A DNA stretch of 50,301 nucleotides from Nitrososphaeria archaeon (GCA_029775875.1 JARVKD010000004.1:1-50301), one strand, 5' to 3'; shown: positions 1 through 50,301, numbered from the stretch's first letter. The notes: generated from the sequence alone by a model not told the origin. A program made the numbers and translations.

Positions 1-477
1 CTTGGGATCAAGATCAATCTTTCCAGAGACAAGATTTACCAAAATGGTCATGTCTGGCTTGTGAAAGTTGACCCTTTTACCAGTCTTAGAAGCTATGATC
101 TTACCTATCTCTCTCGTTATCTCACTCTTTATCGCTTCTCCTCCTCTCAGCTTAAATTTAGCCCTTAGACTGTCCTCTCTTTCCATGAAGTCTTTTGGAA
201 GTTTTGCACCTATAAGAAAGTCGTCAAACTCATAATCCTTTAATTGCTCTAAAATCTTGACAGAATTTTCTTTTAAAGACTGCATTGAATCTTGGCAGAT
301 GAAGCATGAACCTTTCTTTGCCTTCACTTTGACTTCTTTTCTTATCATCTTTCCCTTAACTTCATTACTATCTCCTTTGATGCTCGGGAACTGCCTTCCA
401 AGGCACCAATTACATAATGGATAATCGGCAAGTATAATCCCAGCCAGATTAGCTATGCTTTTTCCAATAGATGGCAT
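1..477 (-). CDS. pus10: tRNA pseudouridine synthase Pus10, N-terminal part (gene runs off the window)
   Basis: The reverse strand is open from an ATG at 477 to the window edge (159 codons), so the catalytic C-terminal part is missing. The visible part carries a zinc-finger-like set of cysteines: LCNWCLGRQF near residues 20-30 and CFIC near residues 58-61. A basic, THUMP-like region follows (KLRGGEAIKSEITREIG, KRVNFHKPD). This is the N-terminal layout of archaeal Pus10, which makes pseudouridine 54 and 55 in the tRNA T loop. The LCxxCLGRQF signature is the main reason for the call. The gene diverges from the copper genes to its right. Confidence 0.82.
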   Translation of the reverse strand, partial: MPSIGKSIANLAGIILADYPLCNWCLGRQFPSIKGDSNEVKGKMIRKEVKVKAKKGSCFICQDSMQSLKENSVKILEQLKDYEFDDFLIGAKLPKDFMEREDSLRAKFKLRGGEAIKSEITREIGKIIASKTGKRVNFHKPDMTILVNLVSGKIDLDPK

Positions 478-616
478 CAAGACACCTTAAGAGCGCTAAA
501 GCTATTAAAATAAAGTAATTAATAAGTTAGCCATAACGAATAATCCGATTTGCTAAAGTATTGTGATAAATTCTTAAGGTAGATTATCATAATTATAATT
601 TAGAAGGGGGATTTAA

Positions 617-856
617 TTGACTATAAGTAAAACTATTGAAAAAAGCAGAAGAGTAACATTCACAATACCCTACACGGGTTGCATAGACTGCCACATATCC
701 AACATAAAGTCTAACCTAAAGAAATTGGAAGGAGTGAGAGATGTAGAGATGAAACTCTGGACTGCTCAAATAGAATACTACCCATCAAAAATCAGCTTAA
801 AAGAGATCAAGAAAGCCATAACTGATTTGGGCTACGAAATTTCTGAGCGAAACTGA
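617..856 (+). CDS. HMA-domain metallochaperone-like protein
   Basis: A 79-residue protein spanning a single heavy-metal-associated (HMA) ferredoxin-like domain. The metal-binding CxxC is GCIDC at about residues 21-25, and the tail ITDLGYEI is typical of the family. Such proteins carry Cu+ and hand it to P1B-type ATPases in the cytoplasm. The TTG start at 617 sits just after a strong GGGGG Shine-Dalgarno at 606-610. The stop at 854-856 lies directly before the ATPase gene, so they are probably cotranscribed. The usual Met before the first Cys (GMxCxxC) is replaced by Tyr-Thr-Gly, so metal preference is not certain. Confidence 0.85.
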
Positions 857-864
857 GGTGGGAG

Positions 865-2922
865 CTGATAGCAAAAGACCCCGTATGTGGCATGTATGTA
901 AATGAGAAGACCACAAATCTTAAGGCAAAAGTGAGAGGAAGAGAGTACTATTTCTGCAGCACAAATTGTATGGAAACCTTCCTTAAGCCAGAAATCGAAC
1001 TGCGCAACCTAAAGATACTTACATCATTTTCCATAATTTTCGGAGCGATAGTATTCTTACTAGCCTTTACTCCGTTGAACTTTCCTATCTTTGCAAGTCA
1101 AATATGGCAGTTCCTTCTTGCTACCCCAGTTCAATTTATAGCAGGGATAAGGTTCTACAGGGGCACTTTAGATGCTATAAGAAATAGATCGGCTAACATG
1201 GATTCTCTGATTGCAATAGGAACAAGCACAGCTTGGCTTTATAGCACTATTGTAACTTTCTTTCCAGGTTCTTTACCCGGCTCAGAAGTATATTTCGATA
1301 CGGCTGCGCTAATAATCGCTCTGGTGCTAGTTGGAAGGACTCTTGAGCATATAGCGAAAGGAAAGGCGTCAGAAGCTGTAAGAAGGCTTCTAGATCTGCA
1401 ACCTACTCTTGCAACAATAATTCGTAATGAGAAAGAGGAGCAAGTCCCTGTCGAAGAAGTGAGAGTAGGAGACATTATCCTAGTCAAGCCTGGAGAGAAG
1501 ATACCTGTTGATGGGGAAGTTATAGAAGGTCATTCCTCTGTTGATGAAAAGATGATAACAGGAGAGAGCATCCCTGTGGAGAAGAAGGTTGGCGATGAGG
1601 TGATAGGAGCAACGATGAACAAGACTGGAGTTTTGAAGTTCAAGGCTACAAAAGTTGGTGCAGACACTACTTTGTCTCAGATCATCAATCTTGTAGAGGA
1701 GGCACAATCCACAAAGGCTCCTGTTGAGAGGTTAGTTGACAGAATTTCTTCTTATTTCGTCCCGATTGTAATCTTGGTAGCAGTAGGAGCTTTTGCGGGC
1801 TGGTATCTTCTACTTGGAAAACCCTTTGGCTTTGCTTTGCTGGCTTTCATAGCCGTGATAATAATAGCTTGTCCTTGCGCTCTAGGCATCGCAACTCCAA
1901 TAGCCCTTGTAACAGGAACAGGAAAGGGCGCAGAGAATGGAATTCTAATAAAAGGAGCTGAATATCTAGAAAGGTCTCGCAAGATTGATACGATAGTCTT
2001 CGATAAAACAGGCACTTTGACAAAAGGAGAGCCTTCCGTGACAGATTTGATTCCTCTAACAAACTCAAAGGAAGAAGAAATCCTCAAGATAGCGGCAATA
2101 GCTGAGAAGGGGTCTGAACATCCTTTGGGAGAAGCGATAATGAGAAAGGCTGAGGAAGAAGGGATTGAAATAAATGACCCAGAATCCTTTGAGGCAGTTC
2201 CTGGGCATGGTGTAAAAATAACTTACAATGAAAACGAATACCTTCTAGGCAACAGAAGACTCATGGTGCAAAATGGAATAGAAGTTCAAGAATATGAAGA
2301 TCAAATCAAAAAGCTAGAGAACGAAGGAAGGACTGTCATGATTCTAGCTTCTAAGCAAAGAGTTATGGGTTTAATAGCGGCTGCTGACTTGCCAAAGGAA
2401 GAAGCGAAAGAGACTATTGAAAGCCTTAAGAAATTGGGCTTGGAAGTTATAATGCTATCTGGTGATAATAGAAGGACAGCTGAGGCTGTAGCAAAACAGC
2501 TGGGCATAAAAAAGGTCTTTGCTGAAGTTTTGCCTGGAGAAAAGTCCGAAGTCATCAAGAAGCTTCAAAGTGAAGGAAAGTCTGTAGCAATGGTCGGAGA
2601 TGGAATTAACGATGCCCCAGCTTTGGCTCAAGCAGACTTAGGGATAGCTGTAGGGAGTGGGACAGACGTTGCAAGAGAAACTGGGGGCATAGTCTTGATA
2701 AAGGATGATTTGAAGGATGTAGTCACTGCCATTAAGTTGAGCAGAAAGACCTTATCAAAAGTAAAGCAAAACCTGTTTTGGGCTTTTGCCTACAATACAG
2801 CATTAATACCTGCTGCTGCTCTAGGAATAATAAGCCCGATAATAGCTGCAGGAGCTATGGCCATGAGCTCCTTTACAGTAGTGATGAACACTCTCTTCCT
2901 TAGAAGGTTCAAGCCGGAATGA
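865..2922 (+). CDS. copA: Copper-exporting P1B-type ATPase with N-terminal YHS domain
   Basis: A heavy-metal P-type ATPase of about 685 residues. Numbering from the ATG at 892: TGES (actuator) at 223-226, the Cu+-type CPC in a membrane helix at 327-329, and the phosphorylated DKTGT at 371-375. SEHPLGEA and GDGINDAP follow. The late helices contain AFAYN and MSSFTVVMN, the Cu+ P1B-1 signature. The N-terminus is a YHS metal-binding domain (YYFCSTNC). The YHS motif DPVCGMYV begins upstream of the ATG at 892, and the only in-frame candidates are CTG 853, CTG 865 and ATA 868. I place the start at CTG 865, a few bases after GAGGTGGGAG. It likely exports Cu+, fed by the two flanking HMA proteins. 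Confidence 0.9.
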
Positions 2923-2935
2923 TGTTGAGTTAGGA

Positions 2936-3172
2936 TTGGTTGATTTAAAAGATAAGCAAAGGATAAGAGTCAGAATAGTGGGCATGGACTGTTACTCTTG
3001 CTCTCTACTTCTAGATAGAACGCTCAAACGTGTGAAGGGAGTAGAGAAAGTCTGGGTAAACTATGTTTTGGATACAGTTTTCGTTGAATTCGATCCTAGC
3101 ATAATAAGTGAGAACGATATTCTTCAAATGATAAAAAAGAAGACGGGATACGATGCCTTCATACATCATTAG
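2936..3172 (+). CDS. HMA-domain copper chaperone-like protein
   Basis: A 78-residue single HMA domain with the classical GMDCYSC motif at about residues 17-23, so MxCxxC is intact, unlike the first HMA protein of this cluster. It starts with TTG at 2936, 13 bases after the ATPase stop, and its last codons overlap the convergent srp54 gene by four bases. It is either a second soluble copper carrier or a detached N-terminal HMA domain of the ATPase, which itself has a YHS but no HMA domain. The pairing of HMA, YHS-CopA and HMA suggests one transcription unit. Copper specificity is inferred from the ATPase. Confidence 0.83.
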   Translation: MVDLKDKQRIRVRIVGMDCYSCSLLLDRTLKRVKGVEKVWVNYVLDTVFVEFDPSIISENDILQMIKKKTGYDAFIHH

Positions 3173-4497
3173 GAAGGTTGAGTTGCCATTCTCTTTAATA
3201 ACTGCCTCATCTCTCTGCCCTTCGATGCCTTCATGATGGCTTTGGACTGCCGATACTTTGCCAGCATTTCCTTGACTTCTTTTTCACTCACGCCAGAGCC
3301 CATGGCTATTCTCTTAATCCTTGAAGAATTAAGAATCTCAGGATTTTCTCTCTCAACTTTCGTCATGGATTGAATTATGACTTTCCACTTCTTCATCTTA
3401 GCTTCTAATTCTTCTAAGCCCTCTTTTGGAACCAATGAAGATAGACCAGGGATCAGGTCTAGAACCTTTCTTAATGAACCCATTTTCTTCACTTGCTCAA
3501 GTTGATAGTAAAGATCATCTATTGTCATCTTGCCAGAAATTATCCTCTGAACCTTCTTCTCATCAGCCTCTATCTCTAGCTCTTTTGCTCTTTCTATAAG
3601 GGCTCTTATATCTCCTAACCCTAATAGTCTGCCAACGAACCTTGTAGGAGAAAAAGCCTCTAAATCATCGACTCTTTCTCCTGTTCCTATGAATAGTATC
3701 TTAGCTCCAGTGGCTGCAGCAGCTGCTAATGCGCCACCACCCTTGGCTGCACCATCTAACTTCGTTACTATTATCCCTCCAACAGGCACCGATTTATGGA
3801 AGGCTTCAGACTGAGCGTAGCACTGCTGTCCTATGGTTCCATCAATTACAAGTAATGTCAAATCAGGGTTTATTTCACTAGATATTTTCTTCATCTCCTC
3901 TAAAAGACCCTTCTCCTCTTTATGCCTTCCAGCCGTATCTACGATTATGACATTCTTCTTATCTTCAAAATACTTCAATCCTTCACTGGCAACTTTTATC
4001 GAATCATCGAACTTTTCATCCCCAAAGACTTCTATTCCTATATCCTTTGCATAAGTTCTTAATTGGACAAGAGCACCAGGCCGAAAAGTGTCTGCACATA
4101 CTAAACCTACTTTGTATCCTTTCTTCTGAAAGTATCTTGCCAGCTTTGCTGAAACCAGAGTCTTACCAGAGCCTTGAATGCCCATTAGCAATATTACATT
4201 AACTTTATTGGTAGGAAGCTCTAACTTGCTCTCAGTTCCTAATATATTCGTTAGTTCATCGTATAGGATTTTTATTATGTAATCCTTTCTTGATAAGCCT
4301 GGAGGAGGATTCTCTTGAAGGGCTCTTTTTTCTATCTTAGATGATAGTTCAAGAACTAGTTTCACATTGACATCGGCTTGTAATAAAGCTCTTTGAGCAT
4401 CTTTTACGAATTCTTTTATCAGTTGCTCATCCACAGTGCTTGCTGATAAAATCCTCTTTATTGCTGCCTGTAATCCTTCCTTTAACCTATCTAGCAT
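3169..4497 (-). CDS. srp54: Signal recognition particle 54 kDa protein (SRP54)
   Basis: The 442-residue length is normal for archaeal SRP54. The N domain occupies about residues 1-95 and the GTPase G domain follows: P-loop GIQGSGKT at 106-113, DTAGR at 187-191, [10 protein letters not shown] from 245. The methionine-rich M domain, which binds signal peptides and 7S RNA, begins near 300. It targets nascent membrane and secreted proteins to the FtsY receptor and the Sec translocon. The ATG start lies four bases after the stop of the upstream dph6-like gene, so the two form an operon. Confidence 0.96.
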
Positions 4498-4501
4498 CTT
4501 A

Positions 4502-5188
4502 TCACCCTTTGTCCACCATCATCAATTCTTGAATTTCAATAGCACCAGAATCTTTCTCCCATCTTTTTATAACTCTTAAAGGTATCAGCCTTTTTTTATA
4601 AAGTGGTGCATCGAGTACAAATGAATCATAATCCCCTCCTTCGCCTGTAGGGTTAAAATGATACTTTTCCGACAATCTTAACAGTTCATCAACGCTCTGC
4701 TTAGTTAAATGCCTTCCTAACCAACTTTCATCCAACCCGTAGGCTGCTACAGCAACTATCATAACATCCATCCCCATTGATATTATTTCTTCAAGAACAT
4801 CGCTAGGTTTCATATTCCAAAGAGGTGCTAAATGCTTCATATTAACGGATTCAGCGATCTTGTCGAATCTATCCTTCTGGTAATTCGACGCTATGCCACC
4901 ACTGATGATCAGATCAGCCTTTAATTTCTTAAGGGCTCTCTCTAAAGAACCTTCTTCATCTTCTTTTTTCGCTTCAAATCCATACCAATCTATACCGATG
5001 CTCTCAGCTATCTTTTTTACATGTTTAACGTTATGAGCATGATATAACATGCTATAAGGGTCTTCTGGCAACATTGTAACAATTCCTACAATTCTTAATC
5101 CTAGAGCCCATGCTTTATGAAGAGCCAGAGTAGAATCCTTTCCACCAGAGGATATAACTAAAGCTCTATCGCCTTGAATCGAAGCCAT
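4502..5188 (-). CDS. dph6: Diphthine--ammonia ligase family (Dph6-type PP-loop ATPase)
   Basis: The 228-residue protein opens with an adenine-nucleotide alpha-hydrolase fold and the PP-loop SSGGKDSTLAL at about residues 13-23. ADLIISGGIAS and the conserved GEGGDYDSFVLDAPLY follow in the C-terminal half; both are typical of the ATP-binding family that includes Dph6. Dph6 performs the last, ATP-dependent amidation in making diphthamide on elongation factor 2. Archaeal members have also been annotated simply as ATP-binding proteins. Its place just upstream of srp54 fits a translation-related role. Confidence 0.85.
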   Translation of the reverse strand: MASIQGDRALVISSGGKDSTLALHKAWALGLRIVGIVTMLPEDPYSMLYHAHNVKHVKKIAESIGIDWYGFEAKKEDEEGSLERALKKLKADLIISGGIASNYQKDRFDKIAESVNMKHLAPLWNMKPSDVLEEIISMGMDVMIVAVAAYGLDESWLGRHLTKQSVDELLRLSEKYHFNPTGEGGDYDSFVLDAPLYKKRLIPLRVIKRWEKDSGAIEIQELMMVDKG

Positions 5189-5326
5189 TCAAGTTCATTT
5201 TATTTGAAGATGGAATTAAGTATAACGGGTTAAAAGAAGATTTAAAAGTGCTTATTTCATCATAAGGTCTTCGATGATTTAAAGTTGCTTACCCTAGCTA
5301 TCGCCAAACTCTAACTTTAGCATAAG

Positions 5327-5393
5327 TCGACCCATCAGCACTTATAATCCTCGTCATCATTCAGATGCTCTTCCTTAATATCATCAAGGTTAG
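5327..5393 (-). ncRNA. Possible C/D box guide sRNA
   Basis: In the 226-base gap between dph6 and the Ca-ATPase gene, the minus strand reads in order: a C-like box TTGATGA (5387-5381), 16 bases, CTGA as D' (5364-5361), ATGATGA as C' (5360-5354), 15 bases, CTGA as D (5338-5335). An ACC before C can pair with GGT after D as a short terminal stem. Order and spacing suit an archaeal C/D RNA that guides 2'-O-methylation, but D' and C' abut with no spacer and the guides are slightly long. I recognised no target. Confidence 0.27.
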
Positions 5394-5414
5394 CGATTAT
5401 TACATCTTGAGAAG

Positions 5415-8102
5415 TTATGAAGATTTGGAACGTCCTGACTTTTTTCTAAGATGCTTTTCGACTTCGACCATGAGTATGGAGGACGCAACTAGTAAAACCC
5501 ACATGAATGTTTCTAGAGGTATAGGCTCGGTTCGTAAGATAAATTGCAAAGCCGGGTGGTAGATAGCCAGAATTTGAGCTACGAAAGCCGCAGCTATGCT
5601 GATGAGGAGGAACCTATTAGAGAAGGGATTAATAGAAAATACCGTCCGTCTTTCAGAACGGCTCATGAAGGCATAGAAAAATTGGAAGAAAACCATGGTC
5701 GTTAAAGCCGCTGTTCTCGCCTGCCCTAAGGTCGCTCCAGAATTTATTTGCCATGAGAAGATTAGCAAGGTTCCCAGCATTAAGACTATGCCGGTAATTA
5801 CAAGTCTTGGAATGAGTCCAAAGAGAACACCTGCCTTAGGATCTCTTGGAGGAATCTTCTCCACTCCCTCCTCCTCACGCTCAAAAGCCAAAGCTACATC
5901 TTGCAAGCCGTTAGTAACCAAATTCAGCCATAGTAGTTGTGTAGGAAGGAAAGGAAGAGGCATCCCAAGAAGCAGGGTCGCTGGAATTGTCATGGCCAAT
6001 CCTATGCCAGTTGCCACTAGGAAGAGTGTTACTTTTCTGATGTTTTCAAAGACTATTCGACCCTCTTTTACTGCTGAATATATGCTGGCAAAATTATCAT
6101 CAGTCAAAACCATATCACTGGCATCTTTAGCAACATCAGTACCTGATATTCCCATGGCTACGCCGATTTGAGCAGCTTTCAAAGCGGGGGCATCGTTTAC
6201 TCCATCTCCTGTCACCGCAACGATCTCGCCATGCTTCTGAAACGCCTTCACTATTCTGAACTTATGGTGAGGAGATACCCTTGAAAAGATCGAGACATCC
6301 TTAACCTTTCGATATAACTCTTCGTCGCTCATCTCCTCAATCTCTCTTCCTGTTATGACTTCAGCCTCCTTCCCGACTATACCAATCTGCTCAGCTATCG
6401 ATCTTGCAGTTAAAGGATGGTCACCAGTCACCATAACTACCCTTATCCCAGCCTTTTTAGCTAATGCAACGGCCTCTACAGCCTCAGGCCTAGGCGGATC
6501 GATCATGGCCTGATATCCAGCAAAGATCAAACCCCCTTTCTCGATTTCTTCATGCGTAATCTCTTGGGTCTCAGGCGGCATCTCCCTATATGCCATAGCT
6601 AAAACCCTTAACCCTTCAGAGGCTAGGGAATGGGCTACATCCAATAGTTGTTCATGGGAGCAAGCTTCAACTCTCCCATCGATGTGACATGCCGACTTGA
6701 ACATCACAAAGATCTTTTCAGGCGCTCCTTTTACAAATACGATCTTTTTACCATCGTGTTCATGGAGAGTAGCCATATAGCCTCTCTCAGATTCAAATGG
6801 TACAATATCTATAGTTGGATATTCCTGACTTAACGTTTCAGGGTCGAAGCCCCTCTTCATCGCAGATATTATAAGCGCGCCCTCAGTCGGGTCGCCATCA
6901 ACCTTCCGGATATCATCTTTCAAGTAGACCTTAGATTCGTTGCATAGCATGCCTATTATCAGCGTCAAGTCTAGGGATAAATCTGCACCGCTCAAGACAG
7001 AGCCATTTATGAGGAAACTACCTTCAAGGTCGTATCCTGTTCCCGTAACTTCGTATAACCGCCCGGGAGTGTAGACCTTCTTTACCGTCATTTCATTCTT
7101 TGTAAGTGTGCCAGTTTTATCAGAGCATATTACAGTAGTGCTTCCCAGAGTCTCTACTGCAGGCAGCTTTCTGATTATTGTGTTACGCTTGGACATCCTA
7201 TTCACACCGATGGAGAGAGTTATCGTAATTACTGCAGGAAGTCCTTCAGGTATGACACCTACAGCCAAAGCAACAGCGGTAAAGAACATGTCCACAATGC
7301 TCTCACCCAAAGCTACTCCATACACTACTACTATGGCGCCTAGAAGAATTATCGCAATTCCTATCCTCTTGCTAAAATGGTCCATCCTAACTAGCAGTGG
7401 AGTCTTGGTAACTTCTGTCTTTTTTACCTCCTCGGATATCTTACCCAATTCAGTCCTTGTACCAGTTTCAACGACGACCCCTCTTCCCCGACCTGTTGAC
7501 ACAACCGTGCCCATGAAAGCCAGATTCAACTGGTCGCCAGGAACGAGGTTCTCATCGGCTATTCTTTCTACTTGCTTTTCAACAGGGACAGATTCGCCGG
7601 TCAATGCGGACTCATCTATCTTGAGCTCTTTAACCATGAAAAGCCGCATGTCTGCTGGAACTCTTACACCTGAAGTTAATACCACTACATCCCCGGGCAC
7701 AACATCACCAGCATCGACCTCAACCTCTAAGCCGTCACGAAGGACTCTTGCTTTGGGTGCTACCATCTGGGCAAGTCTTTTCATCGCCTCCTCTGCCCTG
7801 TACTCTTGAACAAAGCCTATAGTGGCGTTCAATGCTACGACTGACATGATGACTATTGTATCGATATAATGGGCAAGAGCAAGAGTTATTATCCCAGCGA
7901 AGAAGAGAATGTATATTAAAGGATTTCTAAACTGGTTGAAAAATATGACCATCGGAGATGGACCTTTATCTTCTTCCAATCGGTTATGGCCGTATTTTTC
8001 CAAACGCGCTCTAGCCTCAGAGGTAGTGAGACCTTCTTCCCGAGTTGCTAAACGAATAAAGACATCTTTTACATCAAGTTGGTACCATTCTTCTTTTGAC
8101 AA
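5415..8102 (-). CDS. P-type cation ATPase, Ca2+-transporting type (P2)
   Basis: An 895-residue protein with the P2-ATPase domain order: cation ATPase N-terminal domain (LATREEGLTTSEARARLEKYG), actuator with TGES, membrane segment with PEGLPAVITITLSIG, phosphorylation site [13 protein letters not shown], nucleotide-binding domain, GDGVNDAPALK, and a C-terminal four-helix cation ATPase domain (MPLPFLPTQLLWLNLVTNG). These are SERCA/PMR1-like features, so Ca2+ or Mn2+ export across the membrane is the likely job; Na+/K+ relatives cannot be excluded. It starts with TTG and no Shine-Dalgarno is evident. Base composition is richer in G+C and uses more CGN arginine codons than the neighbours, possibly a sign of transfer. 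Confidence 0.9.
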   Translation of the reverse strand: MSKEEWYQLDVKDVFIRLATREEGLTTSEARARLEKYGHNRLEEDKGPSPMVIFFNQFRNPLIYILFFAGIITLALAHYIDTIVIMSVVALNATIGFVQEYRAEEAMKRLAQMVAPKARVLRDGLEVEVDAGDVVPGDVVVLTSGVRVPADMRLFMVKELKIDESALTGESVPVEKQVERIADENLVPGDQLNLAFMGTVVSTGRGRGVVVETGTRTELGKISEEVKKTEVTKTPLLVRMDHFSKRIGIAIILLGAIVVVYGVALGESIVDMFFTAVALAVGVIPEGLPAVITITLSIGVNRMSKRNTIIRKLPAVETLGSTTVICSDKTGTLTKNEMTVKKVYTPGRLYEVTGTGYDLEGSFLINGSVLSGADLSLDLTLIIGMLCNESKVYLKDDIRKVDGDPTEGALIISAMKRGFDPETLSQEYPTIDIVPFESERGYMATLHEHDGKKIVFVKGAPEKIFVMFKSACHIDGRVEACSHEQLLDVAHSLASEGLRVLAMAYREMPPETQEITHEEIEKGGLIFAGYQAMIDPPRPEAVEAVALAKKAGIRVVMVTGDHPLTARSIAEQIGIVGKEAEVITGREIEEMSDEELYRKVKDVSIFSRVSPHHKFRIVKAFQKHGEIVAVTGDGVNDAPALKAAQIGVAMGISGTDVAKDASDMVLTDDNFASIYSAVKEGRIVFENIRKVTLFLVATGIGLAMTIPATLLLGMPLPFLPTQLLWLNLVTNGLQDVALAFEREEEGVEKIPPRDPKAGVLFGLIPRLVITGIVLMLGTLLIFSWQINSGATLGQARTAALTTMVFFQFFYAFMSRSERRTVFSINPFSNRFLLISIAAAFVAQILAIYHPALQFILRTEPIPLETFMWVLLVASSILMVEVEKHLRKKSGRSKSS

Positions 8103-8339
8103 ACTTCAAATTATACCGATCTATCAAGTAAAAAAGCTATCGATCATCAAATCTTTTCAAGGTTAATTATCTAGTTAATCTGTCAATAAACAAATTTATT
8201 GCTACATTTCAAAAAGATACTATCGAATAAGTTCACTTCCGTTAGATCTCTTCCTACATAAAAAGTAAATCCTATTGTTAGAGGCACTATTAAAGAACAA
8301 AATGCTAATATATTAAAAAGCTCTTATAATTTAGAGGCA

Positions 8340-8540
8340 ATGTTATTGTCAAGTATCAGATACGCTCGTCTAACCGAGTCTCAATTAAAGAAGATTCAGG
8401 CTCTTGAGAAGGAATTAGGAAATGTGCATCTTCTTGCTGTTGAGAAGGCTCCAACTATTGCAAGCCTTTCAAAAGAAGATTTAGCAAAAATACAGAAGTT
8501 AGAGAAAGAGCTTAGCGTGATTTTAGTAGCCTATAAGTGA
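8340..8540 (+). CDS. Small protein of unknown function with an internal duplication
   Basis: A 66-residue protein made of two similar halves: LTESQLKKIQALEKELG followed by a beta-like LLAVEK, then LSKEDLAKIQKLEKEL followed by VILVAYK. Each half predicts a helix and a short strand. A TATA-like element (ATATATTA) sits about 30 bases before the ATG, consistent with a leaderless transcript. It lies 62 bases upstream of aIF5A on the same strand, but a separate TATA box lies between them. I do not recognise the family. The repeat and promoter spacing argue that it is a real gene. Confidence 0.6.
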   Translation: MLLSSIRYARLTESQLKKIQALEKELGNVHLLAVEKAPTIASLSKEDLAKIQKLEKELSVILVAYK

Positions 8541-8561
8541 GAATCAAGAATTAAATTTACC

Positions 8562-8602
8562 TTATATACCACTTAGATGGTCAAAATCATGGGGAGTTAG
8601 GG
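8562..8602 (+). promoter_or_regulatory. aIF5A promoter and ribosome-binding site
   Basis: TTATATA at 8562-8568 is a good archaeal TATA box. Transcription would start near 8590, leaving a short leader that carries GGGGAG at 8591-8596. This Shine-Dalgarno, six bases before the TTG at 8603, decides the start. Confidence 0.6.
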
Positions 8603-8998
8603 TTGAGCAAGCCTGTCGATCTTGGTAGCTTGAAAGAAGGGTCTTATATAATAATCGATAACGAAGCTTGTAGGATAGTATCTTATGATAAATCCAAACC
8701 AGGAAAGCACGGTTCTGCAAAGGCAAGAGTTGTAGCCATAGGATTGTTTGATAATGTAAAGAGAAGTATGGTGTCTCCTGTCGACAGCATGGTTCAAGTT
8801 CCTATAGTAGAGAAAAGAGGAGGGCAGATAATATCGATAATGCCAGACAAGGTTCAAATCATGGACCTTGAAACTTTTGAGGTTTTTGAAGCTCCAAAGC
8901 CTGAAGAGCCTGAAATTAGGGAAAAATTATCCCCAGGGAATGAAGTAGAGTATTGGAAAGTTTTAGGGAAGAGCAAGATAATGAGAGTAAAGGGCTAA
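8603..8998 (+). CDS. eif5a: Translation factor aIF5A (hypusine-containing)
   Basis: 131 residues, the normal size for archaeal IF5A. The N-terminal SH3-like domain has the exposed loop [12 protein letters not shown] at residues 31-42, in which Lys35 is the residue modified to hypusine or deoxyhypusine. The C-terminal OB-fold domain follows ([21 protein letters not shown]). The protein binds the ribosomal E site and relieves stalling during elongation, especially at proline runs. The gene stands alone with its own promoter; no deoxyhypusine synthase is visible in this window. Confidence 0.96.
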
Positions 8999-9057
8999 TA
9001 ATTTAAAAAAGAAAATCTTAAAAGCATAGTAAAACGCAAATTCAAAGGTAAGAATAG

Positions 9058-10419
9058 ATGGTTCATCCCAAAGACTATGACGTAATCATCTTTGGTGCAG
9101 GTCCAGCAGGCATCTTCACTGCCCTTGAACTTTGTGAAAGATCAGATCTAAGAGTATTAGTTTTGGATAGAGGAAAGGACATATCCGAGCGCACTCGCTC
9201 TAAGTCCATTCTTTTTGGCTGGGGAGGAGCAGGAGCTTTTAGCGATGGTAAGCTGACATTTTCCACAGAAACTGGAGGATGGTTAAAGGATTATGTGAGT
9301 GAAAAGAGGCTAATGGGGCTTATGCAAGAAGTTGAAAATATTTACATAAAGTATGGTGCTCCTGCCAAAATTTATGGAGACGACGAAGATGCCATCTCTA
9401 ATATATCAAGGAAGGCTGCCATGGCTGAGTTAAGGCTGATTCCAAGTAAGGTAAGGCACCTAGGGACTGACCAATGCCCTGAATTGCTGAAGAAGATGAG
9501 AAGAACGATAGACGGCAAGGTGGAGATAATGATGGAGAAAACTGTGAGCAATCTTTTGGTTCAAGGAGAAGAAGTGAAAGGTGTAAGAATGGTTGATGGA
9601 GAAGAGATTCTTGCAAAGTATGTGGTAGTAGCCCCTGGGAGAAGTGGAGCAGAGTGGCTTAGGCAAGAGGCAAATAGGCTCGGCTTGAAAACCATCAACA
9701 ACCCTGTGGATATAGGAGTAAGAATTGAAGTTCCAGCAGTTGTAATGAACCACTTGACAGATGTTCTTTATGAACCAAAGTTTGTCTATTATTCCAAATC
9801 CTTCGACGATAAGGTTAGAACTTTTTGTGTCTGTCCTAGAGGATACGTGGTAACCGAGCATTTAGATGATGTTATAACTGTAAACGGTCATAGCTATGAG
9901 GAGAAAACTTCTGAAAACACGAATTTTGCCGTTCTTGTAAGCACGTCTTTTACAGAGCCCTTTAAGGAGCCTGTCGCCTATGGGAAATACATAGCAAAAC
10001 TTGCCAACTTGCTAGTTGGTGGTGTAATAGTACAGAGGCTTGGAGACCTTGAAGTAGGTAGAAGGTCTACACAAGAGAGGATGGAAAGGAGTGTAGTAAA
10101 GCCTACTCTGGGAGATGCTAAGCCAGGAGACCTGAGCTTTGCCTTGCCAGGACGATATTTGATAGACGTTAAAGAAATGTTAAATGCTCTTGATAAGATT
10201 GCCCCTGGTGTGTATTCAAGGCATACTCTTCTCTATGGTGTTGAGGTGAAGTTCTATTCATCAAGGCTAGAGCTAAATAATGTTCTTGAAACTAAGATAA
10301 GAAATCTGTTCACTGTTGGGGATGGTGCAGGCATAACTAGAGGTTTAGTTCAATCATCAACCTCTGGGCTTATAGTTGCTAGAGAGATACTGAAAAGAAC
10401 AGGTTATCTTGCGTCATAA
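9058..10419 (+). CDS. FAD-dependent oxidoreductase (COG2509-like)
   Basis: The 453-residue protein starts with a Rossmann dinucleotide-binding motif, VIIFGAGPAGIFTALEL at about residues 9-25, followed by LVLDRGKD. The stretch FGWGGAGAFSDGKLT and the C-terminal LFTVGDGAGITRGLVQSSTSGL are typical of the archaeal and bacterial FAD-dependent dehydrogenase group COG2509. The substrate is not known for this group, and nothing in the neighbourhood reveals it. It is preceded by a short AT-rich gap and appears to be monocistronic. Confidence 0.82.
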   Translation: MVHPKDYDVIIFGAGPAGIFTALELCERSDLRVLVLDRGKDISERTRSKSILFGWGGAGAFSDGKLTFSTETGGWLKDYVSEKRLMGLMQEVENIYIKYGAPAKIYGDDEDAISNISRKAAMAELRLIPSKVRHLGTDQCPELLKKMRRTIDGKVEIMMEKTVSNLLVQGEEVKGVRMVDGEEILAKYVVVAPGRSGAEWLRQEANRLGLKTINNPVDIGVRIEVPAVVMNHLTDVLYEPKFVYYSKSFDDKVRTFCVCPRGYVVTEHLDDVITVNGHSYEEKTSENTNFAVLVSTSFTEPFKEPVAYGKYIAKLANLLVGGVIVQRLGDLEVGRRSTQERMERSVVKPTLGDAKPGDLSFALPGRYLIDVKEMLNALDKIAPGVYSRHTLLYGVEVKFYSSRLELNNVLETKIRNLFTVGDGAGITRGLVQSSTSGLIVAREILKRTGYLAS

Positions 10420-10602
10420 TCTTGAATTGACTCGAAACAAGATCAAAGTATTCATTTTTCATGTGTTAAAAATCCCATGTTAAAATTAACGGCAGATTGT
10501 TAAATATCTCTATATTTTTGATAAGGAATAATGTTGTCTAAAGATGTAAATTAATAAAACATTAATATAAGGAAGTAATTCCAAATCGCAGAAAGTAATA
10601 AA

Positions 10603-11229
10603 ATGAAAACTTTGGAGATAATAGACAGAGTTACGAAGAAGATAGAGCCAGCGCCCTTTCCCTCTTTTACACCTGCTCATGTTTTTATGATTATAGAGAT
10701 TGTAGGCTCTAGCGCGCCTATAGGGAGGGTGAGATTATCAAGTATATTAGAACTTGGAGAAGGTGCAACTCGAACTTTGATAAAGCGTTTGCAAAAAGAA
10801 GGAATAATAAAATCTACAAAGTCTGGCTGTGTACTGACCAATTTTGGCAAAGAAATATTCTCAGACTTAAGTTCAAGAGTATCGGAAGGATTGGAGATTC
10901 CGCCATCTCCATACACACTGGGCAAATTTAACATAGCAATATTAGTCAAGAATTCTGCCAAAATGATAGGATATGGAATAGAGCAAAGAGACGCAGCCAT
11001 AAAGGCAGGAGCTTTGGGAGCTACAACAATGATTTACACCAAAGGAAAGTTTGTCATACCAGGATCTCCGGAAGATGCCTTCAAAGATTCACCTGAAATT
11101 CGTAAAATGCTGATAAAAAAGCTAAAACCAAAAGAGGGAGATTCTATCATAATAGGAAGTGCAGACGATGAGAAATCTGCAAAACTTGGTGCAAAGGCAG
11201 CAGCCTTAGAAACTTTAAGAAAGATTTGA
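10603..11229 (+). CDS. Winged-helix protein with DUF4443-like C-terminal domain
   Basis: 208 residues. The N-terminal half is a winged helix-turn-helix: PIGRVRLSSILELGEGATRTLIKRLQKEGIIKSTKSG at about residues 38-74, followed by LTNFGKEIF. The C-terminal half (FNIAILVKNSAKMIGYGIEQRDAAIKAGALGATTMIYTKG) looks like a small ligand-binding module. A paralogue with the same layout lies at 47686-48342. I assign DUF4443 from memory of archaeal regulators with this pairing. Likely a DNA-binding regulator; ligand and targets unknown. A 183-base AT-rich gap precedes it, and it stands next to cbiA. Confidence 0.62.
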   Translation: MKTLEIIDRVTKKIEPAPFPSFTPAHVFMIIEIVGSSAPIGRVRLSSILELGEGATRTLIKRLQKEGIIKSTKSGCVLTNFGKEIFSDLSSRVSEGLEIPPSPYTLGKFNIAILVKNSAKMIGYGIEQRDAAIKAGALGATTMIYTKGKFVIPGSPEDAFKDSPEIRKMLIKKLKPKEGDSIIIGSADDEKSAKLGAKAAALETLRKI

Positions 11230-11320
11230 TTATGAAGCCAATCATATATAATCGATAGTTTACAAAGAAAATTCTATGCAATGTTAACCTTAAATTTATC
11301 GATGTATCGAGGTTCGAAAG

Positions 11321-12703
11321 ATGAATCTTCCTAGGATAACAATAGCAGGTCCCTACAGTGGGGTTGGAAAGACCAGCATTTCAGTAGGTCTAATGGGTGC
11401 TCTTAAAAAGAGAGGTTTAAAGGTTCAAGCCTTTAAGATAGGTCCTGATTACATAGACCCAAGCCACCATTCAGTAATGCTGAACAGACCCTCTCGAAAC
11501 CTTGATGCTTGGATGGTGCACCAAGATGGTATTTTAGAGATATTTCAAAGAGCAACTCAAGATGTTGATATAGCTGTTATAGAAGGAGTGATGGGTCTAT
11601 TCGATGGCTTCGATGAGAGTAATGAGAATGGCAGTACAGCCCACATAGCAAAGCTTCTGAAAAGCCCAGTCATACTTGTGATAAACGTTCATGGGATGGC
11701 AAAGTCTGTAGCTCCTATAGCTTTAGGATACGAGAAGTATGATAGAAATGTTAGACTATCTGGCTTCATCTTGAATGAAGTTGGTAGTGAGAAGCATATA
11801 GATTGGTGTAAAAAAGCCATAAATTCTGTAACGAAACTGCCTGTCCTTGGGGCTCTTCCCCATAATAAAGACATAGAAATGCAAGAGAGGCACCTTGGCT
11901 TGATTCCTCAACGTGAGAAGGCTCATCCAAAACCCTTTCTAGATATGCTCACAAATTTTATAGAAGAGAATGTAGATGTGGATAAAATAATAGATATAGC
12001 AAGGTCTGCAGAGGATCTTCCTAAATCAGGTAATATAGTCTATCCTAAGCATCCATATAAGAAGAATTTGATTGTAGGTGTTGCCCTTGATGAATCCTTC
12101 AACTTCTATTATCAAGACAATCTTGATATTTTAAGGGCTTATGGTGCTGATATAAGGTTCTTTAACACAATAAAGGATAAAGAAATACCATCAGATGTGA
12201 GTGGTCTTTACATAGGAGGAGGCTTCCCTGAAATGCTCCCAGAAAGGCTAGGAGCAAATACAAGCATGCTAAAGAGTGTAAAGAGGGTGGCTGAAGACGA
12301 AATGCCCATCTATGCAGAGTGTGGAGGGTTGATGTATCTAACTGATTCTATAACAGATTTCGAAAATCGATCTCATAAAATGGTTGGGCTATTAAATTCA
12401 AGGACTGTTATGACAAGGGGTCTAACTCTGAACTATACTCTTGCTGAAGTTATTGCTGATAATCCTCTATCTAAGGTTAATGATTTGCTAAAGGGGCATG
12501 AATTCCATTACTCAAAGATTTTAGAGATACCAAGAGATGCAAGGTTTGCCTATAGAATGAGAATAGGTATAGGGATAGACGGCAAGCATGATGCTTGGCT
12601 CGAGCATAAAGTACTGGCATCTTACATGCACATGCATTTTGCCTATCAACCAAAATTGGTAAAAAACTTTTTAAGCGCTTGTGAAGATTACTCTCATTCT
12701 TGA
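11321..12703 (+). CDS. cbiA: Cobyrinic acid a,c-diamide synthase (CbiA/CfbB family)
   Basis: 460 residues. The N-terminal ATP-binding domain begins ITIAGPYSGVGKTSISVGL (P-loop near residues 9-18), followed by KIGPDYIDPSHH. The C-terminal class-I glutamine amidotransferase domain shows the nucleophile cysteine in AECGGLMYL and late histidines in HEFHYS and SYMHMHFA. The enzyme amidates two carboxylates of cobyrinate using glutamine and ATP, an early step in cobamide assembly. The close homologue CfbB acts on Ni-sirohydrochlorin for F430, and sequence reading alone cannot separate them. The corrinoid proteins at the far end of the window favour CbiA. Confidence 0.88.
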   Translation: MNLPRITIAGPYSGVGKTSISVGLMGALKKRGLKVQAFKIGPDYIDPSHHSVMLNRPSRNLDAWMVHQDGILEIFQRATQDVDIAVIEGVMGLFDGFDESNENGSTAHIAKLLKSPVILVINVHGMAKSVAPIALGYEKYDRNVRLSGFILNEVGSEKHIDWCKKAINSVTKLPVLGALPHNKDIEMQERHLGLIPQREKAHPKPFLDMLTNFIEENVDVDKIIDIARSAEDLPKSGNIVYPKHPYKKNLIVGVALDESFNFYYQDNLDILRAYGADIRFFNTIKDKEIPSDVSGLYIGGGFPEMLPERLGANTSMLKSVKRVAEDEMPIYAECGGLMYLTDSITDFENRSHKMVGLLNSRTVMTRGLTLNYTLAEVIADNPLSKVNDLLKGHEFHYSKILEIPRDARFAYRMRIGIGIDGKHDAWLEHKVLASYMHMHFAYQPKLVKNFLSACEDYSHS

Positions 12704-12744
12704 TCTTTTAGATTTCATTATGGTATTAAGGAGTAAGTTTAGAT

Positions 12745-13467
12745 ATGAAGATACAGTTTGAGAAGGCTAAAGAGCTGATAAAAAATGCTCTATCAACTGG
12801 AAGGTATTCACTGCTTGAACCTGAGGCTATGGCTTTGATGGCTATGATAGGAATTCCAACACCGAGCTTTCATCTATCAAATTCTATAGAAGAAGCCCAA
12901 AAGATAGCCCAGGATCTAGGCTATCCTGTAGTTCTAAAGGTTGTATCACAAGACATAATTCACAAGAGCGATATAGGAGGAGTGAAGTTAAACATACTTA
13001 ATCAAGATCAAGTTTCAGAGAAGTTTAAGGAAATTCAAAAAAGTGTGCATGAAAAAGCTCCTAAAGCAAGGATTTCTGGGATAATGGTTCAGAAGATGGT
13101 TCCATCAGCAACAGAAGTTGTAATAGGAGCTTTAAGAGATAAACAATTCGGTCCAGCAGTAATGTTTGGTCTTGGCGGCATCTTCATAGAGATTCTTAAA
13201 GATGTATCCTTTAGAATAGCCCCTGTCGATAAGAATGATGCCAATGAGATGATTAAGGAGATAAAGGGCTATCCTCTATTGCTTGGATATAGAGGCTCTC
13301 CAAGATTGGACATAAATGCCATAGCTGATTCCATAGTGAAAGTATCTGAATTGATGATGAATATCGATGAGATAGATCAGCTCGACTTAAATCCTATTTT
13401 GGTTTATCCATCTGGTCTTGTTGCTGTAGATGTGAGGATCATTCTTAGTCATGAGGTTAGTGAATAA
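12745..13467 (+). CDS. acdB: ADP-forming acyl-CoA synthetase, beta (ATP-grasp) subunit
   Basis: 240 residues matching the stand-alone beta subunit of archaeal ADP-forming acetyl/acyl-CoA synthetase. Landmarks are LGYPVVLKVVSQDIIHKSDIGGVKLN, MVQKMVPSATEVVIGALRDKQFGPAVMFGLGG, and the end LDLNPILVYPSGLVAVDVRI. The subunit completes conversion of acyl-CoA, ADP and phosphate to acid, CoA and ATP, a substrate-level ATP source in archaea. The partner alpha (CoA-binding) subunit is not in this window, so it would be encoded elsewhere. It lies 41 bases after cbiA and just before a coiled-coil gene. Confidence 0.88.
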   Translation: MKIQFEKAKELIKNALSTGRYSLLEPEAMALMAMIGIPTPSFHLSNSIEEAQKIAQDLGYPVVLKVVSQDIIHKSDIGGVKLNILNQDQVSEKFKEIQKSVHEKAPKARISGIMVQKMVPSATEVVIGALRDKQFGPAVMFGLGGIFIEILKDVSFRIAPVDKNDANEMIKEIKGYPLLLGYRGSPRLDINAIADSIVKVSELMMNIDEIDQLDLNPILVYPSGLVAVDVRIILSHEVSE

Positions 13468-13468
13468 A

Positions 13469-14320
13469 ATGGATGAAAATCTCGATCAGATTGAACAGAA
13501 GATTTCTTCATTAATTGCCTATAGATTAAGCTTGGTCAACGAGCTGAAGAAGCTAAGCCAAAGAAGGCGCGAGTTAAGAGATGAAATCAAGGGGATCACG
13601 AATAAGATGATAGAAGGGAGAAAAGCCGTTTTAGAGCAATACTCATTGATGGGGCAGCTTAGAGATTCTCACAAATACATTTTATCAAAGATAGACGAAA
13701 TAGAAATGAAGGCAAAAGAGATAGAGAAGGTCTTAAGAAAATTCGAGAAGGAGGTTCCTCATGAGTCTGAGAGAGCTCTTAAGAAAGATCTGGATCGTAT
13801 AGAGTGGAGGCTTCAAACGGAGCGCCTATCAAGAGAAGAGGAGAAGCGACTAGTAGAATACATAAAAAAGCTTGAGATTAAGCTTCATCTCTGGGAGAAA
13901 GCTTACAAGACTAGACAAGAATTGAATGGGCTTTTGGTCGAGGCAAAATCCCTTAAGGACGAATTGGATGGAATGAGGGAGATAAAGAAATCAGCCATAG
14001 CAAAGTTGAGAACTCAAAAAGAAGCTTTGCATAACATCTTTATAGTTAAGCATCAACTAATGCAAGAAGATAGAGAGATACAGCAAGATATAGATGAAAT
14101 CAAAAAGAATTTAGACAACACAGACGCTGAATTGTCCAAGCTAAAAGAGAACAAGAGCAAAATCTTACAGAAGAAAAGACTGGATGAGGAAGCTTCCATT
14201 AAGGCGAAAGAAAAGAGCTTGCTAGAAGAGGCTCGATCAAAGGCAAAAGACAGGCTCATAAAAGGAAAGAGTTTGAACTGGGACGAATTCAAGATTTTAT
14301 TAGAAGATAGGGATGAATAA
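13469..14320 (+). CDS. Coiled-coil protein, COG1340-like
   Basis: About 283 residues, almost entirely charged heptad-like helix (for example ELKKLSQRRRELRDEIKGITNKM, then EEKRLVEYIKKLEIKLHLWEKAYKTR). The tail DRLIKGKSLNWDEFKILLEDRD is typical of archaeal COG1340-type proteins. An in-frame ATG at 13451 overlaps the acdB end; I prefer ATG 13469, which has GAGGT eleven bases upstream and directly follows the acdB stop. No enzymatic motif is visible. A structural or scaffolding role is only a guess, and SMC-like relatives lack the ATPase heads here. Confidence 0.7.
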   Translation: MDENLDQIEQKISSLIAYRLSLVNELKKLSQRRRELRDEIKGITNKMIEGRKAVLEQYSLMGQLRDSHKYILSKIDEIEMKAKEIEKVLRKFEKEVPHESERALKKDLDRIEWRLQTERLSREEEKRLVEYIKKLEIKLHLWEKAYKTRQELNGLLVEAKSLKDELDGMREIKKSAIAKLRTQKEALHNIFIVKHQLMQEDREIQQDIDEIKKNLDNTDAELSKLKENKSKILQKKRLDEEASIKAKEKSLLEEARSKAKDRLIKGKSLNWDEFKILLEDRDE

Positions 14321-14357
14321 TTTAAGTAATACTCATGATCTTTATTAATGCAGAGAG

Positions 14358-15443
14358 TTGGGCGCGGAGCATAAGCCTTCTAGGCTACTTGTACTATGTG
14401 TGGATAGAGACGATGATATAGAGGTTAAGGCGAAGGTCAACACACCCATAATTGGAAGAGATAACTGCATAGAAGCTGCCAAGAAGTTAGCCATCTCAGA
14501 CCCTGAGGAAGCCGATGCCAATGCCATCTTCGCAGCAGTGAAGCTATACGATGAACTTTTGAGCAAGAAGAACGAATGTGAAGTGGCGATTATAGCTGGA
14601 TCTTATGAAGGAGGAGTTGTAGCCGATCAAAAATTAAGGGCTGAGTTGATGAAGGTAATGGGCGAATTCAATGCAAATGGAGTTGTCTTAGTATCAGATG
14701 GTTATGAAGATAGAGAAGTTTTACCAATATTGATGAGTACTATACCAGTAATATCTATCAGAAGAGTTGTAATAAAGCACAGTGAAAGAGTTGAAGAATC
14801 TTACGCTGTTCTTGGGCGATATTTTAGAATGCTCTTTACAGATCCTAGGTACTCTAAATTTTCTTTAGGAATTCCAGGCTTGCTATTCCTTGCCATTGGC
14901 TTGCTCAGCATCTTTAATTTAATTCAACTTGCTATTCAAGTTGTTTTGATAGTCCTAGGCATAGTTTTGATCGCATGGGGCTTTGACTTGTTCAAATATA
15001 TTGTAGCGATAAGGCATATGAAGAAAATGTCTTCATATATCAGATTCTTTTCTATAATAGCAACCCTTTTGGTAATATCCGTAGCCTTTTATCAGGGTCT
15101 TCACTTTAGTATAGGAAAGGAGACTATCCCTCTCTTCTTAAGCTCGTTCATAGAAAGGTCTCTTCCATTAATCTGGGTAGGGCTGTCGATATACTTGGGC
15201 TACTCTTTGATCTTTCACTGGATAAGGAAAAGCATCAAGATATGGAGAACAATATTAGCCCTTGTAATACTAGCTTTTCTCTACATACCTCTTCTTGAAT
15301 TCTCTCAAATTCTGATAAACCCTGGTAAGAATCCTCTTACTCTCGTATCACAACTATTGCTAGGGCTCGGGGCTACTTCGATAGTAGCAATCATAGCCTA
15401 TCGATACATTCGCTCTCATAAGAAGGTGGCAGAAGGGGTCTAA
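14358..15443 (+). CDS. DUF373 family integral membrane protein
   Basis: 361 residues. The soluble N-terminal part (about 1-165) holds LLVLCVDRDDDI, TPIIGRDNCIEAA and DPEEADANAIFAAVKLYDELL, the hallmarks of archaeal DUF373. Several membrane helices follow in residues 170-350 (GLLFLAIGLLSIFNLIQLAI and others). The function of the family is unknown; acidic residues in the N-terminal part suggest metal or nucleotide binding. The start is TTG 14358 with a weak AGAGAG upstream. Its stop is one base before the cis-prenyltransferase start, a tight operon that hints at a link to lipid-carrier metabolism. Confidence 0.85.
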   Translation: MGAEHKPSRLLVLCVDRDDDIEVKAKVNTPIIGRDNCIEAAKKLAISDPEEADANAIFAAVKLYDELLSKKNECEVAIIAGSYEGGVVADQKLRAELMKVMGEFNANGVVLVSDGYEDREVLPILMSTIPVISIRRVVIKHSERVEESYAVLGRYFRMLFTDPRYSKFSLGIPGLLFLAIGLLSIFNLIQLAIQVVLIVLGIVLIAWGFDLFKYIVAIRHMKKMSSYIRFFSIIATLLVISVAFYQGLHFSIGKETIPLFLSSFIERSLPLIWVGLSIYLGYSLIFHWIRKSIKIWRTILALVILAFLYIPLLEFSQILINPGKNPLTLVSQLLLGLGATSIVAIIAYRYIRSHKKVAEGV

Positions 15444-15444
15444 A

Positions 15445-16227
15445 TTGCTCGATTCATTGCTGAGGATAGCAGGAGTCTACAAGATTTACGAAAAATACCT
15501 GAGCAATCAAATAAGCAAGGCTGAAGCTCCTAAGCACGTTGGCATAATACTGGATGGAAACAGAAGATGGGCTGAAGCCAACTCTTACCCAAGGTGGATA
15601 GGGCACTGGTTTGGAGCTAAAAAGGCTGAGAAATTATTGGAATGGTGCAAAGAACTGGGTATTGAGACTTTGACTTTGTATGTTCTATCAGTAGAGAACC
15701 TTCAAAGATCGCCTGAAGAAGTTAAAGAGATTCTAATCCTTATCGAAGAAAAGCTAAAAGAGTTGATACAAGATGAGCGTATACACAAGTATCATATTCG
15801 TGTGAAGGCCTTAGGAAAGATAGAATTACTCCCTGATTCGATAAGAGAACTTTTAGCCAAAATAGAAAAAGCCACCGAAGATTATGATGAACATTTTCTT
15901 AACATCGCCGTTGCTTACGGTGGAAGACTGGAAATAGTCGATGTAGTTAAGAGTATAGCTGAAAAGGTAAAGAATAGAGAGATCAGTCTATCGGAGATAA
16001 CCTCTAAGACTGTTGAGGAACATCTCTACACTTCACATCTTCCATACCCAGAACCTGACTTGATCATAAGAACTTCTGGCGAGGAGAGGCTAAGCGGATT
16101 TTTACTTTGGCAGAGTGCCTACTCTGAGCTTGTTTTCCTTGATGTATTCTGGCCTGAGTTTAGAAAGATCGATCTGATGAGAGCAGTGAGGACTTATCAA
16201 AGAAGGATTAGAAGGTTTGGCAAATAA
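15445..16227 (+). CDS. uppS: cis-Prenyltransferase (UppS family)
   Basis: 260 residues with all cis-prenyltransferase landmarks: GIILDGNRRWAEAN (catalytic Asp in the allylic diphosphate site, about residues 33-46), TLYVLSVENLQRSPEEV, NIAVAYGGRLEIVDVV, and RTSGEERLSGFLLWQSAYSELVF with the Arg and Glu residues for the homoallylic substrate. It builds long cis-polyprenyl diphosphate, in archaea the dolichol-type carrier for glycosylation. TTG start at 15445 after GAAGGGG. Its 3' end overlaps the convergent gene by 20 bases. Confidence 0.94.
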   Translation: MLDSLLRIAGVYKIYEKYLSNQISKAEAPKHVGIILDGNRRWAEANSYPRWIGHWFGAKKAEKLLEWCKELGIETLTLYVLSVENLQRSPEEVKEILILIEEKLKELIQDERIHKYHIRVKALGKIELLPDSIRELLAKIEKATEDYDEHFLNIAVAYGGRLEIVDVVKSIAEKVKNREISLSEITSKTVEEHLYTSHLPYPEPDLIIRTSGEERLSGFLLWQSAYSELVFLDVFWPEFRKIDLMRAVRTYQRRIRRFGK

Positions 16228-17227
16228 ATTGATTATTATTCGCCCAAAGTTTCCAAAGTTCATCTATCACGCTTTCTTTTATTATATTCTCTGAACCATC
16301 TTTCTTTATGAGTATTCTCTTGCCTTTTTTGAAATGTCCTATTTGACTAACTCGAACTCCTATCTTCCTTAGTTCATCAAATACTAAATCGACTCCAGAT
16401 GGTTCTACAGCTAAAAGCAAGACTCCAGAGCTTATCAGTTTTAAAGGATCTATTTTAAGGGCTTCACAGATTATATCAGTTTCTAACGCTATTGGTATAG
16501 CCTTTTCATGAACCAAAAATCCTAAATTTGATGCTACACTCATCTCATAAATCCCTCCCAAAACTCCTCCTTCTGTTGCATCATGCATAGCATGAACGAA
16601 TCCAGTATTGAATGCTTTTAATGCTTCCTTTACTATACTTATCCTTCTCATCATTCTTAAAGCCTTCATAATTAATTTATCTCCTATTTTTGACAATCTC
16701 TCTTTGAAAACATCTGCTAGTATAGATGTTCCTTCCAATCCTGCTGTCTTTGTCATCAGTATAGCATCATTCTCTTTTGCATCTGCTGCTGTAACATACC
16801 TTTTTGCTAGGCCAAAGGCTGTAGTTATTACTATTTTACGCTCTAACTTTGGGGTAAGTTCTGCATGCCCCCCGATTATGGATATTCCTAAAGCTTTTGC
16901 TGCTCTATGGATCTGCTTTGATATGCTTATCACATCTTCAGCCTTGCTTTCTTGAGGTAAAAGTATAACAGATTCTAGATACATGGGCTTTGAGCCACTG
17001 GTGGCAACATCGTTAGCGCTAACATTCACAGCATACCATCCTACTTCTTTTTCTGCTCCTGTAACTGGGTCGGAGGATACTATCATATACCCTTCATCAA
17101 GCTTTACCACAGCAAAATCTATACCAAACTTTGGACCTTGAACAACATTCTTCGATCTTTCCCCAGTTAATTTCAGAACATATTTCTCAAGAATCTCTTT
17201 CGGAATCTTACCTAAGGGTAGGCTCAA
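16208..17227 (-). CDS. AIR synthase-related protein (HypE/PurM/ThiL superfamily)
   Basis: 339 residues with the two-domain ATP-binding AIR-synthase fold: SSDPVTGAEKEVGWYAVNVSANDVATSG (metal and phosphate-binding loop), SIIGGHAELTPKLERKIVITTAFG, MHDATEGGVLGGIYEMS, and a C-terminal GVLLLAVEPSGVDLVFDELRKIGV. This resembles HypE, but the HypE C-terminal Cys peptide (PRIC) is absent and no hydrogenase genes are nearby. The specific substrate is unknown; a phosphoryl-transfer maturation enzyme is the broad expectation. TTG start. Confidence 0.8.
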   Translation of the reverse strand: MSLPLGKIPKEILEKYVLKLTGERSKNVVQGPKFGIDFAVVKLDEGYMIVSSDPVTGAEKEVGWYAVNVSANDVATSGSKPMYLESVILLPQESKAEDVISISKQIHRAAKALGISIIGGHAELTPKLERKIVITTAFGLAKRYVTAADAKENDAILMTKTAGLEGTSILADVFKERLSKIGDKLIMKALRMMRRISIVKEALKAFNTGFVHAMHDATEGGVLGGIYEMSVASNLGFLVHEKAIPIALETDIICEALKIDPLKLISSGVLLLAVEPSGVDLVFDELRKIGVRVSQIGHFKKGKRILIKKDGSENIIKESVIDELWKLWANNNQFICQTF

Positions 17228-17304
17228 CTATGCTCAATAATAAAATCAAGGGATAACTATAAACGATTATATCGATAATCTTTCCATTTGATAAAGGTGA
17301 TTGG

Positions 17305-17559
17305 ATGCTAATCGCTGCCATATTAAAAGCAGGAATAGGCAAGTCTGATGCTTTATCAGGTTTGATAAAGAGGCTAATATTTTCAGATGTAGAGCCAGGA
17401 ATTGAAATCGTATCTGCATATATGCTCATAGGCTCCTATGATGCTGTGATAATACTGTCGGCAATAGATGAAGAATCTGCTAGGCACTTTATATCAAAAG
17501 TTGAGAATGTATTAGGGTCAAGAGCTTTAATTCATTTTGCTTCTCCTATCAAGCCATGA
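17305..17559 (+). CDS. Small GYD/Lrp-ligand-domain-like protein
   Basis: An 84-residue ferredoxin-like alpha/beta protein: a strand-helix start MLIAAILKAG, then VSAYMLIGSYDAVIILSAIDEESARHFISKVENVLGS. The GSYDAVIIL segment followed by an acidic turn and helix resembles GYD-domain and Lrp/AsnC ligand-binding (RAM) modules. No DNA-binding part is present. GGTGA lies eight bases before the ATG. It ends 11 bases inside the convergent purA gene. Function unknown; stand-alone RAM-like domains often bind small ligands. Confidence 0.6.
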   Translation: MLIAAILKAGIGKSDALSGLIKRLIFSDVEPGIEIVSAYMLIGSYDAVIILSAIDEESARHFISKVENVLGSRALIHFASPIKP

Positions 17560-18580
17560 TTCTTAATTGACTTCTTCTATCAATAGTATCGAAGACTTCT
17601 GGTCCAGTGCTGATTATCGATAAAGGCACTTTTAATGAATTCTCGATATCTTCGATGAACTTCTTAGCGTCTTTTGGCAAGGCTTCAAAGCTAGTTTTAC
17701 CTCTGGCATCAGGGAAGACTACATCCAATTTTGTTAAAGCTATCTGGGTTGCACTGTTCAACATAACAGCCCTCTTTGCCAGTTCGAAGTTAAAAGGAGC
17801 TGATCTTCTCACTCTACCAGTAACAGTGGCTACTTCTCTCCATCCTCTCTTAATCGTCTCTTCTTCGCTGAGTTCTCCAGGTAAAAATCCTTCTCCAACT
17901 CTTGTGACATAGGATTTAAATACGATTAGAACATCTTCTACCTTCTTGGGTCCTATTCCAATATCTGAGCATATAGCAGATGCAGTCACATCCTTAGATG
18001 TAACATAAGGATAAGTTCCATGATAAAGGGATAGAAAAGTGCCCTGAGTTCCTTCAAGTATTATTAATGCTCCATCATCTATCAATTTATTTACTTCAAA
18101 AGCCACATCTCCAACATAATCTTTCAAAGAATCAATATCCTTAGCCATCTTTGCTATTCTTAAAACTCTGTCAGAATTTGCTGGACCAGTTCCAGAGCCT
18201 GTAGTGCCAATTCTTTCCTTCAAATAGCCCCCTCTGTCACGCTCTATATGAGTATTCTCTATTATTGCACATTGTGAATCTATTAGAACTCTTGATCCAG
18301 CATTGAAGGTCTTTATCTCATCTAATAATACATTAGGATTTACCAATACTCCAGCGCCTATCATTAGTTTTGTTTGCTTGTTCAATATTGCGCTTGGAAG
18401 CATTCTAAGCTTGTAGGATTTTCCTTCATAAACTACTGTATGACCAGCGTTTGGACCGACTCCTCCTCTAACCGTTGCAGAAGGATTGTCCTTCATCGCC
18501 AAGTAAGAGATTATCTTACCCTTTCCTTCATCGCCGAAGAATCCGCCAACTATTACCATTGCAGGCATCTTTATCGCCAT
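17549..18580 (-). CDS. purA: Adenylosuccinate synthetase, short archaeal form
   Basis: 343 residues, the short archaeal type that lacks segments of the roughly 430-residue bacterial enzyme. VIVGGFFGDEGKGKI near the N-terminus is the GTP/IMP loop, GVGPNAGHTVVYEG holds the catalytic His, and GTTGSGTGPANSDR, LEGTQGTFLSLYHGTYPYVTSKD and the GRVRRSAPFN region follow. It joins IMP and aspartate using GTP in AMP synthesis. The start may be ATG 18580 or ATG 18568 (MPAMVIVGG); both fit. No other purine genes are near. Confidence 0.94.
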   Translation of the reverse strand: MAIKMPAMVIVGGFFGDEGKGKIISYLAMKDNPSATVRGGVGPNAGHTVVYEGKSYKLRMLPSAILNKQTKLMIGAGVLVNPNVLLDEIKTFNAGSRVLIDSQCAIIENTHIERDRGGYLKERIGTTGSGTGPANSDRVLRIAKMAKDIDSLKDYVGDVAFEVNKLIDDGALIILEGTQGTFLSLYHGTYPYVTSKDVTASAICSDIGIGPKKVEDVLIVFKSYVTRVGEGFLPGELSEEETIKRGWREVATVTGRVRRSAPFNFELAKRAVMLNSATQIALTKLDVVFPDARGKTSFEALPKDAKKFIEDIENSLKVPLSIISTGPEVFDTIDRRSQLRIMA

Positions 18581-18674
18581 CGCTTTTGATTTGCTGGTAA
18601 TTAAAGGTAAAATAGAAAGTTAAATATGTTTAAGTTAGCAATGTTAAAAGTCAAAATTAAAGGGATGATGAATT

Positions 18675-18959
18675 TTGAAACTTCTACTCGATGAAATGTA
18701 CTCAGGTTTGAAAGAGTATTTTGAGACTCTAGGTTGGGATGTGCTTACTGTCCAAGATGTAGGGTTACAAGGAGCAAAAGACAAGGAAATAATAGATTAT
18801 GCAAAGAATAACAACTTGTTGCTCGTGACTCAGGATCTAAAATCAGCAGATTTGGCAGATCTTAAAGGAGTAAAATATGTATTGATCTCAAATGCTATGA
18901 TTGCAAAAATGGCTGATGCCAAAATAAGAGAGAAATACCAGAATACAAAAGAGAAATGA
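18675..18959 (+). CDS. DUF5615-type PIN-like protein
   Basis: 94 residues. The start MKLLLDEMYSGLKEYFETLGWDVLTVQDVG, then KDKEIIDYAKNNNLLLVTQDLKSADLA, is the Mut7-C/DUF5615 PIN-like fold. The acidic residues Asp6, those in the DKEI segment and TQD would form the metal site of a nuclease. Such proteins are often toxins with a small antitoxin partner upstream, but the next gene upstream is divergent purA, so this one looks solitary. TTG start at 18675 after GGGATG. Nuclease activity is inferred from the fold only. Confidence 0.7.
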   Translation: MKLLLDEMYSGLKEYFETLGWDVLTVQDVGLQGAKDKEIIDYAKNNNLLLVTQDLKSADLADLKGVKYVLISNAMIAKMADAKIREKYQNTKEK

Positions 18960-19027
18960 CGCCATAGAAAAACTGGCGAGGAGATAATAAGAATACATAT
19001 TAATGGACTTCTTTTTGATGCTAAGGT

Positions 19028-19303
19028 ATGGTAAAGATAGAGCTAGGAGACCTAAAAGACAAAAGTGAAGATCTGGCAGCTTTCTTAGAGAAAAGATTGA
19101 TGATCAAGCCATCCATAGAAGGAAGCACGATAATTCTTGATGATACAAAATCAAAGGTTAAGCTGAAGAAGAGCCTCTTAAAGGCTTATCTCAAAAGATA
19201 TCTTCACATAAACGAATTAAGGAAAAATCATAGAGTATTGGTAAAAGAAGATGAATTTAGGCTCGTTGCATTAAAGGTTGAAGAAAAGGAAGAAGAGGGT
19301 TAA
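19028..19303 (+). CDS. rpl22e: Ribosomal protein eL22-like
   Basis: 91 residues. Compared from memory with human RPL22 the order matches: a helix ending AFLEKRLMIK (human QFLQERIKVN), a strand, TKSKVKL (SKSKITV), then KAYLKRYLHINELRKNHRV (KKYLKKNNLRDWLRV), EFRLVALKV (ELRYFQI), and an acidic tail EEKEEEG (DEEEEED). This supports the large-subunit protein eL22, long considered eukaryotic. A TATA-like ACATATTAATGG about 28 bases before the ATG suggests a leaderless transcript. It is not in a ribosomal operon. The alternative is an uncharacterised archaeal protein of the same fold. Confidence 0.72.
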   Translation: MVKIELGDLKDKSEDLAAFLEKRLMIKPSIEGSTIILDDTKSKVKLKKSLLKAYLKRYLHINELRKNHRVLVKEDEFRLVALKVEEKEEEG

Positions 19304-19671
19304 AGATTACCCTTTTCAATTTGAGATAAAGCCAATTTCAGTGCGTCTCTAGCCGATCTTGAATTCATAAGAACTTCATGAAGATCAGAATCCATCTTGT
19401 TAAGAGCGTTGACTAAATTATCTGATGCTTTAACTAACAATCCTCCAACATCAGAAGGGTCTTCTAAAGACTCTTGCCTTTGGCTGAATTCAACGCCGAG
19501 ATCAAGCTTGAGAAGAATTATGGCATGCTCTAATTTACTGTATGCTTCCCATACCATATCAGCTATACTCATTGGATTACTGCTTTTTGAGAATATCATA
19601 ATAGCTTCATCGTTTATCCTAACGGCACTATTTATCAAAGCCCTTGCTTTATCAACTCTTTTACTTTTCAA
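19300..19671 (-). CDS. Hypothetical all-helical protein
   Basis: 123 residues predicted to be all helical, with no cysteine and no catalytic motif I recognise. SIADMVWEAYSKLEHAIILLKLDLG resembles a HEPN- or TPR-like helical hairpin only in general character. Its start overlaps the 3' end of the DUF72 gene by 11 bases, so the two are translationally coupled and probably work together. It ends four bases into the convergent eL22-like gene. Confidence 0.55.
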   Translation of the reverse strand: MKSKRVDKARALINSAVRINDEAIMIFSKSSNPMSIADMVWEAYSKLEHAIILLKLDLGVEFSQRQESLEDPSDVGGLLVKASDNLVNALNKMDSDLHEVLMNSRSARDALKLALSQIEKGNL

Positions 19672-20635
19672 ATAGACCAGCCTTCATTAAATTCAATAAT
19701 TCATCAAACGAATTGAATTCTTTCGAACTTATCATTTTTATGATTTCAGCAAGAGTTAGGGTCTTACTATTAACTCTTACCAAAAGATAGCCCCTCTTAT
19801 CTGATAGCTCTTTTGCCTTGATAGGAAATCTTATCCCTTTTAGAATTATTCTTAACCTATCTTCTAAATTCTTTCCTTCAAGGGCTGATACAAATCCGTC
19901 TTCTACTAACCCTTTAAACCTTATAGCATCTTCGCGCATAGATAAATTGTTGAACATGACAAAATTCTCTTCACAACCTATCTTCTTGACCTCTTCCAAG
20001 AGTTTCAGAAGATCATCATCACGATACTGATATCTATAATCAAGCCTTTTGCTCAAGCCATGCAAGCGATAATAGCCCATTTTGTTCTTCAGAAAAGGCT
20101 TCTTTACTAGAGGGTCCACGATATGGATAACTTCTATTTCTTTTAACGAATGCTCTAGCATCTCTTGATTTTCATCCCATGATCTGTGCCTTAATTCTAT
20201 CGCTACAGCAAAAGGCTTCTCAACATTTTTGAAGAATTCTGTAATATTCTTGGCATTTTCCTCATTACATATAAAGGATGGTGGGAGTTGAACAACACAA
20301 ACTTTAGCCTTTAATGCTTTACAAATCTTGACAGTATTAATCCAGCATTCAAAGTTCTGCTCATTGGGCTTTAGATGACCATAATTCTCAACTTTTTCTA
20401 TAGGCTTTTGGCTACTAGCCTTTCTCCAAGTAGGGCTATTTATTGGGTGAGTTATTCCTTGAAAGGCTTTCATGGTGAATATGAAATCTCTTCTAACTTG
20501 CTGGCGCCAATTCTCTGCTGTATTTATCGATGGTAATCTGTAAAAGGTAGATTGAATCTCTATTGCTTCAAATTTTTCAGAATAATCTCTGAGGCTTAAA
20601 CCAGCATTACCACAGCATCCCACAGTTATCTTCAA
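19661..20635 (-). CDS. DUF72 (YecE-like) TIM-barrel protein with C-terminal extension
   Basis: 324 residues. Residues 1 to about 240 are DUF72: the opening VGCCGNAGL, FEAIEIQSTFYRLPS, FIFTMKAFQGITHP, VVQLPPSF, AIELRHRSW, and MGYYRLHG. Members adopt a TIM-barrel fold; their activity is not established. About 80 further residues (RFPIKAKELSDKRGYLLVRVNSKTLTLAEIIKM and on) lie beyond the usual end of the domain and look like a small separate module. It is coupled to the 123-residue gene downstream and diverges from the 233-residue gene at 20712. Confidence 0.8.
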   Translation of the reverse strand: MKITVGCCGNAGLSLRDYSEKFEAIEIQSTFYRLPSINTAENWRQQVRRDFIFTMKAFQGITHPINSPTWRKASSQKPIEKVENYGHLKPNEQNFECWINTVKICKALKAKVCVVQLPPSFICNEENAKNITEFFKNVEKPFAVAIELRHRSWDENQEMLEHSLKEIEVIHIVDPLVKKPFLKNKMGYYRLHGLSKRLDYRYQYRDDDLLKLLEEVKKIGCEENFVMFNNLSMREDAIRFKGLVEDGFVSALEGKNLEDRLRIILKGIRFPIKAKELSDKRGYLLVRVNSKTLTLAEIIKMISSKEFNSFDELLNLMKAGLFEK

Positions 20636-20711
20636 TTGCCCACCCTCAAATCCTATTCTAAACCACTCATGTTAGTAAATGTATTAATATAGAGAGTTTT
20701 TAACAATAACT

Positions 20712-21413
20712 ATGTCTACTAAAGTAGGGCTAAGAAGGATAAAGCCGCCTTGCTTTGTCGAGCTTTCAGATTTAAAGGACTTGGCAAGGTTAACCTGTGC
20801 CTTTGAGAAGATGCCCATACCTATCTTCTCTTTTCATTATGATAATGAAATTTATCTCTCTACTCAGTTGGACATATTCATGGGAAGACCTATATTCTAT
20901 TACGTTAAAGCAAAGGAAGAAAAGCAGTTTCTTGGCTACAAGAACTCTGGGGGCATTGAAGAGACTATCTCAGTAGATTCTCCTCTCTTCCCTACATATA
21001 TTTATGCACCAGTGATACGTCTGGAAAAGCTTCCAAAGCTATTTCAGAAAGGATTTGAGTCCATCAAAGATAAAATGGAAAAATCCCTCTCAATTCAAGT
21101 CAGAGATTTGGCTAGCTTAGCAAAAGTAAGTTCTTATAAGGTTCTGTTTGAAGAGCCACCTTTACCCCTCTTTTCATTCAAATCCGATGATAGCAATATC
21201 GTAGGAGCGTTCACTCGTATCGACGAAATTGATGAGAATTCCATCTTCTTCTACACAACTTTACAGGAGATGCCAATCTACAACTTCCTCAAATACTCTG
21301 CTTCAAAAGTTGGAGAGGTTGGTTTTACGAATAAAGTTGATGAGCATGGAAACATCTACATCAAGACAATAAAATTAGCGAGAAAACATCCTTTGGTAGA
21401 ATTAGAGAAATGA
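20712..21413 (+). CDS. Conserved hypothetical protein with two similar halves
   Basis: 233 residues that appear to be an internal duplication. LSDLKDLARLTCAFEKMPIPIFSF then DIFMGRPIFYYVKA in the first half parallels VRDLASLAKVSSYKVLFEEPPLPLFSF then IDENSIFFYTTLQ in the second. No known catalytic motif or membrane helix is evident. The last four bases overlap the pyrF start (ATGA), so it is translationally coupled to pyrF and may relate to pyrimidine synthesis, though that is only context. The start follows a TATA-rich divergent promoter region shared with the DUF72 gene. Confidence 0.6.
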   Translation: MSTKVGLRRIKPPCFVELSDLKDLARLTCAFEKMPIPIFSFHYDNEIYLSTQLDIFMGRPIFYYVKAKEEKQFLGYKNSGGIEETISVDSPLFPTYIYAPVIRLEKLPKLFQKGFESIKDKMEKSLSIQVRDLASLAKVSSYKVLFEEPPLPLFSFKSDDSNIVGAFTRIDEIDENSIFFYTTLQEMPIYNFLKYSASKVGEVGFTNKVDEHGNIYIKTIKLARKHPLVELEK

Positions 21414-22171
21414 AAGAGAAAAGCTTTGCAGATAGAATCATAACTTCATCAAAAGAGCATTCTAGCAAAGTAGTCTTAGCCCTTGACGTAGTTGCTTATA
21501 AAAGGTCTCAATTGATGGAGAGAGCTTTATCATTATTGGACAAATTATCATCTAATGTTGCTGCAGTGAAGCTAAACTACCATCTTCTTTTACCCCTAAA
21601 CCTTTTCACAGATGTTAAAAGAATAGTTAATAATGCCCATGATTATGGATTGCAAGTCATAGCTGATTTGAAGCTCAACGATATAGCATCAACAAATCTG
21701 GTAGCTTGTGATTATCTATGGAGAGTTGGCTTTGACGCTATCATTGCTAATCCATTCATCGGTTACGAGGAAGGACTTGAGCCTGTAATAAAGAGAGCCC
21801 ATGATATGAATAAAGGAATAATACTATTAGCGTATATGAGCCATAAGGGTTCAAAAGAAGGCTATGGATTGACAGTTATTAATCAGAATTTAAGGCAAGA
21901 GAAGGTTTATGATCTGTTTGTTAAAAGAGGCATTGATTGGAATGCAGATGGGATAGTTGTAGGAGGCACGAATTTACAAATACTATCATCAATAGCATCG
22001 AAAGTGAAAGGGAAGTTATTGATATTCTCCCCTGGAATTGGAGTTCAAGGTGGAGATGCTATGAAAGCAGTAAAGGCAGGGGCTGATTTCATAATAATTG
22101 GAAGATTAATAATAGAATCAAAAGATCCTTTATCTAATTTGGTTGAGATAAATAGGATAACTTATTCATAA
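21410..22171 (+). CDS. pyrF: Orotidine 5'-phosphate decarboxylase
   Basis: 253 residues. VVLALDVVAYK is the first strand with the substrate Asp, AAVKLN has the conserved Lys, and IADLKLNDIASTN is the catalytic Asp-Lys-Asp array. GFDAIIANPFIG, the long LLAYMSHKGSKEGYG loop and FSPGIGVQGGD for phosphate binding follow. It converts OMP to UMP, the last step of de novo UMP synthesis. The length and the MSHKG loop suggest the archaeal long type. Coupled by ATGA to the gene upstream. Confidence 0.93.
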   Translation: MKEKSFADRIITSSKEHSSKVVLALDVVAYKRSQLMERALSLLDKLSSNVAAVKLNYHLLLPLNLFTDVKRIVNNAHDYGLQVIADLKLNDIASTNLVACDYLWRVGFDAIIANPFIGYEEGLEPVIKRAHDMNKGIILLAYMSHKGSKEGYGLTVINQNLRQEKVYDLFVKRGIDWNADGIVVGGTNLQILSSIASKVKGKLLIFSPGIGVQGGDAMKAVKAGADFIIIGRLIIESKDPLSNLVEINRITYS

Positions 22172-22320
22172 TTAGAATTTGTTACAATTATCAGTCATAT
22201 TTTCATATATGAATCATCAAAATTTTGACCCTTGCTTCATGAACAATTTCCAATATGAAAAATTTTTTATGATGCTATCTAAGTAAAGGTTATTATAATC
22301 TATGAATAGAGTTAAAGGAT

Positions 22321-23385
22321 ATGAAGGCTAAGGTAGCTATAGTTGGAGTAGGCAACTGTGCTTCAGCATTAGTGCAAGGAGTTCATTACTATAAGAATTC
22401 TAATCCAGATGAGGCTATAGGATTAGCAAAGTATGATCTAGGAGGTTTAAAGCCTTATGACATAGAATTTGTAGCTGCCTTTGATGTTGATGAAAACAAA
22501 GTAGGCAAGGATTTGAGTGAGGCTATATACGAATATCCAAACAATACTATAAGAATATCTGATGTTCCTAAACTAGGAGTTAGAGTTGAGAAAGGAGCGG
22601 TCATAGATGGCATTGGCAAGTATGTGAGAGAAGTAATAAAAGTATCTGACAAGGATTCTGTGGATGTTGCATCTGTATTAAAGGATAGTGGTGCAGATAT
22701 AGTTGTTAATTACGTTCCAGTGGGAAGTATAAAAGCCACTCACTTTTATGCAGAGCAGGCTCTAAAAGCAGGGGCAGCCTTCATAAACGCTATGCCAGTC
22801 TTCATAGCATCAAATCCTAATTGGCAGTCAAGATTCTGTGATTATGGATTACCAGTGGCAGGCGATGATGTCATGAGCCAGATAGGAGCTACTGTTCTTC
22901 ATAAGACTTTGATAAAATTACTAGTGGATAGGGGTGTAAAAGTTGATGAGACCTATCAATTGAACATTGGAGGAGATACTGACTTTCTCAACATGCTAGA
23001 AGAGGAGAGACTGATGGATAAGAGAGAAAGTAAAACAAGCGCAGTCAGAGCGATGATTCCTTATCAAGTTCCAACAAGGATTGGGCCTAGCGATTACGTT
23101 GGATTCTTAAGAAATGAGAAGATATGTTACGTTTGGATAAAGGGAAGATACTTTGGCAATTCTCCTGTTACTATGGATGTTAAACTAAGTGTTGTAGATG
23201 CTCCCAATAGTGCAGGAGTGATGATAGATGCAATCAGAGGTACGAAGATAGCCTTGATGAGAAATGTTAGCGGACCCTTGATAAGCTTATCTGCCTACTG
23301 CTTTAAGCATCCTCCAGTTCAGATGCCCTTTGATGAAGCAAAGATAGCCTTCATGGATTTCATAGAAGGAAAGAGAGACATGTAA
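22321..23385 (+). CDS. ino1: myo-Inositol-1-phosphate synthase
   Basis: 354 residues. The NAD-binding motif VAIVGVGNCASALVQGVHYY opens the protein; VNYVPVGSIKATHFYAEQALKAGAAFINAMP, GDDVMSQIGATVLHK, NIGGDTDFLNM and SAGVMIDAIRGTKIA are all family signatures. It cyclises glucose-6-phosphate to inositol-1-phosphate, the head group precursor for archaeal phosphatidylinositol lipids. A 149-base AT-rich gap with a TTCATATATGAA palindrome at 22202-22213 precedes it. Confidence 0.95.
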   Translation: MKAKVAIVGVGNCASALVQGVHYYKNSNPDEAIGLAKYDLGGLKPYDIEFVAAFDVDENKVGKDLSEAIYEYPNNTIRISDVPKLGVRVEKGAVIDGIGKYVREVIKVSDKDSVDVASVLKDSGADIVVNYVPVGSIKATHFYAEQALKAGAAFINAMPVFIASNPNWQSRFCDYGLPVAGDDVMSQIGATVLHKTLIKLLVDRGVKVDETYQLNIGGDTDFLNMLEEERLMDKRESKTSAVRAMIPYQVPTRIGPSDYVGFLRNEKICYVWIKGRYFGNSPVTMDVKLSVVDAPNSAGVMIDAIRGTKIALMRNVSGPLISLSAYCFKHPPVQMPFDEAKIAFMDFIEGKRDM

Positions 23386-23429
23386 ATTCGTTTTAATACC
23401 ACCATCATTAACTAATAAGATGACATAAG

Positions 23430-24272
23430 ATGCCCATAGAAGTTTCAGCAAAGGATTTGCAACAAGTATTAAAGTTGATAGAAGAGGAAGTTAAACCAGA
23501 AAAGATTTCCCTCATTTTGTTTGAGAGGAAGATAAGAACCAAGGGTAAAAACATTCCTGCTGAAATCCTCAACGATATAGTAAAGGGAGCGAAGAATTTA
23601 GTGACTCCTCTAAAGCCTGTATTAGGAAAGTTTCTAGTTGTGAGTGGTATAGACAAATCTGGTAAAGAGACTCAGTGCTTCAACCCAAAAGGGATTAAAG
23701 AGGTATTATCAATATATGACTATTTAACACAATCGTCTCATAAAGTGAAAAAGGTCTCTTTGCCATCTTATGATACAAACCTTGGAGCACTGGTAGCGTC
23801 TTACCTAAAGAGAAAATCAAACATAATCATAAAGGGCGAATTATCAAAAGATTACGCATGGATTCTATGGTCTTTGGATAGGGCTCAGCACAACGATGCT
23901 ATAGTGGATTGGTTAAAAGCTAGTCCAAAGAATGTAGTTCTATCAAGAAGATGGTTGGAGAGCAATGTTGCTTATCAGAAGGCTAATGATGTAGATGTAA
24001 AGAGAATATTGAATTTGGAAAAGAACATAATAAAGCAGGATTACACATTCGTAATAGACTTACCTGCAGAAATAGCGATAAAAAGAGTAGATAAAATTGA
24101 GAGTGAAAAGGATCTTTATGAAGATGTAGCCTTTATGGGAAAAGTTAGGAAAATCTTCCTTAATCTACAAGAATATTATCCCTTCGGTAAAGCATTCATA
24201 GTAAATGGAGCAAACCCTCTTCATGTTGTAAATAAGCAAATCTTAGACTTATTGGGAGAGTTAGGATTCTAA
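23430..24272 (+). CDS. Thymidylate kinase-like protein with N-terminal extension
   Basis: 280 residues. From about residue 68 it follows the dTMP kinase fold: P-loop GIDKSGKETQ (73-82), KVSLPSYDTNLGALVASYL, WSLDRAQHNDAI and SRRWLESNVAYQKA, where the usual DR(Y/H) motif reads RRW. The Walker A Ser/Thr after GK is Glu80, which is unusual for a P-loop kinase. The first 67 residues (MPIEVSAKDLQQVLKLIEEE and on) are an added helical domain. The normal reaction is dTMP to dTDP with ATP, but activity or substrate may differ. It follows ino1 by 44 bases. Confidence 0.75.
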   Translation: MPIEVSAKDLQQVLKLIEEEVKPEKISLILFERKIRTKGKNIPAEILNDIVKGAKNLVTPLKPVLGKFLVVSGIDKSGKETQCFNPKGIKEVLSIYDYLTQSSHKVKKVSLPSYDTNLGALVASYLKRKSNIIIKGELSKDYAWILWSLDRAQHNDAIVDWLKASPKNVVLSRRWLESNVAYQKANDVDVKRILNLEKNIIKQDYTFVIDLPAEIAIKRVDKIESEKDLYEDVAFMGKVRKIFLNLQEYYPFGKAFIVNGANPLHVVNKQILDLLGELGF

Positions 24273-24464
24273 AGATTTGAGGATATCTTCCACGTTCTTT
24301 TTTCCTAGTATTTTTATCAACTTATCTCTAGATTCTTCTCCCTTCCATGATTCAAGAATGCCTATAACAGTATCTCTTATACTAGGGCTTAGATCATGAA
24401 GAGCTTCTTCTATGAACCTTCTTCTTCCTTTAAGAATGTCTTTAGGTCTGAAGACTTCTCCCAT
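24261..24464 (-). CDS. Small helical protein of unknown function
   Basis: 67 residues, charged and helical (MGEVFRPKDILKGRRRFIEEALHDL; SRDKLIKILGKKNVEDILKSLES). No family recognised. Its ATG is preceded by TATA-like AT-rich sequence shared with the divergent HD gene, and its tail overlaps the convergent dTMP-kinase-like gene by 12 bases. The regular amphipathic pattern supports coding. Confidence 0.5.
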   Translation of the reverse strand: MGEVFRPKDILKGRRRFIEEALHDLSPSIRDTVIGILESWKGEESRDKLIKILGKKNVEDILKSLES

Positions 24465-24528
24465 TTGATTTATCTATGATATAACTTTAAGATAAATATA
24501 TAGCCATAGCATAGATACTAATGTCAAA

Positions 24529-25818
24529 TTGAAGTTTATAGCAGAGATAAGGGACCCTGTCCATGGGTATATCCATATAACAGATGTAGAAAGAGAAATA
24601 ATAGATACGAGCATCTTTCAAAGATTGAGAAGGATTAGACAACTTGCAGGAGCAAATCTAACATATGCTGGCGCTCAGCATACTCGCTTTGAGCACTCTT
24701 TAGGAGCTATGTATCTTGCTGGTTTAGCAGGCTCTTCCCTCTCATCAAAAATTGATGTTACTGATGATGATATTCAAGAGTTGAGACTATCAGCATTACT
24801 ACATGACGTTGGTCATGGTCCTTTCTCCCATCTCTTTGAAGAAGCCTTAACAGAAAAGAGGAACATAACTCATGAAGATATCTCGAAAAGGATCATAAAA
24901 GAAACCGAGATCAAAGACATAATAGAGAAGAATGGATTCGATTCCAATGATATATCTGAACTAGCTTTAGGATTATCATCAAAGAGACCCAAGTTCATGA
25001 ACGAGATAATTGCAGGAGGCTTGAGCGTCGATATAATGGACTATCTTCTTCGAGATTCTTACTTCACTGGTGTAGAGTATGGTAGAGTGGATGTTCATAG
25101 GCTTATAGATTCATTTGAGATAGTTGATGAGAGACTAGCTATAGATCAAGCAGCTATTTACGCCTTCGAAGCTTTTACTATAGCCCGTTATGAGATGTTC
25201 AAAGCAGTATACTTTCATAAAACGGTAAGGGCTGCTCAGGCTATGCTGGCTCGCTCTATAATTCTTGCTGATGATGAATTGAAACTTACAGATGTTAGTA
25301 ATTTGAAAAATTACCTTCAGCTTACAGATGAATTGACTCTTGCAAAGCTTATCGATTTAGAGCCTAAGAGTAAAGAGTTGAGTAGAGCCAAGCAACTTGC
25401 CATAGGATATAGAGATAGAAAGCTGATAAAGTGTGTTTTTGAGAAGATAGTTCAAAGAGAGGATAGGTTCATAGAGAAAATTCTCAACCAAAAGAGCATA
25501 AGAGATAAGATAGCTATAGAGATTGCCAAGGAAGCTGATATTGATTCTGATCTGGTATTCTTCGATGTTCCAACAACGCCTTCTGTACCTTACACATCCT
25601 CGCGTCAATCTTTATCATCTATAACCCTAGTCTACAAGACTATGGAGGGTAGACACTATGAGATCATTCCTATAAAGAAACTTGCTTTAGTGGGAGCCAT
25701 CACAGGATACATGGACATAATAAGAATATACACACAATCAGAGTATAGATCAAGAGTTGAAAAGGCTGTAGAGGCTTTCTTTGGTAGAGAAGGATATGCC
25801 ACTAAAGTTTCTATGTAG
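24529..25818 (+). CDS. HD-domain phosphohydrolase (dGTPase/SAMHD1-like)
   Basis: 429 residues. It opens with IRDPVHGYIHITDVEREIIDTSIFQRLRRIRQL, then TRFEHSLGAMYLAG, LSALLHDVGHGPFSHLFE (the HD metal pair) and LSVDIMDYLLRDSYFTGVEYG (late Asp). This layout is shared by archaeal and bacterial HD proteins related to SAMHD1 and dGTP triphosphohydrolase, so removal of triphosphate from dNTPs is likely. TTG start at 24529; the ATG just upstream is out of frame. It sits beside a dTMP-kinase-like gene, which fits nucleotide pool control. Confidence 0.88.
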   Translation: MKFIAEIRDPVHGYIHITDVEREIIDTSIFQRLRRIRQLAGANLTYAGAQHTRFEHSLGAMYLAGLAGSSLSSKIDVTDDDIQELRLSALLHDVGHGPFSHLFEEALTEKRNITHEDISKRIIKETEIKDIIEKNGFDSNDISELALGLSSKRPKFMNEIIAGGLSVDIMDYLLRDSYFTGVEYGRVDVHRLIDSFEIVDERLAIDQAAIYAFEAFTIARYEMFKAVYFHKTVRAAQAMLARSIILADDELKLTDVSNLKNYLQLTDELTLAKLIDLEPKSKELSRAKQLAIGYRDRKLIKCVFEKIVQREDRFIEKILNQKSIRDKIAIEIAKEADIDSDLVFFDVPTTPSVPYTSSRQSLSSITLVYKTMEGRHYEIIPIKKLALVGAITGYMDIIRIYTQSEYRSRVEKAVEAFFGREGYATKVSM

Positions 25819-25826
25819 ATATTATT

Positions 25827-26489
25827 TCAGTAAACTTCTATCCCACCACAAAACTTTGTTATGTATTCTACCGCTATATTTTTGGCATTTATCAAACTAT
25901 CTTTGCTTATTCCAGGAACGCCACATACCATCAGTAAAACATTCCTTGTTTTCTCATTCAATTTAGATTCATCGGCATCTCTGTATGGGTAAATTGCCAC
26001 CAACTTCACATCATCTGAGACTACTATCTCCCCACCTTGTAATTCTTTTGGTTCATTCATACCTATACCAAAGAATTTCTCTCCCTTTCTTGCAAATCTC
26101 ATGACCAAGTTGCCTTGAACTTTATCTTCATCGAAGGCTGCTAACGCTATTTCAGTCTTTATAGATGCAAGATTATAAGCATCTACTACATTGTTTATGC
26201 TAGGTATGGATTTTCCTCCAAGAATCCTTCTTATCAACGCTTCAGCAGCAGGTCTAACCTTAGTAGGATCTATGCCAACTCTCCAGAAGAAATCTCTGTA
26301 AGCTCTAAGAATTGGTACATCTTTCAATCTCTCAATATCGTACTTTTCTTTTACTTCTTTTATGATCTTATCCTTGAAAACTTCTAAATCAGTATTGCTT
26401 TTCTCAACTTTTATCCCTCTTATACTGGTTATAAGGGCTTGTAAACCAGTAAAGCGCTCTGCTAAATCTGGCGAGATTTTTAGTTCCAT
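25827..26489 (-). CDS. B3/B4 tRNA-binding domain protein (COG3382-like)
   Basis: 220 residues resembling the B3/B4 domain of phenylalanyl-tRNA synthetase beta subunits as a stand-alone protein: IERLKDVPILRAYRDFFWRVGIDPTKVRPAAEALIRRIL, then VDAYNLASIKTEIALAAFDEDKV, and the ending TRNVLLMVCGVPGISKDSL. Free B3/4 proteins are thought to act in editing or checking misacylated tRNA, but this is not settled. It runs in the same direction as the AcnX genes upstream, with a 35-base gap. Confidence 0.83.
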   Translation of the reverse strand: MELKISPDLAERFTGLQALITSIRGIKVEKSNTDLEVFKDKIIKEVKEKYDIERLKDVPILRAYRDFFWRVGIDPTKVRPAAEALIRRILGGKSIPSINNVVDAYNLASIKTEIALAAFDEDKVQGNLVMRFARKGEKFFGIGMNEPKELQGGEIVVSDDVKLVAIYPYRDADESKLNEKTRNVLLMVCGVPGISKDSLINAKNIAVEYITKFCGGIEVY

Positions 26490-26524
26490 AGAATTCTAGC
26501 ATTAATGATAAAATAAAAACTTAT

Positions 26525-26923
26525 TCAATATATTATTACAGAACCGTTGCTTCCATTCACCATAAGAAAATCTCCTTTTCTGATAAGAGATAATCCTTCA
26601 ACCATGTCCACAAGAGGTATCTTGGCAATGGCACAGCCAGAGACAATAACATTATCAGATTTTAAGTTGATGATAGCAGAAGGAGCCTTACCATTCTCCT
26701 TCAATTTGTATAGTACATAAGCTCCAACACTACTACCAACGCTATAAGGGAATATGAGGACTTTTCCATCTATGCTCAACCCAAAAAGTTCATGGGATTT
26801 ATCTATGATCTTACCTTGCTTTGGGTCTACACCTTCTAAAAAGGATATAGGAGATTTTGAGATTAATGCTTTTCCCCATCCTAAACCATCAACAAGCCCC
26901 CTTGCTCTAAACACTCCCTTCAT
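26525..26923 (-). CDS. Aconitase X small subunit; phosphomevalonate dehydratase small subunit
   Basis: 132 residues of the DUF126/AcnX swivelling domain: GLGWGKALISKSPISFLEGVDPKQGKI, FPYSVGSSVGAYVLYKL (the conserved Ser-rich loop), and SGCAIAKIPLVDMVEG. With the large subunit one base upstream it makes a heteromeric Fe-S dehydratase. In archaea this pair converts mevalonate 5-phosphate to trans-anhydromevalonate 5-phosphate. The alternative is the hydroxyproline dehydratase type, but the UbiD gene opposite strongly favours the mevalonate reading. The loop commonly written GRGSxSG reads SVGSSVG here. Confidence 0.87.
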   Translation of the reverse strand: MKGVFRARGLVDGLGWGKALISKSPISFLEGVDPKQGKIIDKSHELFGLSIDGKVLIFPYSVGSSVGAYVLYKLKENGKAPSAIINLKSDNVIVSGCAIAKIPLVDMVEGLSLIRKGDFLMVNGSNGSVIIY

Positions 26924-26924
26924 A

Positions 26925-28088
26925 TTATCTACAACTCTCCTTTATGATTTCATTAGAATCTTTAAGGGATATGCTTACTTTATGGACTCTTTTAATGTAA
27001 TGGGCTGCTTTGCACGAATTGGTAGCAATATTATCGACTCCAAGGCTAGGGATTATAGGCGTGAACACAGCACAAGTATTACAAACGAACTTTCCCCCTG
27101 CTTTTTCGACTCTATCAGTATAGCCTTTTCTCCTTGCCTCTTCGTAAGTCCTTCTTGAGCAGAATATGAGGCACTTTTTACTGAATTTTCTATCCCTAAT
27201 AGATTCAGAAATTTCGTTTATCTCATTCACATTAAGATGGGGGCAGCCTAAAATTATTGCATCTCCTTTTTCAGCATCGTTGAGTTCATCGTAAATATCC
27301 TTAAACTCATTATCGGTAAAATCTACTCTTTCAACTTTATCTATTTTTTCATTTATCATGAACATTCCAGAAGCTCCAGAAGTCCCAATAGCGGCACAGA
27401 TAGCTTTAGCCTCAGATGGATTTGGATTCTTTATGTTCTGAAAAGTCATAGGTCCTCTTGTAATCTTCCCAGCGAAATAGCCCAAAACGCCAAATTTTAC
27501 CGAGTTAGAAAGATTATTAATTTTATTTTGAATTGAGAGAGTTGGCTTTCTAAATTCTTCAATATGTAACTCAGAGTAAGGAGTTTTACCAGTAATCGCA
27601 CTTGCTAGAGCGCTTAAAGCACTCTCACGATTAGTCATCAAATTCAGAATGGAATTTGCATAGACAGATGCTGAACTTTCAGCCCAACTAACATGGCTAC
27701 CTTTTGGTGGTAGATAAAACCCTTCGTATGGTGTGCACGTAAAAGAATCGGTTACTCCTAATCTCTTATAGGCTTCGATTATCTTCATCTGCCCTAAAAC
27801 ATAATTATCGTTAATATTGAAATCGTGAGGATTTTGATAATCCAATCCAGCAGGGTTTACAGTCGTAGGGACAGAAACTTTAGCATTAAGGCTGATTTTC
27901 TCCAGAAATTCTTTACCATAATCACCAATAGTTGAATATGAGACTCCTGATACATGGGCTGATGAGATTTCTATCAGATGACTTGCATCTGTCAAGCGAC
28001 CTATGGAAGATAATATTCTGTAACTTATCTCAAGGGCTTCTCCATACTCTCCTTTAAGGGCTTTCTCTTCATCGTTGGTAAGGTACAA
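26925..28088 (-). CDS. Aconitase X large subunit; phosphomevalonate dehydratase large subunit
   Basis: 387 residues of the DUF521/AcnX catalytic domain. Landmarks: SSAHVSGVSYSTIGDYGKEFLE, VPTTVNPAGLDYQ, GSHVSWAESSASVYANSI, MTNRESALSALASAITGKTP, GASGMFMINE, and the cysteine-bearing FVCNTCAVFTP and IATNSCKAAHYI that probably hold the Fe-S cluster. Together with the small subunit it dehydrates mevalonate 5-phosphate in the archaeal isoprenoid route. Start is TTG at 28088 after GGAGAT. It diverges from the UbiD-type gene across a 111-base shared promoter region. Confidence 0.9.
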   Translation of the reverse strand: MYLTNDEEKALKGEYGEALEISYRILSSIGRLTDASHLIEISSAHVSGVSYSTIGDYGKEFLEKISLNAKVSVPTTVNPAGLDYQNPHDFNINDNYVLGQMKIIEAYKRLGVTDSFTCTPYEGFYLPPKGSHVSWAESSASVYANSILNLMTNRESALSALASAITGKTPYSELHIEEFRKPTLSIQNKINNLSNSVKFGVLGYFAGKITRGPMTFQNIKNPNPSEAKAICAAIGTSGASGMFMINEKIDKVERVDFTDNEFKDIYDELNDAEKGDAIILGCPHLNVNEINEISESIRDRKFSKKCLIFCSRRTYEEARRKGYTDRVEKAGGKFVCNTCAVFTPIIPSLGVDNIATNSCKAAHYIKRVHKVSISLKDSNEIIKESCR

Positions 28089-28147
28089 CTCTTATCTCCA
28101 AAGTTGGATAATCTTTCATTAATTAAGCATAAATTCTTTATCACTTT

Positions 28148-28199
28148 TATATAGGTCTTTGATTAAACTTGAACAACATTAATGCAATAGGGTGATGGT
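28148..28199 (+). promoter_or_regulatory. Promoter and ribosome-binding site of the UbiD-type gene
   Basis: TATATA at 28148-28153 gives a predicted start of transcription near 28177. GGGTGATGG at about 28190-28198, directly before the TTG at 28200, serves as Shine-Dalgarno. The divergent AcnX operon must initiate from the same 111-base gap, so the two halves of the pathway could be jointly controlled. Confidence 0.5.
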
Positions 28200-29552
28200 T
28201 TGGATAAAACTATAGTCTCATCAGATCAAAGGAGTTTCTTGAAAATACTGGAAAGAAGTGGTCAGATGATAAGAATAAAGAAAGAGGTGTCTTATTTATA
28301 CGAGGCAGCAGCCATAATGAAAAAGTTTGATAAAGGTCCAGTTTTATTCTTTGAGAAGATAAAAGATTCAGACTATCCTTTAGTTAGCGGTTTATGTAAT
28401 ACGAAGGAAAGAGTCTGTTCAGCCATTGGCATAAGTTCAAATGAGCTTAACGAGAAGATATCCTCATCAATAAAAAATCCGATGAACCCTAAAATCCTTG
28501 AAGATGCTCCATTTAAAGAATATTCAAATAAGCCGAAGCTGAGCAAGTTACCAATAATCAAGCACTATGAGAAGGATGCTGGAAGATACATAACATCAGG
28601 GGTAGTCTTTGCAAAAAATATAGAGACAGAGACTCAGAATGCATCCATACATAGATTGCTCCTTTTGGATGATGAGCATTTAGCCATAAGAGTAGTAGAA
28701 GGAAGGCATTTATGGAGATGCCTAAAATTATCAAAGCAAGCAAGAAAGCCCCTTGAAGTGGCAATAGCAATAGGAATTCATCCAGCTGTATCTTTGGCAG
28801 CTGCTTGCCAAGTGCCCTATGGTGTCGATGAGATGAGCGTTGCTAACTCTCTTTTAAATGGCAATCTAACTGTTTCAAAGTGCAATAGTGTAGACTTATT
28901 CGTTCCATCTTATTCTGAGATGGTTTTGGAAGGAGAATTTATGATGGATAGAGAAGAGGAAGAATTCATGGCAGACATGCTGGGCACTTACGATTATCCT
29001 AGAAAGCAGCCAGTAATCGAAGTAAAAAATATTTCCCATAGAAAAAATGCCTTTTATCAAGGATTGTTGCCAGCTGGTAGCGAGCATCGCTTGCTCATGT
29101 CCCTTCCAATAGAAGTAAAGCTATTTCAAGGAGTAAAGAATACAGTTCCATCCACTAAAGCTGTTCATCTTACTGATGGTGGTTGTAATTGGTTACATGC
29201 AGTAATTCAGATTAAAAAAACTTATGAAGGAGAGCCAAAGAATGCAATACTATCAGCCTTTGCCAACCATCCATCCTTAAAATTGGCAATAGTTGTTGAT
29301 GATGATATAAATCCCTTTGATATGAAAAGCGTAGAATTCGCCATTGCTACTCGCTTCCAAGGTGATAAGGGTTTGGTAATAATACATAATGCAAAAGGCT
29401 CTAGTTTAGACCCATCGAGTGATCAAGAAAACCTTCTCACTACAAAGGTTGGGATAGATGCAACTATAAGCCTCTTCAAGAAAAGAGAAAGGTTTGAAAT
29501 AGCTAAGATACCTGGCGAAGATTTAATTGATGCTAAAGAATATATTGCTTAA
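28200..29552 (+). CDS. UbiD-family decarboxylase; anhydromevalonate phosphate decarboxylase
   Basis: 450 residues of the prenyl-FMN-dependent UbiD family. Landmarks: VLFFEKIKDSDYPLVSGLC, IGIHPAVSLAAACQVPYGVDE, EGEFMMDREEEE, GGCNWLHAVIQIKK, and VVDDDINPFDMKSVEFAIATRFQGDKGL with the Asp-rich metal and flavin loop. Facing the AcnX pair, it is best read as the enzyme that decarboxylates trans-anhydromevalonate 5-phosphate to isopentenyl phosphate. A UbiX-type prenyltransferase is needed for the cofactor and is not in this window, nor is isopentenyl phosphate kinase. Confidence 0.9.
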   Translation: MDKTIVSSDQRSFLKILERSGQMIRIKKEVSYLYEAAAIMKKFDKGPVLFFEKIKDSDYPLVSGLCNTKERVCSAIGISSNELNEKISSSIKNPMNPKILEDAPFKEYSNKPKLSKLPIIKHYEKDAGRYITSGVVFAKNIETETQNASIHRLLLLDDEHLAIRVVEGRHLWRCLKLSKQARKPLEVAIAIGIHPAVSLAAACQVPYGVDEMSVANSLLNGNLTVSKCNSVDLFVPSYSEMVLEGEFMMDREEEEFMADMLGTYDYPRKQPVIEVKNISHRKNAFYQGLLPAGSEHRLLMSLPIEVKLFQGVKNTVPSTKAVHLTDGGCNWLHAVIQIKKTYEGEPKNAILSAFANHPSLKLAIVVDDDINPFDMKSVEFAIATRFQGDKGLVIIHNAKGSSLDPSSDQENLLTTKVGIDATISLFKKRERFEIAKIPGEDLIDAKEYIA

Positions 29553-29887
29553 GTTTTGCAAAGTTCTTTTATTTCTTCCAATAACCTTTTTGCTATATGA
29601 GCATCTATAGGAGTTATTGTGTATAAAGATGCTATTACAATACCATCTATTATCATAGATATACTCTCAGAAAATATTCTTGAGTAGACATCCTCAAACT
29701 TGCTCGGAATGATGATGCTAGAACTTGCTCTATTTTCAATCTTCACTGATAATGCCATAGAGCCTAACTTCATCTCCTCTCCTTCACAAACGATTAAGAA
29801 ACAGCCATTCTTGGCTCTTATAATATGAATGTTAAAGAGTCTTCCATTTACTTCTATTTTCTTATTCAAAAAAGAGTTCAAAGCCAA
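29549..29887 (-). CDS. Hypothetical protein at the end of the proteasome-exosome operon
   Basis: 112 residues with a beta-rich first half (KKIEVNGRLFNIHIIRAKNGCFLIVCEGEEMKLGSMALSV) and a C-terminal helix (DAHIAKRLLEEIKEL). It starts ten bases after pcc1, so it is the last gene of the psmA-exosome unit, and its stop overlaps the convergent UbiD-type gene by four bases. Size and strand pattern would suit a small Pba/PAC-type proteasome assembly chaperone, but I see no diagnostic motif and would not assign it. Confidence 0.55.
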   Translation of the reverse strand: MALNSFLNKKIEVNGRLFNIHIIRAKNGCFLIVCEGEEMKLGSMALSVKIENRASSSIIIPSKFEDVYSRIFSESISMIIDGIVIASLYTITPIDAHIAKRLLEEIKELCKT

Positions 29888-29897
29888 CTTTAATCAT

Positions 29898-30191
29898 CTA
29901 TTCTTTTAAGTCGCTAATAGTATTCTTTACCACGTTTATCAGCCTTAAATAAGAATTTATCCCAGCCCTTAACTGAGATATATCATCCCCTCTTAGATTT
30001 ATGATTAATTTGTCTTTATCATGAGAAATGTTAACTAATAAGCTTGATTTCGGGGCTTTGTCTATATCAGGCTTCAGAGCAAAGTAAGCAACTTTAGCCA
30101 AATTTTCTAAGCTAACTTCTATCTTGGCTTCTAATCCTTTAATTATTCTTCCTTTCCTAACCTGGGGAGATCGGCGTTGGAGTGATGTCAT
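29898..30191 (-). CDS. pcc1: KEOPS complex subunit Pcc1
   Basis: Up to 97 residues. From about residue 22 it reads AKIEVSLENLAKVAYFALKPDI, NISHDKDKLIINLRGDDISQLRAGINSYLRLINVV, the Pcc1 dimerisation fold. Pcc1 is part of KEOPS, which makes t6A37 on tRNAs. The only canonical upstream start, ATG 30191, overlaps eL43 by 35 bases and adds about 20 residues not expected for Pcc1. Starts after the eL43 stop would have to be ATA or ATT next to AGGAAAGGA. Order after eL43 matches the usual archaeal exosome neighbourhood. Confidence 0.82.
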   Translation of the reverse strand: MTSLQRRSPQVRKGRIIKGLEAKIEVSLENLAKVAYFALKPDIDKAPKSSLLVNISHDKDKLIINLRGDDISQLRAGINSYLRLINVVKNTISDLKE

Positions 30192-30390
30192 AAGCCCTTC
30201 CTGCTATGACTAAGCCACAGGATTTACACTCCCATATTCCCTTACTCTTTCTCTTCAACTTCCATGAGCCACAGTTAGGGCATTTTCTCTTCATCTTTAA
30301 AGCAGTGAATATCATACCATACTTCTTTCTCAGAGTTGAGCCGTACTTGGCGCCGAGTCCTTTTAAGCCCTTATCCTTAGCCTTTGGCAT
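30157..30390 (-). CDS. rpl37ae: Ribosomal protein eL43 (L37Ae)
   Basis: 77 residues with the zinc ribbon CPNC followed by CKSC (about residues 38-57), a basic N-terminus (GLGAKYGSTLRKKYG) and the end GLVIAGRAYDITP. It is a large-subunit protein that binds 23S rRNA. It overlaps the end of rrp42 by 14 bases and its own end overlaps the start proposed for pcc1. Confidence 0.96.
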   Translation of the reverse strand: MPKAKDKGLKGLGAKYGSTLRKKYGMIFTALKMKRKCPNCGSWKLKRKSKGIWECKSCGLVIAGRAYDITPTPISPG

Positions 30391-31210
30391 ACTTCGTTAT
30401 CTCTCCTTTTATGATCTCTCTTATCTCCTTCGCTTTGACTTTAGCTATGTTTGTTGCTAATTTAACTTGGTCGAAGGTAAGAGTTCCAGGCTGACCTTTC
30501 TGACCAGCGCATAGATTCCCATCCTCATCTAATACAAGAGTTATTCTAGCATCCATAACAGCCTCCTCCTCAGAGGTTGGATCCACTATGAGCGCATCTC
30601 CTATTCTAGCCATAGTCACAGATACAGGAATACCATTTATTGGTAAAGGGATGATCTCATCTGATTGCTTTATCTGTCCGTTTTCATCAACATAATACCT
30701 TGGCATTTTACTTGTAGCGATAGAGGCAACGGTAGCATATGATGTTGCATCAAGTAAGTTGCCATCAGTATTCAAAACATTCACGTCGACGAATACAGCA
30801 AGTACTTTTTTCCCAGGGATAAGTGCAAGCTTTGAAAGGTCTATCATGTGAGATTCTCTAACTCCTCTGTCTACAACTCTAGCCAGCTCTATAGCATCTT
30901 CATCAGGAGGACCAGGCTCTGCATATGCTGAAGCAAGAGGCAAGACTTCTGTGTTTACCACTAAAAGCCCCTTATCAGGTGTATCAGGGAATGGATCTCC
31001 TATCTCTATCTTCACGCCTGCTATGACTTGAGTATTTCCAACTTGAACACGAGCTGAGCCATTAGCCTTCTCTATTACGCCGGTCTCTATAGTAATAGGG
31101 CGAAAGTCCATTAAGCCCCTATTATCGAGCCTCTTTTCTTTTGATAATAGCTCTATCATCTGAACTTTTCTTAACTGTTCAACCACTATGGATTTTTTAA
31201 CAGCAGACAT
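30377..31210 (-). CDS. rrp42: Exosome RNase PH-like subunit Rrp42
   Basis: 277 residues of the RNase PH fold: DNRGLMDFRPITIETGVIEKANGSARVQVGNTQVIAGVK, the PGPPDEDAIELARVVDRGVRES loop and VFVDVNVLNTDGNLLDATSYA. Rrp42 forms the hexameric ring with Rrp41 and helps bind RNA, while Rrp41 supplies catalysis. The ATG start directly abuts the rrp41 stop. Confidence 0.96.
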   Translation of the reverse strand: MSAVKKSIVVEQLRKVQMIELLSKEKRLDNRGLMDFRPITIETGVIEKANGSARVQVGNTQVIAGVKIEIGDPFPDTPDKGLLVVNTEVLPLASAYAEPGPPDEDAIELARVVDRGVRESHMIDLSKLALIPGKKVLAVFVDVNVLNTDGNLLDATSYATVASIATSKMPRYYVDENGQIKQSDEIIPLPINGIPVSVTMARIGDALIVDPTSEEEAVMDARITLVLDEDGNLCAGQKGQPGTLTFDQVKLATNIAKVKAKEIREIIKGEITKYAKG

Positions 31211-31936
31211 TCATTCCTCACCAACTTCAGCCTTACCAAAGTACTTATCCATCAAGGCTTTTCGCTGAGCATCATAGATAGTCCGACAAGCGTTGATAGC
31301 CATATCAAAAGCCTTTTCAAACTCTTCAGGGGTCAATATACCATCCAGCTGAAATAGAGTTAGTTGATTCAGGTTTGGCATTATGGCAATGGGCATATCA
31401 GCTTCTCCTTCCTTATCCTCTACATCGTTCAGGTCTATTACAACCTGACCTGATGCCTTACCAGCAGCGCAAGCCACGACCATGTCACGCATAGATATGC
31501 CAGCATCAGCCAAGGCAACTGCAGAAGCAGTAATACCAGCACATCTTGAGCCACCGTCTGCTTGCAATACTTCTAGATAGACATCTATAGCCGTTCTTGG
31601 ATATTCTTCCAGCATTAGAGCCGGTTCAAGAGCTTCCCTTATCACCTTTGATATCTCTATTTCACGCCTTGATGGTTGGGGAGGTTTACGAGTATCTGTA
31701 GAGAAGGGAGCCATATGGTAGCGACACCTTAAAACGGATCTATCAGGTAGGGCTTGATGCTTCGGATGAACTTCTTTAGGACCATAGACTGCAACGACTA
31801 TCTTATTCTTACCCATCTCTATGTAGGAAGAACCGTCAGCGTTCTTGAGAACTCCGACTTCTATCTTTAAAGGCCTCAGCTCATCAACTCTTCTCCCATC
31901 TATCCTTAAACCCTTTTCATCTATCAATTCTTTCAA
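31211..31936 (-). CDS. rrp41: Exosome RNase PH-like catalytic subunit Rrp41
   Basis: 241 residues. [43 protein letters not shown] is the RNase PH N-terminus, [10 protein letters not shown] and [17 protein letters not shown] are the ring contacts, and [22 protein letters not shown] contains the catalytic Asp pair. It degrades and tails RNA 3' ends phosphorolytically. TTG start at 31936 preceded by GGAGGAAC, overlapping the end of rrp4 by four bases. Confidence 0.96.
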
Positions 31937-32619
31937 CTTTGTTCCTCCTTATACTTTGACAGGAAACTTTGAATATTTTTAGTCAAGCCTGCCAGATGGG
32001 CTTCCGATTCCACCATCTTTATGGCTTGAGTTGCCAGCAAGATACCATCAGGCGGACCTACTATTAAAATGATTCCATTTTGACCTATTATAAGTTTACA
32101 ATTTGTAGCAGTCTCTATCGTCTTGATCATGGACCCTTTCTTGCCTATCAACCTAGGGACTTTGGCAGGGCTTATCCTCACCACTTCTCCCTTTGGTATG
32201 CGCCCTAATCCTGGTCCGGACACACTCAAAAGAGGGTTCCTAGTTCTATCATAAGCAACAACCTTTGCATATATCAGATCACCTATGGAGAATTTCTTTA
32301 AAAGAGATTCACGATCGGGAGAGAATTCTTTACCAAAAACGCTTTGAGCAGAAAGATATGCAAAGAAGCATGAGTTTATATCTACTTCCCATGAAAAGGC
32401 TGAAAAATCGACTATCTTTCCTATTACCAAATCATCAACTCTAGGGATGTAAGGTCCAGTCAAGGGAATAACACGAATTCCCTCATGGCTGATCTCAGCT
32501 AAGCCTACTTTTGTTGCATAGAACTTGTTGTTGATTCTAATTACATTACTTATGGACTTATAGTTTCCCTCAGCGATTAGCTCGCCAGGGGTTACATATT
32601 TTCTTTCAACTTCAGGCAT
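31933..32619 (-). CDS. rrp4: Exosome cap subunit Rrp4
   Basis: 228 residues: N-terminal domain ([14 protein letters not shown]), central S1 domain ([40 protein letters not shown]), and a C-terminal KH domain with [16 protein letters not shown]. It sits on top of the Rrp41-Rrp42 ring and feeds RNA to it. A seven-base gap separates it from the SBDS gene. Confidence 0.95.
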
Positions 32620-32626
32620 ATTTCTC

Positions 32627-33316
32627 TCACTTCATCAAAGTTATTTCAGAGGTTCCCTTTGTAATAGAACCCAATTTATCTATCAAAGAAGAATGAACTC
32701 CAGCAGGAATCTCTACAATCGCGCTTAAAGAGCCGTCTGACAACCATTCTTCTTTTTGAATCGTCCCATAACTCTTTAACGTTCCTAAAGCTTTAGGAGC
32801 AAATTGAGGTTGAATTTTCACCATGAGCTTTATCTTCTCATGCTTAAGGGGGAGAACTGTCCTTAACTGTTCCACAACAGTCTTTGCTTGCTCTTCAGCA
32901 CTCTTGAAAGGATCGATGGAAACATGAACCTGAGAAAGTGCTTGCTCGACCCTTGTTTGAGGATGTGGCAAGCCTGTCCTAGGATCTACAAAGTTTTTGC
33001 TTATGATGGAGATTATCTGCTTCCTTTTTTCTTCTATCAAGGAGCGCCTCTGTTCAGAGGTAAGCTGAAGCTCTCCCTTTTTCAGTATGATTTCAGCCAC
33101 TTCTGGAGCATAAGTTGTATTGAAGAACTTTTTCAACTTTTCCACTGGAATGCGTAGCCCTTTTGATGCATCAGAAAAAACCTCATCGATGGCAATTATC
33201 TTTGATGGTTCGATTTGGCGACCCATCTTGTAATCTAGAGCGCTCTTGGGGTCTACTAGTATCTCAAACCTCTCGCCATCTAACACTAGCCTAACTACAG
33301 TGAATTTGCTACTCAA
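32627..33316 (-). CDS. sdo1: Ribosome maturation protein SBDS
   Basis: About 229 residues: SSKFTVVRLVLDGERFEILVDPKSALDYKMG (domain I), RRSLIEEKRKQIISIISKNFVDPRTGLPHPQTRVEQAL (the conserved domain II junction) and a ferredoxin-like C-terminal domain. It releases anti-association factors from the large subunit. The frame stays open upstream to an ATG at 33379, but that would add an arginine-rich stretch and overlap psmA by 47 bases. I choose TTG 33316, with GGTG eleven bases upstream and just past the psmA stop. Confidence 0.94.
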   Translation of the reverse strand: MSSKFTVVRLVLDGERFEILVDPKSALDYKMGRQIEPSKIIAIDEVFSDASKGLRIPVEKLKKFFNTTYAPEVAEIILKKGELQLTSEQRRSLIEEKRKQIISIISKNFVDPRTGLPHPQTRVEQALSQVHVSIDPFKSAEEQAKTVVEQLRTVLPLKHEKIKLMVKIQPQFAPKALGTLKSYGTIQKEEWLSDGSLSAIVEIPAGVHSSLIDKLGSITKGTSEITLMK

Positions 33317-33332
33317 ATTAAGAAAGCACCGA

Positions 33333-34073
33333 CTAAGCTTTGCCTGTAGTAGAAAGCCTCTCCTTCGCCTTCTCCGCAAATTTGGCTATCTCTTCGTCTG
33401 TGAGACGTTTCATCTTCTTGCTCTCTGTATCTATCAGAGCTATCTTTATGTGCTTTGTACCCACTTTGTCCTCACTCACTAGATATACACACTCTATGGC
33501 TAATATACAGGCTTCTTCTAGGCTCATGTTAGGATCGTATCTTTTCTCAAGGTATTCTGTCACCTGATCACTCCCAGCCCCAATGGCAGCACCATCATAG
33601 CCCAAGTAAGTTCCACTAGGGTCTGTAGAGAAGAGCATTGCTCCATTTCTATCCACGCCAGCGATGATCAAGGAGACGCCGAAGGGTCTCACTCCTGCAT
33701 ATTGAGTGTATTGCTGATTCAAATCTCCTATTCTTTTTGCAACAGCCTCAACTTCGACAGGTTCATCATATATCAACCTGTTTGTTTGAGCAAAAACTCT
33801 TGAGACATCTACTTGAATTCGAGCATCTGGTACGTAACCAGCAGCAGCTATACCTATGTGGTCATCGACTTGAAATATCTTCTGGCTTATGTTCGGGTTC
33901 TGTAGTTTTCTTGTTCTCTCTTCAACTGCCAATACTACACCATTCTTTACCTTTAAGCCTAAAGCTAGTGTTCCTCTCCTAACGGTCTCTATAGCGTATT
34001 CAACTTGGTAGAGTCTACCGTCTGGAGAGAATATCGTTATCGCTCTATCGTATCCAGCGCTTGGGGCAAACAT
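33333..34073 (-). CDS. psmA: Proteasome alpha subunit
   Basis: 246 residues. The start GYDRAITIFSPDGRLYQVEYAIETVRRGTLALGLK contains the gate-forming N-terminal helix H0 of alpha subunits, DHIGIAAAGYVPDARIQVD and RPFGVSLIIAGVDRNG follow, and EEAVM-type catalytic features are absent as expected. It forms the outer rings of the 20S proteasome. First gene of the psmA-SBDS-rrp4-rrp41-rrp42-eL43-pcc1 unit. Confidence 0.97.
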   Translation of the reverse strand: MFAPSAGYDRAITIFSPDGRLYQVEYAIETVRRGTLALGLKVKNGVVLAVEERTRKLQNPNISQKIFQVDDHIGIAAAGYVPDARIQVDVSRVFAQTNRLIYDEPVEVEAVAKRIGDLNQQYTQYAGVRPFGVSLIIAGVDRNGAMLFSTDPSGTYLGYDGAAIGAGSDQVTEYLEKRYDPNMSLEEACILAIECVYLVSEDKVGTKHIKIALIDTESKKMKRLTDEEIAKFAEKAKERLSTTGKA

Positions 34074-34104
34074 AACTACTCACTTCTACAATAATTATCA
34101 AACT

Positions 34105-34121
34105 AAGGGTTTAAAACCCTT
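34105..34121. promoter_or_regulatory. Perfect dyad over the psmA promoter
   Basis: AAGGGTTT, one A, AAACCCTT: two eight-base arms with perfect symmetry, 32-48 bases upstream of the psmA ATG. On the psmA strand its centre supplies the TTTTAAA-like TATA element. It could be an operator for the whole proteasome-exosome unit. The divergent PRC-barrel gene starts 115 bases away. Confidence 0.45.
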
Positions 34122-34235
34122 TTCTAATAAAAAAGTGACATATTTATTATTTGTGTTATTGATCTGAATCTTACTTAGGTTCTATGTGAAAATAAAAGCT
34201 TATAAATTGAAGCTATAATTTAAAGATGAGTCAAA

Positions 34236-34601
34236 ATGGAAAGGAAGACTATAACGAAGGAAAAAGTCGTTGGTATGCAAGTTGTTGATGGCGATGCCCG
34301 CTTAATTGGAGTGGTCAAAGATGTTTCTTTTGCAGTTGGAGAATCAAGAATGTATTTGGTTGTCGAGTTGAAGGATGGAAAGATTCAGGAGTTTCCTTGG
34401 GAGGATATTCAAGCAGCAGGCGATTTCGTTCTTTTAAGACCTAAGCCCAAGATCGAGGCTGTAGCCCCAACACCAACTGTTACTCCAACTCAAGCCCCAG
34501 CAGCTCAAGCCCAGACTCTTTGTCCTACATGTGGAAAACCATTAACCTACATTCAACAGTACAAACGCTGGTACTGCTATAACGAACAGAAATACGTATG
34601 A
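34236..34601 (+). CDS. PRC-barrel protein with C-terminal zinc ribbon
   Basis: 121 residues in three parts: a PRC-barrel (KVVGMQVVDGDARLIGVVKDVSFAVG; MYLVVELKDGKIQEFPWEDIQAAGDFVLLRP) at 1-72, a Pro/Ala/Thr-rich linker at about 73-95, and a zinc ribbon with CPTC and a late WYCYN. The fourth zinc ligand is not obvious. PRC-barrel proteins act in RNA processing (RimM-like) and as adaptors. Its position divergent from the proteasome operon is suggestive but proves nothing. Confidence 0.75.
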   Translation: MERKTITKEKVVGMQVVDGDARLIGVVKDVSFAVGESRMYLVVELKDGKIQEFPWEDIQAAGDFVLLRPKPKIEAVAPTPTVTPTQAPAAQAQTLCPTCGKPLTYIQQYKRWYCYNEQKYV

Positions 34602-34689
34602 AACTTTGCACAAATGCTTTAACATCGTAATTTATGCTTATCATCCTAGAGTTATGTTTAAGTTATTCTTTAAATGATCTTGTGATGCC

Positions 34690-34887
34690 ATGCCTAAACA
34701 GATCGTTAACATTGAGGACTTCAAGAAGCTTTTGGAAAAGGCAGTAGAATGCCGTGTTTTGAGGATGGATGATAAGACAAAGTTAAAGCTTAGGACTAAG
34801 AAGATGCTCTATGTCTTTATTACATCAAAGGAAGAAGCAGATAAAATTCTAAAGGATATTAAGATTGAAGTAAAAGAAATAAAGTAA
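34690..34887 (+). CDS. rpl38e: Ribosomal protein eL38
   Basis: 65 residues. MPKQIVNIEDFKKLLEKAVECRVLRMDDKTKLKLRTKKMLYVFITSKEEADKI matches the eL38 pattern of human RPL38 (PRKIEEIKDFLL, VKFKVRCSRYLYTLVI, KAEKLKQSL) over its full length. eL38 is a small large-subunit protein known from eukaryotes and from parts of the TACK archaea. It stands alone, after a short AT-rich gap following the PRC-barrel gene. Confidence 0.85.
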   Translation: MPKQIVNIEDFKKLLEKAVECRVLRMDDKTKLKLRTKKMLYVFITSKEEADKILKDIKIEVKEIK

Positions 34888-34934
34888 CAATGGCTCATAA
34901 GAAATGAATGAAGCAAGTATAAGGAAATCTTACA

Positions 34935-35480
34935 TCAAGTTTGACCTTTGATTTTACTCAAGCAATCTGAGCATAGCATAGGCAATTTTCTATCAACATC
35001 GTATATGCTATTGGCAAAGCTCATTATACAACTAGGTTCGTAGCAATGGGCCAAGCCGAAAAGGTGACCGAGTTCATGAGCAACTTCCTTGAATACCCTC
35101 TCGTTGATCAGGCTTGGCTCTAATCCAAACTCTAGCTCGAAAGATGTTAATCTCGCTGTTGAGAGAAGGGCTACACCTCTACTCATATCAGCCAATCCGA
35201 ATACAAAGTTCAAACTTGGTACAAATATATCAGCCAAAGTCACGCCAATTACCTTGTTATCTTTTGTTTTAAACTCTAAAAGTCTAGAAAGAATCCTTGT
35301 AGCATCGTACTGCTGCCTTGAGGAAACGTAATCTTCATTATGGAGAGGAACTCTTTCTAAAGATAGCTCAGGCTCACATCCGTACAGTCTAACAGCTGCT
35401 TCTAATTGGTCTGAAAAACGCATCAGGTAAAAGTCTCCTAAAGGCTTGACCAAGACTCTAATCTTTGGCTTTGAAAGCAT
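34935..35480 (-). CDS. amzA: Archaemetzincin
   Basis: 181 residues with the metzincin zinc site HELGHLFGLAHC in the C-terminal third, followed by SCIMSFANSIYDVDRKLPMLCSDC. The IMSFAN is the Met-turn region and the late CxxC binds a second zinc, the archaemetzincin hallmark. It is presumed to be a metallopeptidase; natural substrates are not known. No signal peptide is seen, so it is cytoplasmic. Confidence 0.92.
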   Translation of the reverse strand: MLSKPKIRVLVKPLGDFYLMRFSDQLEAAVRLYGCEPELSLERVPLHNEDYVSSRQQYDATRILSRLLEFKTKDNKVIGVTLADIFVPSLNFVFGLADMSRGVALLSTARLTSFELEFGLEPSLINERVFKEVAHELGHLFGLAHCYEPSCIMSFANSIYDVDRKLPMLCSDCLSKIKGQT

Positions 35481-35541
35481 TCCTTTCCACTATGCTTCTA
35501 TCATTAATTAGAACAGAGACTGATTATAAAGGTTCTTTGAG

Positions 35542-36798
35542 TTAAATCGAATAAGTATCACCAGTCTTAGGCGCCAAAGCATCTAGCCCAAGTTCACTCC
35601 TTAAATCTTCAGCGAATTTTATACAGCTCTCTTTTTCTCCATGCACTGTGTAGACTTTAGGAGAACCTTTTATCCCCTTGAACATATCGAAAAGCTCCTT
35701 TCTACCACTGTGAGATGAAAAGTCAAATTGGCGAACTTCAGCCTTGACCTTTCTTGGCCTGCCATTTATTATAGCCACCTTTTTCTCTAACAGCGTCCTT
35801 CCTGGAGTTCCAGGTATCTGATAAGAGACTATGGCTATGGCATTCTTGGGTTTCTTTGATACTTCACTATTGTAAAAGACAGCTGCTCCTCCAACTAGCA
35901 TGCCTGCAGGAGAGATTATCACTGATGGCGTCTTGACCATCCTCCTTCTCTGACTCCAACTCGTTATGAATTCGATGCTTTCCATGCTTCTTCGGAAAAG
36001 AGATGGATCTCTAAGATATTCTTGGTATCTGAACAGTATCTCATTGACCTTCAGAGCCATACCATCCATAGCCACTGAGTAAGGAAAGTTATGCTTTTTT
36101 AGCACACATGCCATTTCTTGAGCCCTGCCTACTGAGAAGGCTGGGACTAACAGGGTACCTCCTCTCTCTATAACCTCTTTAGCAAAATCAATAAACTCTT
36201 TTTCTACATCCTCGCTTTTTGGATGGTCACCCATTGCATAAGTGCTCTCTGTTATTACCGCATCTAGCTCACCAAATTTCGTGTCAGCGTCTCTAAGCAG
36301 TAATGAACCACGCGCGTTTATGTCTCCTGTATAGAGAAGCCTTTCTTTATTACTCTCCAATATGATACTTGCACCTCCAGGAATATGACTAGCTTCCAGA
36401 AAAGTAGCAGTGAATCCCTTTACATCGACTGTTTCGTTTAGTTTGAGTCTATGAGAACTCTTCATCATGGATAATAGGTCTATATATTCAAAAGGCAGGT
36501 AAAAGCCAGAAATGTTCAAGAAATCTTCTATAAGAAGTTTGGTCAACTCTAATGTCACTTCTGTGGCGTATAACTTCATATTTCCAGATATGTAGAATAG
36601 AGGGATTGCACCACTATGGTCTAGATGAGCATGTGAGAGAAGGATTCCATCCACTTCTTTTGGTGAAACGTGCATAGGAAATGTGGGCTCTCTTGTAAGC
36701 TGAACTCCAAAATCCAGCAAGACCTTACTGTCCATACTCTTGACTAAGAAAGCTGATCTTCCTACTTCCCTTGCAGCGCCTAGAATTTTTATTTCCAT
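35542..36798 (-). CDS. Beta-CASP metallo-beta-lactamase ribonuclease (aCPSF2-like)
   Basis: 418 residues. The MBL motif LLSHAHLDHSGAIPL near residues 54-68, SHIPGGASIIL, YTGDINARG and TESTYAMGDH are followed by the beta-CASP part (LLVPAFSVGRAQEMACVL) and the ending FSSHSGRKELFDMF and YTVHGEKESC. There is no N-terminal KH pair, so it is the short aCPSF2 type rather than the longer transcription terminator aCPSF1. Expected to cut or trim RNA with two zinc ions. Confidence 0.9.
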   Translation of the reverse strand: MEIKILGAAREVGRSAFLVKSMDSKVLLDFGVQLTREPTFPMHVSPKEVDGILLSHAHLDHSGAIPLFYISGNMKLYATEVTLELTKLLIEDFLNISGFYLPFEYIDLLSMMKSSHRLKLNETVDVKGFTATFLEASHIPGGASIILESNKERLLYTGDINARGSLLLRDADTKFGELDAVITESTYAMGDHPKSEDVEKEFIDFAKEVIERGGTLLVPAFSVGRAQEMACVLKKHNFPYSVAMDGMALKVNEILFRYQEYLRDPSLFRRSMESIEFITSWSQRRRMVKTPSVIISPAGMLVGGAAVFYNSEVSKKPKNAIAIVSYQIPGTPGRTLLEKKVAIINGRPRKVKAEVRQFDFSSHSGRKELFDMFKGIKGSPKVYTVHGEKESCIKFAEDLRSELGLDALAPKTGDTYSI

Positions 36799-36891
36799 TT
36801 CAAAAACAGGATAAGAATCCGAGTGATAAGTAATATATAAGATGTGCTATAAATATATAAAGTGATTTAAATTCAACTGTATAGAATCCAT

Positions 36892-38493
36892 CTACACCCG
36901 ATTCTGGCCTTTAGCAACATTCATCAGAATTTCTTCTGCTATTTCATCAAAATTGTTATTAGTGCTAGTTACATCGATTATATCACAATTTCTTATCGAT
37001 CTAACCATCCTCTTAAATATGGGGTTGTAAGCTTCTAAATTATTAAGAAGAATTATCTTCTCAAAAGGATGTTTTCTTATGAATTCTTTTGTGCGCTTTA
37101 AGATTTCTCTAATAACATACCTATCTGGTTTAATCGCACTTACGTATTGTGATAAAGGATAAACGTCTGAGAGTTCAACTGGTATTATCCCAAAAGGTAA
37201 GGCTAAGAAGCAGATTTGAATTTCTTTTAGAGCATTGCCAAGAGCATTAACTAATTTTATGTAGAATGGAGATTTATAGAAGGGCTTTACATCAGACTCT
37301 GGAAGGATTAGAAGAGTCTTCTTCTCTAATGGTATCGATATATCCTCTAATATCCTTTTGTGGTACCTTAAAGCTTCAGGCCTCATCAAATCATAGTGTT
37401 CATAAAAGAAAAGTGCCCTTGGTTTGAACAGTGGAGTACCATCTTCTAAAAATTCGTAACGATCTATCAGTAATTTAAAAGCCTCCCAAAGCTTTGGGTG
37501 AGCCCTTGCTTTTATGCCAAGATACTCCCAGATTCTTCCATCCTCTATTGCCTGCTTTGTCGCTTTGAGTTCTTTTGATAAAACGTTTAGGTTATGAATT
37601 GCTATCTTCTTTGTTCTTTCTTCAGATTCAAGCTCTTTTATTTCCTTTAATGTATATTCTGAGCATACAGGGCAATTACATGGTAAGTATGTTAATTCGT
37701 CAAATCTTAAAGTACCGTAATCTGTCATGTATCGCCCTTCTCTAGCATATAGCATATAGGAGGCTGAATCGAAAAGATCACAGCCAAGAGCAACAGCGAG
37801 AGGTATTGTTAATGGATGCCCAGCACCGAAAAGATGAAGAGGCTTATCTATAGGAAGAGACTGCTTTACTGCTATTATCATCTTAGCCAAAAGATCAAAA
37901 TCGTAAGATTCCATGACTTCAGTAGGGCTTCCAAGGGCGAATAAATCGAAACCCATCTTGCTAGTCAGCTTCGCAGATTTTTTTAACAAATCGATATAGC
38001 TACCTCCTTGAATAGGACCGACCCATAGAGTTCCTTCAGCTTTTATTGCCTTCAGAGTTTCTTCTGCTGCCTTTAAAGTTATTTCGACAGTCTCACTGGC
38101 TCTTTTTTTATCTACACCTATCCCTGTTGGTGTATCAAGAACCAAAGCCATATCAGAGCCAATCTTTTCTTGAAAGATAGCCATCTCTACAGGATCAACC
38201 TCTATGCTCCCATACTCAAGAACTTGATAGCCTCCTGAGTCTGTCATGATAATTCCATCGTAATCTATGATTTTGTGTATTCCTTTCTCCTCTGCCTTTT
38301 TGCCAAAAACTTTCAGTGTTATGTAGGCATTTGTCATGACAGCCTTGAAACCCATTTTCTTCATCTCTTTTGGTGCTATACTCTGCCTTACAGGATGTAT
38401 AACAGGTAAGATGCAAGGCGTCTCTAGTAATCCGCTCTTTGTTCTTATCTCTCCTATTCTACCCGCTAAGTCTGTAGCCTTTATTTCGAACAT
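36892..38493 (-). CDS. tgtA: Archaeosine tRNA-guanine transglycosylase
   Basis: 533 residues. The catalytic TIM barrel covers about residues 1-340: MTDSGGYQVLEYG, LVLDTPTGIGVDKKRA, LFGAGHPLTIPLAVALGCDLFDSASYMLYAREGRYMT, then the zinc site CNCPVC with a following His. The C-terminal region from about 350 contains SPFYIKLVNALGNALKEIQICF, similar to the domain found in ArcS. A PUA domain seems to be missing, making it shorter than the roughly 580-residue archaeal enzymes. It inserts preQ0 at position 15 of tRNA, the precursor of archaeosine. Confidence 0.92.
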   Translation of the reverse strand: MFEIKATDLAGRIGEIRTKSGLLETPCILPVIHPVRQSIAPKEMKKMGFKAVMTNAYITLKVFGKKAEEKGIHKIIDYDGIIMTDSGGYQVLEYGSIEVDPVEMAIFQEKIGSDMALVLDTPTGIGVDKKRASETVEITLKAAEETLKAIKAEGTLWVGPIQGGSYIDLLKKSAKLTSKMGFDLFALGSPTEVMESYDFDLLAKMIIAVKQSLPIDKPLHLFGAGHPLTIPLAVALGCDLFDSASYMLYAREGRYMTDYGTLRFDELTYLPCNCPVCSEYTLKEIKELESEERTKKIAIHNLNVLSKELKATKQAIEDGRIWEYLGIKARAHPKLWEAFKLLIDRYEFLEDGTPLFKPRALFFYEHYDLMRPEALRYHKRILEDISIPLEKKTLLILPESDVKPFYKSPFYIKLVNALGNALKEIQICFLALPFGIIPVELSDVYPLSQYVSAIKPDRYVIREILKRTKEFIRKHPFEKIILLNNLEAYNPIFKRMVRSIRNCDIIDVTSTNNNFDEIAEEILMNVAKGQNRV

Positions 38494-38604
38494 GTATTAA
38501 TCACTCTTTTAAGTCTAAGCGAAGATTAAAACATATTTGCCATTAAGATGACTTGCTATCTATCAATTTTCAAAAGTTCCATAGTAATTCTTTGGAGGGT
38601 TATA

Positions 38605-40353
38605 TTATTCAGTTGCTACAATCTTGTTGAAAATCTTGGAGTAGTGATCTAAGGCTGCTTTCATGTAGTTCTTATCGATCAATCCACGAAAGCTTGGAAC
38701 TTCAAAGATTCTTTCAGGAATTCTAAGTTCACTAGGTCTGAAGCCTTCCGAAGCCTTCAAGGCTTGCTTTTCCCTGTAGATGCATCTCCCTAGCTCTTTT
38801 AACCTTTCTTCATCAAATTCATATCCTAGAACATCAAGAGCCTTTTTGACTATGCTAGGTTCATAGATTCCTCTGGCGAAGTAGCATATTACAAGGCTTG
38901 AGAGGATTTGCCTCCATTGCTCTTCTTCTATTAACTTATCCACCATCTCTTCAGGCGATAAACCCTTCATCTTCTGATCTATAGAGTAGCCAGCTGCATC
39001 AAGATGGCTATGGCGAGAACCTATTAGATAGCCAATATGACTTGCAGGACCTGTATGATAGCCGGGCATCTCATTTCCACCAAAGGATAGAGCGAAATCT
39101 CTACCACCATAAATTTTAGATGAGTGATCAACGCCCATGGCTAAGGCTTTATAGAATTCGTTGGGCTGGTCTACTATCAACTTGACAGCCTCTCTATAAG
39201 CATCTGCCTTTCCCCAGTCTAAATCTACTACTAAATCATTTAATTTGATCAAGCCTTTTTTGTAAGCTTCTGTAGCCCAAGCCAATGCCACGCCAGTGCT
39301 TATAGCATCTAATCCTCCTATTTCCACTTCATCCATCAGCTTTAAGAGACCGTTTATATCAGAGATGCCGAGCATACTTCCTAGAGAGTATAGAAGTTCA
39401 TAATCATAAGATACAAAAGTAGTCTTGTAAAAGTAAGGCTCATCGGGATAGGGTTCTCTTATAGTTGCTAGGTGTATACAAGCCACTGGACAATGGCTAC
39501 AGGCTACTCTTCTACCAAGCTTTTTGGCAGCTAAATCTTCGCCACTAATATTCTCAGCCCCTTCAAATCTAGCTTCTAAGAGGTTTCTCGTTGGCAAGGC
39601 TCCCAAAGCATTAATGGGTAATATATTCATGGGTGTACCCAATTCGTGGTACTTTTTCATGGAGCCGGACTTTACTGCAAGATCATATATCTCATCATAA
39701 ACATCTCTATAAGCCTTAATCTTGGGCATACGCATACTTGATTTACCATGAATTACCAAAGCCTTAAGCTTCTTAGAGCCAAAGACTGCTCCCAATCCCA
39801 TTCTGCCAAAATGTCTGTAAGTCTCCGATACAACGCAAGCATACCTAACTAATTTCTCACCAGCCCTGCCAATTCTCATTATCGTCCTTACACCAGTTCC
39901 AGGTGAAGCTTCTCTAAGAACTCTACCAGCAGTGAAAGTGCTTCTCATCCCCCATAGGGTGGCTGCATCTTTAAACTGAACTCCTTTTTCACTTATTACC
40001 AAGTATATGGGTCTATCGCTAACTCCTTTGATCAATATAGCACCATAGCCGGCAGACCTAATGGCTGTAGCACTTCTTCCACCAGCATGACTCTCGCCAT
40101 AATTCCCTGTCAAAGGACTTTTGAAGACAGCCACAACCTTTGATGCTAAAGGGTAAAGGGCTGTTAGTGGTCCTACAGCAAATACGATGACATTTCCAGA
40201 ACTAAGAGGGGCAGAACCTTTGACTGCCTCTTCCTTATAGAGCTGAAGAGCTACTCCAACTCCTCCAAGCCACTCATTAAAGAGATCGGATCTATTCTTT
40301 ACGTAGAAGCTCTTTCTCTCAAGATCTACGTATAGAACATTGTTTTGATTCAT
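38605..40353 (-). CDS. Aldehyde:ferredoxin oxidoreductase family protein
   Basis: 582 residues of the tungsten/molybdopterin AOR family. The N-terminus reads NNVLYVDLERKSFYV, and KSPLTGNYGESHAGGRSATAIRSAGYGAILIKG binds the pterin. The [4Fe-4S] motif CSHCPVAC lies near residue 290, with its fourth Cys probably in SLVICYFARG; SHLDAAGYSID is the second pterin loop. It oxidises an aldehyde to the acid and reduces ferredoxin, here probably the one encoded just upstream with a four-base overlap. The substrate cannot be told from sequence. Confidence 0.92.
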   Translation of the reverse strand: MNQNNVLYVDLERKSFYVKNRSDLFNEWLGGVGVALQLYKEEAVKGSAPLSSGNVIVFAVGPLTALYPLASKVVAVFKSPLTGNYGESHAGGRSATAIRSAGYGAILIKGVSDRPIYLVISEKGVQFKDAATLWGMRSTFTAGRVLREASPGTGVRTIMRIGRAGEKLVRYACVVSETYRHFGRMGLGAVFGSKKLKALVIHGKSSMRMPKIKAYRDVYDEIYDLAVKSGSMKKYHELGTPMNILPINALGALPTRNLLEARFEGAENISGEDLAAKKLGRRVACSHCPVACIHLATIREPYPDEPYFYKTTFVSYDYELLYSLGSMLGISDINGLLKLMDEVEIGGLDAISTGVALAWATEAYKKGLIKLNDLVVDLDWGKADAYREAVKLIVDQPNEFYKALAMGVDHSSKIYGGRDFALSFGGNEMPGYHTGPASHIGYLIGSRHSHLDAAGYSIDQKMKGLSPEEMVDKLIEEEQWRQILSSLVICYFARGIYEPSIVKKALDVLGYEFDEERLKELGRCIYREKQALKASEGFRPSELRIPERIFEVPSFRGLIDKNYMKAALDHYSKIFNKIVATE

Positions 40354-40757
40354 CGGCTAATCATCCCCTCAACACCTAAAACTCTAAAGTTGCAATAGCC
40401 AACACAGTAACCGCAGTGCACACAAATTACAGGCTTGTTCATGCTGTCGTCCCAGAATACAGCCCCAATGTCACAAGCCCTTTCACAGAATCTACATCCT
40501 ATACATTTTGATAAATCTAGTATAACTCCTCCTCCATCTCTTGCTCTTAAAGCATCAACAGGACAGGCTCTAAGGCATGGAGGGTCTATGCATGCTCTAC
40601 AGACAACGACTGTGAATCCCCTCTCAAATCCTCCTACGCTCTTAACATGAAGGGCTGATTTGTCTAGACCTGCGAAGCCAAGCCTTCTTGAGCATGCAAA
40701 CATGCAGAGCTGACAACCAACACAGCGCTCCGCATCCATTATGACAAGTCTCTTCAA
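40350..40757 (-). CDS. Four-cluster ferredoxin-like protein partner of the AOR
   Basis: 135 residues with 16 cysteines in four groups: CVGCQLCMFAC, CRACIDPPCLRAC, CIGCRFCERAC and CVHCGYCVGYC. This predicts four [4Fe-4S] clusters in the HycB/NrfC-like arrangement. It likely passes electrons from the aldehyde oxidoreductase to other carriers. TTG start at 40757 with GGAGG 14 bases upstream; ATG 40739 is an alternative. TATA-like TTAATATATAG lies further upstream. Confidence 0.9.
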   Translation of the reverse strand: MKRLVIMDAERCVGCQLCMFACSRRLGFAGLDKSALHVKSVGGFERGFTVVVCRACIDPPCLRACPVDALRARDGGGVILDLSKCIGCRFCERACDIGAVFWDDSMNKPVICVHCGYCVGYCNFRVLGVEGMISR

Positions 40758-40891
40758 TTTAGTATCTAGCCTCCTATGATCACTATATATTAAACCTTTG
40801 GCAGATAAAAGTGCTCGTTGTGTTAATGCTATGATAATATCATGAGTTTACAAAGATCAAGAATAAAGTATCTTATTTGTTTGAGGAAATT

Positions 40892-41479
40892 CTAAGAATC
40901 GGCAAGGTCAAAACCGATGAGCATTATCCCCAGTTTTGAATCCCATCCCATAATATGTCTTAAGTATATGTCTGTAGGAGCGCATGGTGAAGCAGAGATC
41001 ACACTGCAAATCTCATCGAGGCATTCAAGCTCTGGAAAGGAGAGAGGTGGAAATAGAATTATAAAGTCCGTCAATGGCGAACCCTTAAGCCTGTCTCTAT
41101 GTATGACAAATGTTTCGCCCATGAGCAGAGCATCCTTTTTTCCTTTCAATTCTTTCAATGTGTTAGCATCCCAGACCTCTTCACCAACATCAACTCCTCC
41201 TAGCCTCCATTTCACAAAAGGTTCAGGTGGGTGACGAAAATCGTTATTATGCGCTAGAACCAGAACTTCCTGTCTATCAAGAACTTCTCTGATTCCTTCA
41301 TTGTAAAAGCGCCGAGATTGCATCGATGTTTCCTCTTCAAAAGTCTTCTCTAGTTCAAGAATTTTGGCTCTATGATCGAGTGATAGCCGCTTGATATCCA
41401 AAGTGCCTTTTATACTCTTTAGAATTGCCTCCACTTTTTCGAGGGTCTTATCTTTTTCCACTTTAACCTTAATATCCAC
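40892..41479 (-). CDS. Unrecognised protein, paralogue A of the corrinoid island
   Basis: 195 residues, GTG start. I do not recognise a family. It aligns along its length with the protein at 43971-44567: NEGIREVLDR, AHNNDFRHPPE, VGEEVWDANTLKELKGKKDALLMGETFVIHRD, FPPLSFPELECLDEICSVISASPCAPTD. The first 70 residues look helical and the remainder alpha/beta, with a conserved His-Asn pair and a C-terminal GFDL. No signal peptide or membrane helix. It is next to the CobW-type GTPase with a 71-base gap. A role in cofactor or corrinoid protein maturation is only inferred from context. Confidence 0.6.
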   Translation of the reverse strand: MDIKVKVEKDKTLEKVEAILKSIKGTLDIKRLSLDHRAKILELEKTFEEETSMQSRRFYNEGIREVLDRQEVLVLAHNNDFRHPPEPFVKWRLGGVDVGEEVWDANTLKELKGKKDALLMGETFVIHRDRLKGSPLTDFIILFPPLSFPELECLDEICSVISASPCAPTDIYLRHIMGWDSKLGIMLIGFDLADS

Positions 41480-41550
41480 AATCTAGTATATCAATTTTCT
41501 TTTCGACTTAAGACAATTCCAAATATTTCATAAGCAAGGTTAGCAAGCTC

Positions 41551-42600
41551 TCAAAAGTGTGAACCATGCTCATTCTCTTCTAAGCTAAAATCAAGGCGAT
41601 ACTGTGACAAAATCTTCTCTACTTTGCCTTCTAAAATATTCTCCAATACTTTATCCTTTAAATCTTTGACGACAGCGTATATCGTCATTTCACCTTCTCT
41701 CGCAGAGCCTTTGAAATTTCCAGAAAAATCCACTCCATGCTTAACATCCAAAAGACTAGCCTTAAAAGAGCCTGATGAAGTCTTTACATAAGCCTTTACA
41801 TGCCCTATCAATCCACTCCCAGAATTTAAAGAAGCATTGGCAATTTCATTGAATATTTCGCTAATAACCACCTTAAGTTTTGCTTCGCTTACATCTTCCT
41901 TCGCTTTAAACGACAACTTAAGGGCGGCTCTTCCCATGCCAGAAAGCATTACTGAATCTCCATCATCGCTTAGGGATGAAACCTTCATGTTACTTTGCAG
42001 AATTATATCTATCAGTTCGTTCATTCCATCTCCTCTTTTCGCTGACATACTAAATATGTAAGCACTTGGATTAAGCTCTCTCACGGCTGACTTTAGCAAG
42101 TCTATATCCCATCTCGATTCTATAAGGTCGACTTTGTTTATGGCAATAACATCGGCTTCTTTGATCTGCTTGATGAGGAAGTGCTCCATTTCTTTGAACA
42201 TATTTCTAAATCTTGCACCATCCACCAAAGCTATCACTGGCGCTTGTTCCATTGGCAAATCTATCAAACCATCTACGATTTCCTTAATTTTTGAAGGAAA
42301 GGCGATACCCGTTGGTTCAATCAAAACGATGTCAGGTCCATAATTTTCATAAAGAATTTTTAATGTCGATTGTAAATCTCCTTTAAGTGAGCAACAGATG
42401 CATCCTTGGACAATCTCTTTAACTTCAAACCCAAAGTCACGAATAAAAGAACCGTCTATACCTACTTCTCCTACTTCGTTAACGATAATGCCTACCTTCT
42501 TCCCATGCTTTGTGGATAGTTCCTTTCCTAATTGAATCAGTGTAGTAGTCTTCCCACTACCAAGAAAACCAGCAATTTGGGCAATTCTAGTCAATCTCAA
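41551..42600 (-). CDS. CobW/HypB/UreG-type (G3E) GTPase
   Basis: 349 residues. Walker A GFLGSGKTTTLIQLG at about residues 12-26, the G3E switch VNEVGEVGIDG, the metal-binding GCICC near residue 68, LIEPTGIAFPSKIKE, and NKVDLIE (guanine specificity). The C-terminal domain of about 130 residues differs from classical CobW. Family members deliver metals to enzymes or help insert cofactors. In this island a job in corrinoid or zinc handling for the methyltransferases is plausible. TTG start at 42600; a TATA-like TTTATAAAAT lies about 45 bases upstream. Confidence 0.88.
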   Translation of the reverse strand: MRLTRIAQIAGFLGSGKTTTLIQLGKELSTKHGKKVGIIVNEVGEVGIDGSFIRDFGFEVKEIVQGCICCSLKGDLQSTLKILYENYGPDIVLIEPTGIAFPSKIKEIVDGLIDLPMEQAPVIALVDGARFRNMFKEMEHFLIKQIKEADVIAINKVDLIESRWDIDLLKSAVRELNPSAYIFSMSAKRGDGMNELIDIILQSNMKVSSLSDDGDSVMLSGMGRAALKLSFKAKEDVSEAKLKVVISEIFNEIANASLNSGSGLIGHVKAYVKTSSGSFKASLLDVKHGVDFSGNFKGSAREGEMTIYAVVKDLKDKVLENILEGKVEKILSQYRLDFSLEENEHGSHF

Positions 42601-42730
42601 GTCACGCGGATTATTTCAATTCCCTTGAGTGCCATATTTTATAAACTTATTTACAATCATTCTACACACACTTACAATATTCATGAATATTTTTGGCGAC
42701 TTGTGTAAAATCCTCTTACTTGCCAATTTA

Positions 42731-42747
42731 GGTTATGTTTTATAACC
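42731..42747. promoter_or_regulatory. Inverted repeat upstream of the G3E GTPase gene
   Basis: GGTTAT, five bases (GTTTT), ATAACC: perfect six-base arms. A second dyad, ATAGCA-TATTC-TGCTAT, follows at 42765-42781. Both lie in the 240-base AT-rich gap between the six-helix membrane protein gene and the GTPase gene, upstream of the GTPase TATA element. They may be operators or, for the second, an RNA hairpin. Confidence 0.3.
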
Positions 42748-42840
42748 ACATTTTTAAAGTTTCTATAGCATATTCTGCTATTGTAAATAATAAAAAAGTG
42801 TGGGGTTTACCGGAACTTTTTGATCACAAGGATTCTTCTT

Positions 42841-43347
42841 TTATGGGACTAACCATCCGAACTGCCATGTAATAGCTAGGATGAAGTTTATTACAGAGCA
42901 TATGGCTATGAGTCCTCCTCCAGCCTTTGCGCCCATACCAAATGCAGGAAGACTTCCTCCTAAGCATGCTATGCCATATAGAAACACAACCAGACCTAGA
43001 GACAGAAGAGCCATATTTGCGAAGAATGTGCCCATTATGTAGAGTCCATAAATCAATAGGAATATTCCAGCGAAAAGAACTACAAGACTCAATGTCTTTG
43101 CCTGAACTGTCCAAAAACCAGCTATGCCTACTAATGTGAAGGTCATGCCAGCTATGCCTAGTATGGTAGCTCCTAAGTAATCTCCCGTATTATATAGTAT
43201 GAGGGCGATGAGTATGGTGACTATTCCAGGGAGAATTCCTGCTTTGAAGGCTGTTCCAGCATCACCTTTGCCTAGTAGTGCGTATGCAATTGGGAAGAAA
43301 CCGAACGCGTAAGCTATTACGGCCCAAGAGTATATTTCTAGAGCCAT
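42841..43347 (-). CDS. Six-helix membrane protein, AmiS/UreI- or YaaH-like channel
   Basis: 168 residues with six predicted membrane helices (for example YSWAVIAYAFGFFPIAYALL, TLSLVVLFAGIFLLIYGLYIM, GGGLIAICSVINFILAITWQF) and almost no charged residues. The segment GDYLGATILGIAGMTFTLVGIAGFW recalls the GPR1/FUN34/YaaH acetate channels, and the length and topology also suit AmiS/UreI amide or urea channels. A small neutral molecule or weak acid could be the substrate, possibly linked to the methyl compound used by this island. A TATA-like TTAAATAG about 20-28 bases upstream suggests a leaderless message. Confidence 0.7.
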   Translation of the reverse strand: MALEIYSWAVIAYAFGFFPIAYALLGKGDAGTAFKAGILPGIVTILIALILYNTGDYLGATILGIAGMTFTLVGIAGFWTVQAKTLSLVVLFAGIFLLIYGLYIMGTFFANMALLSLGLVVFLYGIACLGGSLPAFGMGAKAGGGLIAICSVINFILAITWQFGWLVP

Positions 43348-43583
43348 AAGCGTTCTTCGCTCTCAAAACTATTTAACGATTATGGGTAATTTTTCCTAAG
43401 TGCTTATCAATATTGATGATTTCGCCTTTTTATTTACAAAAATATTGAAATAAAGCCTTAAAAAGATTTTAAGACGGTATTTGTCAAAGTCAGAAAAATA
43501 TTACATTACATTTAAAAATAGGTAAAATGAGTTTGCTTAGTATCCCCAGATTAGATAACTCTTAAATAAAAATAATGCGAAAT

Positions 43584-43595
43584 ATAACATGTTAT
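43584..43595. promoter_or_regulatory. Palindrome at the start of the thioredoxin gene
   Basis: ATAACATGTTAT is a perfect 12-base palindrome that overlaps the first two bases of the ATG at 43594. The TATA-like TTAAATAAAAAT is about 26 bases upstream, so transcription would begin inside the palindrome. The half-site ATGTTAT recurs upstream of ramA. Confidence 0.35.
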
Positions 43596-43950
43596 GAGCG
43601 AAGAGTCAGAAACAGAATACAAGCATTTAATCCTCACGCCAAGGAACTTTGATGAGATAATAAACTCAGAAAAGCCTGTAATCGTAGACTTTTGGTCTAG
43701 TTCATGCTTTTCATGCAGGTTCATGCTACCAGTCTTTGAGAAGTTGGCAAACAAATATGGTGAAAAGATGATCTTTGGTAGGTTGAATGTGTTGGAGAGT
43801 GTTGGGAATAGAGATATAGCAGCACGTTACGAAATTTTCTCAATACCTTCTTATTTGGTCTTTGTAAAGGGAAAGCCGATGGACAGAATAACAAGCTCAG
43901 CGAGAGAGGAAGATCTCGAAGAACTTATCAACAAATACATAAATGCCTAA
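43594..43950 (+). CDS. Thioredoxin-like protein with CFSC active site
   Basis: 118 residues. The thioredoxin fold is clear: PVIVDFWSSSCFSCRFMLPVFEKLANKYG with the redox pair Cys38 and Cys41, and the cis-proline in FSIPSYLVF near residue 86. The active site CFSC replaces the common CGPC, and the preceding WA[EP]WC is WSSSC. A different redox potential or partner is likely. Surrounded by corrinoid-activation genes, it could reduce a thiol or cofactor for that pathway. Its message is probably leaderless. Confidence 0.88.
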   Translation: MSEESETEYKHLILTPRNFDEIINSEKPVIVDFWSSSCFSCRFMLPVFEKLANKYGEKMIFGRLNVLESVGNRDIAARYEIFSIPSYLVFVKGKPMDRITSSAREEDLEELINKYINA

Positions 43951-43970
43951 GATAATATCTTCATGAAGAA

Positions 43971-44567
43971 TTATTTATAACAAATATTAAAGCCTATGAG
44001 TTCTGTGCCTAAATCTCTTCGATCAACTTCTATCCCAAGCTTTTTCATCTTCTCTTTGATAAGCGTATCAACAGGTGGGGAAGGAATGGCTGCTACAACG
44101 CCATAGATTTCATCAATATCCTTGAGTTCAGGGACTGATAACGTAGGGAATAAGAAATAAGATATTCGTGATAAGACTTCAGATACTTTATCCTTGTAGA
44201 TTACAAATGTATCGCCAATGAGAACAACGTCTTTCCTTCCTTTGAAATCTCTTAATTCATCTTCAGTCCTGATCTCCTCTCCTATAACTTCTCCCATGGA
44301 GATAATCTGGATCTTCTCAGGAGGCCAACAATACTCGTTGGTATGAAGGATAGCAAGGATGACTTCTCTCTTAAGGACTTCTCTCATGCCTGCATTGAAG
44401 CCTCTACCCATTCCTCCAAGGACGCATTTTTCTGCCTCCATCTCACGTTCTAAGAGGACTTTACACTCTTCCTTCTCTAACTCACAAACCGCACGGATGC
44501 CCTTTACGTTCTTAAGGATTGAAGTAACTTTTTCTATCACAGCTTTTCTGCAAGCAAGACTGCTCAC
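43971..44567 (-). CDS. Unrecognised protein, paralogue B of the corrinoid island
   Basis: 198 residues, GTG start. Paralogue of the protein at 40892-41479: NAGMREVLKREV, LHTNEYCWPPE, IGEEIRTEDELRDFKGRKDVVLIGDTFVIYKDK, FPTLSVPELKDIDEIYGVVAAIPSPPVDT, and the end ELIGFNI. It has seven cysteines, more than its sibling, five of them in the first half (near residues 6, 28, 35, 48 and 80). It diverges from the ramA-type gene, so both share a 162-base promoter gap. Family and function unknown. Confidence 0.6.
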   Translation of the reverse strand: MSSLACRKAVIEKVTSILKNVKGIRAVCELEKEECKVLLEREMEAEKCVLGGMGRGFNAGMREVLKREVILAILHTNEYCWPPEKIQIISMGEVIGEEIRTEDELRDFKGRKDVVLIGDTFVIYKDKVSEVLSRISYFLFPTLSVPELKDIDEIYGVVAAIPSPPVDTLIKEKMKKLGIEVDRRDLGTELIGFNICYK

Positions 44568-44698
44568 TCTATTACACCTTGTTTAATTTGATGTCTTTAG
44601 GCATTACACGATATAAAATTCTTTTCTTTGTTAGGAAAGGAATCTATCAAATAGTTGTAAGCGTTATTGAGAGTTTTGAAAATTGGCATCATAAAACT

Positions 44699-44722
44699 AT
44701 TATATCATAATGATGTTATAAT
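44699..44722. promoter_or_regulatory. Inverted repeat over the ramA promoter
   Basis: Arms ATTATATCAT (44699-44708) and ATGTTATAAT (44713-44722) pair at nine of ten positions around AATG. The repeat covers the TATA element about 26 bases upstream of the ATG at 44730 and reaches to within eight bases of it, a good place for a repressor or activator. The ATGTTAT half-site also occurs at the thioredoxin start. Confidence 0.42.
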
Positions 44723-44729
44723 ATAGTGT

Positions 44730-46373
44730 ATGAGTGAAGAAAGGTATGGCATTGCTCTAGACATCGGGACAAGTGGCCTAAGGGCACAGGCAATAGATTT
44801 GAACTCTGGTAAGCTCATTTCAACAGCTATAACCTTGAGGCATCCGTTGCCTGGAGCAAACATTATGGATCATTTACACTTTGCGGTAGAAACAAGCATA
44901 GAGACAGCGCATGCTGTGGTTATTGATGCAGTGAATAGAATAATCAGAGCGTTAGACATCAACCTTAACAGAGTAGAGCGACTAGCAGCCAGCGGAAATC
45001 CTACTCAATTGTCCATCTTTCAAGGTATAGAGATAAGAGACCTTGCGTATTGGGGAAAGCATGCACTTGAGAGGTATGGTGTCAAGCCACCAACTAGGGA
45101 TGCAACCATAGTTGAAGCAGGAAAACTGGGAATCTTAGTAAGGGATGGAGCTGAGGTATACATTCCACCTTCCGTTAAGCATGAGATAGGGGCTGATGCA
45201 TTAGCCATGTTGTATGAAGCAAAGATATTTGAGAAGGGAGAAAATGCTTTCATTACAGACTTTGGGACCAATGCAGAGATGGCTCTATGCTATAATGGTG
45301 AGATATATACAGGCTCCGCAGCTGCAGGTCCTGCCATAGAAGGGCAAAGAATAGAGAAAGGTATGTTGGCTGCTCCTGGTGCCATCAGTGATGTAAGTGC
45401 TTCTACCCTTGGATGGAAGAATTATGTCTTGAACGGGGAGCTAATAGCAAGTGAAGGGGATGTAGTATCGCCATCATCGGGCAAAGTTCTGGAACAAGGT
45501 GAGATGCATGGTAGAGCTTTGGGAGTGACTGGAACGGGTGTAATAGCTGTTACGAGTATAGGAATAGATCTAGGTCTTATAACTCTACCAAGGATCAATG
45601 CAGCAGAGAAAAAGATTCATCTTCAGGATGGGATTTATGTTACTGAGAAGGATGTAAAGGAAGCTGGAAAAGCACTGGGCGCCTTTAGAGCAGGGTACTT
45701 TACTCTAGCTGAAGAGGCCGGAATAATGCAAGACGATGTGAATGTGGCATACATGGCAGGGGCATCAGGCTTTTATGTTGATGCTCTTAAGTCTTTGAAC
45801 GTTGGTCAGATACCAAGATGCTGTGATACCATCTACCAAGTAGGCAATACCTCTCTTGCACTAGCAAGGGATATAGTTCGCAAGCCTGAATTGATGGATT
45901 TCTTGCAAGACATGGCCAAGCAGATAAGGGGCAAGCATATACTATTTCCAGAGTCTCAAGTATTCATGCAAGTTTACCCCCTTGAGCTTGCATATTGGGA
46001 AGAAGGAATGCCTTTATGGGAGTATGAACAGTGGTTAAAAAGATACAATTATCAAGGTTTTCCAATAAAAGCCAGAAACCCAAAGGTCTACAAGATCTTT
46101 AAAAGAGACATTCCTGATCTAGGCGAGAAAGGTCTGAAAATAATAAGAGATATAGGAGTGATGCTAGCCGGTGAATTTCCTGGATGCACTGCTTGTAGGT
46201 CATGTGAAACAGAATGCCCTGAGGGGGCCATAACAGTGGAGGAGAGAGATGGAACAGGTAAGATATTAATTAGATCAGACCTTTGCCTTGGGGTTGCATG
46301 TTTGAGATGTGAAAGAGTATGTCCCGAGAAAGTATTCAAATTCAAAGAACTCTTGCATGAGAAGTTTGGATAA
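44730..46373 (+). CDS. ramA: RamA-type reductive activase of corrinoid proteins
   Basis: 547 residues, like RamA of Methanosarcina. The ASKHA/DUF4445 domain opens YGIALDIGTSGLRAQAIDL and RHPLPGANIMDHLHFA, then FITDFGTNAEMALCYNGEIYTGSAAAGPAIEG with ATPase residues. The C-terminus holds two [4Fe-4S] motifs: C486-x2-C-x2-C-x3-C496 and C519-x4-C-x2-C-x3-C531. The second has four residues in its first spacing instead of two. It uses ATP to reduce inactive Co(II) corrinoid proteins to Co(I). The truncated corrinoid protein at the window edge is a likely client. Confidence 0.93.
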   Translation: MSEERYGIALDIGTSGLRAQAIDLNSGKLISTAITLRHPLPGANIMDHLHFAVETSIETAHAVVIDAVNRIIRALDINLNRVERLAASGNPTQLSIFQGIEIRDLAYWGKHALERYGVKPPTRDATIVEAGKLGILVRDGAEVYIPPSVKHEIGADALAMLYEAKIFEKGENAFITDFGTNAEMALCYNGEIYTGSAAAGPAIEGQRIEKGMLAAPGAISDVSASTLGWKNYVLNGELIASEGDVVSPSSGKVLEQGEMHGRALGVTGTGVIAVTSIGIDLGLITLPRINAAEKKIHLQDGIYVTEKDVKEAGKALGAFRAGYFTLAEEAGIMQDDVNVAYMAGASGFYVDALKSLNVGQIPRCCDTIYQVGNTSLALARDIVRKPELMDFLQDMAKQIRGKHILFPESQVFMQVYPLELAYWEEGMPLWEYEQWLKRYNYQGFPIKARNPKVYKIFKRDIPDLGEKGLKIIRDIGVMLAGEFPGCTACRSCETECPEGAITVEERDGTGKILIRSDLCLGVACLRCERVCPEKVFKFKELLHEKFG

Positions 46374-46410
46374 ATAAATTTAAATTTATGGATTCTTCCT
46401 AAAAAGGATT

Positions 46411-47478
46411 ATGAAGCCCATTAAAGAGATATTAGAAGAAATTTCAAGTCCTATCTCTCCCTTAGAGAGAATCAATATGGCTCTGAGACTTGAGAAACCT
46501 GATAGAGTTCCTATCGCTCCTGTTATAACTATCCACACACCACCTGATCTGAGAAAGGCTGAAGAGTATTTCGAGAAGATATTCATAGATTTGGGAGGAT
46601 GTGATGGTTTTTTCTTCTGGCCTTTGACTTTGATGACTGGTAGAAGTTATACACCAGGCAAGCTTGGTGCCCCTGAAGCTGTAACCATCATGAAGGACTC
46701 AACGGGTTACGACGAACTTATGGAAGAGGGGTTTATGAGTTATCTTTCTCGAGTCTATAGAGAGCAAGACCTTGATGAAGATATAGAGAAAGCCTTGACT
46801 TATGCTGCAGAACAAACAAGGGCATTTGCTCAAAAATGGGAGGAAGAGAGAAAGGTGCCTCTTTACGCAGGGGCTTTGGGTATAGTGCCTTTTGGTTTTC
46901 TTGCCTACGCTAGAGGATTTACAGAAATTGTCAAGGATATCATAAGATATCCATGGAAGATCAACCGAACATGTGATACAATCGTAGATGAGATGACAAA
47001 GCTCTTCATAAAGCTCTGTGAAATATCCAATGTGAGAAGGTTATGGCTGAGTTTTATAAATTCGACTCCTGAGACTGTAGGTCCTCCTCATTTTTCTTCA
47101 TTCGTGTGGCCAACAGCAAGAATTATGATCGAGCAGCTAATAGATGCAAAGATAGTGCCTATATTGCAATTCGATGTTGATGCATCGCCAGTATTCAACT
47201 ACCTTAAAGAACTCCCAAAGGGGGAGTGTATTCTTCATCTAGACAGTTCCACGAATATCATCAAGGCAAAAGAGAGTATCGGGAACCATATGTGCATCAT
47301 GGGCAATGTATCATTCTTGAAATTAGCCACTGAAGAAGATGTCAAGGTCTACTGCAAAGATCTAATCAATCGAGTAGGCGAGAAAGGAGGTTTCATCCTA
47401 AGCTCTGATAATCCAATCGTTATAGATGAAGAGCCCATAGAGAAAGTGAAGGCTATCATAGATGTGAAGAAAACATAA
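46411..47478 (+). CDS. UroD/MtaA-superfamily protein without the zinc site
   Basis: 355 residues with the uroporphyrinogen decarboxylase fold: SPLERINMALRLEKPDRVPIAPVI at the start, GALGIVPFGFLAYARG, VPILQFDVDASPVFNYL and EPIEKVKAIID at the end. In MtaA/MtbA the zinc ligands are HxC and a late Cys in APxCG; here the positions read HLD (276-278) and SSDNP (331-335), so both cysteines are gone. It is unlikely to be a normal thiol methyltransferase. It has its own TATA (AAATTTAAATTTATGG) 26 bases before the ATG and follows ramA by 37 bases. Confidence 0.83.
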   Translation: MKPIKEILEEISSPISPLERINMALRLEKPDRVPIAPVITIHTPPDLRKAEEYFEKIFIDLGGCDGFFFWPLTLMTGRSYTPGKLGAPEAVTIMKDSTGYDELMEEGFMSYLSRVYREQDLDEDIEKALTYAAEQTRAFAQKWEEERKVPLYAGALGIVPFGFLAYARGFTEIVKDIIRYPWKINRTCDTIVDEMTKLFIKLCEISNVRRLWLSFINSTPETVGPPHFSSFVWPTARIMIEQLIDAKIVPILQFDVDASPVFNYLKELPKGECILHLDSSTNIIKAKESIGNHMCIMGNVSFLKLATEEDVKVYCKDLINRVGEKGGFILSSDNPIVIDEEPIEKVKAIIDVKKT

Positions 47479-47685
47479 GGGATCTGATTAAGCGTAGATA
47501 TAACATTGGAAGGGTAAAACTAATCGCCATTATGGCATGATTTATTAAGCCCAAAGTGCAAGAATATTTTTGCATTTCGGGTAAGATCTTTAAGAGGGTG
47601 AAATCAAAGCCAAAGACCCATGCCTAGTCTCTTTTTAGAGTAAAAAGCGTTTTTGCGCAGAAATTATAGATTTGAATATTTGTTA

Positions 47686-48342
47686 TCAATAAGAAACTTT
47701 TCCACTGGTAAGAGCCATAGTCCGATAAGCATCATCATCAATAGCTGCAGATATTACTGCTTCCCTTGCCTTCCAAGCCCTAGGTGCAAAGGCAGATATG
47801 AGCAAGTCACCTTCGACAAGAGGAAACTCTTTATTCAATTTCCCAGCCAATGGAGGAAACAAGGCTGAAAGGTCTTCGTAGACTTTAGGGAGGATAAGTC
47901 TGCCCTTCTCGTAAGATATCATCATACATGCTGAAGCACCAGCTCTTACAGCCTTGTCCCTTAGTGCCAATACGTTGAAATTTTTTCTTTGTGGTACATG
48001 TGCGACTGCACAGCAACTATCCAAAGCCAAGAACTCAAAATCGAAGTTCTTGATACTTTTGATCTTGAGTTTTTCCAATATTTTTGATAAAAGATCCGTG
48101 CCAGCCTCAGTTAGCAGTGCACCTTTTTTTGTAGCACGAACGATACCTATGTCTGTAAAATAAGATAAAGCCCCTCTTATGATGCCTTCTGGAATCTCTA
48201 GCTCCTTGACTATTTTATATCTCCCCACAGGCCCCTTCTCCTTTATCAGAAGAAATAACGCTACAATCTTGGGAAACTTGATTTTTCTTTCACGCATAAG
48301 ACCGCCGATAAAATCATCAAGTTCAGAAGAATGAACTAGCAT
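47686..48342 (-). CDS. Winged-helix protein with DUF4443-like C-terminal domain (paralogue)
   Basis: 218 residues. Winged helix in the first half: KGPVGRYKIVKELEIPEGIIRGALSYFTDIGIVRATKKGALLTEAG at about residues 33-78. The second half (CCAVAHVPQRKNFNVLALRDKAVRAGASACMMISYEKGRLILPK) matches the C-terminal domain of the protein at 10603-11229. It is probably a transcription regulator that senses a small molecule, and it sits between the UroD-like gene and the mtaA-like gene. Its own promoter region holds a perfect GTTATATAAC palindrome at 48399-48408. Confidence 0.63.
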   Translation of the reverse strand: MLVHSSELDDFIGGLMRERKIKFPKIVALFLLIKEKGPVGRYKIVKELEIPEGIIRGALSYFTDIGIVRATKKGALLTEAGTDLLSKILEKLKIKSIKNFDFEFLALDSCCAVAHVPQRKNFNVLALRDKAVRAGASACMMISYEKGRLILPKVYEDLSALFPPLAGKLNKEFPLVEGDLLISAFAPRAWKAREAVISAAIDDDAYRTMALTSGKVSY

Positions 48343-48398
48343 CTTTGGTCTTCAATAGTATAACGTTGTGAAATATAAATATTGATATTTTTTCTTTA

Positions 48399-48408
48399 GT
48401 TATATAAC
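48399..48408. promoter_or_regulatory. Palindrome upstream of the regulator gene
   Basis: GTTATATAAC, perfect ten-base symmetry, 57-66 bases before the ATG of the winged-helix gene and upstream of its TATA-like TTTATATTTC. The half-site resembles GTTAT at the other island promoters. Possible autoregulatory site. Confidence 0.3.
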
Positions 48409-48465
48409 ACTGCAAAGAATACAATATTGATGCCACTGTGACTTTAGGTGAATGGGATTGGGCGA

Positions 48466-48484
48466 GCTTAGTCCAAGGCTAAGC
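48466..48484. other. GC-rich stem-loop in the mtaA-regulator gap
   Basis: GCTTAG, seven bases, CTAAGC: perfect six-base stem within a stretch (about 48440-48495) clearly richer in G+C than the flanking AT-rich DNA. No ORF explains it. It might be part of an untranslated structured RNA; I do not recognise a family. Confidence 0.3.
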
Positions 48485-48523
48485 GGGGCTTCGAAAATAC
48501 CAAAATTATCTGATGTTGAACAT

Positions 48524-48542
48524 TAAAAAAGGTTAGAACCTT
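48524..48542 (-). terminator. Terminator-like hairpin and T-tract after the mtaA-like gene
   Basis: On the minus strand AAGGTT-CT-AACCTT begins within the TAA stop of the mtaA-like gene and is followed directly by a run of seven T residues. Archaeal polymerase stops at T-tracts, so transcription of the corrinoid protein-mtaA unit probably ends here. Confidence 0.5.
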
Positions 48543-49560
48543 AACTTGGTAATTTATAGTATTCTTTGACAGCAGTGACTATTGCCTTTATGTTTTCTAA
48601 AGGAGATCCTGGTGCAAGACCGCATGCTGGAGCCAATAGATCTACCCCTGCATCAAGTGCCCTTTTAGCTTCTTCTTTGACTTTTTCAGGATTGCCCAAG
48701 AAAATCGTTCTGCTAGTAGATACATTACCAACAATTCTAGACTTACCTGCTGCAGCCTGTTTAGCCATTTTTATGTCGACTTTATCTTCTATGCTTATAG
48801 CATGCGCCCCTGTTTCTGCCATATCCCTGACTATCGGTGCTGCCTCACCACAAATATGAAGTATAAAGTATCCTTTGACAGACCTTATAAGATTCCTTAG
48901 AACTGGTTTCACCAACTCTCTAAAGTCTAGTGGGCTAAGCAGGTTAGGCGATGATGTTGGGTCACATGGGTTAAGGACGTCTGCTCCTGCTTCTATTAGT
49001 GCATTCGCATAGATAATGTTCGCCTCGGTAGTTTTATCTAACAACTCTCTCACATCGTTCCTTCTACTTATCAACCATCTCATGAGATTTTCAGTTCCAA
49101 TTAGATGTCCTGCAAGTGTTATAGGCGCCTCAAATCCCACTATTATCGGTAGTGTATCACCATATTTTTCCTTCAGAATCTTAGTAGCTTCTAAAACAAC
49201 TGGTATGCGACCACGCTTAAGGAAGTCATCGGGAATTTCAAGTTGATCAACAGAAGTAATAGGATGCTCCTTCACCATTGGTTGCCTATCGATCTTGCCT
49301 ATATCTACTCCACCACCTAAAGCTTCAACTTGTACAGTCAAATCAAAGGGGACTCTAGCAGTTTCAAGGCCTGTAAGTTTATAGAGCGAGACTCCTAAAG
49401 TAGCCATCAATTGAGGGTCTTTATGAGCTTCTGGCCATCTTGCATTTACAGCTTCCATTCCTTCGACAATCCCAACTTGTGTTACGCATGTTGGTGGCGT
49501 ATAGTCTTTGGGTTCTCCCAACATCGCGCGAATGAATCTTTCTTTAGGATTCAATTTCAA
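48541..49560 (-). CDS. mtbA: MtaA/MtbA-type methylcobamide:thiol methyltransferase
   Basis: 339 residues of the UroD superfamily with the zinc site of corrinoid methyltransferases intact: HICG at 235-238 (His235, Cys237) and APACG with Cys313. NPKERFIRAMLG opens it and GSPLENIKAIVTAVKEYY closes it. In methanogens such enzymes move a methyl group from the corrinoid protein to coenzyme M. The acceptor here cannot be proven. TTG start at 49560 with GGAGAT upstream. It follows the corrinoid protein gene by 94 bases on the same strand. MtaA versus MtbA cannot be decided by eye. Confidence 0.88.
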   Translation of the reverse strand: MKLNPKERFIRAMLGEPKDYTPPTCVTQVGIVEGMEAVNARWPEAHKDPQLMATLGVSLYKLTGLETARVPFDLTVQVEALGGGVDIGKIDRQPMVKEHPITSVDQLEIPDDFLKRGRIPVVLEATKILKEKYGDTLPIIVGFEAPITLAGHLIGTENLMRWLISRRNDVRELLDKTTEANIIYANALIEAGADVLNPCDPTSSPNLLSPLDFRELVKPVLRNLIRSVKGYFILHICGEAAPIVRDMAETGAHAISIEDKVDIKMAKQAAAGKSRIVGNVSTSRTIFLGNPEKVKEEAKRALDAGVDLLAPACGLAPGSPLENIKAIVTAVKEYYKLPS

Positions 49561-49627
49561 TTCAAATCTCCATATAATACAATTAATAGTTTTCGCTTTC
49601 TAAAGAATTCATAAAATAAAAGGTGGG

Positions 49628-49648
49628 GCATAGCGAAATACGCTATGC
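49628..49648 (-). other. Stable stem-loop between the corrinoid protein and mtaA-like genes
   Basis: GCATAGCG, five bases, CGCTATGC: a perfect eight-base stem starting six bases after the corrinoid-protein stop, then CCCACCTTTTATTTT on the minus strand. It may terminate part of the transcripts or protect the 3' end of the corrinoid-protein message, giving more of it than of the methyltransferase. Confidence 0.45.
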
Positions 49649-49654
49649 TTCTTC

Positions 49655-50301
49655 TTACCAGCCTTTACCTGTAGCGTACTCTCCGACTACTTCGCTGTAT
49701 TTGATCCTAAGATCCTTCCAACCCATGCCCTTGAGGATGGCATCTGCAAGCTTTGGTGCGTGGTGGGCTTTAGCTCCGAAGAATCCAAGATCGAAGGTTT
49801 CTACCCACTCCTTCGATAGAGCTCCTCCACCACAACCAAATGGAATGTCGATGCCTGCATCCTTGAGCTTTGCAGCTATCTTCGGGAAGTTGGACATGGT
49901 TGTAGTCATTAGAGCAGTTCCTGTGAGCCATATTGGCTTCTCTTTCTTAACAGCATTTACTACTGTCTCTATTGGTACATCTCTTCCTAGGTCTGTCACA
50001 TCATAGCCTGCTGCTCTCAGAAACATTACAACTAGGTTCTTTCCAATATCGTGAGGGTCTCCCTCAGCAACATGGCAGACTACTTTGCCCTTCTTTTCCG
50101 TTGTCTTGCCTAACGCTTTCTCACATTCAGCAATACCAGCCATCATGGCATCAGCAGATACCATGACGTTTGGTAGGAAGTATGTACCACTTGCGTATAG
50201 TGCACCTACTGCATCCATGCCTTTAGCCAATCCCTTCTCGATTACGTCTAGTGGCTTTGTCGTTCTTAATGCATCTTTAACCTTTGATAGGACTGTGTCT
50301 G
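49655..50301 (-). CDS. Methyltransferase corrinoid protein (MtbC/MttC type), 5' end missing
   Basis: The frame is open from 50299 to the stop at 49655 (about 215 codons) and the start lies outside the window; TTG 50230 is internal. The N-terminal helical cap reads KPLDVIEKGLAKGMDAVGALYASGTYFLPNVMVSADAMMAGI, and the B12-binding Rossmann domain starts VCHVAEGDPHDIGKNLVVMFLRAAGYDVTDLG with the DxHxxG cobalt-ligand motif. WLTGTALMTTTMSNFPKIAAKLKDAG and PFGCGGGALS follow. It shuttles methyl groups between a substrate methyltransferase and the mtaA-like enzyme. The methyl donor is unknown. Confidence 0.93.
   Translation of the reverse strand, partial: DTVLSKVKDALRTTKPLDVIEKGLAKGMDAVGALYASGTYFLPNVMVSADAMMAGIAECEKALGKTTEKKGKVVCHVAEGDPHDIGKNLVVMFLRAAGYDVTDLGRDVPIETVVNAVKKEKPIWLTGTALMTTTMSNFPKIAAKLKDAGIDIPFGCGGGALSKEWVETFDLGFFGAKAHHAPKLADAILKGMGWKDLRIKYSEVVGEYATGKGW

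Follow-up and report, generated by a model that had tools for sequence, protein, structure and literature searches.

A small protein family without known relatives accompanies RamA-type activases and lies in MCR activation clusters of archaea

RamA re-reduces cofactors of the vitamin B12 type in methyl-using methanogens. Like RACo, it spends ATP on transferring electrons to the Co(II) corrinoid of its client protein. Research on methanogenesis has long asked how corrinoid proteins, and likewise MCR, attain Co(I) and Ni(I), states of very low potential. The purified MCR activation complex contains McrC, Mmp7, Mmp17, Mmp3 and A2, together with DUF2098, and no protein resembling the family described here is among the subunits reported for the complex of Methanococcus maripaludis (PMC12176620). 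B12 reactivation in Phaeobacter depends on a protein of the DUF1638 family as well as on a RamA-like protein (PMC5764234). CobW genes of COG0523 subfamily 13 sit beside mtaABC and ramM (PMC2770081), and MtrI of Methanosarcina mazei sets a precedent, as an accessory of a corrinoid methyltransferase complex that is encoded away from the operon and was overlooked for a long time (PMC12774963). RamA, the MCR activation complex and the proximity of CobW genes to methyltransferase genes and ramM are already known.

Here we describe a family of proteins of approximately 165-220 aa, given the working label FAM, two copies of which are found in a 50 301 nt stretch of DNA from a Nitrososphaeria archaeon (the window; Table 1). 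The window shows the known co-localization of a CobW gene with methyltransferase and activase genes, and the CobW GTPase, which belongs to a described family, is a neighbour of FAM and not a relative.

Table 1. Genes in and around the FAM locus, in order of position in the window
Feature	Position	Strand	Length	Evidence and remarks
Aldehyde:ferredoxin oxidoreductase (AOR)-like protein	38605..40353	-		PF02730 and PF01314; overlaps the Fe-S protein gene
Polyferredoxin-type Fe-S protein	40350..40757	-		DsrO/DmsB-like matches; 134 bp downstream of copy A
FAM copy A	40892..41479	-	195 aa	GTG start; AlphaFold2 pLDDT 91.3
CobW/COG0523-type G3E GTPase	41551..42600	-		PF02492, E 4.8e-40
Multi-helix membrane protein	42841..43347	-		No Pfam or NCBIfam match
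Thioredoxin, CFSC motif	43594..43950	+		PF00085, E 2e-18
FAM copy B	43971..44567	-	198 aa	GTG start; AlphaFold2 pLDDT 89.9
RamA, corrinoid protein reductive activase	44730..46373	+	547 aa	C-terminal 2x[4Fe-4S]; TIGR04270, 735.9 bits against a cut-off of 500; PF14574, E 1.4e-53
Divergent MtaA/URO-D-like methyltransferase	46411..47478	+		PF01208, E 2e-18; downstream of ramA
MtaA/MtbA-like methyltransferase (URO-D family)	48541..49560	-		PF01208, E 1.6e-86
Corrinoid protein (MtxC type)	49655..50230	-		PF02310, E 9e-20, and PF02607; at the window edge, probably longer

A previous sequence-only reading of the window had picked out the two copies as a paralogous pair. Both ORFs were found, and comparison of their products revealed 36% identity over 191 residues (BLASTP; 109 bits, E 7e-35), which is far above chance. 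Each of the motifs that had been quoted, REVL, PPE, GEE, KG(K/R)KD, G(E/D)TFVI and PEL..(L/I)DEI, is present in both copies. The CobW GTPase, CFSC thioredoxin and RamA named as neighbours are confirmed by profile matches, and copy B does diverge directly from ramA, from which it is separated by 162 bp. Copy A follows the CobW gene on the same strand after 71 bp and is itself followed by the polyferredoxin-type gene and then the AOR-like gene. The protein that had been described as a six-helix membrane protein is strongly hydrophobic along its full length and the helix count is plausible. Its homologues lie directly downstream of FAM at two further loci (L076 and L094).

The archaeal source genome (G000; 1.23 Mb) is probably that of a methyl-reducing methanogen resembling 'Ca. 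Methylarchaeales' (PMC9478090), because it encodes McrA, McrB and McrG. It contains a third FAM copy (G000:C4:8796-9374), which precedes a DUF1638 gene by 14 bp. Both ORFs and the layout of the window are kept in a second genome (G001). In a third (G002), the block running from copy A through the CobW, six-helix membrane protein and thioredoxin genes to copy B is kept, and RamA is encoded elsewhere, near the third FAM copy. In a tree of 84 members, in which the deep branching order is not settled and several long branches make a fine reading unsafe, the three copies of the source genome are distinct deep branches and not a recent duplicate pair.

The two copies had been suggested to form a heteromer. 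As they are separate deep branches, each with its own gene partners (RamA; CobW, ferredoxin and AOR; or, for the third copy, DUF1638), a heteromer of A and B is not supported, and the set of copies present also differs in most genomes. Instead, the paralogs probably serve different modules. We infer a division of labour with one paralog per module, in which B would act with RamA, A with the products of the CobW-ferredoxin-AOR operon and the third copy with DUF1638. The requirement for both a DUF1638 protein and a RamA-like protein in Phaeobacter supports this idea. DUF1638 (PF07796) is, like FAM, small, uncharacterized and tied to RamA-like B12 reactivation, but the sequences are unrelated: no PF07796 match was found among 32 FAM members, whereas the gene beside the third copy does match.

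The same 32 members were used to query Pfam and NCBIfam, and no match beyond chance was returned, including to the NCBIfam models for McrC, Mmp3, Mmp6, Mmp7, Mmp15, Mmp17 and A2. None of the 32 matched PF14574 or Fer, the ASKHA and Fe-S parts of the RamA/RACo family. A FAM profile found no match among PDB sequences. FAM is a separate small protein that, unlike RamA and RACo, has no ASKHA ATPase match or Fe-S motifs, and no resemblance to them in sequence or fold was found. The claim that the two proteins match no known family holds, and a profile match to a well-known family unrelated to corrinoids, which had been named as evidence that would count against a corrinoid role, was looked for and not found. 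No relative of FAM is known from the libraries that were searched.

In an alignment of 85 rows (effective number 53), Glu42 and Asn58 occur in every row, Gly60, Gly96 and Gly192 in 98% and Gly23 in 97%; Glu42, Asn58, Gly60, Gly96 and Gly192 are present in copy B. No column contains Cys or His in more than 17% of rows, which makes it unlikely that FAM has a metal or Fe-S centre or a disulfide, and a role as electron carrier was rejected for this reason. FAM is also not MtrI, which is a helical Zn-ribbon protein of 68 aa with a Cys that ligates cobalt, whereas FAM is approximately 190 aa, alpha/beta and without conserved Cys.

AlphaFold2 models built from alignments of the window proteins and proteins of related loci are confident (Table 1; pTM 0.84 for B and 0.85 for A), and have helices and strands in the same order in both copies, predicting an alpha/beta fold. 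When the two models were used to query the PDB with Foldseek, taking E <0.001 or TM >0.5 to indicate a solved fold, neither had a match: the best E values were 0.22 and 0.41, and the highest TM among the matches listed was approximately 0.39. Viral structures gave no match. A known family or fold was therefore rejected for Pfam, NCBIfam and the PDB, and the predicted fold may be called new only in the sense that Foldseek finds no match to it in the PDB.

FAM was sought in three archaeal phyla, and was found in 39 of 398 sampled genomes of Thermoproteota, 50 of 295 of Halobacteriota (the phylum of the Archaeoglobus genome) and 28 of 194 of Thermoplasmatota (the phylum of the Methanomassiliicoccus genome), where one match (G1127) is weak and probably false. 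PF14574 is present in 33/34 FAM-positive and 17/46 FAM-negative genomes of Thermoproteota, and in 39/40 and 12/40, respectively, of Halobacteriota. RamA itself (TIGR04270 above cut-off) was found in 32/51 FAM-positive genomes and in 0/29 FAM-negative genomes that had been picked for the presence of PF14574; with the remaining FAM-negative genomes, which lack PF14574, counted as RamA-negative, the latter figure becomes 0/86. In Thermoplasmatota, RamA was found above the same cut-off in 23/24 FAM-positive and 0/46 FAM-negative genomes, and the pooled figures are 55/75 and 0/132, again taking FAM-negative genomes without PF14574 as RamA-negative. Conversely, FAM is present in 43 of 44 genomes retrieved via a scan for RamA, mostly in at least two copies. 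Fisher tests of co-occurrence with the activases gave p values of 7e-9 to 1e-33 that ignore shared ancestry, and the recurrence of the trend in all three phyla carries more weight than these values. FAM tracks RamA almost perfectly, and the relationship is near one-to-one in the three phyla.

Homologues in genomes that lack RamA-type activases had been proposed as evidence against a corrinoid role. RamA is indeed missing from 20 of the 75 FAM-positive genomes, yet nearly all FAM-positive genomes of Thermoproteota and Halobacteriota that were scored for PF14574 contain it. McrA is absent from 17 of 28 FAM-positive genomes tested. MCR is therefore not the common denominator, and was rejected as sole partner; the PF14574 activases nearly are. 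Many genomes with RACo only do not contain FAM.

A survey of gene neighbourhoods, which the sequence-only reading had suggested, tied FAM to RamA-type corrinoid activation in the three phyla. FAM is <180 bp (0-178 bp) from ramA in four lineages, Archaeoglobi, Methanosarcinales, f1 and f27, the last of which bears MCR and is putatively Methanomethylicia-like, as judged from gene content. In Archaeoglobi (L190, L191, L199 and L115), RamA is followed after 0-20 bp by a co-directional FAM gene, within a run of MtaB, MtaA, corrinoid protein and CobW genes. In Methanosarcinales outside Methanosarcina (L195 and L207), FAM is 119-178 bp upstream of RamA. One FAM copy in f27 diverges from RamA across 27-106 bp and is accompanied by MtaA-like and CobW genes, which is essentially the layout of the window. 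In the Nitrososphaeria group f4, FAM is beside MtrH-like and RACo-like genes, and some FAM copies, the third copy of the source genome included, lie directly beside DUF1638. At two further loci, FAM adjoins genes for corrinoid-binding proteins, namely a B12-binding protein (L080) and a B12-binding radical SAM protein (L105), which also fits the link to corrinoid activation.

The other FAM copy in f27 overlaps, or is at most 41 bp from, an AcsV/RACo-like gene, the last in a run of McrD, Mmp3, Mmp6, Mmp17, Mmp7 and A2 genes. In Methanomassiliicoccales, one copy is 367-420 bp from mcrA and another is between A2-McrC and Mmp3-Mmp6-Mmp15-Mmp17-Mmp7, 42-159 bp from mmp3. A published table of methanogen markers in Methanomassiliicoccales lists accessions with a gap of one gene from McrC to Mmp3 (WP_019176783/85 and AGN26006/08; PMC4153887), and the gap would fit an unlisted FAM at that position. 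FAM is thus inside or adjoining the cluster for the MCR activation complex in both groups. The sequence-only reading had proposed accessory factors for corrinoid proteins; the link to RamA favours this, but it is too narrow, as FAM is also in MCR (F430) activation clusters.

From its associations, sequence and predicted structure, we infer that FAM has no redox role of its own and assists the ATP-driven systems that activate low-potential tetrapyrrole cofactors by reduction, chiefly corrinoids, with RamA or RACo, and, via paralogs, F430 in MCR. We put the probability of this at approximately 0.6. FAM shares gene neighbourhoods and co-occurrence with RamA/RACo (PF14574, TIGR04270 and, for AcsV, NF040756), and presumably the same process. 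A RamA/RACo-type activase would drive the corrinoid protein from Co(II) to Co(I), assisted by FAM, which may bind the activase, the client protein or both as a docking adaptor or client-recognition factor that carries no electrons. A docking or client-recognition partner is the simplest reading of a protein that has no redox centre, is frequently coupled translationally to the activase and has multiplied with the modules. Its presence in MCR activation clusters suggests that paralogs were recruited to F430 with the same partner function. Purified RamA of Methanosarcina barkeri reportedly needs no partner of this kind to activate corrinoid proteins in vitro (work of Ferguson et al. in 2009), so FAM would not be strictly required with an artificial reductant.

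FAM would be a new part of a known kind of system, and probably a missing part of both the RamA and the MCR activation machines. No report of the family, or of its link to RamA and MCR activation, was found in the open-access literature searched, which is weak evidence. As a gene present almost wherever RamA is and inside MCR activation clusters, it would be a missing component that is testable in the tractable Methanosarcina, and a role for it would assign a function to a gene that is widespread, unnamed in Pfam and NCBIfam, and predicted to encode a fold unseen in the PDB. The boldest form of the proposal, that FAM has a new fold, serves nearly every archaeal RamA-type activase as a dedicated partner and is a component common to the activation of corrinoid Co(I) and MCR F430 Ni(I), is tentative and on balance doubtful; if true, it would imply a common mechanism for the ATP-driven reduction of corrinoid and F430.

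Other roles for FAM would explain parts of these data. It is improbable that FAM acts outside the activation reaction, as a sensor of redox or cofactor state or as a co-regulator of methyltransferase genes. Such a role would fit the divergence of FAM from ramA in two lineages, an ACT-domain-like neighbour in the f27 operons (L079:8961-9473) and a weak resemblance to ACT domains, seen in copy A only and below the cut-off (PF13291; 12.9 bits against a cut-off of 27, E 0.18). However, no DNA-binding domain was found, the fold is without match, and the frequent translational coupling to the activase, by overlap in f27 and across 0-20 bp in Archaeoglobi, is as expected of a structural partner. Equally improbable is a factor that loads, delivers or stores corrinoid or F430, with CobW as metal or cofactor chaperone and FAM not a partner of the activase. 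The CobW genes close to copy A and, in f27 and Archaeoglobi, to the copies linked to RamA would fit this role, as would the copies near mcrA in Methanomassiliicoccales and the B12-binding neighbours at L080 and L105. However, FAM has no conserved His or Cys for axial ligation, adjoins RamA or RACo more often than corrinoid proteins and, of the partners found, is tied phylogenetically most tightly to the activase.

The co-occurrence of FAM and RamA could be driven by methylotrophy itself, and in some clades the association is missing or unclear. FAM is not adjoining ramA in putative Methanosarcina genomes (L192-194 and L196-198), where it is between S-layer-like and Elp3-like genes; a short form in f50 has genes for a Gfo/Idh/MocA oxidoreductase and for a protein with a PhoU domain as neighbours; and in f31 FAM is with a GSA-aminotransferase-like gene and no RACo is nearby. 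That FAM merely marks methylotrophic archaea, its own housekeeping or enzymatic role being unrelated and its linkage due to clustering of C1 genes, is nonetheless the least probable explanation, as specific neighbours recur independently, in different orientations and in separate lineages, including genomes without McrA such as those of f4 with MtrH and RACo.

In the MCR-bearing, Methanomethylicia-like lineage f27 (name inferred from gene content), a run of McrD, Mmp3, Mmp6, Mmp17, Mmp7 and A2 genes terminates with a gene for an AcsV/RACo-like ASKHA activase, which is overlapped by the gene for a member of FAM, the unnamed archaeal family of the window's paired proteins. The MCR-activation operon of f27 thus contains a corrinoid-type activase. 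The second activase of the window's genome is also RACo/AcsV-like, and its gene adjoins corrinoid protein and MtaA-like genes on contig C6, with no FAM copy in that neighbourhood.

On contig C53 the same genome, from a Nitrososphaeria relative, carries the genes for McrA, McrB and McrG, with mcrDGA and mcrB on opposite strands, and the organism is probably a methyl-reducing methanogen. Small proteins encoded 3' of mcrA, here and in L181 (Methanomassiliicoccales), look like candidates for DUF2098, one of the subunits of the MCR activation complex.

A gene for a small membrane protein that matches nothing in Pfam recurs next to or close to FAM or RACo in unrelated lineages, and a DUF6951 gene (PF22263) adjoins FAM at one Methanosarcinales locus and one Methanomassiliicoccales locus. 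At a further locus, the adjoining gene encodes a B12-binding radical SAM protein of TIGR04013, which is related to TIGR04014, the MCR glutamine C-methyltransferase family.

The short FAM of family f50 has a Gfo/Idh/MocA oxidoreductase on one side and a PhoU-domain protein on the other, a setting that suggests a different role for FAM in this clade. In L024, the FAM reading frame enters DUF1638 sequence, more likely through an assembly frameshift than a natural fusion. MtmB-like genes broken into two successive ORFs were found at four loci, as expected for a predicted in-frame pyrrolysine codon.

Coordinates of the features described, by locus
Feature	Location
f27 activase and FAM overlap	L079, L081, L083-L087, L089-L092, L094, L112
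Second activase	L187:1230-4279
mcr genes, C53	L188:5525-9533
DUF2098-like candidates	L181:7298-7579; L188:10172-10453
Small membrane protein	window 42841-43347; L076; L094; L204
DUF6951, Methanosarcinales	L195:8697-9017
DUF6951, Methanomassiliicoccales	L181:8343-8684
TIGR04013	L105:7780-9632
f50 short FAM setting	L108:6631-9261; L109; L110
FAM-DUF1638 run-through	L024:2433-3655
Split MtmB-like genes	L025:3757-5178; L175:4385-5761; L180; L183
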